Positions 1 through 64,000 of a DNA stretch of 64,000 bases are shown one piece after another. This DNA is from Pseudomonadota bacterium (GTDB lineage Bacteria > Pseudomonadota > Gammaproteobacteria > Burkholderiales > Burkholderiaceae_C): assembly GCA_020161065.1 (NCBI GenBank), contig JAIUPH010000037.1:248001-312000 (forward strand), written 5' to 3'. The position numbers and the translations under genes are program-made. The notes below the pieces were generated by a model. It did no database searches, was not told where the DNA came from, and saw only the letters and a list, made by a program, of their open reading frames with translations. Position 1 is the first letter of the stretch, and every line of letters begins with the position of its first letter.

Positions 1-325
1 CGTGCGCAACGTGGCCAACTATGTGCTCAGTCTGGCGGGCAGCCCCAACAACGCCGTCGCGGCGCAACTGGGCAAGGCCAAGTTCGCCGCCTGCGCCGCC
101 TGCCATGGCGCCGACGGCAAGGGCAACCCGGCGCTCGGCGCGCCGAACCTGACCGACAAGGTGTGGCTGCACGGCTGGGGCGAGGACGCCATCGTCTCCA
201 TCATCGGCAGCGGCAAGACCAACACCATGCCGGCGCAGGCCTCGCGCTTGTCGGACGAGCAGATCCACGTGCTCGGTGCCTACGTCTGGAACCTGTCGCA
301 ATCGGCCACCGTGGCCGCCAAGTGA
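1..325 (+). CDS. ccoP: Cytochrome c oxidase cbb3-type subunit III (CcoP), C-terminal part
   Basis: Only the last 107 or so codons are in the window, and the reading frame is open to the left edge. The visible part is a class I cytochrome c domain: a CAACH haem-binding motif at window-relative residues 31-35 and a distal Met in TNTMPAQ (about residue 77). In the family, CcoP is the dihaem, membrane-anchored subunit that passes electrons from the bc1 complex to the CcoN active site of the high-affinity oxidase used at low oxygen. The FixH-like, FNR, HemN and TauE/SafE genes that follow match the usual cbb3 neighbourhood of Burkholderiales. The true start lies outside the window. Confidence 0.93.
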   Translation, partial: VRNVANYVLSLAGSPNNAVAAQLGKAKFAACAACHGADGKGNPALGAPNLTDKVWLHGWGEDAIVSIIGSGKTNTMPAQASRLSDEQIHVLGAYVWNLSQSATVAAK

Positions 326-339
326 AGCGGAGCCCCATC

Positions 340-576
340 ATGACGGACGAAGACGAGCGCAAGCCCGAACCGCCGGGCAAGCCCTGGTGGCGTCACGGCA
401 TGGTGTGGCTGGTGATCAGCGGCCCGCTGATCGTGGTGGTGGCCGGCATCGTCACCGCGGTGATCGCGGTGCGCGGTGCCGACGCGCTGGCCGATGAGCC
501 GAACGCCGCGCACAGCAGCAGCGAGGCGCCGGCGCTGAAAGCCCGCAACCACGCCGCGACGCCGGCCGAGAACTGA
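340..576 (+). CDS. Short FixH-like membrane protein of the cbb3 locus
   Basis: A 78-residue protein starting at ATG 14 nt after the ccoP stop. A charged N-terminus and the phrase WWRHGMVWLVISGPLIVVV precede one transmembrane helix (about residues 24-45); the tail is Ala-rich and non-repetitive. The WLVISGPL helix resembles the start of FixH/CcoH proteins, which help assemble cbb3 oxidase, but those are usually about 150-170 residues with a periplasmic domain. Here the periplasmic domain is missing, so this is either a reduced lineage-specific form or a truncated gene. Its place directly after ccoP supports a role with the oxidase. The family assignment is inference from one helix and context. 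Confidence 0.75.
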   Translation: MTDEDERKPEPPGKPWWRHGMVWLVISGPLIVVVAGIVTAVIAVRGADALADEPNAAHSSSEAPALKARNHAATPAEN

Positions 577-631
577 AAGACGCCCCTTGCAGCGCAAGCG
601 CCGATGCGCTTTGCTGCGGGGGGTGCGAGGT

Positions 632-1369
632 TTAGCAGGTGGTGCCGTTGACCAGCGCCTGCAAGGCGTTGGCGTCCAGCACGCGAATCTGGCGCTGCTT
701 GACTTCGAGGATGCCCTCGTCCTGGAACTTCGAGAAGGTGCGGCTCACCGTCTCCAGCTTCAGCCCCAGGTAGCTGCCGATTTCCTCGCGCGTCATGCGC
801 AGCACCAGCGAGCTGGCCGAGAAGCCGCGCGTGCGCAGCCGCTGCGTCAGGTTCAGCAGGAAGGCGGCCAGCCGCTCCTCGGCGCGCATGCTGCCCAGCA
901 GCAGCATGACGCCGTGGTCGCGCACGATCTCGCGGCTCATGATCTTGTGGAACTGGCGCTGCAGGTCCGAGAACTCGCGGCTCAGGTCTTCCAACTGGTG
1001 GTAGGGAATCACGCAGACCTGCGAGTCTTCCAGCGCCACCGCGTCGCAGGTGTGCTTGTCGGTGCTGATGCCGTCCAGCCCCAGCAGTTCGCCGGCCATC
1101 TGGAAGCCCGTGACCTGGTCGCGCCCGTCTTCAGACGACACGCAGGTCTTGAAGAAGCCGGTGCGCACCGCGTACAGCGACTGGAACTCGTCGCCGGCGC
1201 GGAACAGCGTGTCGCCGCGCGCCACCGAGCGCCGCGTGGCCACCATGGTGTCGAGCTGGTCGAGCTGGTCGTTGGACATGCCGACGGGCAGGCACAGCTC
1301 GCGCAGGTTGCAACTCGAACAGGCCACCTTGAAAGGTTCGAGCCGGATGCCGGGGGCGCTTGAGGTCAT
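632..1369 (-). CDS. fnr: FNR-type oxygen-responsive transcription regulator
   Basis: 245-residue CRP/FNR-family protein. Cysteines 17, 20 and 26 (C-x2-C-x5-C) and Cys119 match the four ligands of the oxygen-labile [4Fe-4S] cluster of E. coli FNR. A cyclic-nucleotide-binding-like barrel follows. The C-terminal helix-turn-helix (about 192-215) carries the recognition helix residues E206, S209 and R210, the E-xx-SR pattern that reads TTGAT half-sites. It is divergent from hemN, and FNR-like sites lie between the two genes, so autoregulation and hemN activation under low oxygen are likely. Position beside ccoP is typical for Burkholderiales. Confidence 0.93.
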   Translation of the reverse strand: MTSSAPGIRLEPFKVACSSCNLRELCLPVGMSNDQLDQLDTMVATRRSVARGDTLFRAGDEFQSLYAVRTGFFKTCVSSEDGRDQVTGFQMAGELLGLDGISTDKHTCDAVALEDSQVCVIPYHQLEDLSREFSDLQRQFHKIMSREIVRDHGVMLLLGSMRAEERLAAFLLNLTQRLRTRGFSASSLVLRMTREEIGSYLGLKLETVSRTFSKFQDEGILEVKQRQIRVLDANALQALVNGTTC

Positions 1370-1468
1370 GACGATGGAGGGCAGAAGAAGCGTAGCGGTT
1401 TGATCCTGCGCAGGCCAACGCCTGGACTTGGATCAAATGGATTGTTGGGGCACGGCCGCCTCCGGCGC

Positions 1469-1482
1469 TTGAGACAGATCAA
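1469..1482 (+). promoter_or_regulatory. FNR box upstream of hemN
   Basis: TTGAG-ACAG-ATCAA matches the FNR consensus TTGAT-N4-ATCAA at 9 of 10 defined positions. It lies 64 nt before the hemN ATG and about 100 nt before the fnr start on the other strand. A weaker site (TGGAC-TTGG-ATCAA) is at 1423-1436 and a lone TTGAT half-site at 1400-1404. The 176-nt intergenic region therefore carries sites able to serve both divergent genes. Which promoter each site controls cannot be decided from sequence. Confidence 0.8.
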
Positions 1483-1545
1483 GTGGCCGGGCGCGCAGTT
1501 TGGCAGAGTGACAGCCTTGATCCTACCTACACACGCGGCCCCAAC

Positions 1546-2928
1546 ATGGACATTCCGGAGACCCTGCTGCGCAAGCTCGACGTGCCGGGCCCTCGCTACA
1601 CCTCGTACCCGACGGCCGACCGCTTCGTCGAGGCCTTCGGCCCGGCCGAGTATGCGCAGGCGCTGCGCCAGCGCGCCGAGGGCGCCGTGGTCGGCGGCAC
1701 GCCGCCGCTGTCGGTCTACGTGCACGTGCCGTTCTGCGAGTCGGTGTGCTACTACTGCGCCTGCAACAAGGTCATCACCAAGCACCACGAGCGCGGCCGC
1801 GAATACCTGGACGTGCTGGTGCGCGAGATGGACCTGCACGCCGCCCTGATCGGCCGCGGCAAGCCGGTCTCGCAACTGCACCTGGGCGGCGGCTCGCCCA
1901 CCTTCCTGTCCGACGACGAACTGCACGGGCTGATGGAGGCGCTGCGCCAGCGCTTCAAGCTGGTGCCGGGGGCCGAGGTCTCGATCGAGGTCGACCCGCG
2001 CACCGCCACGCCGCAACGGCTGGCCAACCTGGCCGCGATGGGCTTCAACCGCCTGAGCTTCGGCGTGCAGGACTTCGACCCCGTGGTGCAGGCCGCCGTG
2101 CACCGCGTGCAGCCTTTCGACAGCGTGCGCGAGCTGATGGCCGCCGCGCGCGAGCTGAACTACGAGTCGATCAACGCCGACCTGATCTACGGCCTGCCCA
2201 AGCAGACGCCGCAGTCGTTCGCGCGCACCATCGAGCAGGTGACCGAGTTGCGGCCCGACCGCATCGCGCTGTACGCCTATGCGCACCTGCCGGGCCGCTT
2301 CAAGCCGCAGCGCCGCATCGACGCCGCCGAGCTGCCGCCGCCCGAGCATCGCATCCGCATGCTGGGCAACGCCATCGCCGGCTTCATCGGCCACGGCTAC
2401 ACCTACATCGGCATGGACCACTTCGCGCTGCCCGGCGACGCGCTGGCCGCCGCCAAGCGCCAGGGCCGCCTGCACCGCAACTTCCAGGGCTACAGCACGC
2501 AGCCCGATTGCGACCTCATCGCGCTGGGCGTCTCGGCCATCGGCCGCATGGGCGCCACCTACAGCCAGAACGCCAAGACGCTGCCCGAGTACTACGACGC
2601 GGTGCAACGCGGCGAATTCCCCATCGTGCGCGGGCTGGCGCTGAGCCGCGACGACCTGGTGCGCCGCGCCGTCATCATGGCCATCATGTGCCAGGGGCGG
2701 GTGGAGTTCGAGTCGATCGACCTGGCCCACCTGATCAAGACGCGCGACTACTTCGCCGCCGAGCTGGCGGCGCTGCAGCCGATGGTCGACGCCGGCTTCG
2801 TCGAGATCAGCGACGAAGCCGTGCAGGTCACCGCCACCGGCTGGTTCTTCGTGCGCGGCGTGGCAATGGCCTTCGACAAGCACTTGCGGGCCGACCAGGT
2901 GAGGGAGCGTTTTTCGCGCATCATCTGA
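1546..2928 (+). CDS. hemN: Oxygen-independent coproporphyrinogen III oxidase
   Basis: 460-residue radical-SAM enzyme that decarboxylates coproporphyrinogen III to protoporphyrinogen IX without oxygen, in the cytoplasm. The cluster motif is CESVCYYCACNK with Cys64, 68, 71 and 73, the HemN-specific C-x3-C-x2-C-x-C pattern; HLGGGSP and GVQDF segments follow, and the C-terminal HemN domain is present. The N-terminus LDVPGPRYTSYPTA is the usual HemN start, so ATG 1546 is chosen over in-frame GTG 1483, which would overlap the FNR box. Haem supply under low oxygen fits the adjacent cbb3 oxidase and FNR genes. Confidence 0.96.
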   Translation: MDIPETLLRKLDVPGPRYTSYPTADRFVEAFGPAEYAQALRQRAEGAVVGGTPPLSVYVHVPFCESVCYYCACNKVITKHHERGREYLDVLVREMDLHAALIGRGKPVSQLHLGGGSPTFLSDDELHGLMEALRQRFKLVPGAEVSIEVDPRTATPQRLANLAAMGFNRLSFGVQDFDPVVQAAVHRVQPFDSVRELMAAARELNYESINADLIYGLPKQTPQSFARTIEQVTELRPDRIALYAYAHLPGRFKPQRRIDAAELPPPEHRIRMLGNAIAGFIGHGYTYIGMDHFALPGDALAAAKRQGRLHRNFQGYSTQPDCDLIALGVSAIGRMGATYSQNAKTLPEYYDAVQRGEFPIVRGLALSRDDLVRRAVIMAIMCQGRVEFESIDLAHLIKTRDYFAAELAALQPMVDAGFVEISDEAVQVTATGWFFVRGVAMAFDKHLRADQVRERFSRII

Positions 2929-2932
2929 CGCT

Positions 2933-3649
2933 GTGGAAGCCGCCCTCTACGCCAGCGCACTGGCCCTCGGCCTGGCCGGATCGCCGCATTGCGTGGCGAT
3001 GTGCGCCGCGCCCTGCGCCGCCGTGACGGGCGGGCAGGGGCGGCCGCAGCTCGCCTTCCACCTGGCGCGCGCCGCGGCCTATGCCGCGGCCGGCGCGCTG
3101 GCCGCGGCCAGCGTCAACTCGCTGGGCCTGCTGGCGGCGGCCAGCCCGATGTTCAAGCCGCTGTGGTCGCTGGTGCACGCCGCGGCGCTGGCGCTGGGGC
3201 TGTGGCTGCTGGTGATGGGCCGGCAGCCGGCGTGGATCGAGCGCATCGGCCGCCGGCCGGTGACTGATGCCGGGGCCGGCGCCGGCGCGCGCGGCGGCTG
3301 GCAGCTGATGCGCGCCCCGGGGCGCAGCACGCGGGCCGCCGCCGCCGGCGCGTTGTGGGTCGCCTGGCCTTGCGGGCTGCTGCAGTCGGCCATTCTGGTG
3401 GCGGCGCTGGCCAACACGCCGTTGGGAGGTGCCGGCGTGATGCTGGTGTTTGCCATGGCCACCGCCGCCGGCCTGCTGGCCGGTCCCTGGCTGTGGCGGC
3501 GCCTGCGGCCGGCGCCCGGCGGCGGCGCCGGTGCGGCCGGCGTGGGCACGCTGGGCGTTCGCGTCGCCGGCGCGCTGCTGGCCGTGGCGTCGAGCTTCGC
3601 GCTGTTCAAAGGCGCCTGGGCGGCGGTGGCGGCGTACTGCGGCTTGTAG
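2933..3649 (+). CDS. TauE/SafE (DsbD_2-type) membrane protein of the cbb3 locus
   Basis: 238-residue polytopic membrane protein beginning at GTG 4 nt after the hemN stop, so probably cotranscribed with it. About six hydrophobic segments are visible. The first carries GLAGSPHCVAMCAAP, with His19, Cys20 and Cys24, the metal-binding-like HC-x3-C motif typical of SafE/UreH-type proteins found beside ccoNOP genes. Relatives are annotated as sulfite exporter or cytochrome c biogenesis transmembrane proteins. A role in copper or thiol handling during cbb3 assembly is plausible from context but not proven. An Ala/Gly-rich cytoplasmic loop lies near residues 110-130. Confidence 0.82.
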   Translation: MEAALYASALALGLAGSPHCVAMCAAPCAAVTGGQGRPQLAFHLARAAAYAAAGALAAASVNSLGLLAAASPMFKPLWSLVHAAALALGLWLLVMGRQPAWIERIGRRPVTDAGAGAGARGGWQLMRAPGRSTRAAAAGALWVAWPCGLLQSAILVAALANTPLGGAGVMLVFAMATAAGLLAGPWLWRRLRPAPGGGAGAAGVGTLGVRVAGALLAVASSFALFKGAWAAVAAYCGL

Positions 3650-3681
3650 CGGCCGGCAGCGACGTGTCGCCGCTGCAAAAG

Positions 3682-3710
3682 CAAACGCCCGGCGCGAAGC
3701 CGGGCGTTTG
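3682..3710. terminator. Bidirectional hairpin terminator between convergent genes
   Basis: A perfect 12-bp stem (CAAACGCCCGGC, loop GCGAA, GCCGGGCGTTTG) lies in the 111-nt gap between the TauE/SafE gene and the convergent small gene. An AAAA run on its left side gives a U-tract for leftward transcripts; the rightward side is less U-rich (GTTTGGTCTT). It can plausibly serve both directions. Confidence 0.85.
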
Positions 3711-3760
3711 GTCTTGCAAGACCGCCGGCCATTGCGACCGGCAGCCATCCCTGAGAGGAT

Positions 3761-3922
3761 TTACTTCTTCTTTTCGTCGACCTTCTTGGCGGCGGCGGAA
3801 GCAGCCGAGGCAGCGGCGACAGGCTTTTCGGCAGCCTTGACGTCCTTCTTGGGGGCATCGGCGGCAACGGCAGCGCCGGTGGCGAAGGCAGCGGCGATCA
3901 GGGCGGCCAGGAGCTTGTTCAT
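3761..3922 (-). CDS. Small secreted Ala/Lys-rich protein of unknown function
   Basis: 53-residue product starting at MNKLLAALIAAAF with a clear signal peptide and an AVA-A cleavage site near residue 20. The mature part is almost wholly Ala, Lys, Asp and Val and ends in DEKKK. GAAAGG upstream of the ATG is a ribosome-binding site; an in-frame ATG 19 codons earlier adds a charged stretch that would spoil the signal peptide. Similar short periplasmic Ala/Lys-rich peptides are annotated as hypothetical in Burkholderiales. It lies between a strong terminator and icd and has no operon partner. No function can be assigned. Confidence 0.65.
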   Translation of the reverse strand: MNKLLAALIAAAFATGAAVAADAPKKDVKAAEKPVAAASAASAAAKKVDEKKK

Positions 3923-4084
3923 TTTGTGAAAGACCTTTCGAAAGTTGGATTCACCTCCAACCGGGAGGCAGCGCTTCAACGAGGCGGCCCGTCAGTCGGT
4001 TGACAGAAGCGACGCATTAGAATTTTCCGCGTCCAGAACCAGAGCCAACGCCGTTGGAGACAGCGGCTCCCGGAGACCTCCTAC

Positions 4085-5338
4085 ATGTATCAGCACGTCA
4101 AGGTGCCCGCCGGCGGGCAGAAGATCACCGTCAACGCCGACTACTCGATCAACGTCCCCGACCAGCCCATCATTCCCTACATCGAGGGCGACGGCACCGG
4201 CTTCGACATCACGCCGGTCATGCTGAAGGTGGTGGACGCCGCGGTGGCCAAGAGCTATGGCGGCAAGCGCAAGATCCACTGGATGGAGGTCTACGCCGGC
4301 GAGAAGTCGACCAAGCTCTACGGCCCCGACGTCTGGCTGCCGCAGGAAACGCTGGACATCGTGCGCGACTACGTGGTCTCGATCAAGGGCCCGCTGACCA
4401 CGCCGGTGGGCGGCGGTATCCGCAGCTTGAACGTCGCGCTGCGCCAGGAACTCGACCTCTACGTCTGCCTGCGGCCGATCCAGTATTTCAAGGGCGTGCC
4501 CAGCCCGCTGAAGCAACCCGAGAAGACCAACATGGTGATCTTCCGCGAGAACTCTGAAGACATCTACGCCGGCATCGAATGGGAAGCGCAGAGCGACAAG
4601 GCCAAGAAGGTCATCAAGTTCCTGATCGACGAGATGGGCGTCAAGAAGATCCGCTTCCCCGAAACCTCGGGCATCGGCATCAAGCCGGTGTCGATCGAAG
4701 GCACCGAGCGCCTGGTGCGCAAGGCCATCCAGTACGCGATCGACAACGACAAGCCCAGCGTGACCATCGTGCACAAGGGCAACATCATGAAGTTCACGGA
4801 AGGCGGCTTCCGTGACTGGGCCTACGCGCTGGCCAAGAAGGAGTTCGGCGCGGTCGAGATCGATGGCGGCCCGTGGTGCAAGATCAAGAATCCGAAGACG
4901 GGCAAGGACATCGTCATCAAGGACTCGATCGCCGACGCCTTCCTGCAGCAGATCCTGCTGCGCCCGGCCGAGTACAGCGTGATCGCCACGCTCAACCTCA
5001 ATGGCGACTACGTCTCCGACGCGCTGGCCGCGCAGGTGGGCGGCATCGGCATCGCCCCCGGCGCCAACCTGAGCGACAGCGTCGCGATGTTCGAGGCCAC
5101 GCACGGCACGGCGCCCAAGTACGCCGGCAAGGACTACGTCAACCCCGGCTCCGAGATCCTCAGCGCCGAGATGATGCTGCGCCACATGGGCTGGACCGAA
5201 GCCGCCGACCTGATCATCAGCAGCATGGAGCGCTCGATCGCCAGCAAGAAGGTGACCTACGACTTCGCGCGCTTGATGGATGGCGCGACGCAAGTCAGTT
5301 GCTCTGGTTTCGGGCAGGTCATGATCGACCACATGTGA
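4085..5338 (+). CDS. icd: NADP-dependent isocitrate dehydrogenase
   Basis: 417-residue E. coli-type enzyme converting isocitrate to 2-oxoglutarate, CO2 and NADPH in the TCA cycle. Full length, with the N-terminal [13 protein letters not shown] motif, the substrate-binding loop [11 protein letters not shown] with Ser114 (equivalent of the Ser113 phosphorylated by AceK in E. coli), and the C-terminal [17 protein letters not shown] metal/nucleotide region. A GGAG ribosome-binding site lies 9 nt before the ATG. TTGACA at 4000-4005 and TAGAAT at 4018-4023 lie upstream, but their 12-nt spacing is too short for one sigma-70 promoter. It stands alone, not in an operon. Confidence 0.97.
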
Positions 5339-5345
5339 GCGGGTC

Positions 5346-5362
5346 GCCAGGCGTCGCCTGGC
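5346..5362. terminator. Possible factor-independent stop or RNA hairpin after icd
   Basis: GCCAGGCG-T-CGCCTGGC is a perfect palindrome 7 nt after the icd stop. The practical hairpin is about 6 bp with a 5-nt loop. No U-tract follows, so it may only protect the mRNA end or act with Rho. Weak call. Confidence 0.35.
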
Positions 5363-5632
5363 AACCGACACTGCCGGCCGCAGTAGCGGTTACCGCGGTC
5401 ACAGCGGCTGCAAACGATGACCTGCGTGCGGCACCGCCTTCATCGGTTCGGTGTTGGGCGCGGTACGGTCGTCGGGCTTCCCGGCACGTCAGGCCGTCGC
5501 CGCGCCCACCTGCTTCGGCTTCGTCCGCGTTGTACCGCGGCGTGTCATCAGCACCGCCGGGCAGCATGCCGTGGTTGGCCACTCATCGAGGCGCGCCGAG
5601 CCCTCTGGTTGGCCGCTCTGCAGCGACCACTG
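5363..5632. other. Gene-free stretch after icd
   Basis: No convincing coding region was found on either strand. Codon use in the open frames is not protein-like. One imperfect inverted repeat (AACGATGA at 5413-5420 and TCATCGGTT at 5440-5448) is present without known meaning. Together with the antitoxin-like remnant that follows, the region looks like decayed DNA between icd and the LysR gene. Confidence 0.5.
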
Positions 5633-5806
5633 TCAGCCGGCGCGGTCGAGCTTGTCGAGCAACGCCAGCGCGCGCTTGCGGTTGCCTCGCGCGGCGCGCG
5701 TCTCGAAGCGAACGCGGGCGTCGACGTTGGCGAGCGCGATGGTCGCAAGCTCGTCCATCAGCCGGTTGACGCTGATCGAGTTCGACTTGGCGAGAGCCTT
5801 CGCCAT
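5633..5806 (-). pseudogene. Ribbon-helix-helix antitoxin-like gene, probably broken at its 5' end
   Basis: A 57-codon frame starting at ATG 5806, containing LAKSNSISVNRLMDELATIAL and then FETRAARGNRKRALALLDKLD. The SISVNRLMDEL stretch is the helix-turn-helix half of a ribbon-helix-helix fold as in HicB/CopG-type antitoxins, and the RAARG-x-RKRALALLDKLD tail resembles that family's C-terminus. The DNA-contacting N-terminal beta strand is missing. Upstream DNA in the same frame reads TLPSRVTVL without a start codon, and a neighbouring frame reads LRAQPEFA, as expected if one or two frameshifts broke the gene. No toxin gene is recognisable nearby. A short functional protein cannot be excluded. 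Confidence 0.45.
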
Positions 5807-5918
5807 GCCGCGAACTCGGGCTGCGCCCGCAAGGACCGTGACCCGGCTCGGCAGGGTCGTGCGCCAGGCGCACTTGAGGCGTTGAGCCGACCGCTGCCGC
5901 GGGCCGCCCCCGCCGCGC

Positions 5919-6839
5919 CTACGCGGCCGGCGCGTCCCAGCGCGGCGGGTCGACGAAGGCCGCTTGCAGCATCTCCAGGAAGCAGTGCACCTTGGCCGTC
6001 ATGTAGCGGTTGGGCAGGTACAAGGCGTACAGCGCGCTGTTGACGGTGGGTTGATAGGCCGTCAGCAGCGGCAGCAGGCGGCCGGCCTGCAGGTGCTCGC
6101 CGACCAGATAGGTCGGCAGCAGCGCGATGCCCAGGCCGGCCAGCGCGTGGTCGGCGATGATCTGGCTGTTGTTGACGTGAAAGCGCGCGTGCACCGGCAC
6201 GCTGTACAAGGCGTCGCCGCGCTTGAAGCTCCAGCGGCCGTGCTTGATGACGCTGGGGTAGTGGTAGCACTGGTGCTCGGCCAGTTCGTTGGGCGTGGTC
6301 GGCGCGCCGTGCTGGGCCAGGTAGGCGGGGCTGGCGCACACGGCCCACTGGATGCTCGTCAGCCGCTTGGCGATGACGCCGTCGTCGAGGTGGTTGGTGA
6401 TGCGCACCGCGATGTCGAAGTCGCCGCCCGACAGGCTTTCCAGCCGGTCGGAGATCTTGAGCTGCACCTCCACGTGCGGGTAGCGCTCGGTGAAGCGCGA
6501 GATCAGCGGCCCCAGGTGCTTGATGCCGAACAGCAGCGGCGCCGTCAGCCGCAAGGTGCCGCGCGGCTCCATCTGCAGGTCCTGCACCTGGGCCATCGAT
6601 TCCTCGGCCAGCAGCAGGATGCGGCTGGCCGATTCGAAGAACGTCTTGCCGATCTCGGTGAGCGCCACCTTGCGCGTGCTGCGCTCCAGCAGTTGCACGC
6701 CCATGCGCTTTTCAAGCCGCGCCACCTGCCGGCTGACGGTGGCGTTGGAGACCTGCAGTTCGGCGGCGGCGCCCGAGAAGCTCATGCAGCGCGCCACGCG
6801 CACGAAGACCGAGATCAACGAGAGGCTGTCGGCGTCCAT
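5919..6839 (-). CDS. LysR-family transcriptional regulator
   Basis: 306 residues: N-terminal winged helix-turn-helix (about 1-60, with SFSGAAAELQVSNATVSRQVARLE as the recognition region) and a periplasmic-binding-protein-like effector domain (about 90-300). It is divergent from the PLP-lyase/ABC-transporter operon with a 166-nt AT-rich spacer that holds inverted repeats, the standard arrangement for a LysR regulator controlling its neighbour. The inducer is unknown; a substrate or product of the transported amino acid is the obvious candidate. Confidence 0.92.
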   Translation of the reverse strand: MDADSLSLISVFVRVARCMSFSGAAAELQVSNATVSRQVARLEKRMGVQLLERSTRKVALTEIGKTFFESASRILLLAEESMAQVQDLQMEPRGTLRLTAPLLFGIKHLGPLISRFTERYPHVEVQLKISDRLESLSGGDFDIAVRITNHLDDGVIAKRLTSIQWAVCASPAYLAQHGAPTTPNELAEHQCYHYPSVIKHGRWSFKRGDALYSVPVHARFHVNNSQIIADHALAGLGIALLPTYLVGEHLQAGRLLPLLTAYQPTVNSALYALYLPNRYMTAKVHCFLEMLQAAFVDPPRWDAPAA

Positions 6840-6841
6840 GC

Positions 6842-6903
6842 TTCATTGTTTCATAATGGAAATAATGAATTGAGCGGATTGATATTGCATTCGAAAATTG
6901 CAT
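6842..6903. promoter_or_regulatory. Candidate LysR operator/promoter region
   Basis: Unusually AT-rich for this window. Contains the inverted repeat TTCATT-N16-AATGAA (6842-6869) directly before the LysR start and a direct repeat ATTGCAT-N6-ATTGCAT (6884-6903). Dyads of this size fit LysR-type sites near overlapping divergent promoters. No clear sigma-70 hexamers could be assigned. Confidence 0.45.
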
Positions 6904-7005
6904 CAATACACTGCTGAACCATCGAGCGAGCCATCTTTGGGCCCCATTTGCTCTGTCGCCACCCGGCGTCACTTCGGGCGGGCCGCTGCTGCCAGAAAGC
7001 CATCC

Positions 7006-8190
7006 ATGAGCGACGTTTCCACTGCCGTTGACCTGCACGTCGAGACCCGCGTCACCCACGTCGGGCGCGATGCCAAGCTCTCCAACGGCCTGGTCAACAT
7101 CCCGCCGTACCGCGGCTCGACGGTGCTGTTCGACGAGGTGGCCGAGCTCAAGAAGGCCAGCGGCCACCGCGCCTATGGCCGCTGGGGCAGCCCCACCAGC
7201 CGCGCGCTGGAAGCCGCGCTGGCGCAGCTGGAAGGCGGCGCCAACGCGATGCTCACGCCCTCGGGCCTGTCGGCCATCACCACCGCGCTGCTGGCCAGCG
7301 TCAAGCCCGGCGACCATGTGCTGATGGTCGACAGCGTCTACCCGCCGGTGCGCAGCTTCTGCGACACGGTGCTGAAGAGGCTCGACATCAGCACCACCTA
7401 CTACCCGCCGCAGGTCGGCGCCGGCATCGGCGCGCTGATGCAGCCCAACACGACGGTGGTCTACACCGAGTCGCCGGGCTCCGGCACGTTCGAGGTGCAG
7501 GACATCCCGGCCATCTGCGCCGCCGCCCACGCCGCCGGCGCCCGCGTGCTGATGGACAACACCTGGGGAACGGCGCTGCTGTTCCCGGCGCTGCAGCACG
7601 GCGTCGACCTGTCGATCCATTCGCTGACCAAGTACGTCGTCGGCCACTCCGATGCGCTGCTCGGCGTGATCGTCGCGCGCACCCGCGAGCTGTACCTGGA
7701 GGTGCGCGCCTTCCACGGCGCGCTGGGCCTCACGGTGTCGCCCGACGACGCCTTCCTCGGCCTGCGCGGGCTGCGCACGCTGGCCTTGCGGCTGCGCCAG
7801 CATCAAGAGAACGCCACCACGGTCGCGCAATGGCTGCTCGAACAGCCGCAGGTGCGCACGGTGCTGTACCCGGCGCTGCCCGGCGCACCGGGCCACGAGT
7901 TGTGGAAGCGCGACTTCAACGGCGCCAGCGGCCTGTTCGCCGTGGTGCTGCGGCCGGCGTCGGAGGCCGCCGTCAGCGCCATGCTCGACGGCATGCGCCT
8001 CTTCAAGATGGGTTTCAGCTGGGGCGGCTTCGAAAGCCTGGTCGTCCCCGTCAAGGGCGGCAGCCACCGCGTCAGCAGCCCGTTGGCGGCCGGCGACGTG
8101 TGCCTGCGCATTCACGTGGGCCTGGAAAACCCACAGGACCTGATCGCCGACCTGCGCTCCGGTCTGCAGCGCCTGGCCGCCACGGCCTGA
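7006..8190 (+). CDS. Cys/Met-metabolism PLP-dependent enzyme (cystathionine beta-lyase-like)
   Basis: 394-residue fold-type I PLP enzyme of the trans-sulfuration family. The Schiff-base lysine is K209 in SIHSLTKYVVGHSD, Asp184 in VLMDNTWGT would pair with the PLP ring nitrogen, and YGRWGSPTS (57-65) binds phosphate. Closest in pattern to MetC-type cystathionine beta-lyases, which release pyruvate, ammonia and a thiol, but gamma-lyases and beta-lyases are hard to separate by eye. ATG 7006 (MSDVSTAVD) is preferred to an earlier in-frame ATG at 6898 inside the operator region. As first gene before an amino-acid importer, a catabolic role on an imported sulfur amino acid is likelier than methionine biosynthesis. 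Confidence 0.88.
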   Translation: MSDVSTAVDLHVETRVTHVGRDAKLSNGLVNIPPYRGSTVLFDEVAELKKASGHRAYGRWGSPTSRALEAALAQLEGGANAMLTPSGLSAITTALLASVKPGDHVLMVDSVYPPVRSFCDTVLKRLDISTTYYPPQVGAGIGALMQPNTTVVYTESPGSGTFEVQDIPAICAAAHAAGARVLMDNTWGTALLFPALQHGVDLSIHSLTKYVVGHSDALLGVIVARTRELYLEVRAFHGALGLTVSPDDAFLGLRGLRTLALRLRQHQENATTVAQWLLEQPQVRTVLYPALPGAPGHELWKRDFNGASGLFAVVLRPASEAAVSAMLDGMRLFKMGFSWGGFESLVVPVKGGSHRVSSPLAAGDVCLRIHVGLENPQDLIADLRSGLQRLAATA

Positions 8191-8246
8191 CGCTGACCCG
8201 CCGCGCCGCACGTCGGCGCTCAACGACAACTCTCGAGAGGCAAGAG

Positions 8247-9071
8247 ATGAAGACCAGAATCCAAGCGACGATCTTCGGCATGAGCGTGGTGCTGTGCGGC
8301 CTGGCGGCCACGCCGGCGCGGGCCGACCAGCTCGACAGCGTCAAGGCCGCGGGCGTGCTCAAGTGCGGCGTCGGTTCGCAGTACAAGCCGTTCTCCTACG
8401 TGCAGGACCCGAAGACGCGCAAGTTCGTCGGCTACGACATCGACATCTGCGACGCCATCGCCGCCAAGATCGGCGTCAAGCCCGAGCTGGTGTTCATCAC
8501 CGGCGCCACCCGCGTCACCGACTTGCAGTCGGGCCGCACCGACGTGGCGCTGGCCAACCTCACGCACACCGCCGAGCGCGCCAAGCTGGTCGACTTCAGC
8601 CACAACTACTTCGCCACCGACGTACGCGTGATGGTGCCGGCGTCGTCGTCGATCAAGAGCTTCGCCGACTTGAACGGCAAGCGCATGGCCGGCATCAGCG
8701 GCTCCAACCACGAAGTGAAGGTGCCCAAGGTCATCACCGGCGCGGACCTCAAGGTCTTCCCGTCGCCGGCCAACGCCTTCCTGGCGCTGGAGCAGGGCAA
8801 GGTGGAATCGATGGCCGGCGACGAGACCACGCTGATCGGCCTCATCGACGGCAAGCGCGACAAGTGGCGCATCCTCGACCAGCCGGTGGACACGCAGCAG
8901 ATCGGCATCGGCGTGCGCATGGGCGAGCCGCGCATGCTGGCCGCCGTCAACGACACGCTGACCGACCTGGAGAAGTCGGGCCGCGCGGCGCAGATCTTCG
9001 ACCAATGGTTCGGCAAGGACTCCGAGCTGAAGATGAAGCGCGGCTTCACCTTCGCGCCCTACAAGCCCTGA
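8247..9071 (+). CDS. Polar amino-acid ABC transporter, substrate-binding protein
   Basis: 274 residues. Signal peptide about 1-24 ending in TPARA, then a SBP family 3 fold: VLKCGVGSQYKPFSY, VGYDIDICDAIAAKIG and DLQSGRTDVALANLTHT are family signatures. It would capture a polar or sulfur-containing amino acid in the periplasm for the two permeases and ATPase downstream. Good GAGAGG ribosome-binding site. The first ligand strand resembles cystine/glutamine/histidine binders, but the ligand cannot be fixed from sequence. It sits 56 nt after the PLP lyase gene, suggesting transport of that enzyme's substrate. Confidence 0.92.
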   Translation: MKTRIQATIFGMSVVLCGLAATPARADQLDSVKAAGVLKCGVGSQYKPFSYVQDPKTRKFVGYDIDICDAIAAKIGVKPELVFITGATRVTDLQSGRTDVALANLTHTAERAKLVDFSHNYFATDVRVMVPASSSIKSFADLNGKRMAGISGSNHEVKVPKVITGADLKVFPSPANAFLALEQGKVESMAGDETTLIGLIDGKRDKWRILDQPVDTQQIGIGVRMGEPRMLAAVNDTLTDLEKSGRAAQIFDQWFGKDSELKMKRGFTFAPYKP

Positions 9072-9100
9072 GGCCGCGGCGCTGAGACGGGGGCGCGCGC

Positions 9101-9799
9101 ATGGAGGCGCTGACCGCCATCGACTGGGGCGTGATGTTCCGGCCCGAGTACCGGAGCATGCTGCTCAAGGGCATCCAGAACACGCTGGGGCTGACCGCCG
9201 GCGCCATCGTCGGCGGGCTGCTGCTGGGCATGGTGCTGGCGTTCGCGCGGCTGTCGCCGGCGCGCTGGCTCAAGCTGCCGGCCACCGCCTACGTCGAGCT
9301 GGTGCGCACCGTGCCGCTGCTGGTGCAGGTCATGTTCTGGTACTTCGCGGTGCCGGAGATGCTGCCCGAGGACGTGCGCCGCGCCTTCTACAAGCACGAC
9401 GTGGGCTTCTACGCCTCATTGGTCGGGCTCATCGTCTATTCGTCGGCCTTCATCTCCGAAGACATCCGCAGCGGCATCCGCGGCATCGCGCAGGGCCAGG
9501 CCGAGGCCGCGCATTCGCTCGGCTTCGGCTTCTTCGACACCTTCCGCCTCGTCATCCTGCCGCAGGCGCTGCGCGCCACCGTGCCGCCGCTGCTCGGGCA
9601 GGCGATGAACATCACCAAGAACACCACGGTGGCGCTGATGGTGGGCGTCGGCGAGCTGGCCTTCGTCACGCGCGCGGTCAACGACGCATCGTTCCTCAGC
9701 GTCGGCGTCTACGCCTTCACCACGGTCTTCTTCCTGTTGATCGCCATCGTGCTGACGGCGCTGGGCCACTGGTACCAGCGCCGCTACCCGGCGAAGTGA
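9101..9799 (+). CDS. Polar amino-acid ABC transporter permease 1
   Basis: 232-residue HisM/GlnP-type inner-membrane permease. It has the family N-terminal segment (LLKGIQNTLGLT), VELVRTVPLLVQVMFWYF and the EAA loop [24 protein letters not shown] that docks with the ATPase, and about five membrane spans. Its closest relatives form heterodimers, which fits the second permease 7 nt downstream. Confidence 0.93.
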   Translation: MEALTAIDWGVMFRPEYRSMLLKGIQNTLGLTAGAIVGGLLLGMVLAFARLSPARWLKLPATAYVELVRTVPLLVQVMFWYFAVPEMLPEDVRRAFYKHDVGFYASLVGLIVYSSAFISEDIRSGIRGIAQGQAEAAHSLGFGFFDTFRLVILPQALRATVPPLLGQAMNITKNTTVALMVGVGELAFVTRAVNDASFLSVGVYAFTTVFFLLIAIVLTALGHWYQRRYPAK

Positions 9800-9806
9800 G
9801 CGCACC

Positions 9807-10532
9807 ATGTGGGAGATCCTGAACACCTATTGGCTGCAGCTGCTGATCGGCTACTACCCCGAAGGGCCGCTGGGCGGGCTGGCGATGACGCTGCTGCTGG
9901 CGCTGGCCGGGCTGGCGCTGGCCATGCCGGCGGGGCTGATCGTCTGTCTCGGCCTCATCAGCCCCTGGCGGCCGCTGGCGCGGCTGGTCGAGCTGTTCGT
10001 GTTCTACATGCGCAGCGTGCCGCTGATCATCCACCTGCTGTGGGTGTACTTCCTGCTGCCGCTGCTCATCAAGGGCGCGCCGCTGTGGCTGGTGGTGCTG
10101 GTGGTCATCACGCTGTTCAACGGCGCCTACCTGTCGCAGACCATCCGCGCCGGCATCGACGCGCTGCCGCGCGGCCAGTACGAGGCGGCGCGTTCGCTCG
10201 GCTTCTCGCACGGCAGCGCGCTGCGCCTGGTCATCCTGCCGCAGGCGCTGCGCAACATGCTGCCCAGCATCGTCAGCCAGTTCGTGCTGCTGATCAAGGA
10301 GACGGCGCTCGGCTCGGTGATCGGCCTGCACGAGATGACGCTCGAATTCATGGGCCTCAACGACACGCTGGGCAACAAGGCGGTGCCCATCTTCACGCTG
10401 CTGGGCCTGGCGTACTTCGCGCTGTGCTATCCGCTCACGGTGCTGGGCCGCCATGTCGAGCGCCGCTTCGCCGCCGCGCCGCGCGGCAGCAATGCCAACG
10501 CCGGCGTCGAGCCCGTCGCGGGCCAGACCTGA
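9807..10532 (+). CDS. Polar amino-acid ABC transporter permease 2
   Basis: 241-residue partner permease. [20 protein letters not shown] corresponds to the family RxxPLLVQ segment, and the EAA loop is [24 protein letters not shown]. About five transmembrane helices. The last 25 residues are polar and Ala-rich. It follows permease 1 by 7 nt and precedes the ATPase by 19 nt, so all four transporter parts are likely on one mRNA. Confidence 0.93.
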
Positions 10533-10551
10533 ACCGCAACACAGGACGACG

Positions 10552-11290
<739 letters not shown>

Positions 11291-11298
<8 letters not shown>

Positions 11299-12091
11299 CA
11301 CCACTTCATCGACCGCCGCGGCGGCCGCCGCCATCGACGGCGCCGCGCTCACCGAGCAGCTGTTCCGGCTGCTGCGGCTGAAGACGACGCCGGTGGCCAT
11401 CCAGATGTTCGAGCGCGTCGAGGACATGGCCGCGGTGCCCAAGATCCGGCGCCCCAACGGCGCCATCTTCACCACCGACCAGATCATCGGCCAGGCGGCG
11501 CGGCTGGGCTTCACGGTCGGCATCACGGCCGCCGACCTGGTGGGCCCGCAATGCGCCGCCGTCATCGGCCTGGCCCCGCAGGACGCGCAGTGGCGCGCCG
11601 GCGAAGCCTTTGCCGGCGTCTGGTTTGCCACCAAGGCCGACGCCGCCGCACATCAGGAAGCCATGCACTGCGTGCCCTACGGCCGCTACCAGGCGATGGC
11701 GGCGTCGCCACTGTCCAGCGGCCGGCTCGACGCCGACATCTGCCTGGTCTACGCCAACCCGGCGCAGATGATCCTGCTCATCAACGGCCTGCAGTGGAGC
11801 GGCTACCGCAAGCTGCAATGGGGCGCGGTCGGCGAGTCGGCCTGTTCCGATTCCTGGGGCCGCGCGCTGGCCACCGGCGAGCCCAGCCTGGCGCTGCCCT
11901 GTTTCCCCGAACGGCGCTACGGCGGCGTGCCCGACGACGAACTGCTGCTGGCGCTGAAGCCGCACGACCTGGCCAAGGCGCTGGACGGCCTGGCCGCGCT
12001 GTCGCGCAACGGCCTGCGCTACCCCATCCCGCCCTATGAAGTGCAGTCCGACGTGCGTGCCGGCATGGCGGCCAGCTACGGCAAGAAGTAA
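11291..12091 (+). CDS. DUF169 family protein
   Basis: 266-residue cytoplasmic protein of the DUF169 family, recognised by TPVAIQMF near residue 37, the conserved CxDSWGRA region ([23 protein letters not shown]) and [21 protein letters not shown] near the C-terminus. The biochemical function of the family is unknown; members occur in bacteria and archaea, often near metal-, thiol- or CoA-linked enzymes. The conserved cysteines near 193-194 and 215 could bind metal or act in thiol chemistry. The 8-nt overlap with the ABC ATPase and 6-nt spacing to the CoA ligase suggest it acts in the same pathway. Confidence 0.85.
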
Positions 12092-14180
12092 GGTCCGATG
12101 AACGACGCTAACACCACATCTGAAACCACCGGCCGCCCGCCGGACGCCATCAGCGCCATCCTGCAGCCGCGTTCGATCGCCTTCATCGGCGCCTCCGACG
12201 ACGTCGCCAAATGGGGCGGCGTGCTGCTGCACATCCTGCGCAAGTTCCACTACGCAGGGCAGATCTACCCAGTCAACCCGAAGGCGGCGGCCATCCAGGG
12301 CCTGCGCGCCTACCGCAGCGTGGCCGAGATCGGCCAGCCGATCGACCTGGCCGTCATCACCATCGCGGCCGACGGCGTCGAGCAGGCGGTGCGCGACTGC
12401 GCCGCCGCCGGCGTGCGCGCGGCGATGGTCGTGACCTCGCAGTTCGCCGAGTCCGGCGCCGAAGGCGCGGCCAAGCAAGACCGCGTGCTGGCCGCCGCGC
12501 GTGCCGCCGGCATCGCGCTCATCGGCCCCAACTGCATGGGCGTGCTCAACGCGCAGGCCGGCATGGCGCTGCTCAATTCCACCGCGCTGCTGTCGTACTT
12601 CGACCGCATTCCGAGCGGCGGCATCGGCGTGGTCAGCCAGAGCGGCGCCGTCGTCGGCGCGATGATCGCGCGCGCCGGCTACGTCGGCGCCGGCTTCAGC
12701 AGTTGCGTCTCGCTGGGCAACCAGGCCGACCTGGAGATCTGCGACTTCTTCGACTACCTGGTCGACGACCCGGCGACGCGCGTCATCTGCCTGTACATGG
12801 AAAGCGCGCGCTCGGTCGAGCGCATGCTGGCCATTGCGCGGCGCGCGCGCGCCGCCGGCAAGCCGGTGCTGATCACCAAGGCCGGCCGCACGCCGCAGGG
12901 CGCCAAGGCGGTGGCCTCGCACACCGCCAGCATGGCCGGCAGCTACGACACCTTCGTCGCGCGCTGCCGCAACGAAGGCATCCTGGTGCAGACCGACGCG
13001 CTGCAGATGCTGCTGACGGCGCAGGCCCTGCAGTCGTTCCCGCTGCCGCCGGCACCCGGCATCGCCTTGTTCAGCGGCTCCGGCGGCCAGGGCGCGCTGG
13101 GCAGCGACGCCTTGAGCGACCATGGCCTCGCCAGCGCCGAACTCGGCGCCGCCACGCGCCAGGCGCTGGCCCCGTTCTTCACCGAGAGCAACCAGCAACT
13201 GCCCTACGACATGGGCGCCGCCGCCTCGGGCCCGGGCCGCGGCCGCGCCGACCTGATCGAAGGCTCGATGGCGCCGATCTTCGCCGACCCCGCCGTCGGC
13301 GCCTGCGCCTACCTGCTGACGCCGCAGGAACGCATGGACGGCATCGCCGAGCTGTTCACCGCGCTCGGCCGCCGCCACGGCAAGCCGGCGCTGGTGGTCA
13401 ACTGCGCCAGCGGCATTGCCGAGCACGTGCGCGAGAAGCTGCTGCAACTGGGCGCGCCCTTCTTCCCCAGCCAGCCCGAAGCGCTGCTGACGCTGCGCGA
13501 TTTGCTGTGGCTGAGCCGCTACCGCGGCCCCGACGCGGTGGCCGCGCTGCCGCCGCTGCCGGCCGCGCTGCAGGCCTTCACGCAGACGCTGCAAGACGGC
13601 ATGCAGGACGAAGACACCAGCAAGCGGCTGCTGGCGCTGGCCGGCATCGACGTGGCCGCCGGCGAGCTGGCCGGCGACGCCGATGCCGCCGTGCGCGTGG
13701 CCGACCGCCTGGGCTACCCGGTGGTGCTGAAGATCGTGGCCGACGGCGTCACGCACAAGAGCGACGGCGGCGGCGTGCAACTCGACCTGCGCGACGCCGC
13801 CGCGGTGCGCACGGCGTTCGAGCGCATCCGCCAGGCCGCAGCGGCAACCGCCGGCGCGCGGTTCCAGGGCTGCCTGGTGCAGCCGATGGTGCGCGCCGAT
13901 GCCGAGTTGATGATCGGCAGCCTGCACGACCCCGAGTTCGGCCCCTTCCTGCTGCTGGGCGCCGGCGGCACGCTGGTCGAGCTGATGAAGGACACGCAAT
14001 TGCTGCCCGCGCCGGCCAGCCCGCAGGCCATCGAGCGCGCGCTGCGCGGCCTGCGCTGCTTTGCGCTGCTGGACGGCTACCGCGGCCGCGCGCCGGCCGA
14101 CATCGCGCGCCTGGCGCAGACGGCGCACCGCGTCTCGGTGCTGGCCGCGCAACTGGGCCCGCGCATGCCCGAGCTGGACA

Positions 14181-16582
<2,402 letters not shown>

Positions 16583-16601
16583 GCGACGTTCTTAGCGTCC
16601 T

Positions 16602-19361
16602 TCAACGGCACCACGGCGCCGCCGCCTCGGCGTCCAGCGCGTAGCGCTGCAGCGCCTGCGCGCAGAGCTCGGACGGCAGCCGCCCTTGCGCGCGCAGCGC
16701 GTCCAGCGCGGCCAGTGCGATGTGCTGGCGGTCGACCTCGAAGAAGCGGCGCAGCGCGGCGCGCGTGTCGCTGCGGCCGAAGCCGTCGGTGCCCAACGCG
16801 GTGAACGGCGCGCCGACGTGCGCGGCGATCAGCTCGGGCCAGGCGCGCACGTAGTCGCTGGCGGCGACGATGGGCGCGGCGCTGTCGTCCACGCTGTCGT
16901 CCAAGCTGTCCCCCAGGCAGTGCTGCAGGTGGCTGCGGCGCGGCGGCGCGGTGGGATGCAGGCGGTTCCAGCGCGTCGTCTCGTGCGCGTCGCGCGCCAG
17001 TTCGCTGAAGCTGGTGGCGCTGAAGACCTCGGCCTCGACCTGCCAGTCCTGCGCCAGCAGCTCGGCGGCGGCGATCACTTCGCGCAGGATGGTGCCCGAG
17101 CCCAGCAGCCGCACGCGGCCTCTCGGCTGGTCGACCGGCACCGCGCTGAAACGGTACAGACCCTTGACGATGCCCTCGGCCGCGCCGGCCGGCAGCGTCG
17201 GCTGGGCGTAGTTCTCGTTCATCAGCGTCAGGTAGTAGAAGACGTCTTCCTGCCGCTGCAGCATGGCGCGCATGCCGTGGTCGAGGATGACGGCCAGCTC
17301 GCCGGCGAAGCAGGGGTCGTAGGCGCGGCAGTTGGGCACCGTGGCGGCCTGCAGCAGGCTGGCGCCGTCCTGGTGCTGCAGGCCTTCGCCGCCCAGCGTG
17401 GTGCGGCCCGCGGTGGCGCCCAGCAGGAAGCCGCGGGCGCGCTGGTCGGCGGCGGCCCAGATCAGGTCCCCCACGCGCTGGAAGCCGAACATCGAGTAGT
17501 AGATGTAGAACGGCAGCATCGCCTGGCCGTGCACGCTGTAGCTGGTGGCCGCGGCCGTCCAGCTGCTGATGGCGCCGGCCTCGCTGATGCCTTCTTCGAG
17601 GATCTGGCCGTCGGTGGCCTCGCGGTAGCTCATCAGCGAGCCGATGTCCTCGGGCTCGTAGCTCTGGCCGCTGAACGAGTAGATGCCCACCTGCTTGAAC
17701 AGGTTGGCCATGCCGAAGGTGCGTGCCTCGTCGGCGACGATGGGCACGATGCGCGGGCCCAGCGCCGCGTCCTTCAGCAGCGCGGTGAGCATGCGCACGA
17801 AGGCCATCGTGGTGCTCATCTCCTTGCCGTCGGCCTGCAGCGCGAAGCCGGCATAACGCTCGATCTCGGGCACCGGCAGCGCCTCGGCGCGCGCGCGGCG
17901 CGCCGGCAGGCTGCCGCCCAGCGCGGCGCGGCGCTGGCGCAGGTAGCGCATCTCGGCGCTGTCGTCGGCCGGCTTGACGAAGGCCAGCGCGGCGGCCTGC
18001 TCGTCGCTGAGCGGCAGCGCGAAGCGGTTGCGAAAGGCGATCAGGTCCTCGCGCTCCAGCTTCTTCTGCTGGTGCGTGGTCATGCGGCCCTGGCCGGCCT
18101 GGCCCATGCCGTAGCCCTTCTTGGTCTGCGCCAGGATCACCGTCGGCCGGCCGCGCGTGCGCGCCGCCTCGGCGTAGGCGGCGTGGATCTTCACGAGGTC
18201 GTGGCCGCCACGCTTCAAGCGGTCGATCTGCTCGTCGCTCAGGCCTTGCGCCAGCGCGGCCAGCGCCGGGTCCTGGCCGAAGAAGTGGTCGCGGTTGTAG
18301 CGGCCGTCCTTGGCGGCGAAGGTCTGGAACTGGCCGTCCACCGTGCGCGCGAAGGTGCGCGCCAGCGCGCCTTCGGCATCGCGGGCGAACAGGCCGTCCC
18401 AGTCGGAGCCCCACACCAGCTTGATGACGCGCCAGCCGGCGCCTTCGAACAGCGCTTCCAGCTCGTCGATGATGCGGCCGTTGCCGCGCACCGGGCCGTC
18501 CAGCCGCTGCAGGTTGCAGTTGACCACCCAGGTCAGGTTGTCGAGCTGCTCGCGCGCGGCCAGCGTCAGCGCGCTCATGCTCTCGGGCTCGTCCATCTCG
18601 CCGTCGCCGAACACGCCCCAGACGCGGCGCCGCGCGGTGTCGGCGAGGCCGCGGTGCTGCAGGTAGCGCATGAAGCGCGCCTGGAAGATCGAGCTGATCG
18701 GCCCCAGCCCCATCGAGCCGGTGGGGAACTGCCAGAAGTCGGGCATCAGCCAGGGGTGCGGGTAGCTCGACAGCCCGCGCGCGCCGCTGGCCCGCGCGCC
18801 CAGCTCCTGCCGGTAGTGCGCCAGGTCCTGCTCGGCCAGCCGGCCTTCGAGAAAGGCGCGCGCATAGACGCCGGGCGCCGAGTGCGGCTGGAAGAACACG
18901 AGGTCGCCGGCATCGCCTGGCGCGCCATCGCCGCCGCGGAAGAAGTGGTTGAAGCCGACCTCGAACAGGTCGGCCGCGCTGGCATAACTCGCAATATGGC
19001 CGCCCAGTTCGCCGTAGGCCTGGTTGGCGCGCACCACCATCGCCAGCGCGTTCCAGCGCATCAGCGAGGCCAGCCGTTCCTCGATGGCCAGGTCGCCGGG
19101 GAAGGGCGCTTGCTGCGCGGGCGCGATGGTGTTGACGTAGGGCGTGCCGCGCGCCGGCTGCCAGCCGATGGCGGGGTCACGCGCGCGCTCGGCCAGCAGG
19201 TCCAGCACCTGGCGCACGCGCCGCGGGCCGGCGGCCTGCAGCAGCGAGTCCAGCGCGTCGCGCCACTCGGCGTTTTCCTGCGCGTCTTGCGCATCCTGTG
19301 CATCCTGCGCGGCACGGGCCGCCTGGTCGTCCAAGTGTTGCTGGATCGAGTCGTCGCTCAT
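16602..19361 (-). CDS. Homodimeric-type 2-oxoacid dehydrogenase E1 (AceE/MdeB-like)
   Basis: 919-residue thiamine-diphosphate enzyme of the AceE family. The ThDP-binding stretch GDGEMDEPE (252-260) continues to VVNCNLQRLDG (279-289), and the HDLVKIHAAY, QTKKGYGMG and SYREATDGQILEEGISEAGA regions are typical. It decarboxylates pyruvate or a related 2-oxoacid and hands the acyl group to an E2. No E2/E3 genes follow, unlike a housekeeping aceEF locus, and an Lrp-type regulator is divergent. That layout recalls mdeB, the AceE-like 2-oxobutyrate dehydrogenase beside an Lrp regulator in the Pseudomonas putida methionine-catabolism locus. An N-terminal Asp-Ala-Gln repeat (20-28) is low-complexity. 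Confidence 0.88.
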   Translation of the reverse strand: MSDDSIQQHLDDQAARAAQDAQDAQDAQENAEWRDALDSLLQAAGPRRVRQVLDLLAERARDPAIGWQPARGTPYVNTIAPAQQAPFPGDLAIEERLASLMRWNALAMVVRANQAYGELGGHIASYASAADLFEVGFNHFFRGGDGAPGDAGDLVFFQPHSAPGVYARAFLEGRLAEQDLAHYRQELGARASGARGLSSYPHPWLMPDFWQFPTGSMGLGPISSIFQARFMRYLQHRGLADTARRRVWGVFGDGEMDEPESMSALTLAAREQLDNLTWVVNCNLQRLDGPVRGNGRIIDELEALFEGAGWRVIKLVWGSDWDGLFARDAEGALARTFARTVDGQFQTFAAKDGRYNRDHFFGQDPALAALAQGLSDEQIDRLKRGGHDLVKIHAAYAEAARTRGRPTVILAQTKKGYGMGQAGQGRMTTHQQKKLEREDLIAFRNRFALPLSDEQAAALAFVKPADDSAEMRYLRQRRAALGGSLPARRARAEALPVPEIERYAGFALQADGKEMSTTMAFVRMLTALLKDAALGPRIVPIVADEARTFGMANLFKQVGIYSFSGQSYEPEDIGSLMSYREATDGQILEEGISEAGAISSWTAAATSYSVHGQAMLPFYIYYSMFGFQRVGDLIWAAADQRARGFLLGATAGRTTLGGEGLQHQDGASLLQAATVPNCRAYDPCFAGELAVILDHGMRAMLQRQEDVFYYLTLMNENYAQPTLPAGAAEGIVKGLYRFSAVPVDQPRGRVRLLGSGTILREVIAAAELLAQDWQVEAEVFSATSFSELARDAHETTRWNRLHPTAPPRRSHLQHCLGDSLDDSVDDSAAPIVAASDYVRAWPELIAAHVGAPFTALGTDGFGRSDTRAALRRFFEVDRQHIALAALDALRAQGRLPSELCAQALQRYALDAEAAAPWCR

Positions 19362-19463
19362 CGTCGCTGCTCCGGTCAAGGCCTCACTGTAGGCGCGGCG
19401 GCGCGGCAGATGTGGCCGATGTGGCGCCGGATGCCGTCGCCCGCGGCATAAACTGCTGCGACG

Positions 19464-20009
19464 ATGAACAAGCGCAGCACGAACACCTCTCCATCGAGAT
19501 CGACATCGAAATCGACACCGCGACCGCCCCCGACACCGGCACCGGCGCTGGACACCATCGACCTGCGCATCCTGCGCGAGCTGCAGGCCGACGCCGGGCT
19601 GTCGAACGTGGAGCTGGCGCGGCGCGTGCACCTGTCGCCGTCGCCCTGCCTGGCGCGCGTCAAGGCGCTGGAGCGCGCGGGCCTGATCCGCCAGTACGTG
19701 GCGCTGCTCGACGCGCAGCAGCTCGGGTTGCACCTGAACGTCTTCATCTCGATCAGCCTGAAGCAGCAAAGCCGCCAGGCGCTGGAGTTGTTCGAAGCGC
19801 GCGTCTGCGCGCGCGACGAGGTGATGGAGTGCTACCTGATGACCGGCGACGCCGACTACCTGCTGCGCGTGGCGGTGCCCGACATCGCGGCGCTGGAGCG
19901 CTTCATCCTCGAGCAGCTCTCGCCGATTCCGCAGGTGGAGAAGATCCGCTCCAGCTTCGCGCTCAAGCAGGTGCGCTACAAGACCGCGCTGCCGCTGGGC
20001 GGGACTTGA
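19464..20009 (+). CDS. Lrp/AsnC-family transcriptional regulator
   Basis: 181 residues. A Ser/Thr/Pro-rich N-terminal extension (1-28) precedes the winged helix-turn-helix (about 30-85: [41 protein letters not shown]) and the RAM ligand domain (about 95-170, with [15 protein letters not shown]). Divergent from the AceE/MdeB-like gene with a 102-nt spacer, so it probably controls that gene in response to an amino or oxo acid. Resembles BkdR/MdeR-type local regulators more than global Lrp because of the context and extension. Confidence 0.9.
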
Positions 20010-20024
20010 GGCGCGCCGGCGTCG

Positions 20025-20861
20025 TCAGACCACGCGTTGGCGCTGCCGGCCGAGCGGGCCGCCGACGAGCGCCATCACGTCGCCGCGCTTCAGGAACACC
20101 GGGGGCTTGAGCCCCAGGCCGACGCCGGCGGGCGTGCCGGTGACGATCACGTCACCGGGCAGCAGCGTCATGAACTGGCTCAGGTGCGAGACGATCTCGG
20201 CCACGCTGAAGATCATGTCGGCGGTGCTGGTCTGCTGGCGCCGCTGGCCGTTGACATCCAGCGTCAGCTCGATCGCCTGCGGGTCGGGCAGCTCGTCGGC
20301 GGTCACCAGCCAGGGACCGATGGGGCCGAAGCCGTCGAAGCTCTTGCCCTTGACCCACTGGCCGCTGCGCTTGGCCTGCCAGTCGCGTTCCGACACGTCG
20401 TTGGCCAGGCAGTAGCCGGCGACGAAGTCGAGTGCCGAAGCCACCGGCACGCGCTGCGCCTTGGTGCCGATCACCACGCCGAGCTCGACCTCCCAGTCCA
20501 TCGCCTGCGAGCCTTCGGGCATGGGCACGTCGTCGTCGGGGCCGGCCAGCGAGGTGAGCGCCTTGTTGAACACCACCGGCTCCTTGGGGATCTCCATGCC
20601 GGCCTCCTGCGCGTGGCGGCGGTAGTTCAGGCCGATGGCGATGAACTGGCGCACGCCGGCCACCGGCGGCCCCAGGCGCGTGCCGGCCGGCACCTCGGGC
20701 AGTTGCTGCAGGTCGACGGCGCGCAAGGCCTTCAGCGCGGCCGGTGCCAGGCGCGCGGGCGTGACGTCGTCGATCAGCAGCGAGAGGTCGCGCAAGCGGC
20801 CCTGGGCGTCGACGGCGCCGGGCTTCTCTTGGCCGGGCGGGCCATGTCGCAGCAGTTTCAT
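20025..20861 (-). CDS. Fumarylacetoacetate hydrolase family protein
   Basis: 278 residues with the FAH fold: FIAIGLNYRRHAQEAG, the metal-ligand region MDWEVELGVVIG, and VAGYCLANDVSERDWQ; LLPGDVIVTGTPAGVG near the C-terminus closes the active site. The family hydrolyses C-C bonds of acylpyruvates or decarboxylates/isomerises oxo-diacids in aromatic meta-cleavage routes. It is the last gene of a five-gene leftward operon with a dioxygenase and a flavin monooxygenase, so it probably acts on the ring-fission product or a downstream oxo-acid. The exact reaction cannot be read from sequence. Confidence 0.9.
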   Translation of the reverse strand: MKLLRHGPPGQEKPGAVDAQGRLRDLSLLIDDVTPARLAPAALKALRAVDLQQLPEVPAGTRLGPPVAGVRQFIAIGLNYRRHAQEAGMEIPKEPVVFNKALTSLAGPDDDVPMPEGSQAMDWEVELGVVIGTKAQRVPVASALDFVAGYCLANDVSERDWQAKRSGQWVKGKSFDGFGPIGPWLVTADELPDPQAIELTLDVNGQRRQQTSTADMIFSVAEIVSHLSQFMTLLPGDVIVTGTPAGVGLGLKPPVFLKRGDVMALVGGPLGRQRQRVV

Positions 20862-20892
20862 CGTCGGCTCCTGGTTCGGTTGGGCAGCGGGC

Positions 20893-21510
20893 TCACAACG
20901 GCACCGGCTGCGCCGGCTGGTAGCGCGTCATGCGCTTGGCGATGGTCTTGCGCCAGTCGGCGTAGGGCTCGTAGCCCGGCTGCTCCTGCGCCATCTTGCG
21001 CGTCTCGGCGATGATCGCCTCGTCGCTCTGCGACAGGTCCAGCGGGATCAGGAAGGGCTGCGGAAAGTACCAGGGCGTGTCGACGAAGAACTCGAGGTTG
21101 TTGCCGTCGGGGTCGTGGCAGTAGATGCTCCAGGCGATGCCGTGGTTGCCGATGAAGATGCTTTGCACGTTCTCGCGCTGGAAGCGCTCGTGCAGCGCGC
21201 GCAGCTCGGCCAGCGAGCAGACGCGGAACGAGATCTGGTTGATCACGCTGCCGAACTGCGGGTGGAAGGGGTTGGGCGGCAGGTTGTCGGGCCGGCCGCT
21301 GACCAGCACCAGCTGGTGATGGTCCAGCGGGTCGCGCGACAGGAACACCAGGTCCATGCCCATCACCTCGCCGCGGTCGGTGACGGTGAAGCCCAGCACG
21401 CGGGTGTAGAAGTCTTCCATCTTCGCCACGTCGCTGCAGGCAAAGCCCATGTGGCTGAACATCAGGTTGGGGGCTTGGGTGGCGGGGGTCGCTGCGGTCG
21501 TCTCGCTCAT
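20893..21510 (-). CDS. VOC-family (extradiol dioxygenase-like) metalloenzyme
   Basis: 205 residues with paired beta-alpha-beta-beta-beta modules. Likely metal ligands are His20 in LMFSHMGFAC, His64 or His65 in LDHHQLVLV and Glu140 in HDPDGNNLEFF, the H-H-E set of type I extradiol dioxygenases. It is shorter than the usual two-domain (about 290-residue) BphC/HsaC type. Lies 31 nt upstream of the FAH gene and 34 nt downstream of a small alpha/beta-barrel gene. With the monooxygenase upstream, a hydroxylation, ring-cleavage, hydrolysis sequence is plausible. Glyoxalase-type activity is the alternative. Confidence 0.86.
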   Translation of the reverse strand: MSETTAATPATQAPNLMFSHMGFACSDVAKMEDFYTRVLGFTVTDRGEVMGMDLVFLSRDPLDHHQLVLVSGRPDNLPPNPFHPQFGSVINQISFRVCSLAELRALHERFQRENVQSIFIGNHGIAWSIYCHDPDGNNLEFFVDTPWYFPQPFLIPLDLSQSDEAIIAETRKMAQEQPGYEPYADWRKTIAKRMTRYQPAQPVPL

Positions 21511-21544
21511 CTTGATGTCTCCGGTGGTGAACGGCGGGGGCGGG

Positions 21545-21889
21545 TCAATCGACCTCGTACTCGATGTGGCTGAGCCGGCCGTCGAAGCGCGCGGCGGCGT
21601 CCTGCACCCGCGCGCGCAAGGCGGCGCGCTCGGGCGAGGCCAGCATGCGTTCGAGGTCGGCGCGGCTGGCGAACTCGACGATGAACTGGCAGGCGATGGC
21701 CGGCGGCTCGTCTTCCAGCTTCAGCGGCCAGCAGGCCTTGACGGCGGCCACGCCGGGCAGCGCGCGAAAGGCCGGCAGCAGCGCCAGGATGGCCTGGCGC
21801 CAGGCCGTGCCTTCGCCCGGCCGCGGCGTGCCGACCCAGAAGGCGGTGCGGATCAAGCGGGTGTTCATCGGGGGCCTCGCCGTCGACAT
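21545..21889 (-). CDS. Small dimeric alpha/beta-barrel (EthD-like) protein
   Basis: 114 residues, or 107 from the internal ATG at 21868. Pattern RLIRTAFWVG, PGVAAVKACWPLKLEDEPPAIACQFIVEFASRADLERML suits a ferredoxin-like dimeric barrel as in EthD or stress-response proteins. The start is coupled to the preceding monooxygenase gene through TGATG (stop and start share one base), which supports 21889. In aromatic or ether degradation loci such proteins are accessory factors of unclear mechanism. The family call is by fold-like pattern only. Confidence 0.7.
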   Translation of the reverse strand: MSTARPPMNTRLIRTAFWVGTPRPGEGTAWRQAILALLPAFRALPGVAAVKACWPLKLEDEPPAIACQFIVEFASRADLERMLASPERAALRARVQDAAARFDGRLSHIEYEVD

Positions 21890-23109
21890 CAGACCAGCGG
21901 CGTGACCATCTGGTCAACGCCGAGCAGCGCCTTGCCGTAGATCTCGATGGCCACCGAGGGCAGCGCCACGGCGTGGCCGGCGGCGGTGTTGGCGTCGCGC
22001 CACCAGCGCTGCATGGGGCTGGATTCGGCGAAGCCGCCCGAGCCGTGCGCGGCCATCAGCAGGTTCAGCGCCTCCAGCGAATGGCGGATGCCGTAGGCGG
22101 TGTCGCAGCGCATGCGGGCGCGCGCCTTGTGGTCGGGGAAGGTGCCGGCCTCGGCGTGGCGCTGCACCTCGTCGCAGGCGCGGTGGATGTGCAGCTCGGC
22201 GGTGTCGATCTTCATCGCCGCTTCGGCCACCTGGATCTGGAACGCCGTGGAGTCCGACTGCCGCGCATAGGTGGTGTAGGTCACCGCGCGCTTGGGCGCC
22301 ATGGCGACCACGTAGTCGAGCGCGGCGCGCGCCATGCCCAGCTGCGGGCCGGCCAGGATCAGCGCCGCCACCGGCACGAAGGCCTGCGCCGCGCAGACCT
22401 CGCTGCCCTTGAACTCGGTCGGGTAGTCCCAGGCCAGGATCTTGGGCACCGAGTACATGCGGTGCTGCGGCACGAACACGTCGTTGGCCACCAGGCAGGC
22501 GCTGCCGCTGCCGCGCATGCCCACGGTGTGCCAGGTGTCCTCGATCGTCAGCTCGTGCATCGGGATGTAGGCGATGAACTGGTCGATCACCTTGCCGCTG
22601 TCGTCCTGCTCGGTCAATCCGACCAAGCCCCAATCGGCGTGCAGGCAGCCCGAGGCGTAGTACCACTTGCCGGAGACGACGAGGCCGCCTTCGACCGCCT
22701 TGCGGTGCGTCTGCGAGCTGGGCGTGAAGACGCCGGCGACGCGCGCCAGCGGCTTGTCCTTGAAGATCTCGTCCTGCGTGCGCGCCGGCAGCAGCGAGGC
22801 GAACCAGTTGCACACGCCGATCAGGTTCTGCACCCAGGCCGTGCCGGGGCAGGCCTCGGCCAGCGTGGCGGCCACCGCCACGTGGGTGCGCACCGGCGCG
22901 CCGAAGCCGCCGTAGCGCCGCGGCTGCATGATGCGGAACAGGCCCGCCGACTCGATGGCGAGGATGTTCTCCTCGGCGGCGCGGCGCTCGCGGTCGGTCT
23001 GCGCGGCGTTCTTGCGCAGCAGCGGCTGCAGGTCGCGCGCGCGGCGCACCAGTTCGTCGCGCTGCGCGGCTTCGTCGAGCAGCAGCGCGGGGTCGTCGTC
23101 TCGTTTCAT
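21889..23109 (-). CDS. Flavin-dependent monooxygenase, oxygenase subunit (acyl-CoA dehydrogenase fold)
   Basis: 406 residues with the acyl-CoA-dehydrogenase fold of group D two-component monooxygenases (HsaA, C2-type 4-hydroxyphenylacetate hydroxylase, DszC relatives). Seen: GLFRIMQPRRYGG near 57, the NWFASLLPA segment, GGLVVSGKWYYASGCLHADWG and DTWHTVGMRGSGS, and HGSGGFAESSPMQRWWRDANTAAGH near the C-terminus. It would use reduced flavin from the reductase encoded just upstream to hydroxylate an aromatic or similar substrate. It lacks the catalytic Glu context of true acyl-CoA dehydrogenases. Substrate unknown. Confidence 0.9.
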   Translation of the reverse strand: MKRDDDPALLLDEAAQRDELVRRARDLQPLLRKNAAQTDRERRAAEENILAIESAGLFRIMQPRRYGGFGAPVRTHVAVAATLAEACPGTAWVQNLIGVCNWFASLLPARTQDEIFKDKPLARVAGVFTPSSQTHRKAVEGGLVVSGKWYYASGCLHADWGLVGLTEQDDSGKVIDQFIAYIPMHELTIEDTWHTVGMRGSGSACLVANDVFVPQHRMYSVPKILAWDYPTEFKGSEVCAAQAFVPVAALILAGPQLGMARAALDYVVAMAPKRAVTYTTYARQSDSTAFQIQVAEAAMKIDTAELHIHRACDEVQRHAEAGTFPDHKARARMRCDTAYGIRHSLEALNLLMAAHGSGGFAESSPMQRWWRDANTAAGHAVALPSVAIEIYGKALLGVDQMVTPLV

Positions 23110-23181
23110 GGTGGGGTCTCCGGGTGGGTGGGGTGGCGTGGGCTGGCGTGGGCTGGCCTTGGGGTCGGGCAGGCGCGCGGC

Positions 23182-23730
23182 TTACCAGCCGTCGCCGGTG
23201 CCTTGCCAGTGCACGGGCGGCTCGTGCGCATGCAGTTGCTTGTAGGCGCCGCCGTAGAAGATCAGCGGCGGGGCTTCGGCGCCGCAGGCCAGGTGCTCGA
23301 TCTCGCCGATCACCAGCAGGTGGTCGCCCGCGGGGTGGATGTCGACCACGCGCGCCACGGCGTGCGCCAGGCTGCCCTGCAGCAGCGGCACGCCGCCGGG
23401 GCTGGCGAAGAAGGGCGGCTGCAGCCGCTCGTCGCGGCGGCCGCCGAAATGCGCGCTCAGGTGCTGCTGGTGCTCGGCCAGGAAGTTGACGCCGTAGCCG
23501 TCGCCAAGGCCGACCTGGCCGTTGAACGCCGACTGCCGCCGCACCGACACCAGCACCAGCGGCGGCGTCATCGACACCGACAGGAAGGCGTTGGCCGTCA
23601 TGCCGGCCGGCGTGCCGTCGGCGCGGCGGTGGCTGATCACGGTGACGCCGGTGGCGAAGCGCCGCATCACGGCGCGGAACAGCGCGGGGTCAACGGTAGC
23701 GGCGTCAGCGGCGGTGGCGGTGGCTGGCAT
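23182..23730 (-). CDS. Flavin reductase (HpaC/HsaB-like)
   Basis: 182 residues, start MPATATAAD at 23730. Flavin-reductase-like split barrel: RFATGVTVISHRRADGTPAGMTANAFLSVSMTPPLVLVSV, then GDGYGVNFLAEHQQHLSAHFGG and the GDHLLVIGEIEHL strand with its conserved H(DHLLVIGE). Such enzymes reduce FMN or FAD with NAD(P)H and pass it by diffusion to a monooxygenase. Being the first gene of the operon, 72 nt ahead of the oxygenase subunit, it is almost certainly that enzyme's partner. Confidence 0.92.
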   Translation of the reverse strand: MPATATAADAATVDPALFRAVMRRFATGVTVISHRRADGTPAGMTANAFLSVSMTPPLVLVSVRRQSAFNGQVGLGDGYGVNFLAEHQQHLSAHFGGRRDERLQPPFFASPGGVPLLQGSLAHAVARVVDIHPAGDHLLVIGEIEHLACGAEAPPLIFYGGAYKQLHAHEPPVHWQGTGDGW

Positions 23731-23910
23731 GTTCGGTCGGTCGGCGTCTTGATGTGGCGCATTGTTGGAACGCGGGCGCCGCCGCGCCACGCAGACATTC
23801 CATGCGTCGGAACGCCGAAGCGTCACGGTGACGTTTCGTCAATGCGGCTGCGACAATGGAGCGCATGCGAGCGGGGCGCCGACCCCGCCGCCGGAGATTG
23901 GAGACAAGGC

Positions 23911-24612
23911 ATGGACGCGCCTCGGCAGTCCCCGTTGCCGCCGCCGCCGGCGGTGGCCGACCACCGCGTGGCGCTGGCGCAGCGCAAGCGCGAGCAGATG
24001 CGCCGGCGCATCCTCGAAGCGACGATGCAGGTCTTCGCGCGCGTCAACGACGACGCGCCGGTGATCGAGGACGTGGTGCGCGAGGCCGACATCGCGCGCG
24101 GCACCTTCTACAAGCACTTCAGCTCGCTCGACCAGGCGCTGGTGGCCGCCGGCAGCGCGGCCAACGACCGCATGATTGCCGACATCCTGCCGCTGTACGA
24201 CTGCCTGAAGGAGCCGTGGCAGCGCTCGTCGGTGGGCTTTCGCGTCTACATGGTGCGCGCGCTGCAGGACCCGAAGTGGGCGCTGTTCGTCTCGCGCATG
24301 GACGCCTGGTCGCACGAGTCGCTGATCACGCGCTACATGCAGGACGACTTCCGCCGCGGCCAGGCGCTGGGCCAGTTCGAGCTGGACGACGTGGCCGCCG
24401 CGGTCGACTTCTTCAAGGGCGCCTCGTCGGGCGGCGTCTACGCCATCAGCCGCGGCGTGGCCGACCCCGACGCCTACATGGACCAGGCCGTGCGCATGGC
24501 CTTGCGCTCGCTCGGCTGCACGCCCGAGCTGCGCGAGCGCGGCGTCGCCTTCTCGCGCAAGCACCTGGCCGACTGGCGCAACGGCGAGCGCTCGGCCTGG
24601 ACGCCGCTGTGA
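23911..24612 (+). CDS. TetR-family transcriptional regulator
   Basis: 233 residues: N-terminal TetR helix-turn-helix (about 25-75: RRRILEATMQVFARVNDDAPVIEDVVREADIARGTFYKHFSS) and a helical ligand-binding domain. ATG 23911 is preceded by GGAGA. It is divergent from the flavin monooxygenase operon (180-nt spacer) and therefore its likely repressor. The spacer contains ACATTCCATGCGTCGGAACGCCG-like dyads, but no operator could be fixed with confidence. Confidence 0.9.
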   Translation: MDAPRQSPLPPPPAVADHRVALAQRKREQMRRRILEATMQVFARVNDDAPVIEDVVREADIARGTFYKHFSSLDQALVAAGSAANDRMIADILPLYDCLKEPWQRSSVGFRVYMVRALQDPKWALFVSRMDAWSHESLITRYMQDDFRRGQALGQFELDDVAAAVDFFKGASSGGVYAISRGVADPDAYMDQAVRMALRSLGCTPELRERGVAFSRKHLADWRNGERSAWTPL

Positions 24613-24634
24613 GCGGGGCCGGGCCGCGCGCGCC

Positions 24635-25942
24635 TCAGCAGCGCGGCGGCGGCGGCGCGGCGGTCGACGGGTCCTGCAGCAGCATCTGCACGTTGCCCAG
24701 CGTGCGCTCGGCGAAGCCGCCTTCGCAATAGCTCAGGTAGAAGTGCCACAGGCGCAGCAGCGCCTCGGGGTAGCCGCGCTCGCGCACCGCGCCGGCGTTG
24801 GCCAGCAGCCGTTCGCGCCAGGCGGCCAGCGTGGTGGCGTAGTGCGGCCCGATGTCTTCCAGGTCGACCAGGCGCAGCCCCGAGGCGCGCACGATGGACG
24901 CGGTGAGCGCGCCCACCGACGGGATGCAGCAGCCGGGGAAGACGTGGCGCTTGATGAAGTCCACCGAATCGCGCGCCGCGGCGTACTGGCGGTCGTCGAT
25001 CGTGATGGCCTGCAGCGCCATCGTGCCGCCGGGCGCCAGCAGCGCCTGGCAGCGGCCGAAGAAGGTGTCGAAGTACTGGTGGCCGACGGCCTCGATCATC
25101 TCCACCGACACCAGCTTGTCATAGCGGCCTTGCAGCTCGCGGTAGTCGGCCAGCAGCAGCGTGATGCGGTCGCCGAGGCCGGCTTCGGCGATGCGCTGCT
25201 GCGCCAGCGCATGCTGCTGGCGCGAGATCGTGGTGGTGGTGACGCGGCAGCCGTGGTGGCGCGCCGCGTGCAGCGCCAGCGCGCCCCAGCCGCTGCCGAT
25301 TTCCAGCAGGTGGTCGCCGGGCCGCAGGGCCAGCTTGCGGCACAGCCGCTCCAGCTTGGCGTGCTGCGCCTGCTCCAGCGTCAGGCCCGGCGTCTCGAAC
25401 AGCGCGCACGAATAGGTCAGCGTCGGGTCGAGGAACAGCTCGAAGAAGTCGTTGCCGATGTCGTAATGCGCGGCGATGTTGCGGCGGCTGCCGCGCCGCG
25501 TGTTGCGCGCCAGCGCGTGCAGGCCGCGCCGCGTCCAGTCGGCCAGGCGCGGCCAGCCGCCGCCGTCCAGGCCGTCGAGCACGCCGCGGTTGACGAGCAG
25601 GATGCGCACCAGCGCCGTCAGGTCGTCGGCCTGCCAGTCGCCGGCCATGAACGATTCGCCGGCGCCGACCGAGCCGCCGAACGCCGCCTCGGCGTAGAAG
25701 CGCCGGTCGCGCACCTGCAGCGTGGCGTGCAGCGTGCAGCGCGCGCTGGCGCGGCCATAGGTTTCGCGGCCGCTCGGGTCGACCACGGTGATGCGGCCAT
25801 GCTCGATCTGCGCCAGCCGGCCGCGCAGCAGCCGCTCGGCGCCGCCGTCGAACCAGCGCTCCAGCGGCCGCCGGCGCGCGCCCTCGGCGTCGTTGCGGAT
25901 CGAGCGGGCGCGGTCGGCCAGGGTGGCGGCGTCGGGTCTCAT
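24635..25942 (-). CDS. Cyclopropane-fatty-acyl-phospholipid synthase family methyltransferase 1
   Basis: 435 residues, close in layout to bacterial CFA synthase: N-terminal lipid-binding region, NIAAHYDIGNDFFELFLDPTLTYSCALF (155-182), SAM-binding LLEIGSGWGALALH (212-225), and VSVEMIEAVGHQYFDTFF, with catalytic-region residues in the KRHVFPGCCIPS stretch. It methylates an unsaturated acyl chain of a phospholipid with S-adenosylmethionine. Last gene of the six-gene operon that starts at 30709; its ATG overlaps the DUF1365 stop by 4 nt. A second, more divergent family member is the first gene. Confidence 0.93.
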   Translation of the reverse strand: MRPDAATLADRARSIRNDAEGARRRPLERWFDGGAERLLRGRLAQIEHGRITVVDPSGRETYGRASARCTLHATLQVRDRRFYAEAAFGGSVGAGESFMAGDWQADDLTALVRILLVNRGVLDGLDGGGWPRLADWTRRGLHALARNTRRGSRRNIAAHYDIGNDFFELFLDPTLTYSCALFETPGLTLEQAQHAKLERLCRKLALRPGDHLLEIGSGWGALALHAARHHGCRVTTTTISRQQHALAQQRIAEAGLGDRITLLLADYRELQGRYDKLVSVEMIEAVGHQYFDTFFGRCQALLAPGGTMALQAITIDDRQYAAARDSVDFIKRHVFPGCCIPSVGALTASIVRASGLRLVDLEDIGPHYATTLAAWRERLLANAGAVRERGYPEALLRLWHFYLSYCEGGFAERTLGNVQMLLQDPSTAAPPPPRC

Positions 25943-26715
25943 GGTCGGTCTCCGGGAAGGGCGGGGTGGTCGTGCACCGGCACGCGCTTGAGCCACAGGC
26001 GCAGCGCCTGCCAGTGGATGGCGGCCGTCACCTGCGCCGTCATCAGCGGAAAGCGCAGCAGCGCGGCGGCCAGCGCCGCGCCGCCGATGGCCCGGCGCTG
26101 CAGCGCCAGCGTGGCGCCGAACACCGGCGCCGCGCCGGCGGCCGCGCCCTGGCGGCGCAGCGCCATGTGCACCGCCAGCGCGGGGCCCGGCGTGCTCAAC
26201 CGCCAGTGGTAGGCGAGGTCCATCGGATGAAAGGGCGAGACGTGCATCGCCTTGTCGCTGCGCGCCAGCAGCCAGGGCGCACCGGGCCCGGCCTGCTGGC
26301 GCAGCACGTAGCAATGGCGCTCGCCCCAGGGGATGTTGTTGACCTCGGCGACCACGGCTTCCAGCTCGCGGCCGGCGGCGTCGAAGCAGTAGTAGAAGCT
26401 GACCGGGTTGAAGCCGTAGCCGAAGTAGCGCAGGTGCGTCAGCAGCCGCACCGGGCCGGCCGGGCGATGGCCGCCGTCGCGCGCCACCAGGTCGCGCACG
26501 GCCTGGTCCAGCGGCTGCGCGGGGTCGCCCAGGTGGTCGCGGCGGTCGAAGCGCGCCGGCGCCGGGCGTTCGACCGACCACAGCCAGCGGCCGCGGAACA
26601 CCTGGTCCAGCTCGGCCAGGTCGAGGTAGAGCATGAACAGCCGGTAGCGGAAGGCATGCGGCCGCGGCGCCAGCCGCCGGTGGTCAAGCCACCCGTGGTA
26701 GATCGCGCTGTTCAT
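25939..26715 (-). CDS. DUF1365 family protein
   Basis: 258 residues starting with MNSAIYHGWLDHRRLAPRPHAFRY, the characteristic DUF1365 opening, then YRLFMLYLDLAELD, LTHLRYFGYGFNPVSFYYCFD and VNNIPWGERHCYVL. The family has no proven activity but very often lies between a FAD amine-oxidase-like gene and a CFA-synthase gene, exactly as here. It overlaps the upstream FAD gene by 32 nt and the downstream methyltransferase by 4 nt, so it is translationally coupled to both. A role in fatty-acid modification is inference from this conserved context. Confidence 0.9.
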   Translation of the reverse strand: MNSAIYHGWLDHRRLAPRPHAFRYRLFMLYLDLAELDQVFRGRWLWSVERPAPARFDRRDHLGDPAQPLDQAVRDLVARDGGHRPAGPVRLLTHLRYFGYGFNPVSFYYCFDAAGRELEAVVAEVNNIPWGERHCYVLRQQAGPGAPWLLARSDKAMHVSPFHPMDLAYHWRLSTPGPALAVHMALRRQGAAAGAAPVFGATLALQRRAIGGAALAAALLRFPLMTAQVTAAIHWQALRLWLKRVPVHDHPALPGDRP

Positions 26716-28008
26716 GGGGGTTGCGGGCGGCGTCGAAGCGCTGCAGTGCCATCAGCGCGCTGACCACGCCGTCTTCATGGAAGCCGTAGCGCCAGTAGGC
26801 GCCGCAGTAGTGGGTGCGGCCTGGCGTGAGGGGCCCGAGCGTCGCCAGCGGTGCGCCGCTGATTTCCGCATGGCGCTGCTGCGCGGCGACGGCGGCGGTG
26901 GTGAAGAGCGGGTGCGCGTAGGTGATGCGGCGCAACACGCGCCGCGGGTCGATGGCCTGCGCGCCGGCATTGAGCGTCACGCACCAGGTGTGGCGCGATC
27001 GCAGGCCCTGCAGGATGTTCATCTGGTAGGTCAGCGCCACGCGCGGCGCCGCGCCCGGCAGCACGTGGTAGTTCCAGGCCGCCCAGGCGCGGCGCGCGCG
27101 CGGCAGCAGCGCGGTGTCGGTGTGCAGCACGGCCTCGTTGCGCTGGTAGGCGAAGGCGCCCAGCACCTCGCGCTCGGCCGGCGAAGGGTCGGCCAGCAGT
27201 TGCAGCGCCTGGTCGGCATGGCAGGCCAGGAAGACGTGGTCGAAGCGCTCGGCGCTGCGGCCGCGCAACTGCAGTTGCACGCCGTCGCCCAGGCGCCGCA
27301 CGTGCTGCACGGGGCTGTTCAGGCGGATGCGGTCGCGCCACGGCGCGATCAGCCGCTCGACGTAGCGCGCCGAGCCGCCGCGCACCACGCGCCAGGTCGG
27401 CCGGTCGTTGACGCTCAGCATGCCGTGCTGGTGCAGGAAGCGCACGAAGAAGCGGGCCGGAAAGTCGAGCATCAGCGCCGGGTCGGTCGACCAGATGGCC
27501 GCGCCCATCGGCACCAGGTAGTCGCTGACGAAGCGGCCGCCGAAGCCATGCTCGCGCAGCAGCTCGCGCAGCGGCGTCTCGGCGCCGCCTTGCTGCAGCC
27601 ACTGCGGCGCCACGCGGTGGAAGCGCAGGATCTCGGCCAGCATGCCGATGAACGAGGGCCGCAGCAGGTTGCGCCGCTGCGCGAACAGGCCGCCGAGCGA
27701 GCTGCCGTTGTATTCCAGCCCGCGCGCGTCGTTGCGCACCGAGAAGCTCATCGAGCTGGGCTGCGAGGCGACGCCCAGCTCGTCGAGCAGCGCGACGAAG
27801 TGCGGGTAGGTGCGGTCGTTGAAGACGATGAAGCCGGTGTCGACGTGCTGCACCTCGTCGCCCAGCTCGATGCGGTGCGTGTGCGCGTGGCCGCCGACGT
27901 GGGCGTCGGCCTCGAACATCGTGATGCGGTGGCCGGCGGCGTGCAGCCGGTGCGCGGCCACGTTGCCGGCGATGCCGCTGCCGACGATGGCGATGGCAAG
28001 CGGCCGCG

Positions 28009-28012
<4 letters not shown>
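26684..28012 (-). CDS. FAD-dependent amine-oxidase-like protein of the CFA/DUF1365 cluster
   Basis: 442 residues. Dinucleotide-binding IAIVGSGIAGNVAAHRL (6-22) with the acidic end at FEAD, then GGHAHTH, NGSSLGGLFAQRRN, and a C-terminal FAD motif near THYCGAYWRYGFHEDGVVSALM. It belongs to the flavin amine oxidase/phytoene desaturase superfamily. In clusters with CFA-type methylases and DUF1365 it is thought to oxidise or desaturate fatty acyl chains; a homologous flavin desaturase acts in furan fatty acid synthesis in Rhodobacter. Start overlaps the desaturase stop by 4 nt (ATGA). Confidence 0.9.
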
Positions 28013-28895
<883 letters not shown>

Positions 28896-28899
<4 letters not shown>

Positions 28900-29669
28900 G
28901 GACGCGGCCTCCCCGGCACGAAGGCGTTGGTGCGGCGCGCATAGTCGGCATAGGCGCTGCGCTGCTGGCCGAGGTGCGCTTCCAGCAGCGGCACGCCCGA
29001 GACCTTGAGCAGCAGCAGCGTCATCAGCAGCGGCGAGACCACGCTCCACCAGCCGCCGCCGGCCGCCGCCACCAGCCAGGCGCCCCACCAGACGCAGCAT
29101 TCGCCGAAGTAGTTGGGGTGGCGCGAATAACGCCACAGTCCGCTGTCCAGCACGCGGCCGCGCTGCGCCGGGTCGGCCCGGAAGCGCGCGAGCTGCCGAT
29201 CGGCCAGCGCCTCGAAGGCGATGCCGAAGGCCATCAACGCCAGGCCGATGCCGTCCAGCATCCGCCAAGGCGCGGCGCTGGCCGCCGCGGCCATCAAGGG
29301 CCAGGCGACCACCCAGCCCAGCAACGCCTGCAGCGCGAACACCAGCCACAGGCTCTTGAGCCCGAAGTGCGGCTGGTGGCGCGCGCGCATGGCCTGGTAG
29401 CGCGGGTCTTCGGGCCGCCCGCGCGCGCGCCAGGCGAGGTGCAGCGACAGCCGCAGCGCCCAGACCAGCGCCAGCGCCAGCAGCGGCCCGGCGCGCGGCC
29501 CGGTCTCGTGCGGCAGCGCCGCCGCGGCCACGGCCGCCGGCAGCCAGACCAGGAACGACCAGGCGATGTCGACGATGCTCACGTCGCGCAGCGGCAGGCT
29601 GGCCAGCCAGACCGCGAAGGCCAGGCCAGCGCCGGCGGCCAGGCCCAGCAAGGCGGCGGCGGCCGTCAT
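28896..29669 (-). CDS. DUF1295 family membrane protein (steroid-reductase-like)
   Basis: 257 residues with about six to seven transmembrane helices and the C-terminal reductase/methyltransferase-like signature LWRYSRHPNYFGECCVWWGAWL followed by KVSGVPLLEAHLG. The family resembles 3-oxo-5-alpha-steroid 4-dehydrogenases and isoprenylcysteine methyltransferases and may use NAD(P)H or SAM. MTAAAALLG at 29669 is chosen because it makes the 4-nt ATGA overlap seen throughout this operon. Probably reduces or modifies a lipid intermediate; the substrate is unknown. Confidence 0.88.
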
Positions 29670-30709
29670 CGGCGCGGCTCGAACAGGTAGTGCGCCACCC
29701 ACCAGGCCTGTCCGCGCTCATAACCGAACAGCTCGGCGCACGACAGGAAGAACAGCCGCCAGCGCATCCACCACAGGCCGGCCTGTTCCGCCCCATAGGT
29801 GGCGGCCAGCAGCGGCCAGACCTCGGCGCGGCGCGCGTCCAGGTTGTCCAGCCAGGCCTGCGCGGTGCGCGCGTAGTGGCTGCCGTCCCAGCGCCAGCGC
29901 GAGACCAGGCGCAGGTCGTCCTGCAGGCGCAGCGCGAGGTCGTCGCTGGGCATCATGCCGCCGGCGAAGAAGTGGCGCGCCATCCAGTCGGAGCCGTCGC
30001 GGTCTTCGAAGGCGTAGGGCGTGCTCCGGTGCACGAACACGTGCATGAAGAAGCGCCCACCGGGCCGCAGCCAGCCGGCCACGCGGCGGAACATCTCCGG
30101 CCAGTTGCGCAGGTGCTCGAACATCTCCACCGAGACCACGCGGTCGAAGCGCTCGCCGTCGGGCGGGCTGAAGCCGGCGACGTTGGCGGTGATGACCTGC
30201 AGGTTGGCCAGGCCGCGGCGCCGCGCCTCGGCCTCGATGTGTTCGCGCTGCGAGTGCGAGTTCGACAAGGCCGTGATGCGGCTGGCCGGAAAGTGCTCGG
30301 CCATCCACAGCGACAGCGAGCCCCAGCCGCAACCCAGTTCCAGCACGCGCTGGCCGTCGGCCAGGCCGGCGCGGCTGCAGGTGGCGTCCAGCGCGGCGGC
30401 CTCGGCGTCGTCGAGCCGCTGCACGCCCGGCGGCCACCAGGCCGAGCTGTACTTGCGGTGCCGCCCCAGCACCTGGGCGAAGAAGGCGGCCGGCAGCTCG
30501 TAGTGCTGTTCGTTGGCCTTCTCGGGCAGCAGCGCGACCGGCGCTTCGCGCATCGCGGCGACGAAAGCCTCGCTGCGCGCGGCGGCCGCGTCGGCATCGC
30601 CGGCGTCGATCTCGGCCAGCCGCTGCTGCAACAGCCGCCGGATGCCGCGGCGGACCAGGCGGTCGGGCACCACGCCGCGCTCGGTGAAGGCCAGGGCAAG
30701 CTGGGACAT
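29666..30709 (-). CDS. CFA-synthase-like SAM methyltransferase 2 (first gene of lipid operon)
   Basis: 347 residues, shorter than CFA synthase and lacking its long N-terminal lipid domain. It has the SAM pocket VLELGCGWGSLSLWMAEHF, VVSVEMFEHLRNWPEMFRR and FFMHVFVHRSTPYAFEDRD. Such proteins are usually annotated as CFA-like or class I methyltransferases in sigma-E/ChrR clusters. MSQLALAF at 30709 is chosen; it lies about 55 nt after the predicted transcription start of the ECF promoter at 30770-30799. Head of the six-gene, fully overlapping operon. Confidence 0.9.
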   Translation of the reverse strand: MSQLALAFTERGVVPDRLVRRGIRRLLQQRLAEIDAGDADAAAARSEAFVAAMREAPVALLPEKANEQHYELPAAFFAQVLGRHRKYSSAWWPPGVQRLDDAEAAALDATCSRAGLADGQRVLELGCGWGSLSLWMAEHFPASRITALSNSHSQREHIEAEARRRGLANLQVITANVAGFSPPDGERFDRVVSVEMFEHLRNWPEMFRRVAGWLRPGGRFFMHVFVHRSTPYAFEDRDGSDWMARHFFAGGMMPSDDLALRLQDDLRLVSRWRWDGSHYARTAQAWLDNLDARRAEVWPLLAATYGAEQAGLWWMRWRLFFLSCAELFGYERGQAWWVAHYLFEPRR

Positions 30710-30769
30710 GGGCGGGCTCCTCGGCGGTGGCGGTTCTTGTCGGGCCGTCGTGCGGCCCATCGTTGAGGG

Positions 30770-30799
30770 CTTCTACGCGCGCGCGCTGGAATCGGATCA
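30770..30799 (-). promoter_or_regulatory. ECF-sigma promoter for the lipid-modification operon
   Basis: Read leftward: -35 TGATCC (30799-30794), 18-nt spacer, -10 TAGAAG (30775-30770) inside GCGTAGAAGC. Same architecture as the two other copies in this locus. The TGATC -35 core matches what is known for Rhodobacter RpoE (ECF11) promoters. Its -35 forms an inverted repeat with that of the divergent promoter (GGATCAC and GTGATCC). Confidence 0.85.
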
Positions 30800-30815
30800 C
30801 CGCCGTCCGCGGCCG

Positions 30816-30845
30816 TGATCCAATCGGCCATGGACCGCGTACAAG
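30816..30845 (+). promoter_or_regulatory. ECF-sigma promoter for the sigma/anti-sigma operon (autoregulation)
   Basis: -35 TGATCC (30816-30821), 18-nt spacer, -10 TACAAG (30840-30845) inside GCGTACAAGC. Transcription would begin near 30852, giving about an 80-nt leader before the GTG start at 30932. Indicates that the sigma factor activates its own operon. Confidence 0.85.
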
Positions 30846-30931
30846 CGCGCATGGGGCGCGTAAGTCCATCCTGCTGGCGTCCGGCCACCGTGCCGGCGCG
30901 CTGGCGCGCGGTTCCGCCTCGCCTGGGCATC

Positions 30932-31546
30932 GTGACTGCCGCCGACCAACCGATGCCGCCGCTGCCGACCACCGACGAGCTTCACCAATGGCTGCAGGCC
31001 GTCGCCGAGCGCGGCGACCGCGGCGCCTTCGCCGCGCTGTTCCGCCATTTCGCGCCGCGGCTGAAAGGCTTTCTCGTGCGCTCGGGCTGCAGCGAGGCGC
31101 TGGCCGAGGAACTGGTGCAGGAAGCGATGGTGCAGTTGTGGCGCCGCGCCGCCTCGTTCGACCCGGCGCGCGCGCGGCTCTCGACCTGGCTCTATACCAT
31201 CGTGCGCAACCTGCGCATCGACCAGCAACGCCGCCTGGCCGCCCGCCCTGGCGCCGAGGCGGCGACCGACGACGACGCGGCCGACGACGGCTTCGACGCG
31301 CTGGGCGGCGACGCCGCGCTGCAGCCCGAGGCGCAGTTGCTGGCCGCGCAGCGCGAGCGCAAGCTGCGCCGCGCGCTGGCCGCGCTGCCGCCCGAGCAGG
31401 CGCAGGTGCTGCGGCTGTCGTTCTACGAAGAGCACGCGCATCCGGCGATCGCCCGCGACCTGGGCATTCCGCTGGGCACGGTGAAGTCGCGCATCCGGCT
31501 GGCGGTGGCGCAACTGCGGCGCCTGCTCGACGGGCTCGAACCATGA
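30932..31546 (+). CDS. ECF sigma factor, RpoE/ECF11-like
   Basis: 204 residues from GTG 30932. Region 2: FAALFRHFAPRLKGFLVRSG with ELVQEAMVQLWRRAASFDPARARLSTWLYTIVRNLRIDQQRR. Region 4: ALAALPPEQAQVLRLSFYEEHAHPAIARDLGIPLGTVKSRIRLAVAQLRRLL. The 8-nt gap to a ChrR-type anti-sigma gene identifies the pair as the RpoE-ChrR type that answers singlet oxygen and related stress in Rhodobacter. Earlier in-frame ATGs at 30815 and 30830 overlap the predicted promoter and are rejected; ATG 30953 is an alternative start. Confidence 0.92.
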   Translation: MTAADQPMPPLPTTDELHQWLQAVAERGDRGAFAALFRHFAPRLKGFLVRSGCSEALAEELVQEAMVQLWRRAASFDPARARLSTWLYTIVRNLRIDQQRRLAARPGAEAATDDDAADDGFDALGGDAALQPEAQLLAAQRERKLRRALAALPPEQAQVLRLSFYEEHAHPAIARDLGIPLGTVKSRIRLAVAQLRRLLDGLEP

Positions 31547-31553
31547 TCGACCG

Positions 31554-32237
31554 ATGATCCACCACCACCCCGCCGACGACCTGCTGCTGGCGCACGCCGC
31601 CGGCCGGCTGCGGCCCGGCCCGGCGCTGCTGCTGGACGTGCACCTCGAAGGCTGCGCCGACTGCCGCCGACAACGGCAGTTGCTGCACGCGGTGGGCGGC
31701 GCGCTGATCGAAGACGCCGAACCGCTGACGCTGGCGCCCGAAGCCTGGGCGCGCACGCTGGCGCGCATCGACGCCGGCGGGCCGCCGCCGGCGCCACGCT
31801 CCGCGGCCGGTGTCAGGGCGGGCCCCGGCGCGCCGGGCGGCGGGGCGCTGGCGCCGCCGGCCGGCATGAACTGGCCGCAAGCCTTGCGTGCCTGCCGCAG
31901 CGGCGGCTGGCGCTGGATGGGCCCCGGCATGCGCTTCGCGCGGCTGACGCTGCCGGCCGATCCGCAGGCCGGGCTTTTGCTGCTGCGCATCGGCCCCGGG
32001 CGCAGCCTGGCGCGCCACGGCCACGACGGGATGGAACTCACCCAGGTGCTGCACGGCCGCTTCGACGACGGCCGCAGCGGCTTCGGCCCCGGCGACTTCG
32101 ACGCCACCGATGACACGGTGCGCCACCAACCGGTGGTGCAGCCGGGCGGCGAATGCGTGTGCCTGGCCTACGTGGAACGGCGGCTGCGCTTCGAGGGGCG
32201 CGTGGCGGCCTGGATCGGCGGCTGGGTCGGGCTGTAG
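31554..32237 (+). CDS. chrR: ChrR-type zinc anti-sigma factor with cupin domain
   Basis: 227 residues. The N-terminal zinc-binding anti-sigma domain has H30-x3-C34-x2-C37 (DVHLEGCADC) and N-terminal histidines 3-5. The C-terminal ChrR cupin carries His155, His157 and Glu161 (RHGHDGMELTQVLHG) and His191, corresponding to the metal-ligand set of Rhodobacter ChrR needed to sense singlet oxygen. A Gly/Ala/Pro linker (about 75-103) joins the domains. It would hold the sigma factor inactive until the cupin is oxidised. Its stop abuts the convergent DUF2177 stop with no gap. Confidence 0.92.
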   Translation: MIHHHPADDLLLAHAAGRLRPGPALLLDVHLEGCADCRRQRQLLHAVGGALIEDAEPLTLAPEAWARTLARIDAGGPPPAPRSAAGVRAGPGAPGGGALAPPAGMNWPQALRACRSGGWRWMGPGMRFARLTLPADPQAGLLLLRIGPGRSLARHGHDGMELTQVLHGRFDDGRSGFGPGDFDATDDTVRHQPVVQPGGECVCLAYVERRLRFEGRVAAWIGGWVGL

Positions 32238-32711
32238 TCAGGCCGAGACCGCTCTTGGCGGCACGAAGCGGCGCAGCGCGGCATGGGCCGCCGCGGCGCT
32301 GGCTGCGGTGACGAAAGCGCCCCAGGCCAGGTCGACCAGCGTCACGCTCCACGGCCAGCCGCGCAGCGTGGCCTGGTTGGTCAGGTCGTAGGTGGCATAG
32401 GCCACCAGCCCGAAGGCGGCGCCGCGCACCGCGGCGGCGCGAACGCCGGCGGCCGGCAGCACCGCGAACCCGGTGACGCCGGCCAGGTAGATCACGTAGA
32501 AGGCGGCGGCCGCCCGCACGTCGAAACCGGCCTGCATCAAGTGGCCGATCGCCGGGCGGTACAAGCGCTCGGCCATCGTCACCAGCCACAGCGCATCGAG
32601 CGCCAGGAAGGCCACGGCGCCGGCGGCGTAGGCGACGGCGAAAGCGCTCGCAGATGGGCGCGTGGCAGGCTGCTGGTGCTGCCGTGGTGGCGGCGGTGGT
32701 CGTGGGGTCAT
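32238..32711 (-). CDS. DUF2177 family membrane protein, member of the ECF regulon
   Basis: 157 residues from ATG 32711 (a longer start at 32744 lies very near the predicted transcript start). About four transmembrane helices; ALDALWLVTMAERLYRPAIGHLM and YDLTNQATLRGWP are DUF2177 signatures. The family is of unknown function and often sits in sigma-E/ChrR or photooxidative-stress clusters. An ECF promoter identical in form to those of the sigma and lipid operons precedes it, so it belongs to the same regulon despite its separate transcript. Confidence 0.88.
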   Translation of the reverse strand: MTPRPPPPPRQHQQPATRPSASAFAVAYAAGAVAFLALDALWLVTMAERLYRPAIGHLMQAGFDVRAAAAFYVIYLAGVTGFAVLPAAGVRAAAVRGAAFGLVAYATYDLTNQATLRGWPWSVTLVDLAWGAFVTAASAAAAHAALRRFVPPRAVSA

Positions 32712-32759
32712 CGGCGCTGGTCCATTCCGAAGCCGCGCGGCCATCGCGCCGCGCTGCGG

Positions 32760-32789
32760 CTTGTACGCAGCGCGCGTGGCGGCGGATCA
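32760..32789 (-). promoter_or_regulatory. ECF-sigma promoter for DUF2177 gene
   Basis: Read leftward: -35 TGATCC (32789-32784), 18-nt spacer, -10 TACAAG (32765-32760) inside GCGTACAAGC. Third copy of the motif in the locus. Predicted start near 32753, about 40 nt before the preferred ATG. Confidence 0.83.
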
Positions 32790-32838
32790 CGGCAAACTCG
32801 GCCCGACCCGAATCCAGCCCCGAACACCACGCGACCCC

Positions 32839-34020
32839 ATGGCCTTGGCACCACCGATCAAGATCGCCGCCGCCTACTTGCGCGGCGGCACCAGCAAGGG
32901 CGTGTTCTTCCGCCTCGCCGACCTGCCCGAGCGCTGCCGCGTGCCCGGCGCCGCGCGCGACCGGCTGCTGCTGCGCGTGCTCGGCAGCCCCGACCCCTAC
33001 GGCAAGCAGATCGACGGCATGGGCGGCGCGACCTCGTCGACGTCGAAGGCGGTCATCGTTTCGCCGTCGACGCGGCCGGGGCACGATGTCGACTACCTGT
33101 TCGGCCAGGTCGCGATCGACCGGCCGGCCGTCGACTGGTCGGGCAACTGCGGCAACCTGTCGGCCGCGGTGGGGCCTTTCGCCATCGCCGGCGGCCTGCT
33201 GCCGCCGCCGCGCGTCCCGCGCGACGGCCTGTGCAGCGTGCGCATCTGGCAGGCCAACATCGGCAAGACCATCGTCGCTCACGTGCCGATGAGCGACGGC
33301 CAGGTGCAGGAGGCCGGCGACTTCGAGCTCGACGGCGTGACCTTTCCGGCGGCCGAGCTGCGGCTCGAATTCATCGACCCGGCCGATGAAGGCGAGGGCG
33401 CCATGTTCCCCACCGGCCGCGTCGTCGACACGCTCGACGTGCCCGGCATCGGCACGCTGCCCGCGACGCTGATCAACGCCGGCATCCCGACGATCTTCGT
33501 GAACGCGCGCGACATCGGCTGCAGCGGCACCGAACTGCAGGCTGCGATCAACGACGACCCGCAGGCGCTGGCGCGCTTCGAAGCCATCCGCGCGCAAGGC
33601 GCGCTGCAGATGGGGCTGATCGGCGACCTGGCCGAAGCCGCCGCGCGCCAGCACACGCCGAAAATCGCCTTCGTCGCGCCGCCGGCCGACTACACCGCAT
33701 CGAGCGGCCGGCCCGTGAAGGCCGCCGACATCGACCTGCTGGTGCGCGCGCTGTCGATGGGCAAGCTGCACCACGCGATGATGGGCACCGCGGCGGTGGC
33801 CATCGCCGCGGCGGCGGCGGTGCCCGGCACGCTGGTCAACCTGGCGGCCGGCGGCGGCCCGCGCGGCGCCGTGGGCTTCGGCCACCCGTCGGGCAGCTTG
33901 CGCGTCGGCGCCGAGGCCAAGCAGGTCGACGGCCGCTGGGTCGTCACCAAGGCCGTGATGAGCCGCAGCGCGCGCGTTCTGATGGCGGGTTATGTAAGCG
34001 TACCGAGCGACAGCTTCTGA
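32839..34020 (+). CDS. PrpF/LigU-family allylic isomerase
   Basis: 393 residues of the PrpF family: AAAYLRGGTSKGVFF near 9, GKQIDGMGGATSSTSKAVIV, VDWSGNCGNLSAAVGPFA, and GHPSGSLRVGAEA near the C-terminus. Family members isomerise 2-methyl-cis-aconitate (PrpF, methylcitrate cycle) or 4-oxalomesaconate (LigU/GalD, protocatechuate 4,5-cleavage). No prpC, acnD or lig/pmd genes are adjacent, so the two cannot be separated here. ATG 32839 fits the family start. It stands alone, divergent from the DUF2177 gene. Confidence 0.87.
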   Translation: MALAPPIKIAAAYLRGGTSKGVFFRLADLPERCRVPGAARDRLLLRVLGSPDPYGKQIDGMGGATSSTSKAVIVSPSTRPGHDVDYLFGQVAIDRPAVDWSGNCGNLSAAVGPFAIAGGLLPPPRVPRDGLCSVRIWQANIGKTIVAHVPMSDGQVQEAGDFELDGVTFPAAELRLEFIDPADEGEGAMFPTGRVVDTLDVPGIGTLPATLINAGIPTIFVNARDIGCSGTELQAAINDDPQALARFEAIRAQGALQMGLIGDLAEAAARQHTPKIAFVAPPADYTASSGRPVKAADIDLLVRALSMGKLHHAMMGTAAVAIAAAAAVPGTLVNLAAGGGPRGAVGFGHPSGSLRVGAEAKQVDGRWVVTKAVMSRSARVLMAGYVSVPSDSF

Positions 34021-34063
34021 GCCGCCGGGCCCCGGCGGGTCGGCGGGTCGGCCGGTCGGCCGC

Positions 34064-35545
34064 TCAGGCCTGCAGCAGCGCGCGCAGGGTCGCCGCGCCG
34101 AGGTGCTCGTCGATGAAGTCGGCCAGGCCGTCGAAGCGCTCGTCCAGCGTGCGCACCGCGCGGCCGAACAGCGCGTCCAGCACGGCCGCGTCTTCGAACA
34201 GGCCGTGCGCGGCGATGCCCAGCACGCTGCCGCGCTGCCAGCCGATGGCCTGGCCATCAGCATCGAACAACACCGGCACGGCGGTGGCGTCCAGCGCTGC
34301 GGTGCGGCCGCAGCGGATCTCGTAGGCCGGCAGCGCAAGGCTCGACAAGCGCTGCCAAGGCGCGGCCAGCGCGCTGCCAAAGCGCACCGGCGCCGCGCGC
34401 AAGCGCTTGGGCGCCGCGTAGCGCGTGGCCAGCGGCAGCAGGTCCAGGCCCGGCAGCGGGCCATGCGGCTGGCCGTCGGCGCCTTCGGGGTCGTCCAGCA
34501 CGCGGCCCAGCATCTGCAGGCCGCCGCAGATGCCCAGCAGCGGCCGGCCGCGGCGCGCATGCGCTGCGATCGCCTCGGCCAGGCCGTGCGCGCGCAGCCA
34601 TTCGAGGTCGCCGCTGACCTGCTTGGAGCCGGGCAGCACGATCCAGTCGGCACCGTCAAGCTCGGCCGCATGGCGCGCCCAGCGCAGCCGCGCGGCGCCG
34701 GCCAGCGGCTGGAACTCGTCGACGTTGCTCAGGTGCGGCCAGGCGATCACGGCCACCCGCGGCCCTTGGCCCGCAGCCGGGAGGGTCTGTTGATCTTGAG
34801 CGTTAGCCTTCGGCGGCGCCTGCAAACCGTCTTCGTCGGGCAGGCCGTGCTCGCGCCACATCGGCAGCACGCCCAGCAGCGGCACGCCGGTCAGCGCGCG
34901 CAGTTGCTCCGGGCCGGGCGCCAGCAGCGCGGCGTCGCCGCGGAACTTGTTCAGTACGAAGCCGGCCAGCGCGCCGCGCAGGTCGTCGGGCAGCAGCGCC
35001 CAGGTGCCGTGCAGGTGGGCGAAGGCGCCGCCGCGGTCGATGTCGGCCACCAGCAGCGCGCGCAATGCGCCGCGCTCGCGCGCCCAGCGCGCGCTGCCGA
35101 GGTTGACGAAGTCCTGCGGTGCCAGGTTGATCTCGGCCGGCGAGCCGGCGCCTTCGATCACCAGCACCTCGTGCCGCGCAGCCAGGCGCTCGAAGCTCTG
35201 GCGCGCGGCGGCTGCCAGCGTCGCGCTGCGCTCGCGCCACGGCCGCCGGGATAACGCGGCATCGGCGCGGCCTTGCAGCACCACCTGGCTGGCGGTGTCG
35301 CGCTCGGGCTTCAGCAGCACCGGGTTCATGTCGACCTGCGGCGGCTGGCGCGCCGCCAGCGCCTGGAAGTACTGCGCCGAGCCGATCTCGCCCACGCCGC
35401 CGTCGGGCGCCGGCACCACGCGCGCGTTGTTGCTCATGTTCTGCGCCTTGAACGGCGCCACGTCCAACCCCTGGCGCGCGGCCCAGCGGCACAGCGCGGT
35501 GGCCAGCAGGCTTTTGCCGGCGCCGCTGCTGGCGCCCCAGACCAT
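34064..35545 (-). CDS. cobQ: Adenosylcobyric acid synthase
   Basis: 493-residue glutamine-dependent amidase that adds four amide groups to adenosylcobyrinic a,c-diamide in B12 synthesis. N-terminal nucleotide-binding GASSGAGKS (4-12) and APFKAQNMSNN (30-40), VIEGAGSPAEINL (129-141), and a C-terminal glutaminase domain with Cys340 in PLLGICGGLQMLG. An in-frame TTG at 35560, overlapping the btuD stop as TTGA, is an alternative start. Last gene of the riboswitch-led btuB-btuC-btuD-cobQ group. No other B12 synthesis genes follow, which suggests salvage or a split pathway. Confidence 0.94.
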   Translation of the reverse strand: MVWGASSGAGKSLLATALCRWAARQGLDVAPFKAQNMSNNARVVPAPDGGVGEIGSAQYFQALAARQPPQVDMNPVLLKPERDTASQVVLQGRADAALSRRPWRERSATLAAAARQSFERLAARHEVLVIEGAGSPAEINLAPQDFVNLGSARWARERGALRALLVADIDRGGAFAHLHGTWALLPDDLRGALAGFVLNKFRGDAALLAPGPEQLRALTGVPLLGVLPMWREHGLPDEDGLQAPPKANAQDQQTLPAAGQGPRVAVIAWPHLSNVDEFQPLAGAARLRWARHAAELDGADWIVLPGSKQVSGDLEWLRAHGLAEAIAAHARRGRPLLGICGGLQMLGRVLDDPEGADGQPHGPLPGLDLLPLATRYAAPKRLRAAPVRFGSALAAPWQRLSSLALPAYEIRCGRTAALDATAVPVLFDADGQAIGWQRGSVLGIAAHGLFEDAAVLDALFGRAVRTLDERFDGLADFIDEHLGAATLRALLQA

Positions 35546-35556
35546 CAGGGCGGTTC

Positions 35557-36366
35557 TCAATCGGGTTCCAGCGCCAGCGCCACGCGCGGGCGGCCGGCGG
35601 CGTCGGGCTCGATGCGGATGGCGCCGCCGAATACGCGTACCAGCGTGGCCTGCACGGCGGCGTCGGTGGGCGCGCCGGCGGCCAGCAGGTGGCCATCGGC
35701 CAGCACCAGCAGGCGGTCGGCCTGCAAGGCGATGGGCAGGTCGTGCAGCACGGTCAGCACGCCGCGCGGCTGCGCCGCGTCCTGCGCCAGGCGGCGAAAC
35801 AGCCGCGCCAGCGCCACCTGGTGCGGCGCGTCGAGGTGCGTGGTGGGTTCGTCCAGCAGCAGCAGCGGCGCCTCGGTGGCCAGCACGCGTGCCAGCAGCA
35901 CGCGCTGGCGTTCGCCGCCCGACAGTTCGTGCAGCCGGCGGCCGCGCCAGGCGCTGCATTCGGTCAACGCCATCGCGCGGTCGACCGCGGCGCGGTCGGC
36001 GGCGCCAGGCGTGCCGAGCAGGCCCAGGTGGGCGATGCGGCCCAGCTCGACGGTCTCGCGCACGCTCAGCTCGCCGCTCACGTCGCCTTGCTGCGCCAGC
36101 CAGGCCAGGCGGCGGGCGCGCACGGCGGGCTTGACGGCGCCGAGGTCCTGCCCGTCCAGCAGCACGCGGCCGCCGTGCGGCGGCTGCAGCCCGGCCAGCG
36201 TGCGCAGCAGCGTGGACTTGCCGGCGCCGTTGGGCCCGACCAGCGCCGTCCAGCCGGCGCCGAGCTCCAGGCTCACGCCTTGCAGCACGTCGCGCCGGCC
36301 CAGGCGCACGCGCAGCTCGCGGGCCTGCAGTGCCGGCGTGGCGATAGCAGTGGCGGTGGCGGTCAT
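35557..36366 (-). CDS. btuD: Vitamin B12 ABC transporter ATP-binding protein
   Basis: 269-residue ATPase of the FecCD/BtuCD group: Walker A GPNGAGKST (44-52), signature LHELSGGERQRVLLARVLA, Walker B PLLLLDEPTTHLDAPHQ, and switch VLHDLPIALQADR. A Thr/Ala repeat opens the protein. It overlaps the permease gene by 4 nt. Substrate is assigned from the riboswitch, BtuB-like receptor and cobQ around it; a haem or siderophore substrate is less likely. Confidence 0.9.
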   Translation of the reverse strand: MTATATAIATPALQARELRVRLGRRDVLQGVSLELGAGWTALVGPNGAGKSTLLRTLAGLQPPHGGRVLLDGQDLGAVKPAVRARRLAWLAQQGDVSGELSVRETVELGRIAHLGLLGTPGAADRAAVDRAMALTECSAWRGRRLHELSGGERQRVLLARVLATEAPLLLLDEPTTHLDAPHQVALARLFRRLAQDAAQPRGVLTVLHDLPIALQADRLLVLADGHLLAAGAPTDAAVQATLVRVFGGAIRIEPDAAGRPRVALALEPD

Positions 36367-37412
36367 GGCGTGGCGCGCTGCCGCAGCAGCCGGAACAGAT
36401 AGCCGCCGCCCAGCACCGCGGTGACCACGCCCACCGGCAGCTCTTCGGGGGCGACCAGCGCGCGGGCCAGCACGTCGGCCGCCAGCAGCAGCGCGGCGCC
36501 CATCGCGGCGCTGGCCAGCAGCAGCCAGCGGTGCGGACCGGGGGCGTGGCGGCGCACCAGGTGCGGCGCCACCAGGCCGACGAAGGCCACCAGCCCGGCC
36601 TGCGAGACGGCCAGCGCCGTGCCGAGGCTGAGCATCAGCACCAGCGCCAGGCGGATGCGCGCCAGGTCGAGGCCCAGGCTGCGGGCGCTGTCCTCGCCCA
36701 GCGTCAAGGCGTCCAGCGCGCGTGCATAACGCGATACGAGAACGGTCAGCAGGAGCAGGCCGCCGGCCATCAGCGCCAGCGCGTCCCAGCCCAGGAAGCT
36801 GGTGCTGCCCAGCAAGAACGCCTGCTTGCCGCGCAACGCCTCGGGCGAGGCGACGGTGACGAGGTCGCTCACCGCGCCCAGCAGCACGCCCACCACCACG
36901 CCGGCCAGCAGCAGGCGCAGCGTGTGCACGGCGCCGCGGGCCAGGCTCAGCGTCATCGCCACGCCGGTGAGGGCGCCGACGAAGGCGGCGGTGACCAGGC
37001 CCACGCGCTCGATCCAGGCCACGGTGGCCAGGCTGATGGCGCCGCCGCCGGCGGCCGCGGCGGCCAGCACCAGCACCACGCCCAGGCCGCCGCCGCTGGC
37101 GCTGCCCAGCAGGTAGGGGTCGGCCAGCGGGTTGCGGAACAGGCCTTGCGCGATGGCGCCGGCCAGCCCCAGCAGCGCGCCGACCAGCGCCGCGCCCAGC
37201 GTGCGCGGCGCGCGGATCTGGCCCAGCAGCAGCGCGGCGTCGGGGCCTTGCAGGTCGGCCCACAAGGCGCGCGGCGAGAAGCCGGCGGCGCCGGTGGCCA
37301 GCCCGGCCAGCAGGCCCAGCGCGAGGGCGATGGCCAGCCAGCCGGCCAGGCGGCGGCGGCGCTGCGCGTCGCTCGCCTCGCCGAGCATGCCTTGGTGGGC
37401 CAGCCAGGTCAT
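36363..37412 (-). CDS. btuC: Vitamin B12 ABC transporter permease
   Basis: 349-residue FecCD-family permease with about ten transmembrane helices. Signatures: RAPRTLGAALVGALLGLAGAIAQG (about 68-91), NPLADPYLLG and GLVAFVGLVAPHLVR, the last preceding the ATPase-contacting region. Starts MTWLAHQ 39 nt after the btuB stop. It forms the channel with BtuD and receives B12 from BtuF, whose gene lies 4 kb away at 41373. Confidence 0.9.
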   Translation of the reverse strand: MTWLAHQGMLGEASDAQRRRRLAGWLAIALALGLLAGLATGAAGFSPRALWADLQGPDAALLLGQIRAPRTLGAALVGALLGLAGAIAQGLFRNPLADPYLLGSASGGGLGVVLVLAAAAAGGGAISLATVAWIERVGLVTAAFVGALTGVAMTLSLARGAVHTLRLLLAGVVVGVLLGAVSDLVTVASPEALRGKQAFLLGSTSFLGWDALALMAGGLLLLTVLVSRYARALDALTLGEDSARSLGLDLARIRLALVLMLSLGTALAVSQAGLVAFVGLVAPHLVRRHAPGPHRWLLLASAAMGAALLLAADVLARALVAPEELPVGVVTAVLGGGYLFRLLRQRATP

Positions 37413-37451
37413 CCGCTCGCTCAGGTCAAACGTTGGCGGCCAGCGGCGCCG

Positions 37452-39323
37452 TCAAGGCGGCGTCCAGCGCAGCGCCAGTTGCGCGCTGCGGCCGGCGCTG
37501 GCGTAGGCGCGGGCCAGTTCGTAGGCTTTGTCGCCGGCGTTGTCGATGCGCGCCTGCAGGCTCAAGCCCGCCGTCAGCCGGGTGCTGGCGTAGAGGTTGA
37601 CCAGCGCGTAGCCGCCCAGCGGCTGCGTGTTGGCGGCGTTCTCGTAGCGGCGGCCGGCGGCCTGCACTTCGGCGCCGAGGGTCCAGCCGGCCAGCGGCGC
37701 CTCGGCGCCGAGCGTGGCCAGGCGCCGGGCGCGGCGCGGCAGGATCTTGTCGGTGTCGGCGTTGCGCGGGTCGTGCCAGTCGAGCGAGCCGCGCAGCGTG
37801 ACGCCGGCCACTTGCGTGCGGCCGGCCAGCGTGGCGCCCTTCAGCTCGGCGCGGCCGACGTTGACATAACAGCCATACAAGTCGGCACAAGGCCCCGGCG
37901 GGCCGAAGGCGATGAGCTGGCTGACCTTGTTGCGCCAGGCCGTAAGGCTGGCCTCGCTGGCGGCGGCCGGCGTCCAGCGCAGGGCCAGTTCGACGTTGCG
38001 CCCGCTCTCGGGCACCAGCGCCGGGTTGCCGTAGGCGCTGAAACGCTGGTACAGCGTGGGCGCGCGAAACGAGGTGGCCGCCGATGCCGTCAGCCGCCAT
38101 TGCGGCACGAAGGCCCAGCCCCAGGCCAGGCTGCCGGTGGTCTTGCCGCCGAACTCGCTGTCGTCGTCGTGGCGCAGGTGGGCCTGCAGGCCATGTTCGC
38201 GGTCGGCGCCGAAGTCGCCGCGCCAGCCGAGCGCGACGGCGTCCTGGTGGCGCTTGCCTTGCAGCGTGGCCGTGTAGGCGGTGGCGGGGTTGAGCAACTC
38301 GTCCTCGCGCCGCTCCAGCGTGGCGGTGACGAGGTTGCGGCCCAGGCGCTGCTCGTGCTGCAGCGTCAGGTTGCGCAGCGTGGTCTCGGTGCGGTAGAAG
38401 TCCGGCCGCGATTCGTAGGTGCTGTCGGTCTGGCCGAACTGCAGCCGCGTCGATGCCTGGTTATTCCAACGGCCTTGCCAGGCCAGGCTGCCGCTGCGCA
38501 GCGATTGCTCGCTCCAGTCGTCGAAGCCGGGCGTGAAGCCGTCGTACTGCGCTTTCAGGCGGCTGGCCAGCAGCGAGGCGTCGATGCGGTGCACGGCGTC
38601 GAACTGCCAGCCGGCGCGCGCCTGCAGCGAGCTGCGGCGCCAGCCGTCGTCGTCTTCGCTGTGGGCGCCGGCGGCCGGCGTGCGCGAATCGAAGCCGTCG
38701 CTGCGGCCGTGGGCGGCGGACAGCGAATAGTCGAGCCCCTGCGCCGCGCCGCTGATGCCGGCCTGCAGCTGCGCCGTGCCGTACGAGCCCGCCACCAGCG
38801 ACGCCCAGGGCCTGGCCGCGCCCTGGCCGCGGCGGGTGAAGAGCTGCACCACGCCGCCGACGGCGTCGGAGCCGTAGATCGCGGCGGCCGGGCCGCGCAG
38901 CACCTCGATGCGGTCGATCTGCTCCAGCGGGATCTGCTCCCACAGCGCGCCGCCGACGGCCTGCGAGTCGACGCGCACGCCGTCGATGAAGACGGCGGTG
39001 TGGCGGTTCTCGGCGCCGCGGATGAAGACGCCGGTGGTGGCGGCGGGGCCGCCGCTGCGCGAGATCTCGATGCCGGGCAGCCGCGCCAGCAGGTCGGCCA
39101 CGGCGACGGCGCCGCTGCTTTCGATGGCGGCGCGGTCGACCACCGAGAAGTCGGCCAGCACCGACGACAGCGGCTGCGCCGTGCGGTTGGCGGTGACGAC
39201 CACGGTGTCGGGCGCCGGCTGGGCCGGCGCCGGCGTGGCGGCGATCAAGCCAATGACGGGAACGAAGGGAACGACGGCGGCGGCCAGCGTGTGCCGCGCA
39301 CGAGCGGGAGAAAACGAAGTCAT
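37452..39323 (-). CDS. btuB: TonB-dependent vitamin B12 receptor (BtuB-like)
   Basis: 623-residue outer-membrane receptor. Signal peptide (about 1-35), TonB box DTVVVTA (39-45), plug domain with RLPGIEISRSGGPAATTGVFIRG and RIEVLRGPAAAIYGSDAVGGVVQLFTRR, then a beta-barrel ending in the aromatic-rich C-terminus ALRWTPP, which lacks the usual terminal Phe. Length equals E. coli BtuB (about 614). Preceded by a cobalamin riboswitch and followed by btuCD and cobQ. The ATG is directly preceded by CTTTTTCCTCC, with no Shine-Dalgarno. Confidence 0.93.
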   Translation of the reverse strand: MTSFSPARARHTLAAAVVPFVPVIGLIAATPAPAQPAPDTVVVTANRTAQPLSSVLADFSVVDRAAIESSGAVAVADLLARLPGIEISRSGGPAATTGVFIRGAENRHTAVFIDGVRVDSQAVGGALWEQIPLEQIDRIEVLRGPAAAIYGSDAVGGVVQLFTRRGQGAARPWASLVAGSYGTAQLQAGISGAAQGLDYSLSAAHGRSDGFDSRTPAAGAHSEDDDGWRRSSLQARAGWQFDAVHRIDASLLASRLKAQYDGFTPGFDDWSEQSLRSGSLAWQGRWNNQASTRLQFGQTDSTYESRPDFYRTETTLRNLTLQHEQRLGRNLVTATLERREDELLNPATAYTATLQGKRHQDAVALGWRGDFGADREHGLQAHLRHDDDSEFGGKTTGSLAWGWAFVPQWRLTASAATSFRAPTLYQRFSAYGNPALVPESGRNVELALRWTPAAASEASLTAWRNKVSQLIAFGPPGPCADLYGCYVNVGRAELKGATLAGRTQVAGVTLRGSLDWHDPRNADTDKILPRRARRLATLGAEAPLAGWTLGAEVQAAGRRYENAANTQPLGGYALVNLYASTRLTAGLSLQARIDNAGDKAYELARAYASAGRSAQLALRWTPP

Positions 39324-39414
39324 GGAGGAAAAAGGACAGACCGATCGCGCTCGTCCGCTTCCCCGCGGCTTGCGCCCCACGGCGCGCCGCGCTGCATCGA
39401 GCGCGGGCACGCCA

Positions 39415-39662
39415 CCTCGTTGGCCGGTATCCGGGCTGACGGACAGGACCCGTGACGCCTTCCCGGGGCGGCAGCGCGCAAAGCAGCGCTGCTGCATCCA
39501 GTGGCTTCGTGTCACGGGACTGAAGCGCGGCGGCAGCCGCGCTTCCATCCGCTTACCGTTGCGGGGGCAGCTCAGGTTAGGCTGCGGCCGCCGTGGCGGG
39601 CTGCGGGCCTCCCTGATTCCCGTTGAACCGTCTCAGCTGAACGCCTCGACGAGCACCAACGC
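39415..39662 (-). ncRNA. Cobalamin (AdoCbl) riboswitch upstream of btuB
   Basis: Read leftward, the element has the 5' TTGGTGCTCGTCGAGG start, GGGAATCAGG, the core CCCCCGCAACGGTAAGCGG, AAGCCACTGG, CGGGAAGGCG and the B12 box GTCAGCCCGGATACCGGCC (39440-39422), in the canonical order and spacing. It lies between the diguanylate cyclase gene and btuB and should lower btuB-btuCD-cobQ expression when B12 is plentiful. It begins only about 20 nt after the cyclase stop, so its promoter must lie in the end of that gene; TAACAT at 39672-39667 is a weak -10 candidate. The 3' expression platform was not resolved. Ends are approximate. Confidence 0.93.
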
Positions 39663-39683
39663 GGCCATGTTAACCGACGCGCC

Positions 39684-40778
39684 TCAGGCCGCCGGCGGCG
39701 CGAGGTCCAGTTCCACCCGGTTGCGGCCCTTGCTCTTGGCGCGGTAGAGCGCGGCGTCGGCGCGTTCGAGCAGCGAGGCCTGCGTGTCGCCCGGCCGGTA
39801 GGCGGTGGCGCCGATCGACACGGTGACGCGCAATGCGGCCGGTTGCTCGATGGCCAGTTGCTCGATGCCGGCGCGCAGCCGTTCGCAGGCGACGCCGGTG
39901 GCCGGCGTCGACACCGGCGACAACAGCACGACGAACTCTTCGCCGCCGTAGCGGGCGATGTAGTCCGAGCGCCGCAGGCTGGCCTGGATCGCCTGGGCGA
40001 CGCCGCTCAACACCTGGTCGCCGGCGAGGTGGCCATGCTCGTCGTTGATGCGCTTGAAGTGGTCGATGTCGACCATCAGCGCGAGAAAGGTCGTCGACGT
40101 GCGCTCGCAGCGGGCGATCTCGCGCGCCAGCGTCTCCACCAGGTGGTGGCGGTTGAAGACGCCGGTGAGCGCGTCGTGCTGGGCCATCTCGCGGATCGTC
40201 CGCAGCGATGCCGACAGCCGCCGCCGCAGGCCGCTGAGGTAGCCGACCAGCGGGCAGACGACGGCCAGCGTGGCGGTCAGCGCGATCCACTGGAACCACT
40301 CGACGCGCAGGTCGGTCTGCGCCGGCCGGTTGACGGCCAGCAAGCCGATGACGGCGGCATAGGCCGTCGCCGCCAACGCGCCCATCATCAGCAGTTGCCG
40401 CGTGTTCAACTGCAGCACGCCGAAGATCACGATCACGACCAGCAGCATCAGCAAGGCGCCGCGCACCTCGTTGGCGTGGTACAGCACCAGCGCGACGGCG
40501 CCGATCGCCACCGCCATCTGCGCCATCGTCATGCTCGGATCGGCGAAGCGCAGGTTGGCGCCGCTCTTGATCAGGCCCAGGAAGGCCAGGTTGGCGACGG
40601 CGACGACGGCCGACCAGGCCAGCGTGAAGCCTTGCGGCAGCAGGCCGAAGCGCTCCACCACGAACAGCAGCAGCGCGCAGGGCAGGTACACCACCAGGGC
40701 CAGCCGCAGGCGCTGCAGGCGCAGGACCTGCTGGTCCTCGATGCTGTCGGAAGGCGGGGTCAGTGGCGCTGCAACCAT
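39684..40778 (-). CDS. Membrane-bound diguanylate cyclase (GGDEF)
   Basis: 364 residues: about six transmembrane helices (roughly 35-205) followed by a GGDEF domain. Active site YGGEEF at 277-282, DIDHFKRINDEHGHLAGDQVL for metal/GTP binding, and a complete product-inhibition site R269-x-x-D272 (RRSD). It would make cyclic-di-GMP from two GTP, with output inhibited by product. The sensory membrane part resembles no named domain. MVAAPLTPP at 40778 is chosen; a longer start at 40901 is possible. No target is suggested by neighbours. Confidence 0.9.
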   Translation of the reverse strand: MVAAPLTPPSDSIEDQQVLRLQRLRLALVVYLPCALLLFVVERFGLLPQGFTLAWSAVVAVANLAFLGLIKSGANLRFADPSMTMAQMAVAIGAVALVLYHANEVRGALLMLLVVIVIFGVLQLNTRQLLMMGALAATAYAAVIGLLAVNRPAQTDLRVEWFQWIALTATLAVVCPLVGYLSGLRRRLSASLRTIREMAQHDALTGVFNRHHLVETLAREIARCERTSTTFLALMVDIDHFKRINDEHGHLAGDQVLSGVAQAIQASLRRSDYIARYGGEEFVVLLSPVSTPATGVACERLRAGIEQLAIEQPAALRVTVSIGATAYRPGDTQASLLERADAALYRAKSKGRNRVELDLAPPAA

Positions 40779-40991
40779 GGCCGGAGGTGTCGCCGTCGAG
40801 CGGCAGGTGATAAGGGCGCTCGCCCGCCATCGCCGCAAGCGCGAGCGGGGGAGTGGTCGCGCCTCCGATGGCCAGGTCGGGAGCCAGTGTAGGGTTGGCA
40901 CGATCGGCCGCAGCGCCCGGCGGGCGATTCAAGTCGACGCGCCGGCGGCCGATAGGCAATACGTCGCATGCAACGTGAGGCGAAAACAACC

Positions 40992-41330
40992 ATGAGTGCC
41001 ATCGCATCGCTGAGCCGCGGGTCGGTCGCCGGGTCGGGCAGCGCGTCGGGCGGCGGCAGCGACGTCGCCCGGCTGCAGCAGCAGCTGAAGTCGCTGCAGC
41101 AGCAACTCAAGGACCTGTCGCAAAGCGACATCGACGCCAAGACGAAGCAGACGCAGACGCAGTTGCTGCAGGCGCAGATCCAGGCCGTGCAGGCGCAGAT
41201 CCAGGCCGTGCAGCAGCGCAGCCAGGCGCCGCAGGCCGGCCAGGCGCAGCAGCAGGCCCAGGCGTCGGAAGCGTCGAGCCGCGCGGCGCCGGCGGCGCAG
41301 GACGGGCAGGGCTTGGACGTCTACGCCTGA
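40992..41330 (+). CDS. FlxA-like coiled-coil protein
   Basis: 112 residues. A Ser/Gly-rich start is followed by a Gln-rich amphipathic coiled coil (about 25-75: ARLQQQLKSLQQQLKDLSQSDIDAKTKQTQ) and a Gln/Ala tail, the FlxA-like pattern of E. coli (flagellar regulon, function unknown). A 21-nt perfect tandem repeat encodes QAQIQAV twice. ATG 40992 is preferred to one 8 codons earlier. Divergent from the diguanylate cyclase; no flagellar genes are near. Confidence 0.75.
   Translation: MSAIASLSRGSVAGSGSASGGGSDVARLQQQLKSLQQQLKDLSQSDIDAKTKQTQTQLLQAQIQAVQAQIQAVQQRSQAPQAGQAQQQAQASEASSRAAPAAQDGQGLDVYA
41169..41210. repeat. 21-nt perfect tandem duplication in the FlxA-like gene
   Basis: CAGGCGCAGATCCAGGCCGTG occurs twice in a row (41169-41189 and 41190-41210) and encodes QAQIQAV each time. 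The seven-residue unit matches one coiled-coil heptad, so the duplication lengthens the coil without changing its register. Confidence 0.9.
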
Positions 41331-41372
41331 GCAGGCGGCCCGCGTCGCCGATCGCGTCGCGGATCGCGTTGC

Positions 41373-42320
41373 CTAGCGCGTCATCGATCGCGGCGGCGCG
41401 CCGCGATCCAGCCGCACCAGGCAGTCGGCCAGCAGCGCGGCGGCTTCGCCCAGGCGCGGACCCGGGCGCGTCAGCATGTCGTAGGCGGCGGGGTCGAAGC
41501 CGCACAGGCGCTGCTCGCGCACGGCCGCCAGCGTCGACCAGCCGGGCCGTTGCGCCAGCGCCGGCAACGCGCGCCGCGTGCCCATGATGAGGTCGGGCCG
41601 CGCGCGCACCACGTACTCGGGGTTGAGCTTGGGGAACGGCCCCAGCTCGGGCGGCACGATGTTGGCGAGGCCCAGGCGCGCCAGCGTCTCGCCGACGAAG
41701 GATCGCGCGCCGGCGGCATAAGGCCCGTCGCCGATCTCGAAGTAGACGCGCTGTCCGCGCAAGTGGCTGGGTACGCGAGCGGCTGCCGCGTCGATCTCGC
41801 GCTGCAGCCGCGCCCAGACGCGCTCGCCCTCGTCGGGCACGCCCAGCAGCCGCGCCACCAGGTTCAGGCTGCGGCGCATGTCGGCGTGGCTGTCGGACTT
41901 CAGGCGCACGACCTGCAAGCCCAGCGCCTGCAGCCGGTCGAGCACGCGCGAAGCGGTGGAGGCCAGGATGACGTCGGGCTTGAGCGCTGCGATGGCCTCG
42001 ATCTGCGCATCGTCCAGTCCACCCAGGTGCGGCAGCCGCGCCACCTCGGCCGGCCAGTCGGAATAGCGGTCGACGCCGACCAGCCGCTCGCCGGCGCCCA
42101 GCACCCAGGCAGTCTCGGTCAGCGACGGCAGCATCGAGACGATGCGTCGCGGCGGCGCGTCGAAGCGGTGTTCGACGCCGCGGTCGTCGACCACGGCGAT
42201 GGCTTGGGCCTGCGCGGCCGGGGCGACCAGCGTGGCCAGCGTGGCCAGCGCGGTCAATACCAGCCAGCCGGCGGCCAGCCAGCGCCCGGCGCGGCGGCGC
42301 GAGAAACTAGCTTCGATCAT
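41373..42320 (-). CDS. btuF: Cobalamin ABC transporter substrate-binding protein (BtuF-like)
   Basis: 315 residues: signal peptide (about 1-39) and a helical-backbone class III binding protein: RIVSMLPSLTETAWVLGAGERLVGVDRYSDWP, then EAIAALKPDVILAS, the long bridging helix, and YVVRARPDLIMG. These match BtuF. It would deliver B12 to the BtuCD pair encoded 4 kb away, from which it is separated by the cyclase and FlxA-like genes. It follows an MFS gene by 58 nt. Confidence 0.9.
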   Translation of the reverse strand: MIEASFSRRRAGRWLAAGWLVLTALATLATLVAPAAQAQAIAVVDDRGVEHRFDAPPRRIVSMLPSLTETAWVLGAGERLVGVDRYSDWPAEVARLPHLGGLDDAQIEAIAALKPDVILASTASRVLDRLQALGLQVVRLKSDSHADMRRSLNLVARLLGVPDEGERVWARLQREIDAAAARVPSHLRGQRVYFEIGDGPYAAGARSFVGETLARLGLANIVPPELGPFPKLNPEYVVRARPDLIMGTRRALPALAQRPGWSTLAAVREQRLCGFDPAAYDMLTRPGPRLGEAAALLADCLVRLDRGAPPRSMTR

Positions 42321-42378
42321 CGTGGCATTGTGCCCAGCGGCCCGGCCGTCCCGGACGTCCCGGCCGTGGCGGTGACGC

Positions 42379-43599
42379 TCAGGCTCGTTGCGGCGGCTGC
42401 GGCAGCAGCCGGTAGGCCAGCGCGCCCAGCGCCAGCATCGCGGCCACCGCCAGCAGCGCCGCGGCGAAGGGGTCGGCGCCACGCGCCGCCGCCTGCGACG
42501 CCACCCAGCCGCTGCCCCATTGCACCAGCGCGACGCCGATGAACATCGCCATCGTGAAGACCGACAGCGCGCGGCCGATCACCGCCGGCGGGTAGGCGGC
42601 GCGCACGTCGGCGTACTGCAGCACCATGAAGCCCGAGAGCAGCGCCACCGCCAGCGCCAGCACGGTGTCGGCCAGCAGCCCGCGCAGCAGGCCGATCAGC
42701 GCGAACAGCGCCGCGGTGGCCAGCGCGCAGCCGACGATCAGCCGCCGGCGCCGGCGCGCCGAGGGCGGGTCGAAGCGGCCGAACAGCGGCGGCGACAGCA
42801 GCGAGACCACCGACACCGCCAGCGCCACGTGGCCGCTGGCCACCAGCGAGAGGCCGTGGCGGTCGATCAGCAACGGCCCCAGCCAGAGGCCGCGCAGCGC
42901 CATGAACGAAGCGTAGTTGGCCGCCCCCATCAACATGATGCCCCAGGTGTAGGGCAGCAGCAGCAGCGCGCCGAAGCCGCGCAGCGCCTGGCCCAGCGAT
43001 TCGCGGCCCTGCGGCGGCGCGGCCGGCGGCGGTGGCCGCACGCGCCACCACACCAGCACCCAGGCCAGCGCGGCGCCGGCGGCCAGCACCCACATGCCGG
43101 CGCGCCAGGAGCGCGCCTCGATCAGCCACGCCAGCGGCGAGCCGGTGACCAGCATGCCGATGCCGCCGAGCATCAGCGTCAGCCCCGACAGCATGGCGAA
43201 GCGCTCGCCGGGGAACTGCTGCGCGATGAACAGCGTGCACGCCAGGAAGGCCGGCGCGCAGCCGATGCCGATCAGCACCTGGCCGGCGATCAGCGCCTCA
43301 TAACTGTGTGATCCGGCGGACAGCCCTGCGCCCAGCACGGTCAGCGGAAAGGCCGTCAGCACCGTGCGGCGCAGGCCGAACAAGTCCATGCCGACGCCGA
43401 TCAGCAGTTGCAGCGCGCCGAAGGCGAAATGAAAGCTCGCCGCGAACAGGCCGATCTGCTGCGGCGAGAGCCCGAACTCGGCCTGCAGCGGCGGCGCCAG
43501 GATGGCAGCCATCGTGCGGAAGGCCTGGCTCATGCCGAAGGCCGCGGTCAGCGCCAGCAGCATGGGCCAGGCGGCGCGCGGCGACAGGGCGGGGGACAT
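42379..43599 (-). CDS. MFS transporter
   Basis: 406 residues from ATG 43599, with 12 predicted membrane segments and the family motif GMDLFGLRRTVL between helices 2 and 3. QAFRTMAAILAPPLQAEFGLSPQQIG resembles CynX/NarK-like general MFS proteins. Substrate unknown. It is upstream of btuF on the same strand, but no functional link to B12 is evident. A start 9 codons earlier (43626) is possible. Confidence 0.87.
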   Translation of the reverse strand: MSPALSPRAAWPMLLALTAAFGMSQAFRTMAAILAPPLQAEFGLSPQQIGLFAASFHFAFGALQLLIGVGMDLFGLRRTVLTAFPLTVLGAGLSAGSHSYEALIAGQVLIGIGCAPAFLACTLFIAQQFPGERFAMLSGLTLMLGGIGMLVTGSPLAWLIEARSWRAGMWVLAAGAALAWVLVWWRVRPPPPAAPPQGRESLGQALRGFGALLLLPYTWGIMLMGAANYASFMALRGLWLGPLLIDRHGLSLVASGHVALAVSVVSLLSPPLFGRFDPPSARRRRRLIVGCALATAALFALIGLLRGLLADTVLALAVALLSGFMVLQYADVRAAYPPAVIGRALSVFTMAMFIGVALVQWGSGWVASQAAARGADPFAAALLAVAAMLALGALAYRLLPQPPQRA

Positions 43600-43663
43600 C
43601 GGAGGGGAACGGGAGGCGCCGCCCATGAGCGGGCGGCGCCAAGGCGACGCAAGGCGGCCGGCT

Positions 43664-44059
43664 TTACAGCGCGGCGTCCTTCAGCTTCTTCAGCGCACGC
43701 GCCTTGATGCGCACGGTGGCCGGCTTGGCGGCGAACACGCGCTCGACCTTGGTGAAGGGGTCGATGCCCTTGCGCTTGGGCTTGGCGGGCACTTGCTGCA
43801 CGCCGATCTTGATCAGCCCGGGCAGCGTGAAGGCGCCGGCGCCCTTCTTGTGTACGGCGCCGAGGATCGCCGTCTCCAGCGCCGCCAGCACGGCCTTCAC
43901 GGCCTTGGGCTCGACGCCCGACTGCTCGGCCAGGTGGCTGGCCAGCGACGACTTGGTGAAGGTGTCCTTGACGGGCTTGATGGTCTTCGCGGCTGCCGGG
44001 GCGGCGGCCTTCTTGGGGGTGCGGCTCGCCTTGGCGGCGGCCTTCTTCGCAGTTGCCAT
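43664..44059 (-). CDS. HU-family DNA-binding protein with Lys/Ala-rich N-terminal extension
   Basis: 131 residues. Residues 1-30 are a histone H1-like Ala/Lys tail (AKKAAAKASRTPKKAAAPAAAK). Residues 31-131 form a divergent HU/IHF fold with helices TFTKSSLASHLAEQSGVEPKAVKAVLAALE and a beta arm around GIDPFTKVERVFAAKPATVRIKARALKKLKD. Such extended HU-like proteins are common in Burkholderiales and may compact the nucleoid. It lies downstream of the bfr terminator, so has its own promoter or partial read-through. Confidence 0.9.
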   Translation of the reverse strand: MATAKKAAAKASRTPKKAAAPAAAKTIKPVKDTFTKSSLASHLAEQSGVEPKAVKAVLAALETAILGAVHKKGAGAFTLPGLIKIGVQQVPAKPKRKGIDPFTKVERVFAAKPATVRIKARALKKLKDAAL

Positions 44060-44076
44060 GAGTCTCTTGGAGGTTG

Positions 44077-44108
44077 AGAAAAAGAAACGAGGGCGCTGTC
44101 GGCCCTCG
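44077..44108 (-). terminator. Intrinsic terminator of bfr
   Basis: Leftward RNA: CGAGGGC, loop CGACAGC, GCCCTCG (44108-44088) followed directly by TTTCTTTTTC. A 7-bp GC stem with a U-rich tail, 30 nt after the bfr stop, before the HU-like gene. Confidence 0.87.
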
Positions 44109-44137
44109 CTGCTGATTCTAGGGACCTGCGGCGCGGC

Positions 44138-44617
44138 CTACGACGCGCCGTCGCCCATCTGCGACTGCAGCCAGTTGGGCTCGCCGACCTTGGCCACCAG
44201 CTCGATCTGCGTCTCGAGGTGGTCGATGTGCTCTTCGGTGTCGTCGAGGATGTCCTCCAGCAGATCGCGCGAGACGTAGTCGCGCACCGACTCGCAGTGC
44301 GCGATGGCGTCCTTCAGCACGCCGTGCGCGCCGACCTCGGCCTTGAGGTCGCAGTGCAGGATCTCGACCGCGCTCTCGCCGATCATCAGCTTGCCCAGGT
44401 CCTGCAGGTTGGGCAGGCCTTCGAGCATCAGGATGCGCTCGATCAGCCGGTCGGCGTGCTTCATCTCCTCGATCGACTCCTCGTACTCGTGCTTGGCCAT
44501 GCGCGCGAAGCCCCAGTTCTTCAGCATGCGGGCGTGCAGGAAGTACTGGTTGATCGCGGTGAGTTCGTTCTTGAGCTGGCGGTTGAGAAACTCCAGCACC
44601 TTGGCATCGCCTTTCAT
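44138..44617 (-). CDS. bfr: Bacterioferritin
   Basis: 159-residue iron-storage cage subunit. Haem ligand Met52 ([15 protein letters not shown]) and ferroxidase ligands Glu18, Glu51, His54, Glu94 and His130 align with E. coli Bfr. The position of E. coli Glu127 is Thr ([11 protein letters not shown]), with Glu128 next to it. Length is normal and AAGGAG precedes the ATG. No Bfd ferredoxin gene is adjacent. Iron storage and detoxification in the cytoplasm. Confidence 0.95.
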
Positions 44618-44840
44618 CGGCGGCTCCTTGACGTTTGAGGTGCGCCTATTGTGCGAGGCAAGTCAGGCGTCCGCGAAGGCGCGCGCATACCCGAGCCTGC
44701 CGTGGTGGCGCTCGGAGCGCGAAGCGTTTTCATTCGCGCCGCGCGGCGCGAGTGCGCCCTGGTGCGAGTGCAACGAGCGGCGTCGTTAGCCGACGTTGCC
44801 CGACGCCACTACGCGGCGCCGTGACCCGGCGCCGCGGCCT

Positions 44841-45080
44841 TCAGTGCGTGGCCGGCTGCGGGCTCGCTTCGGCACCGGCCAGCGGCCGGATGTTCTGCGC
44901 CAGCTGGCCCTTGGGGCCGGCCACCATCTCGAAGGTGACGCGGCTGCCCTGCTTGAGCGTTCTGAAGCCGTCCATCTGCACCGCGGAGAAATGCGCAAAC
45001 ACGTCGGCGCCGCCGCCATCGGGCTCGATGAAGCCGAAGCCCTTGGCGTCGTTGAACCACTTGACCACCCCGAAGGCCAT
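44841..45080 (-). CDS. Cold-shock domain protein (CspA family)
   Basis: 79 residues: single cold-shock domain with RNP1 KGFGFIEP and RNP2 DVFAHFSA motifs and a short C-terminal tail (GAEASPQPATH). RNA/ssDNA chaperone. ATG with GGGAG upstream and a good sigma-70 promoter about 37 nt further. The gene is divergent from clpS, the common arrangement in Burkholderiales. Confidence 0.94.
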   Translation of the reverse strand: MAFGVVKWFNDAKGFGFIEPDGGGADVFAHFSAVQMDGFRTLKQGSRVTFEMVAGPKGQLAQNIRPLAGAEASPQPATH

Positions 45081-45116
45081 TTGTCTCTCCCGCCGCTTTG
45101 CTTTGAAGATCAGAAA

Positions 45117-45145
45117 TTTTCAGTTCATGAGTCAGATCTTGTCAA
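45117..45145 (-). promoter_or_regulatory. Sigma-70 promoter of the cold-shock gene
   Basis: Leftward: perfect -35 TTGACA (45145-45140), 17-nt spacer, -10-like TGAAAA (45122-45117; GAAAAT with an 18-nt spacer). Transcription would start about 30 nt before the cold-shock ATG, so there is no long CspA-type leader. Confidence 0.65.
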
Positions 45146-45324
45146 GTCTCGCCAGATCGATGGCGGCCACGATCCGATGACGATGTCGCATCACGGCGCG
45201 CCGAGCGGGCGTTTTCGGGGCTCATATCGACGCTTGAAACGCCGCGCGTTGGGCCAACATCCGATCCTTGGGCCCTGGCCGGCGCGCTGCGCACGGGCCA
45301 AAGCCTTGCTGGATAGAATGAGCC

Positions 45325-45680
45325 ATGCCTGATGAAGGACCCCCGCAACTGCCGCCCAAGGCGCCGCCGCGCGTGCGGCGCGAGGGCGGTGCAGGGGCCG
45401 TCGTCGCGGAGCGCAAGGCGGCGCGGACGAAGCCGCCGTCGCTGTATCAGGTGGTGCTGCTGAACGACGACTACACGCCGATGGAATTCGTCGTGATGGT
45501 GCTGCAGCAGTATTTCCTGCGTGACCTCTCGACGGCCACGCACATCATGCTCAAGATCCACCACGAAGGCCGTGGCGTCTGCGGGGTCTACCCCAAGGAC
45601 ATCGCGGCGACCAAGGTCGAACTCGTCCTGGCCGCGGCGCGCCGCGACGGACACCCGCTGCAGTGCATTATGGAGGCCGC

Positions 45681-45684
<4 letters not shown>
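45325..45684 (+). CDS. clpS: ATP-dependent Clp protease adaptor ClpS
   Basis: 119 residues. After a Pro/Arg-rich N-terminal extension (about 1-38) comes the conserved ClpS core: [43 protein letters not shown] and [20 protein letters not shown]. It binds N-degron substrates (bulky N-terminal residues) and delivers them to ClpAP. The stop overlaps the clpA ATG by 4 nt (ATGA). The N-terminal extension is longer than in E. coli ClpS. Confidence 0.96.
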
Positions 45685-47993
<2,309 letters not shown>

Positions 47994-48021
47994 CCGCTGG
48001 CCGTCCCCGGCTTGCCGTGAC

Positions 48022-48047
48022 AAGGCCCGCTTCGGCGGGCTTCTTTG
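48022..48047 (+). terminator. Intrinsic terminator of clpA
   Basis: GCCCGC-TTCG-GCGGGC (48025-48040) followed by TTCTTT, with a stable UUCG tetraloop. AAGG on the left partly serves leftward transcripts of the convergent PEP-CTERM gene. Confidence 0.92.
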
Positions 48048-48050
48048 TGT

Positions 48051-48551
48051 TCAGCGTGAACCGCGGCGCCGCAGCCCGGCCAGCAGTCCAGCGGCGCTGA
48101 TCGCCAGCAGCAAGGCCGTCGACGGCTCGGCAACCGTGGTGGTGCCCACCGACGCCTTCCCCGCGGTGATATTGCGATGGGTCGTGCCCGATTGCTCGAA
48201 GCTGTCGAAATTTCCGATCAGGATCGAGCCGCCCGCCGACGTCAGGCCGGTGAACGTGATCTGCAAAATCGGATCGTTGTCGTCCGATGGCTCGACGACG
48301 ATGATGGCGGGCAGCGACGATGCGTTGAAATCGGCAGTTAGCGGCGTGTAGTGGAACCCCGCAACGGTGCCGCCCGCCGTCGTGATGTCGTAGTCCAGCA
48401 GCGTCGTGATGCCGTCGTTGGTCGTGAACGTGCCGGTCAGCGTCCCGCCATCGTCGAACGTCACGCCATCGAGTGAGAAAACGATGTTCGCGGCTGCAGG
48501 CCATGCCGCCAGCGACAAGACTGCGCCCAGAATCGAAAGCAAACGTTTCAT
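48051..48551 (-). CDS. PEP-CTERM sorting-signal exported protein
   Basis: 166 residues. Signal peptide (1-21, ending PAAA), an acidic Thr/Gly-rich beta-type domain without a recognised family, and a C-terminal sorting signal: AEPSTALLLAISAAGLLAGLRRR, i.e. a PEP-like motif (EPS variant), a transmembrane helix and a basic end. Such proteins are processed by an exosortase (EpsH/XrtA) and usually linked to exopolysaccharide production. The exosortase gene is not in the window. GAGAGG precedes the ATG. Function of the mature domain is unknown. Confidence 0.85.
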   Translation of the reverse strand: MKRLLSILGAVLSLAAWPAAANIVFSLDGVTFDDGGTLTGTFTTNDGITTLLDYDITTAGGTVAGFHYTPLTADFNASSLPAIIVVEPSDDNDPILQITFTGLTSAGGSILIGNFDSFEQSGTTHRNITAGKASVGTTTVAEPSTALLLAISAAGLLAGLRRRGSR

Positions 48552-48850
48552 GGAACACCTCTCTTACGTCTGTTGAAGTTACACCTGCACCGTCTCTCGG
48601 TGCGGCGTCGAGCACAGGCCTTGCGGCCTCGTGACTCGCAGGCGTTCGACGCATAAAGTGCGCCCAAGCCTTGAATGCGATAGCAATCAGATAATTGGGA
48701 TCCTAGGTGGAAGCCGGCGCTTGGCGGCTGTAAACCGGGCCGACACGCCGGCGGCCGCGGGCACTTTCCGTCGGCAGCGGCGAACCAGCATCGAGATCGG
48801 CAAACTTTCGTCACATCATCGTTACAGCCGTAATCCTAAGGAGGCTCGCC

Positions 48851-49660
48851 ATGACCTCGTCGTCCAACGCCCCGCGCCCGCGTTCCGGCACCGTCAACGG
48901 CCCCTTGTGGGGCGAGCGTGCCGGCGACTGGGCGGCGATCCAGGAAGCGCAGTTCCGCCAGGCTTACGACGAGGTGCTGGACCGACTGGCGCTGCCGCGC
49001 GGCGCGCGGCTGTGCGACGCCGGCTGCGGCGCCGGCCTGGCCGCGCAGATCGCGGCCGGCCGTGGCTTGCAGGTCTGCGGCGTCGACGCGGCGCAGGCGC
49101 TGCTGGCGATCGCCCGGCAGCGCGTGCCCGGCGCCGACCTGCGCCACGGCGACCTCGAAGACCTGCCGTTCGCCGACGGCAGCGTCGACGCGGTGACCGG
49201 CTTCAACGCCTTCCAGTACGCGGCCGATCCGGTGGCCGCGCTGGCCGAGGCGCGGCGCATCACGCGCGCCGGCGGCGTCGTCGTCGTGATGACCTGGGGT
49301 TCGCCGCAGGGCATGGAGGCGGCATCGCTGGTGGCGGCGCTCAAGCCGCTGCTGCCGGCGCCGCCGCCCGGCGCGCCGGGGCCGTTTGCGCTTTCCGACC
49401 CCGAAGCCTTGCGCCAGCTGGCCACCTCGGCCGGCTGCCGGCCGGTGGAGGTGCATGACACGCAAACCGCGTGGCAGTACCCCGACCTGGCGACCGCCTT
49501 GCGCGGCCTGGCCTCGTCCGGCGTGGCGGCGCGCGCCATCGCGCACTCGGGTGCGGCCGCCGTCGACGCGGCGCACGAGACCGCGCTGGCGCCGTTTCGC
49601 CGCCCCGACGGCAGCTACCGCATCGGCGCGGCCTTCCGCTGGATGCTGGCGCAGGCCTGA
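48851..49660 (+). CDS. Class I SAM-dependent methyltransferase
   Basis: 269 residues with a methyltransferase domain of the UbiE/Methyltransf_11 type: motif I RLCDAGCGAG (53-62), acidic CGVDAA, DLEDLPFADGSVDAVTGFNAFQYAADP. A near-perfect AAGGAGG ribosome-binding site lies 6 nt before the ATG. The 299-nt region upstream (48552-48850) has no other gene. Substrate unknown. It ends next to the convergent mtfA gene with one base between stops. Confidence 0.88.
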   Translation: MTSSSNAPRPRSGTVNGPLWGERAGDWAAIQEAQFRQAYDEVLDRLALPRGARLCDAGCGAGLAAQIAAGRGLQVCGVDAAQALLAIARQRVPGADLRHGDLEDLPFADGSVDAVTGFNAFQYAADPVAALAEARRITRAGGVVVVMTWGSPQGMEAASLVAALKPLLPAPPPGAPGPFALSDPEALRQLATSAGCRPVEVHDTQTAWQYPDLATALRGLASSGVAARAIAHSGAAAVDAAHETALAPFRRPDGSYRIGAAFRWMLAQA

Positions 49661-49661
49661 A

Positions 49662-50438
49662 TCAGGCGACGGGCTCGCGCCGGTAGAAGCGCTGCAGCAG
49701 CGCCTCGAACGCCGGGTGCTCGCTGCGCAGCAGGCCCGGGTTGACGAAGAAGGCCTCGCTGGCGACCGCGAAGAACTCTTCCGGCGCGTGCGCGGCGTAG
49801 GGGTCCAGCGCCGTCTCTTCGCCGGCGTCGACACGCGCCGCGAAGCGTTCGTACTCGTCGTGCAGCGTGGCGGTCCACTCGTCGCGGCCGATGTCGGGCG
49901 GCAGCGGCGGCACGCCGTCGGCGATGCCGTCGGCCATGTCCAGCACGTGAGCAAATTCGTGGATCACCACGTTGTAGCCCTCGGCCGCGCTGCGCCCGCT
50001 GCCGCGCACGTCGCGCCACGACAGCATCACCGGGCCGCCTTGCACCGCCTCGCCCGACAGCACCTCGTCGTACTCGTGCAGCACGCCGTCGTCGTCGAGG
50101 TGCTCGCGGCGCACCTTCACTAAGTCGGGCTGCAGCACGATGCCGACGAAGCCGTCGTAGCGCGCCAGCCCCAGCTGCAGCACCGGCAGGCAGGCCTGCG
50201 CCGCGACGGCGACCACCACGTCGTTGGTCAGCCGCAGCGGCGGCACCGCACTGAACTCCTTGCGGTCGAGGAAGAGGCTGGTCATGCGGCGCAGCGCCGG
50301 CGCGCCGGGCGTGCCTTCGAGCTTGAGGAAGGGGTAGCGCACCAGCGTGCGCTTCCACAAGTCGTCGGGGATCGGCCGGCGGCGCAGCGCCGCGGCTTCG
50401 CGCCGCTCTTGCAGCCAGTGCTGCAGGCTGCTCAACAT
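49662..50438 (-). CDS. mtfA: Zinc-dependent peptidase MtfA
   Basis: 258 residues with the HEFAH zinc motif (160-164, in NVVIHEFAHVLDM) and the family pattern PFLKLEGTPGAPALRRM-like opening and EEFFAVASEAFF near 220, a third zinc-ligand Glu region. In E. coli MtfA (YeeI) binds the Mlc repressor and links to glucose-PTS control; in Burkholderiales, which mostly lack that system, the role is unclear. It follows lpxH by 5 nt. Confidence 0.93.
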   Translation of the reverse strand: MLSSLQHWLQERREAAALRRRPIPDDLWKRTLVRYPFLKLEGTPGAPALRRMTSLFLDRKEFSAVPPLRLTNDVVVAVAAQACLPVLQLGLARYDGFVGIVLQPDLVKVRREHLDDDGVLHEYDEVLSGEAVQGGPVMLSWRDVRGSGRSAAEGYNVVIHEFAHVLDMADGIADGVPPLPPDIGRDEWTATLHDEYERFAARVDAGEETALDPYAAHAPEEFFAVASEAFFVNPGLLRSEHPAFEALLQRFYRREPVA

Positions 50439-50443
50439 CGGCG

Positions 50444-51247
50444 TCAGGTGCCGGTGCCAGCGGCGGGTCCAGCGCCGGTGCCGGCGGTGGCCTGCGCCGG
50501 CGTCAGGCGCTGCAGCCCGGCGGCCGACAGCCGCAGCACGTCGGCGCGCGGCCGTGCGCCGTCGTCCAGGTCCCAGTCGCTCAGCACCACGCGGCGCAGG
50601 CCGTCGCCGAGCTCGTGCGCGGCCGGGCGGTGGGTGTGGCCGTGGATCAGCGTCGCGGCGCCGGCTTGCAGCAGCAGCGCGCGGCAGGCCTCGGCGTCGA
50701 GGTCGCCTTGCGTCTCCACGCCCGATGCCTGGTGCGCCCTGCTGCGCTCGCGCATCGCGCGCGCCGTCGCCAGCCGCTCGGCCAGCGGCCGGGCCAGGAA
50801 GTCGCGCTGCCACGCCGGCGAGCGCACCTGCGCGCGAAAGGCCTGATAGGGCGCGTCGCCCAGGCATTGCGCATCGCCATGGACGAGCAGCCAGCGCTGG
50901 CCGAAGGCGTGCAGGCAACTCGGGTCGGCCAGCGCCGTCATGCCGGCGGCGGCGCACAGCTCGGCGCCGACCAGGAAGTCGCGGTTGCCCGGCATGAAGC
51001 CGATGCTGATGCGGCGCGCCGCCGCGGCGATGGCCGCGACCACGCCTTGCTCGAAGGGCTGCTGGCGCATGTCGTCGCCGACCCAGGCTTCGAACACGTC
51101 GCCCAGCAGGCACACGGCGTCGGCCGTCGTGCCGGCCAGGTAGGCGCCGAAGGCCGCCGCGGTGCGCGGCAGGCCCGGGGCCAGGTGCAGGTCGGACACG
51201 AAGTCGATGGCGCGCCAGTGCGGCGGCGCCACCCAGTCCGGGATCAC
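50444..51247 (-). CDS. lpxH: UDP-2,3-diacylglucosamine diphosphatase
   Basis: 267-residue calcineurin-like phosphoesterase of lipid A synthesis, which cleaves UDP-2,3-diacylglucosamine to lipid X. Metal motifs SDLHLA (D19, H21), [13 protein letters not shown] (48-59), GNRDF and IHGHTHRP are intact. The C-terminal tail (about 245-267) is a low-complexity Ala/Gly/Thr stretch. The ATG overlaps the ppiB stop by 4 nt. Confidence 0.95.
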
Positions 51248-51747
51248 GCCACCGCGTAGACGCGCTGGATCACCACGTCGTCCAGAGGCACGTCGTCGTG
51301 GAAGCCCTTGCGGCCGGTGCGCACGCGCTCGATGGCGTCGACGACGTCGGCGCCTTCGGTGACGCGGCCGAACACCGCATAACCCCAGCCTTGCGCGTTC
51401 TCGGCCTTGAAGTCGAGGAAGTCGTTGTCGGTGGCGTTGATGAAGAACTGCGCCGTCGCGCTGTGCGGGTCGTTGGTGCGCGCCATCGCCAGCGTGTACT
51501 TCTTGTTCTTGAGGCCGTTGTTGGCCTCGTTCTTGATCGGTGCGTCGGTGCCCTTTTGCTTCATGCCGGGCTCGAAGCCGCCGCCCTGCACCATGAAGCC
51601 CTTGATGACGCGGTGGAACACCGTGTTGTCGTAGTGGCCCTTGGCCACGTAGGCGAGAAAGTTCTTCGTGCTCTCGGGGGCCTTCACGTCATCGAGCTCG
51701 ATGGTGATCGTGCCGGCGCTGGTTTCCATCTTCACGGTCTTGCTCAT
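51244..51747 (-). CDS. ppiB: Cytoplasmic peptidyl-prolyl cis-trans isomerase (cyclophilin)
   Basis: 167-residue cyclophilin without signal peptide: [32 protein letters not shown] and [10 protein letters not shown] carry the active-site Arg, Gln and Phe. ATG 51747 is preferred because GGAG at 51760-51757 lies 9 nt upstream; a GTG at 51756 would overlap the ppiA stop (GTGA) but has no room for a ribosome-binding site. Speeds proline isomerisation in protein folding. Confidence 0.95.
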
Positions 51748-51752
51748 TGCAT

Positions 51753-52304
51753 TCACTCCACGCTTGCTTTCTTGATGACCACGTCGGTCTGCGGCACGTT
51801 CTGGTGCGGGCCCTTGTTGCCCACCGCCACGGCCTTGATCTTGTCGACCACGTCCATGCCTTCGACCACCTTGCCGAACACGGCGTAGCCGCCGCCGGCG
51901 CTGTCGAGCATCGGGTTGTCGGCCACGTTGATGAAGAACTGCGCCGTCGCCGAGTTGAGCGCCGGCGTGCGCGCCATCGCCAGCGAGCCGCGCGTGTTGC
52001 TCAGGCCGTTGCGCGCCTCCAGCGGGATCGGCGCGCGCACGGCCTTCTGGTTCAGGTCCGGCGTGAAGCCGCCGCCCTGGATCATGAAGCCGTCGATCAC
52101 GCGGTGGAAGATGGTGCCGTCGTAGTGGCCGGCCTTCACGTACTGCAGGAAGTTGTCGACCGACTTTGGCGCCTTGTCGGGCGCCAGCTCGACGACGATG
52201 TCGCCCACGCTGGTGGCCAGGCGCACCTTCTGCGCCGCGGCGGGGAGGGCGGGGCCCAGCAGGCCGACGGCCAGCGCGCCGGCCAGCAGCCAGCGCTTGT
52301 GCAT
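51753..52304 (-). CDS. ppiA: Periplasmic peptidyl-prolyl cis-trans isomerase (cyclophilin)
   Basis: 183 residues: signal peptide [19 protein letters not shown] (cleaved after about 24), then the cyclophilin fold with [15 protein letters not shown] and [19 protein letters not shown] spaced 6 nt before an in-frame GTG at 52313 favours a start three codons earlier than the ATG. First gene of a leftward group ppiA-ppiB-lpxH-mtfA, divergent from cysS. Confidence 0.94.
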
Positions 52305-52352
52305 CACGATCACGTTCGTCTCTCCATGGGGCCTTGCCAGGGTGGCCCCTCG

Positions 52353-52358
52353 TATACT
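52353..52358 (+). promoter_or_regulatory. Candidate -10 element of cysS
   Basis: TATACT, five of six matches to TATAAT, 54 nt before the cysS ATG. TTGCCA upstream is only 13 nt away, too close for a standard -35. A GGGGCC-N10-GGCCCC dyad (52328-52349) directly precedes it and might be an operator or hairpin. Confidence 0.4.
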
Positions 52359-52412
52359 GGTCGATTCTATCGGGCCGACCTCTTCACAGTCGCCGCCATT
52401 GCCTGGCACCGC

Positions 52413-53810
52413 ATGAGCCTTCGCATCCACAACACGCTGACCCGCCGGGTCGAAGACTTCGCGCCCATCGAGCCCGGCCACGTGCGCATGTACGTGTGCG
52501 GCATCACCGTCTACGACCTGTGCCACATGGGCCATGCGCGCATGATGGTGGCCTTCGACATGGTCTACCGCTGGCTGCTGACCAGCGGCTACCGCGTGAC
52601 CTTCGTTCGCAACATCACCGACATCGAAGACAAGATCATCCGCCGCGCGCTGGAGCGCGGCATCACCATCCGCGCGCTGACCGACGAGATGATCGCCGCG
52701 ATGCACCGCGACTTCGCCGCCATCGGCGTGCTGCCGCCCACGCACGAGCCGCGCGCCACCGAGTACGTGCCGCAGATGCTCGACATGATCGGCAAGCTCG
52801 AAGCCAAGGGCCTGGCCTACCGCGCCGCCGATGGCGACGTCGACTTCGCGGTGCGCAAGCTGCCGGGCTACGGGCGGCTGTCGGGCAAGTCGCTGGACGA
52901 CCTGCGCGCCGGCGAGCGCGTGGCCGCCGACGACAGCAAGCAGGACCCGCTGGACTTCGTGCTGTGGAAGGCCGCCAAGCCCGAAGAGCCCGACGAAGCC
53001 AAGTGGGCCTCGCCCTTCGGCCCGGGCCGGCCGGGCTGGCACATCGAGTGCTCGGCGATGTCGTGCGCGCTGCTCGGCGAGCACTTCGACATCCACGGCG
53101 GCGGCATGGACCTGCAGTTCCCGCACCACGAGAACGAGCTCGCCCAGAGCGTGGGCGCCAATGGCGGGCCTTTCGTCAACGTGTGGATGCACAACGGCTT
53201 CCTCAATGTGCAGCGCGAAGCGGGCATGGCGCCCGAGAAGATGTCGAAGTCGCTCGGCAACTTCTTCACCATCGCCGAGGTGCTGCAGCGCTACGACGGC
53301 GAGACGCTGCGCTTCTTCATGCTGCGCACGCATTACCGCAGCCCCTTCAATTTCGGCGAAGCTAACCTGGAAGATGCGCGCAGCGCGCTGCGCCGGCTGT
53401 ATACCGCGCTGGAGGCCGGCGGCTCGCCGATGGACGACGCGGCGATCGACTGGACGCAGCCCGAGGCGGCCGCCTTCCGCGCCGCGATGGACGACGACTT
53501 CAACACGCCGCTGGCCACCGCCGTGTGGTTCGAGCTGGCCAGCGAAGTCAACCGCAGCCGCGACCCCGCCAAGGCCGGCCTGCTGCGCGCGCTGGGCCGC
53601 GTGCTGGGCGTGCTGCAGCAGCGGCCCAGCGCCTTCCTGCAGGCCGGGGCGGGGCTGGACGAGGCCGCCATCGCCGCCATGATCAGCGCGCGCGCCGCCG
53701 CCAAGGCCGCGCGCAACTTCGCCGAGGCCGACCGCATCCGCCAGCAGCTGGCCGCGCAAGGCATCGAGCTGAAAGACTCGGCCCAGGGCACGACCTGGGT
53801 GCGCGGCTAG
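52413..53810 (+). CDS. cysS: Cysteinyl-tRNA synthetase
   Basis: 465-residue class I synthetase. Zinc ligand Cys29 in [14 protein letters not shown]-type HMGH (38-41), zinc-ligand stretch [29 protein letters not shown] and KMSKS are intact. Charges tRNA-Cys for translation. Full length. Divergent from ppiA; the pair is conserved in Burkholderiales. Confidence 0.97.
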
Positions 53811-53833
53811 TCGCGCGGGGCGGCATCGCGGCC

Positions 53834-54505
53834 ATGCCTGCCAGAAGCACTCCGCCCGTGCCGGCCTCGCCCGGCTACTGGGACGACGCCTGCAAGCACC
53901 TCTCGCGCCGCGACCGCGTGATGAAGCGGCTGATCCCGCAGTTCGGCGACGCGCGGCTGCAGACCCGCGGCGACGCCTTCACGACGCTGGCGCGCTCCAT
54001 CGTCGGCCAGCAGATCTCGGTGAAGGCGGCGCAATCGGTGTGGGAGCGCTTCGTCGCCTTGATGGCGCTGACGGCGCTGCCGCGCCGGCTGCCGCTGCAG
54101 CCCGAACAGGTGCTGGCGCTGGCCCCGGCGCTGCTGCGCGAGGCCGGCCTCTCGGCGCGCAAGACCGAGTACCTGCACGATCTGGCGCGCCACTTCGGCG
54201 ACGGCCGCGTGCACGTGGCGCAGTGGCAGCAGATGGACGACGAGGCCATCATCGCCGAGCTGGTGGCCATTCGCGGCATCGGCCGCTGGACGGCCGAGAT
54301 GTTCCTGATCTTCCACCTCATGCGCCCCAACGTGCTGCCGCTGGACGACATCGGGCTGCTGCGCGGCATCAGCGTCAACTACTTCAGCGGCGAGCCGGTC
54401 TCGCGCGCCGAAGCGCGCGAGGTGGCCGAGGCCTGGGCGCCGTTCCGCTCGGTGGCCACTTGGTATATTTGGCGCAGCCTCGATCCGCTGCCGGTGGAGT
54501 ATTGA
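53834..54505 (+). CDS. DNA-3-methyladenine glycosylase II (AlkA-like)
   Basis: 223 residues of the HhH-GPD base-excision superfamily. Helix-hairpin-helix [20 protein letters not shown] and the catalytic Asp in [37 protein letters not shown] is the usual start of the domain. It lacks the N-terminal domain of E. coli AlkA, as many bacterial forms do. Removes alkylated purines. Its stop and the accA start share one base (TGATG). Confidence 0.93.
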
Positions 54506-55476
54506 TGAGCAAGCGTCACTTTCTGGACTTCGAGCACCCGATTGCCGAGCTCGAATCCAAGATCGACGAACTGCGCTACGTGCAGAACGAATCAGCGGTC
54601 GACATCTCCGACGAGATCGAACGCCTCAGCCAGAAGAGCCTGCTGCTCACCAAGGACATCTACTCCAGCCTGAGCCCCTGGCAGGTGACGCAGATCGCGC
54701 GCCACCCGCAGCGGCCGTACACGCTGGACTACGTGGGCGAGATTTTCACCGACTTCCAAGAGTTGCACGGCGACCGCCACTACGCCGACGACCTGTCCAT
54801 CGTCGGCGGCCTGGCGCGCTTCAACGGCCAGCCCTGCATGGTGCTGGGCCACCAGAAGGGGCGCGACACGAAAGAGCGCACGGCGCGCAACTTCGGCATG
54901 TCGCGGCCCGAGGGCTACCGCAAGGCGCTGCGGCTGATGCAGCTGGCCGAGAAGTTCGGCCTGCCGATCTTCACCTTCGTCGACACGCCGGGCGCCTACC
55001 CCGGCATCGGCGCCGAAGAGCGCAACCAGTCCGAGGCCATCGGCCGCAACATCTACGAGATGGCGCAGCTTCAGGTGCCCGTCATCTGCACCATCATCGG
55101 CGAAGGCGGCTCCGGCGGCGCGCTGGCCATCAGCGTGGGCGACCAGGTGCTGATGCTGCAGTTCAGCGTCTACTCGGTGATCTCGCCCGAAGGCTGCGCC
55201 TCCATTTTGTGGAAGACCGCCGACCGCGCGGCCGACGCCGCCGAGGCGCTGGGCATCACCGCGCACCGCTTGAAGGCGCTGGGCGTGATCGACAAGATCG
55301 TCAACGAACCCGTCGGCGGCGCGCACCGCGATCCCAAGTGGATGGCCGCGCAGCTCAAGCGCGGCCTCAACGACGCGCTGCGCCTGGTGGGCGACTTGAA
55401 GCCCAAGGAACTGCTGCAGCGCCGCTACGAGCGCTTGCAGTCGTACGGCCGCTTCGCCGACACCAAGGAACGCTGA
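54505..55476 (+). CDS. accA: Acetyl-CoA carboxylase carboxyltransferase subunit alpha
   Basis: 323 residues, close to E. coli Acc[76 protein letters not shown] and [12 protein letters not shown]. With AccD it transfers CO2 from biotin to acetyl-CoA, the first step of fatty acid synthesis. Translationally coupled to the glycosylase gene. Confidence 0.97.
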
Positions 55477-55478
55477 CC

Positions 55479-56786
55479 GTGGCGGCCGGTGACGGCCGGA
55501 CCCTCAAGGTCGCGGTGGCCGCCAGCGGCGGCCACGATTCCACCGCGCTGCTGCATTGCACCGCGCGCAGCGCCGCCGCGCTGGGCGTGGAGGTGCATGC
55601 GCTGCACGTCCACCACGGCCTGCAGCCGGCGGCCGACGACTGGTTGGCGCACGTCGCCGCGCAATGCCGGCGCTGGGGCGGCATCCGCTTCCACGCCCAG
55701 CGCGTGAGCGAGCGGCCGGCCGCCGGCGACAGCATCGAAGCCTGGGCGCGCCGCGTGCGCTACCAGGCGCTGGGCGACCTGGCGCGGCAGGCCGGCTGCG
55801 GCCTGGTGCTGCTGGCCCATCACCGCCGCGACCAGGCCGAGACCGTGCTGCTGCAGGCCTTGCGCGGCGCCGGCCCGGCCGGGCTGGCGGCGATGCCGGC
55901 GCTGGTCCAGCGCGACGGCCTGCTGTGGGCGCGGCCCTGGCTGGACCAGCCGCGCGAGGCCATCGACGCCTACCTGCGCCGCCACCGGCTGCGCCCGGTG
56001 CTCGACCCGTCCAATGAAGAAACGCGTTATGCGCGCAGCCGGCTGCGCCTGCGGCTGTGGCCGGCGCTGCTGGCGCACGGCGCCGATGCCGAAGCGGCGC
56101 TGGCCGCGGTGGCGCGGCGCGCGCAGGAGGCGCGCACCCTCATCGACGAGGTGGCGCGCGCCGACCTGGCGCGCGTGGCCGACGCCCAAGGCCTGCGCAT
56201 CGCCGACTGGCTGGGCCTGGACGCGGCCCGCCGGGCCAACGTTCTGCGTCACTGGCTGGCGGCGCAGACGCGCGCGCCGCGGCCCGAGACGCTGATCGAG
56301 CGGCTGCTGCGCGAGCTGCCGCAGCCGCGCGCCGGCCGCTGGCCGCTGGCCGCCGATGCCGAGCTGCGCCGCCACGGCGGGCGGCTGGCCGTCGTCGAGC
56401 GGCGGCCGGTCGTCGTCGGCCCGGTGCTGGCGCTGGATTTGAGCGGCCCCGGCGCGCACCCGCTGCCCGCCTGGGGCGGCACGCTGCAGGTCAGCCGCGC
56501 GGCTGCCAACGCCGGCGTGCCGGCAGCATTGCTGCGCCGTGCCGTGCTGCAGCCGCGCGGCGGCGGCGAGCAGTTCCAGGCCCACGCCGGCGGCGTGCCG
56601 CGCGCGCTGAAGAAGCAGTACCAGGACGCCGGCGTGCCCGCCTGGCAGCGCGGCGGGCCGCTGGTGCACGCCGGTGCGCAGCTCGTCTACGTGCCGGGCC
56701 TGGGCCTCGACGCGCGCGCGCTGCAGCAGCCCGGCCGGCCGCGCGTCACGCTGCAGTGGCTGGCCGATGCGCTGCCAGGCCCATGA
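55479..56786 (+). CDS. tilS: tRNA(Ile)-lysidine synthetase
   Basis: 435 residues beginning at GTG 2 nt after the accA stop. PP-loop SGGHDS (16-21), LHVHHGLQPAADDW, and AHHRRDQAETVLLQALRGAG; the C-terminal TilS domain (about 350-430) is present. It makes lysidine at position 34 of tRNA-Ile(CAU) so that AUA is read. No ATG is available near the conserved start, so the GTG is well supported. Confidence 0.94.
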   Translation: MAAGDGRTLKVAVAASGGHDSTALLHCTARSAAALGVEVHALHVHHGLQPAADDWLAHVAAQCRRWGGIRFHAQRVSERPAAGDSIEAWARRVRYQALGDLARQAGCGLVLLAHHRRDQAETVLLQALRGAGPAGLAAMPALVQRDGLLWARPWLDQPREAIDAYLRRHRLRPVLDPSNEETRYARSRLRLRLWPALLAHGADAEAALAAVARRAQEARTLIDEVARADLARVADAQGLRIADWLGLDAARRANVLRHWLAAQTRAPRPETLIERLLRELPQPRAGRWPLAADAELRRHGGRLAVVERRPVVVGPVLALDLSGPGAHPLPAWGGTLQVSRAAANAGVPAALLRRAVLQPRGGGEQFQAHAGGVPRALKKQYQDAGVPAWQRGGPLVHAGAQLVYVPGLGLDARALQQPGRPRVTLQWLADALPGP

Positions 56787-56838
56787 AAGCCGCGCCACTA
56801 CAATTCGCGGTTTCCCGCGGCCCTGACACCTTCTCTTC

Positions 56839-58113
56839 ATGGCACTGATCGTTCACAAGTACGGCGGCACCTCGATGGGCTCGACCGAGCGCATCCGCAG
56901 CGTGGCGCAGCGCGTGGCCAAGTGGGTGCGCGCCGGCCACCAGCTGGTGGTGGTGCCCTCGGCGATGAGCGGCGAGACCAACCGCCTGCTGGGCCTGGCC
57001 AAGGAGCTGATGCCGGCCAGCGTCAGCGCCGAAAGCCAGCGCGAGCTGGACGCCATCGCCGCCACCGGCGAGCAGGTTTCGGTGGGCCTGCTGGCGCTGG
57101 CGCTGCAATCGCAAGGGGTGCCGGCCGTCAGCTACGCCGGCTGGCAGGTGCCGATTGCCACCGACTCGGCCTTCACCAAGGCGCGCATCGAGTCGATCGA
57201 CGACACCCGCGTGCGCGCCGACCTGGCCGCCGGCAAGGTGGTCATCATCACCGGCTTCCAGGGCATCGACGAAGACAGCAACGTCACCACGCTGGGCCGC
57301 GGCGGCAGCGACACCTCGGCGGTGGCCGTGGCCGCGGCGATGAAGGCCGACGAGTGCCTGATCTACACCGACGTCGACGGCGTCTACACCACCGACCCGC
57401 GCATCGTTCCCGAGGCGCGGCGGCTGTCCACCGTCAGCTTCGAAGAGATGCTGGAGATGGCCAGCCTCGGCTCCAAGGTGCTGCAGATCCGCTCGGTGGA
57501 ATTTGCCGGCAAGTACCGCGTGCCGCTGCGCGTGCTGTCGAGCTTCACGCCCTGGGACATTCCGGTCGAAGAGGAATGCCGCTCGGGCACGCTGATCACT
57601 TTCGAGGAAGACGAGAAGATGGAACAAGCCGTCGTGTCCGGCATCGCGTTCAACCGCGACGAAGCCAAGATCACCGTGATGGGCGTGCCCGACAAGCCGG
57701 GCATCGCGTACCAGATCCTCGGCCCGGTGGCCGACGCCAACATCGACATCGACGTCATCATCCAGAACGTCTCGCACGACGGCAAGACCGACTTCTCGTT
57801 CACCGTGCACCGCAACGACTACGCGCGCACGCTGGAACTGCTGAAGGCCACCGTGCTGCCGGCCACCGGCGCCGCGCAGGTGATGGGCGACCCCAAGATC
57901 TGCAAGGTGTCGATCGTCGGCATCGGCATGCGCAGCCACGTGGGCGTGGCCAGCAAGATGTTCCGCACGCTGTCGGAAGAGGGCATCAACATCCAGATGA
58001 TCACCACCAGCGAGATCAAGACCAGCGTGGTGATCGACGAGAAGTACATGGAGCTGGCCGTGCGCGCGCTGCACAAGGCCTTCGATCTGGACCAGGAAGC
58101 CGCCGCCGCGTAG
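56839..58113 (+). CDS. lysC: Aspartokinase
   Basis: 424 residues: kinase domain with KYGGTSMGS (7-15), [23 protein letters not shown], and two C-terminal ACT domains (about 265-340 and 345-415; [17 protein letters not shown]-like and [19 protein letters not shown]). Phosphorylates aspartate, entry to lysine, methionine and threonine synthesis; the ACT domains suggest feedback by lysine and/or threonine. Followed by a tRNA-Ser gene 43 nt downstream. Confidence 0.96.
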
Positions 58114-58156
58114 CCGGCGCGCCGACTGCGGCTAGAATGTGCAGCTGCTTCGAGCT

Positions 58157-58249
58157 GGAGTCGTGACCGAGTGGCCGAAGGTGCTCCCCTGCTAAGGGAG
58201 TATGTGGGCAAAACCTGCATCGAGGGTTCGAATCCCTCCGACTCCGCCA
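58157..58249 (+). tRNA. tRNA-Ser (anticodon GCU)
   Basis: 93 nt including an encoded CCA end. Acceptor GGAGTCG pairs with CGACTCC, discriminator G, anticodon GCT at 58191-58193 in loop CTGCTAA, a long variable arm (TATGTGGGCAAAACCTGCAT, class II tRNA), T-loop GGTTCGAATCC. Reads AGC and AGU. Downstream of lysC. Confidence 0.98.
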
Positions 58250-58264
58250 GCCAAGACCGCCATC

Positions 58265-58286
58265 AGCGCCCTCCGGGGCGCTTTTT
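58265..58286 (+). terminator. Intrinsic terminator after tRNA-Ser
   Basis: AGCGCCC-TCC-GGGGCGCT stem-loop followed by TTTTT, 16 nt after the tRNA CCA end. Likely stops lysC/tRNA transcription. Confidence 0.92.
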
Positions 58287-58293
58287 CGTGGGC

Positions 58294-58315
58294 CATTTGG
58301 TGGGACATTTGGTGG
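58294..58315. repeat. Short direct repeat next to tRNA-Ser
   Basis: CATTTGGTGG occurs at 58294-58303 and 58306-58315. It lies 45 nt beyond a tRNA 3' end, a common place for integrase attachment debris, but no integrase gene or second copy of the tRNA end is in the window. Confidence 0.5.
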
Positions 58316-58382
58316 TCCATCCCGCGGCCCTCCGCAGGCCTCACCGCGCGCTGACCATCGCCCCGCGCATCCCCATCCGCCC

Positions 58383-59159
58383 TTAGCGCACCTTCGCCAG
58401 AAAGGGCGCCATGAACGCCGCCGGCTCGCCGGTGGCGAAAGCGGCGGCGAACTCGTCGACGCCGCGCGTGATGGCGCTGTCGAGGTCGGTCTGCTGCCAC
58501 TCGCGCAGCAGGCGCTTTTGCTGGCGCAGCACCTGCGGGCCCAGCGCGGCCAGGTGGCGGGCCATGCGCTGCACTTCGTCGTTCAGCCGTTCCTGCGGCA
58601 CGACGGCGTCGACCAGCGACCATTGCAAGGCCTGCGCCGCGTCGATCGTGTCGCCGGTCAGCAGCAGCCAGCTGGCGCGGGCCTGGCCGATCAGCCGCGG
58701 CAGCAGCGCCGCGTGGATGATCGACGGGATGCCGACCTTCACCTCGGGCATGCCGAACTGCGCGCGGTTCGAGGCGATGCGCAGGTCGCAGGCCGCGGCC
58801 AGTTCCAGCCCGCCGCCCAGCGCCCAGCCGGGGATGCGCGCGATCACCGGCACCGGGCAATGGCGCACCGCCTCGCACAGGCCGCGCAGGCCGTCGATGA
58901 AGACGCGGGCGCTCTCGCGCGTCAGCGCGCTCATCTCCTTGATGTCGGCGCCGGCGACGAAGGCCTTGTCGCCGGCGCCGCGCAGCACCACGACGCGCAG
59001 CGCGGGGGCGCGGCTCAAGCGCGCGAAGGCCTCGCGCAGGTCGGCGATGGCCCGCGTGCCGAGGATGTTCAGGCTGCCGGCATTGCGCACGCTGACGGTG
59101 GCGATGCCGGCGGCGTCGACGCTCACGTCGGCGTGCGGCAGGGCGGGGTGGTCGGCCAT
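58383..59159 (-). CDS. Enoyl-CoA hydratase/isomerase family protein 1
   Basis: 258-residue crotonase-fold protein. Oxyanion-hole segments KAFVAGADIKEM and IPGWALGGGLELAAACDLRIAS; the catalytic Glu pair region is FGMPEVKVGIPS, where one Glu (PEV) is kept and the second position is hydrophobic. Hydrates or isomerises enoyl-CoA esters. It stands alone, divergent from a second crotonase gene and a thiolase. Confidence 0.9.
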   Translation of the reverse strand: MADHPALPHADVSVDAAGIATVSVRNAGSLNILGTRAIADLREAFARLSRAPALRVVVLRGAGDKAFVAGADIKEMSALTRESARVFIDGLRGLCEAVRHCPVPVIARIPGWALGGGLELAAACDLRIASNRAQFGMPEVKVGIPSIIHAALLPRLIGQARASWLLLTGDTIDAAQALQWSLVDAVVPQERLNDEVQRMARHLAALGPQVLRQQKRLLREWQQTDLDSAITRGVDEFAAAFATGEPAAFMAPFLAKVR

Positions 59160-59307
59160 GTCGTCGTCTCCACGGCAAGGGGGTCGGCAGCGGTCCCGTT
59201 GAAGGCGTCGGGCGGGTGGCCGCCCGCTCCAAAGGGAGGGGGGCCGCGCCCGGCGCCGCCGCTATCTTGGCGGCCCAAGCGAGCAATCGGCATCGAGGAG
59301 AACCCAC

Positions 59308-59541
59308 ATGGCCCTGCTTCGGCTGCGGCTGCAGGAACTGCGAATGAAGCACGGGCAATGGACGCCGGCCAATGGCGATGGCGATGGCGATGGCGACGGC
59401 GATGGCGTGCCGCCGGCCGCGGCCTGCGCCGCGCCGCCGGCGGCCGCGCGGCCGCCAGCGGCCATCGGCGGCGCGCTGCGCGCTGCCACGGGCCCCCTCA
59501 CCAAAGGGTGGGGCAGCGGCGCGGCACGCTGCTTAAGGTAG
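59308..59541 (+). CDS. Possible small protein with Gly-Asp repeat
   Basis: 77-codon frame with a GAGGAG ribosome-binding site 7 nt before its ATG, ending 8 nt before the second crotonase gene. Sequence: MALLRLRLQELRMKHGQW, a Gly-Asp tract from a hexamer repeat, then an Ala/Pro-rich tail. No family recognised. The good ribosome-binding site argues for translation; the low-complexity composition argues against. It could be a leader peptide or chance frame in the 390-nt gap between the two crotonase genes. Confidence 0.3.
   Translation: MALLRLRLQELRMKHGQWTPANGDGDGDGDGDGVPPAAACAAPPAAARPPAAIGGALRAATGPLTKGWGSGAARCLR
59372..59407. repeat. ATGGCG hexanucleotide tandem repeat
   Basis: Six consecutive 6-nt units, five ATGGCG and one ACGGCG. 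In the frame of the small protein it encodes alternating Gly-Asp, like the repeat inside pobR at 14781. Confidence 0.85.
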
Positions 59542-59549
59542 CGGCCATC

Positions 59550-60392
59550 ATGAGCGCCGAGGTGCTGATCGTCGAGAAGGTGGGCAAGACCGCGCTCATC
59601 ACGCTGAACCGGCCGCGCTGCAAGAACGCGCTCGATGCCGCGTTGATGCAGGCGCTGCCGGGCGCCATCCGCGCCGTGCGGCAGGATGCGTCGATCGCCT
59701 CGGTGGTGCTCACCGGCGCCGGCGGCGCCTTCTGCTCCGGCGTGCAGTTGGCGGCCCCGGGTGAAGATGGTGAAGAAGGTGCCGATGTTTACGGCGGCAA
59801 CGGCGCCGAGCAGTCCTTCGCCGGGCGCGAGCTGGTGCTCGATGCGCACCGCTGGCTCGGCGAGCTGGTCGATCTGGAAAAGCCCGTCGTCGCGGCGGTC
59901 GACGGCTTCGCTTTCGGCGCCGGCTTCTCGCTGGCGCTGGCGGCCGACTTCGTCATCGCTTCCGATCGCGCGCGCTTCGCGGCCGGCTTCGCGCGCATCG
60001 GCCTGGTGCCCGACCTGTCGCTGCTGCACGTGTTGCCGCGCCTGGTGGGCCTGGCGCGCGCCAAGGAGATTGCCTTCAGCGCGCGCGACATCGGCGCTGA
60101 AGAGGCGCTGCAGATGGGCCTGGTGCAGGCCGTGGTGCCGCCCGAGCAACTGGCCGTCGCTGCGCTGGCCTTCGCGCGCCGCTTCGACGATGCGCCCACC
60201 GCGGTGCTGGGCATGACCAAGAGCATCCTCAACCGCGCGTTCGAAAGCGACCGCCATGCGCTGGCCCAGCTCGAAGCGGCGCTGCAAGGCCTGCTGGCCG
60301 GCAGCCGCTACCACGCGCAGGCGGTGCAGCGCTTCGTGGCGCGCGAGGCGCCGGCTTACGGCGGCGCGCCGCGCTTCGCCGCGGCGCGATGA
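59550..60392 (+). CDS. Enoyl-CoA hydratase/isomerase family protein 2
   Basis: 280 residues, crotonase fold: TLNRPRCKNALDAALMQAL, LTGAGGAFCSGVQLAAPGED (oxyanion hole), AVDGFAFGAGFSLALAADFVIAS, RFAAGFARIGLVPDLSLLHVLPRLVGLARAKE. The Asp in the PDLSL segment resembles PaaG/PaaF-type hydratases or isomerases. An acidic insert (about 72-90) follows the oxyanion loop. It precedes an SCP-x thiolase by 27 nt, so probably takes part in beta-oxidation of an unusual acyl chain. Confidence 0.9.
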   Translation: MSAEVLIVEKVGKTALITLNRPRCKNALDAALMQALPGAIRAVRQDASIASVVLTGAGGAFCSGVQLAAPGEDGEEGADVYGGNGAEQSFAGRELVLDAHRWLGELVDLEKPVVAAVDGFAFGAGFSLALAADFVIASDRARFAAGFARIGLVPDLSLLHVLPRLVGLARAKEIAFSARDIGAEEALQMGLVQAVVPPEQLAVAALAFARRFDDAPTAVLGMTKSILNRAFESDRHALAQLEAALQGLLAGSRYHAQAVQRFVAREAPAYGGAPRFAAAR

Positions 60393-60419
60393 CGTGACAA
60401 CCTTCAACAGGAGCAAGGC

Positions 60420-61598
60420 ATGACAAGCAAAGTGGTGGTCGCCGGGGTCGGCATGATCCCCTTCAAGAAGCCCGGGCAGGCCGACGGCTACGCGGTGATG
60501 GGCGGGCAAGCCGTGCGCCTGGCGCTGGCCGATGCCGGCGTCGGCTTCCAGGCCATCCAGCAGGCCTATGCCAGCTACATCTACGGCGACTCCACCGGCG
60601 GCCAGCGCGTGCTGTACGACGTGGGCATGACGGGGCTGCCGATCTTCAACGTGCACAACAACTGCGCCAGCGGCTCGTCGGCGCTGTACCTCGCGCGCCA
60701 GGCCATCGCCAGCGGCGAGGCCGACGTGGTGCTCGCCTTCGGCTTCGAGCAGATGAACCCCGGCGCGCTGGTCAACCACTTCAGCGACCGCGCCTCGCCG
60801 CTGGAGCTGTTCATGCAGCAGTGCGAAGGCCTGGCGCCGCCCGAGGTGCCGTCGGCGCTGCGCCTGTTCGGCGCCGCCGGGCGTGAGCACATGAAGCGCT
60901 TCGGCACGCCGCTGGAAAGCTTCGCCAAGATCCGCGCCAAGGCCAGCCGCCACGCCGCCAACAACCCGCTGGCGGTGTTCCGCAAGGTGGTCAGCACCGA
61001 GGAGGTGATGGCCGACCAGGTGATGTGGCCCGGCGTGATGACGCGGCTGATGGCCTGCCCGCCGACCTGCGGCGCCGCCGCCGCGGTGCTGTGCAGCGAG
61101 GCCTATGCCAATGCGCACGGCCTCGATGCGCGCGTGTGGATCGCCGGCCAGGCGCTGGCCACCGACGGCCCCGAGACCTTCAAGTCGGGCGACGCGCGCC
61201 ACCTGGCCGGCTTCGGCATGTCGCGCGCCGCCGCCAAGCGCGTCTACGAGCAGGCCGGCGTCGGCGCCGACGATGTCGACGTGGTCGAGCTGCACGACTG
61301 CTTCGCCCACAACGAGCTGCTGACCTACGAGGCGCTGGGCCTGTGCCCCGAGGGCGGCGCGCAGAAGTTCATCGACGACGGCGACAACACCTACGGCGGG
61401 CGCTACGTCGTCAACCCCTCGGGCGGCCTGCTGTCCAAGGGCCACCCGATCGGCGCCACCGGCCTGGCGCAATGCTTCGAGCTGGTGTCGCAACTGCGCG
61501 GCAGCGCCGAGCAGCGCCAGGTGGACGGCGCGCGCGTCGCGCTGCAGCACAACGTGGGCATCGGCGGCGCCGCGGTCGTCACGATGTACCGCGTCTGA
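60420..61598 (+). CDS. Thiolase / sterol carrier protein-x type acetyl-CoA acyltransferase
   Basis: 392 residues of the SCP-x-like (non-decarboxylating, lipid-transfer) thiolase group: VAGVGMIPFKKPG, nucleophile Cys82 in NVHNNCASGSSALYLAR, VELHDCFAHNELLTYEALGLC, and GGLLSKGHPIGATG with the catalytic His. Cleaves 3-oxoacyl-CoA, often of branched or steroid side chains. Likely cotranscribed with crotonase 2. An AGGAGC ribosome-binding site lies upstream. Confidence 0.93.
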   Translation: MTSKVVVAGVGMIPFKKPGQADGYAVMGGQAVRLALADAGVGFQAIQQAYASYIYGDSTGGQRVLYDVGMTGLPIFNVHNNCASGSSALYLARQAIASGEADVVLAFGFEQMNPGALVNHFSDRASPLELFMQQCEGLAPPEVPSALRLFGAAGREHMKRFGTPLESFAKIRAKASRHAANNPLAVFRKVVSTEEVMADQVMWPGVMTRLMACPPTCGAAAAVLCSEAYANAHGLDARVWIAGQALATDGPETFKSGDARHLAGFGMSRAAAKRVYEQAGVGADDVDVVELHDCFAHNELLTYEALGLCPEGGAQKFIDDGDNTYGGRYVVNPSGGLLSKGHPIGATGLAQCFELVSQLRGSAEQRQVDGARVALQHNVGIGGAAVVTMYRV

Positions 61599-61611
61599 AG
61601 CGAGGCGACCT

Positions 61612-62655
61612 ATGGGCAAGACGATTTCCGGCGCGCTGGTCCTGCTGGCCGTCGCCGCCGCGGGCGCCGGCGCGCAGCCGGTGGCGGGGACGGCCGCGCA
61701 GCCGGTCCCGGTCACGGTCGACAACTTCGTGCGCGCCGAGACCGACCGCTATTTCGCCGCCGCCGCATCCACCGGCTTCGGCAAGTTCTTCCACTACCGC
61801 GACTTCGCGCCGCTGGAGCAGGTGCGCGTCGTTCGCGTCAACCGCGACACGCTGTATTCGGTCGGCGTGTTCGACCTCGACGCCGGGCCGCTGACCGTCA
61901 CGCTGCCCGACGCCGGCACGCGCTACCTGTCGCTGGTGGCGTACAACGAAGACCACGTCGCCTCGCCGGCGATCTACCGGCCGGGCCGCCACACCTTCAG
62001 CCGTGAACAGGTCGGCACGCGCTACGTTACGCTCGGCGTGCGCATCCTGTTCGACCCCGCCGATGCGGCCGATCGCGGCCGCGCCAACGCGCTGCAGGAC
62101 GCCATCGGCGTGCAGCAGGCCGCCAGCGGCCGCTTCGAGGTGCCGGCGTGGGACGCGGCGGGCCTGAAGCGCGTGCGCGACGCGCTGCTGGCACTGGGCC
62201 GCACGCTGCCCGACACGCGCCGCATGTTCGGCGGCCGCGAGCAGGTCGACCCCGTGCGGCATCTGATCGGCACCGCCATGGCCTGGGGCGGCAACCGCGA
62301 GGCCGATGCGCTGTACCTCAACGTCACGCCGGCGCGCAACGACGGCCAGACCGTCTACCGCCTGCGCGTGGCCGAGGTGCCGGTGGACGGCTTCTGGTCG
62401 GTCAGCGTCTACGACGAAGCCGGCTGGTTCAAGCCCAATCCGTACCAGGCCTACACGCTGAACAGCGTGACGGCCAAGCGCGGCGCCGACGGCGCGGTGG
62501 ACATCCAGTTCGGCGGCTGCGACGGCCGCACCGCCAACTGCCTGCCCACGCCGCCGGGGTGGAACTACATGGTGCGGCTGTACCGCGCGCGCGCCGAAGT
62601 GCTGGACGGCCGCTGGACCTTCCCCCAGGCGCAGGCGCAGGCGCTGCCGCGCTGA
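61612..62655 (+). CDS. Exported DUF1254/DUF1214 family protein
   Basis: 347 residues with a signal peptide (1-21, ending AGAQ). VRVNRDTLYSVGVFDLDAGPLTVTLPDAGTRYLSLVAYNEDH is the DUF1254 core and VPVDGFWSVSVYDEAGWFKPNPYQAYTLNS the DUF1214 C-terminal domain, followed by PPGWNYMVRLYRAR. Family function is unknown; members are periplasmic and often duplicated. It starts 13 nt after the thiolase and is followed 36 nt later by a longer relative. Confidence 0.88.
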   Translation: MGKTISGALVLLAVAAAGAGAQPVAGTAAQPVPVTVDNFVRAETDRYFAAAASTGFGKFFHYRDFAPLEQVRVVRVNRDTLYSVGVFDLDAGPLTVTLPDAGTRYLSLVAYNEDHVASPAIYRPGRHTFSREQVGTRYVTLGVRILFDPADAADRGRANALQDAIGVQQAASGRFEVPAWDAAGLKRVRDALLALGRTLPDTRRMFGGREQVDPVRHLIGTAMAWGGNREADALYLNVTPARNDGQTVYRLRVAEVPVDGFWSVSVYDEAGWFKPNPYQAYTLNSVTAKRGADGAVDIQFGGCDGRTANCLPTPPGWNYMVRLYRARAEVLDGRWTFPQAQAQALPR

Positions 62656-62691
62656 AGCCGCTCCGGCCTAACCTTGGAAACGAGACGACCC

Positions 62692-64000
62692 ATGTTTCAC
62701 CGCATCGCTGCCTTTGCATCACTGCTCACCGCGCTGCTGCTGCCCGCAGCCGCCGGCGCGCAAGCCCCGTTGTCGGCCGACAAGGCACGCGCGCTCGCCA
62801 AAGAGGCCTACATCTACGGCTACGCGCTGGTCGACCACTACCGCATCCAGTACTCGTACTTCGTCGACCAGGGCGGCCCCGAATACAAGGGGCCGTGGAA
62901 CCAGCTGTACAACACCGCGCGCGTCTACACGCCGGCCGACCGCGCCATCCAGTCGCCGAACTCCGACACGCCGTACTCCTTCATCGGCGCCGACCTGCGC
63001 GCCGAGCCGCTGGTGATCAGCGTGCCGGCGGTGGAGCCGGGCCGCTACTACTCGGCGCAGTTCGTCGACGCCTACACGCACAACTTCGCCTTCGTCGGCA
63101 GCCGCGCCACCGGCAACGGCGCCGGCCGCTTCCTGCTGGCCGGGCCGCGCTGGACGGGCGACAAGCCCGCCGGCGTCGACCGCGTGATCCGCTCCGAGAC
63201 CGAATTCGCCTACGTGATGTGGCGCACCCAGTTGTTCGGCCCGCAGGACATCGACAACGTGCGCAAGGTGCAGGCCGGTTACCGCGTGCAAACGCTGTCG
63301 GCCTACCTCGGCCAGCCGGCGCCGCCGGCCGCCGCCGCGGTCGACTTTCCGCGCCCGCTGACGGTGCCCGAGCAGCGCACGTCGCTGCGCTTCTTCGAGC
63401 TGCTGAACTTCGTGCTGCAGTTCTGCCCTCCGCACGCCAGCGAACAGGCGCTGCTGCAGCGGCTGGCAAGGCTGGGCGTCGGCCCCGGCCTGCACGTCGA
63501 CGGACCGCAGCTGACGCCTGAATTGCGCGCCGCCGTCGAGGCCGGCATGGCCGACGCCTGGGTGGCGCTGGCCGCGCTGGACGCGCGCATGGCCAAGGGC
63601 GAGGCCACCAGCCGCGACCTCTTCGGCTCGCGCGAGCGGCTGCGCAACAACTACCTGTACCGCATGCGCGGCGCGTCGGGCGGCATCTACGGCATGGACG
63701 CCGAAGAAGCGCTGTACCCGGTGTACTACGCCGACGCGGCCGGCCGCCCGCTCGACGGCAGCAAGCGCTATGCGCTGCGCTTCGCCCCCGGCCAACTGCC
63801 GCCGGCCAACGCCTTCTGGTCGCTGACGATGTACGAGCTGCCGCTGCGCAACCTGGTGGCCAACGCGATCGACCGCTACCTGATCAATTCGCCGATGCTG
63901 CCGGCGCTCAAGCGCGACGCCGACGGCGCGATCACGCTCCACATCCAGCGCGAGTCGCCCGGCGCCGACCAGGAAAGCAACTGGCTGCCGGCGCCGCCGG
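62692..64000 (+). CDS. Exported DUF1254 family protein (cut by window end)
   Basis: The first 436 codons or so are present. Signal peptide (1-23, ending AAGAQA), then EAYIYGYALVDHYRIQY, SPNSDTPYSFIGADLRAEPLVISVPAVEPGRYYSAQFVD (DUF1254) and NAFWSLTMYELPLRNLVANAIDRYLINS (DUF1214). By comparison with the family (about 460-480 residues) only a short C-terminal end is missing. It pairs with the preceding shorter member. Periplasmic; function unknown. Confidence 0.9.
   Translation, partial: MFHRIAAFASLLTALLLPAAAGAQAPLSADKARALAKEAYIYGYALVDHYRIQYSYFVDQGGPEYKGPWNQLYNTARVYTPADRAIQSPNSDTPYSFIGADLRAEPLVISVPAVEPGRYYSAQFVDAYTHNFAFVGSRATGNGAGRFLLAGPRWTGDKPAGVDRVIRSETEFAYVMWRTQLFGPQDIDNVRKVQAGYRVQTLSAYLGQPAPPAAAAVDFPRPLTVPEQRTSLRFFELLNFVLQFCPPHASEQALLQRLARLGVGPGLHVDGPQLTPELRAAVEAGMADAWVALAALDARMAKGEATSRDLFGSRERLRNNYLYRMRGASGGIYGMDAEEALYPVYYADAAGRPLDGSKRYALRFAPGQLPPANAFWSLTMYELPLRNLVANAIDRYLINSPMLPALKRDADGAITLHIQRESPGADQESNWLPAPP

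What the first reader, a model, noticed from the sequence alone, without database searches (positions are those of the whole stretch)
30770..32789. Three matching ECF-sigma promoters define a local regulon
TGATCC, exactly 18 nt, then TASAAG inside the decamer GCGTASAAGC occurs three times: leftward at 30799-30770 (six-gene lipid operon), rightward at 30816-30845 (sigma/anti-sigma) and leftward at 32789-32760 (DUF2177). The extended -35 is CSGTGATCC in all three. An eye scan of other TGATCC sites in the window found none with the matching -10 at this spacing. The TGATC core fits known Rhodobacter RpoE promoters; the precise GCGTASAAGC -10 may be lineage-specific.
Basis: partly seen in the sequence, partly recalled or inferred. 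Interest (0 to 1): 0.78.

Follow-up and report, generated by a model that had tools for sequence, protein, structure and literature searches.

The report
Singlet-oxygen stress promoters, known type
Three near-identical start signals appear to switch on a bacterial sigma factor, its partner and membrane-fat-modifying genes; it is a well-known kind of stress-response circuit, here packed into one short stretch, with one little-studied membrane protein gene (DUF2177) as an extra member.

Summary
TGATCC-N18-TASAAG occurs 3 times in the window at the stated places and nowhere else in the 6.29 Mb assembly. Written TGATCC-N16-CGTA, it is the published promoter of ECF11 sigma factors (RpoE-ChrR): ChIP-seq in Pseudomonas syringae, mapped starts in Shewanella. 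Sigma and anti-sigma best match R. sphaeroides RpoE and ChrR among solved structures, and ChrR keeps the zinc-ligand residues. The target operon holds probable UfaD, UfaO and UfaM (furan fatty acids), a second methyltransferase, DUF1295 and a desaturase. A matrix from relatives alone scores the three sites 25.6-28.4; the next best in the window is 11.3. So the regulon is convincing by sequence and of a known kind. The 'lineage-specific GCGTASAAGC' is not supported: SAAG follows CGTA in 2 of 18 beta and 7 of 41 other distinct sigma-promoter sites. Less documented is DUF2177 as a target: 16 of 44 DUF2177 genes in ECF11 loci have their own motif, and DUF2177 co-occurs with DUF1365/UfaO (35 of 41 against 59 of 258 genomes). 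Chlamydomonas induces DUF2177, DUF1365, DUF1295 and CFA genes under singlet oxygen.

The parts
30770..30799 (-). ECF11-type promoter of the six-gene lipid operon (TGATCC, N16, CGTA, then GAAG)
   Evidence: relatives-only weight matrix 27.4
30816..30845 (+). ECF11-type promoter of the sigma/ChrR operon (autoregulation); back to back with the previous one, 16 bp between the two -35 elements
   Evidence: weight matrix 28.4
32760..32789 (-). ECF11-type promoter of DUF2177
   Evidence: weight matrix 25.6
30932..31546 (+). ECF11-type sigma factor (RpoE of the RpoE-ChrR kind); GTG start inferred
   Evidence: best solved-structure match R. sphaeroides RpoE 2q1z, E 6.8e-34; sigma70-ECF TIGR02937 over cut-off
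31554..32237 (+). ChrR-type zinc anti-sigma factor with C-terminal cupin domain
   Evidence: TIGR02451 over cut-off, Cupin_7, 2z2s ChrR E 2.8e-31; ligand motifs H30/C34/C37 and H155/H157/E161/H191; H5 aligned with ChrR H6
32238..32744 (-). DUF2177 predicted membrane protein; start at 32711 rather than 32744 is my guess
   Evidence: PF09945 E 2.8e-39; all-helical model from 32711, mean pLDDT 95.4
29666..30709 (-). operon gene 1: CMAS-type SAM methyltransferase (candidate FufM-like, not shown)
   Evidence: PF02353 E 7.1e-39; 32% identity over 235 columns to operon gene 6
28896..29702 (-). operon gene 2: DUF1295 membrane protein
   Evidence: PF06966 E 4.2e-68
28009..28899 (-). operon gene 3: fatty acid desaturase
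   Evidence: PF00487 E 2.8e-22
26684..28012 (-). operon gene 4: flavin amine-oxidase family, probable UfaD
   Evidence: PF01593 (within the longer frame 26684-28951); start; UfaD by family and gene order (Table 2)
25939..26715 (-). operon gene 5: DUF1365, probable UfaO
   Evidence: PF07103 E 2.9e-84 (G000:C26:273960-274703 = window 25960-26703); UfaO holds DUF1365
24635..25942 (-). operon gene 6: CFA-synthase family, probable UfaM
   Evidence: PF02353 E 1.7e-84 (within the longer frame 24635-26581); NCBIfam CFA models matched below their cut-offs

Best explanation
This is a compact RpoE-ChrR (ECF11) stress regulon. ChrR holds the sigma factor inactive through its zinc domain; singlet oxygen or lipid hydroperoxides lead to loss of ChrR; free sigma then directs RNA polymerase to the three TGATCC-N16-CGTA promoters, turning up its own operon (positive feedback), the six-gene operon that probably makes methylated furan fatty acids in membrane phospholipids, and DUF2177. 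Shown here: the motif, its rarity in the genome, its conservation at the same places in relatives, and the kinship of sigma and ChrR. Inferred from the literature on relatives: sequestration, the signal, ChrR turnover and the chemistry. DUF2177's role is a guess: a membrane protein acting in or beside the lipid pathway.
For: Exact sites, only three in the genome, in gene gaps. Published ECF11 motif TGATCCn16CGTA from ChIP-seq with promoter assays, TGATCC/CGTA with mapped starts of rpoE2 and pgpD in Shewanella, TGATC-N16-18-CGTAW in Vibrio. Sigma and ChrR best match 2q1z/2z2s. In the 80 ECF11 loci fetched, a same-strand motif lies within 450 nt before 60 of 87 sigma matches, 32 of 59 UfaD, 9 of 34 CMAS2, 16 of 44 DUF2177, 2 of 60 UfaO, 1 of 46 DUF1295, and 0 of 46 UfaM, 0 of 79 ChrR and 0 of 2 desaturase matches; reversed-pattern control 0 in 1.27 Mb. 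Back-to-back motifs before sigma in 35 of 80 loci. The relatives-only matrix ranks the three sites first of all window positions. In Stenotrophomonas a divergent nine-gene lipid cluster beside rpoE-chrR rises 165-697 fold without chrR, sigma-dependent.
Against: No transcript data for this organism. 27 of 87 sigma matches in relatives lack an exact motif (these include second, weaker sigma matches), and none of the seven Bradyrhizobium loci with such a second match shows it. The signal need not be singlet oxygen: in Stenotrophomonas the system served superoxide tolerance, not singlet oxygen, and this genome has no Photo_RC (PufLM) match. Exact counts do not exclude degenerate targets elsewhere: 8 single-mismatch sites to the TASAAG form were not examined.
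Confidence: 0.93

Rival explanations
1. The three sites are real ECF11 promoters but only part of a larger, more degenerate regulon spread over the genome, as in P. syringae.
For: ChIP-seq in P. syringae tied the motif to 87 of 137 peaks, and tested promoters there include mismatched ones. Here 8 one-mismatch sites to the TASAAG form exist.
Against: Only 4 exact TGATCY-N16-CGTA sites in 6.29 Mb, three of them here; the photolyase locus has none.
Confidence: 0.35
2. DUF2177 is a bystander: its site is recognised but irrelevant, or serves another transcript.
For: Only 16 of 44 DUF2177 genes in ECF11 loci have an exact motif. In the closest relatives it is not kept in place: in L015 the nearest same-strand motif is about 800 nt before DUF2177, and L017 and L046 have none before it. 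In a phylum-wide draw 4 of 30 DUF2177 loci read (of 42 matches), this window included, have one just upstream.
Against: 16 of 44 far exceeds background (about 0.005 per gene), at 25-89 nt before the homologous start; opposite-strand motifs 3 of 44; co-occurrence with DUF1365.
Confidence: 0.2
3. Chance motif matches in a GC-rich genome.
For: Two-mismatch matches are abundant (261, control 186).
Against: Exact sites: 3 in the window, 0 in shuffles; the motif recurs at the same places in ECF11 loci of relatives.
Confidence: 0.01

Closest known systems
Rhodobacter sphaeroides RpoE-ChrR (ECF11) singlet-oxygen regulon
   Same: Sigma and ChrR homologues with zinc and cupin ligands; a core regulon with RSP1087, 1088, 1090 (ufaO), 1091 (ufaD), phrB and RSP2144 (ufaM).
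   Different: Here the ufaM candidate sits in one operon with ufaD and ufaO candidates (in R. sphaeroides it is RSP2144, away from RSP1087-1091); a second methyltransferase, DUF1295 and a desaturase are included; no motif at the photolyase gene; no further exact promoter-like site in the genome apart from one probably coding match.
Stenotrophomonas maltophilia rpoEc-chrR-chrA with smlt2375-smlt2367
   Same: Divergent lipid cluster with two CFA-family genes, desaturase and FAD oxidoreductase, next to rpoE-chrR.
   Different: There chrA follows chrR and a lipocalin is included; here DUF2177 has its own site.
Pseudomonas syringae PSPTO_1043/1042
   Same: Promoter consensus TGATCCn16CGTA.
   Different: Regulon dispersed, includes katG and others; lipid genes in a phrB-led operon.
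Chlamydomonas SAK1-dependent singlet-oxygen genes
   Same: CFA1, CFA2, DUF1365, DUF1295 and DUF2177 genes induced by singlet oxygen (Table 5).
   Different: A eukaryote with another regulator; homology of the algal genes to these was not tested here beyond the shared family names.

Membership tests
ECF11 sigma / ChrR pair | Sigma closest to R. sphaeroides RpoE | tested here: met
   2q1z_A E 6.8e-34, next SigK 4.1e-17; no ECF classification model was run
ECF11 sigma / ChrR pair | Adjacent anti-sigma with zinc motif and cupin domain | tested here: met
ECF11 sigma / ChrR pair | TGATCC-N16-CGTA promoter before the sigma operon | tested here: met
ECF11 sigma / ChrR pair | Activation by singlet oxygen or organic hydroperoxide | not testable with these tools
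   needs an experiment
Furan-fatty-acid operon (UfaM, UfaD, UfaO) | All three enzyme families encoded together | tested here: met
   CFA family, flavin amine oxidase family, DUF1365; the Ufa names rest on family and gene order, not on alignment to the R. sphaeroides proteins
Furan-fatty-acid operon (UfaM, UfaD, UfaO) | Furan fatty acids produced | not testable with these tools
   needs lipid analysis
FufM (dimethyl-furan methylase) | Orthology of operon gene 1 to RPA0924 | not tested
   RPA0924 sequence not at hand; gene 1 is 32% identical to gene 6 over 235 columns; RPA0924 is 26% identical to R. sphaeroides UfaM
Known fold for DUF2177 | Clear structural match | tested here: inconclusive

The most novel reading that the evidence does not exclude
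DUF2177, with DUF1295 and the second CMAS methyltransferase, is an overlooked conserved part of the singlet-oxygen/furan-lipid response, driven by ECF11 promoters in proteobacteria and by SAK1 in green algae, so that one lipid module is shared by bacteria and algae under unrelated regulators.
Probability: 0.4. Interest if true: 0.55.

Novelty: new member of a known kind. Interest (0 to 1): 0.3.

Why it matters
It fixes the likely function of this locus and shows an ECF11 regulon that, at exact-motif level, is confined to one 8-kb stretch in a genome without a Photo_RC match. It also gives a cheap lead on DUF2177, a Pfam family of unknown function, as a target of the singlet-oxygen type of response.

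Tried and rejected
Lineage-specific -10: not supported, see tail counts. Photolyase as a further target: no motif. Horizontal insertion of the locus: no ChrR orthologue was found in the 49 other same-genus genomes drawn (4 weak matches of 19-25 bits, 45 none; 30 of the 50 are at least 90% complete and at most 5% contaminated). The flanks could not show an empty site: around the five PrpF relatives of 68-79% identity, the 60 window proteins compared (frames passing a GC3 filter) gave only other matches of 29-51% identity and no shared neighbour order; none of four flanking window proteins matched any of the 80 ECF11 loci at 1e-10 (empty output). GC shows no clear break and the only tRNA is at 58157. 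So sporadic presence is all I claim. DUF2177 fold: no sequence match in the PDB and no convincing fold match; families not listed are not excluded. The DUF2177 alignment took 35 of the 44 locus proteins plus the window's. Cupin_7 over the phylum (138 of 299 genomes) was not used as a ChrR marker because the family is broader. Family-wide TGATCC-N16-CGTA counts (166 of 200 genomes) were not used: no gene context was read. In one search the sigma gene and the desaturase were given in wrong frames (0 families); the sigma factor was then named, the desaturase. Dufour 2008 and Nam 2013 are not held; what I say of them comes from passages. DUF2177 in print: ChrR+DUF2177 gave 0 papers, DUF2177 alone 3 (passages of two seen, the third only as a listing); no link to ECF11 seen in this open-access library, which lacks most subscription papers.

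The probability of the most novel reading was lowered from 0.45 to 0.4, and the bystander rival raised from 0.15 to 0.2, on checking that the closest relatives do not keep the DUF2177 site in place.

Full report
Observation. In the whole assembly the 18-nt form has the same 3 matches and the reversed control none. The extended forms CSGTGATCC and GCGTASAAGC hold in all three (sequence).

What the motif is. Written from the -35, each site is TGATCC-N16-CGTA. P. syringae PSPTO_1043, an RpoE/ChrR pair, has the consensus TGATCCn16CGTAnnnn from ChIP-seq and promoter tests (passages of PMC5507510). Shewanella RpoE2 uses TGATCC and CGTA elements, with mapped starts for rpoE2 and pgpD (passages of PMC4336711), and Vibrio TGATC-N16-18-CGTAW (passages of PMC5241685). 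So the promoter type was known.

Genes. The sigma factor (30932-31546) matches R. sphaeroides RpoE best among solved structures, and ChrR (31554-32237) matches R. sphaeroides ChrR and passes the NCBIfam cut-off for ChrR. Its HLEGCADC and HGHDGME motifs and the later histidine, with H5 aligned to H6, correspond to the published zinc ligands H6, H31, C35, C38 and H141, H143, E147, H177. The leftward operon has six overlapping genes: CMAS methyltransferase, DUF1295, desaturase, flavin amine oxidase, DUF1365 and CFA-type methyltransferase. UfaO is a DUF1365 protein and UfaD a predicted flavin enzyme, and with UfaM they make furan fatty acids (passages of PMC7380195). A similar divergent cluster in Stenotrophomonas is controlled by its sigma-ChrR pair (passages of PMC11832516).

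Comparison. The motif TGATCY-N16-CGTA lies on the same strand within 450 nt before 60 of 87 sigma matches, 32 of 59 UfaD, 9 of 34 CMAS2, 16 of 44 DUF2177, 2 of 60 UfaO and 1 of 46 DUF1295 matches, and before 0 of 46 UfaM, 0 of 79 ChrR and 0 of 2 desaturase matches (matches without 450 nt of sequence upstream were dropped before counting). Opposite-strand counts are 37 of 87 for sigma and 43 of 59 for UfaD, as expected for divergent promoters, and 3 of 44 for DUF2177. The 27 unassigned of 147 sites give a background of about 0.005 per 450-nt window; the loci are related, so the binomial probability printed there is only a guide. A matrix from 74 relative sites (loci over 9 kb, sites near position 8850), without the window, gives the three sites 28.4, 27.4 and 25.6, the next position 11.3. 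In those 74 sites TGATC, Y and CGTA are fixed by the pattern; G before TGATC (61 of 74) and a purine after TGATCY (74 of 74) are not, and the window sites have both.

The -10 tail. After CGTA, SAAG occurs in 2 of 18 betaproteobacterial and 7 of 41 other distinct sigma-promoter sites, and NNAG in 10 of 18 and 14 of 41. The two betaproteobacterial SAAG cases are L015 and L046, so a narrower kinship signal among few genomes is not excluded.

DUF2177. Of 299 genomes drawn from the phylum, 41 have DUF2177, 94 have DUF1365 and 35 both (Fisher odds ratio 19.7, p 1.4e-14, not corrected for kinship). By my count from the coordinates, 11 of the 35, this genome included, have the two within 7 kb. Against this, 4 of the 30 DUF2177 loci read (of 42 matches), this window included, have an exact motif just upstream, and one more a single-mismatch site; and in L015, L017 and L046, among the closest relatives, the site is not in place. 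In Chlamydomonas, Table 5 of PMC4067076 (passages) lists CFA1, CFA2, DUF1365, DUF2177 and DUF1295 genes as SAK1-dependent singlet-oxygen genes; a review says that its authors are testing for similar fatty acid modification there (passages of PMC8491031). The predicted fold is a confident all-helical model without a convincing relative; invariant residues are listed.

Mechanism. Shown: promoter motifs, gene families and their conservation. Inferred: ChrR sequestration, release by singlet oxygen or lipid peroxides, positive feedback, and furan lipid output. The two -35 elements at 30799 and 30816 are 16 bp apart, so the two holoenzymes would sit side by side and may interfere or couple; this is inference. 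The genome has no Photo_RC match, so any singlet oxygen would come from other sensitisers.

Verdict. A well-conserved regulon of a known kind; the DUF2177 link is the part worth following.

Noticed in passing
window 24635-30709 and 32238-32744: The gene families here (CFA, DUF1365, DUF1295, DUF2177) are also among those induced by singlet oxygen in Chlamydomonas.
   Followed up: partly
genus-level draw, 50 genomes: A ChrR orthologue was found only in the window's genome among 50 drawn from its genus; sporadic presence of the system.
   Followed up: partly
L063, L080, L082, L086, L088, L093, L094 (all titled Bradyrhizobium): Seven loci with a second, weaker sigma match after ChrR and no TGATCY-N16-CGTA site; possibly a different promoter form.
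   Followed up: no
L014, position 1500 (G000:C39:16803): A TGATCA-N17-CGTA site in AT-rich DNA just before an uncharacterised open frame.
   Followed up: no
G460:C1:1215881-1216588: DUF1365 gene with one in-frame TGA.
   Followed up: no
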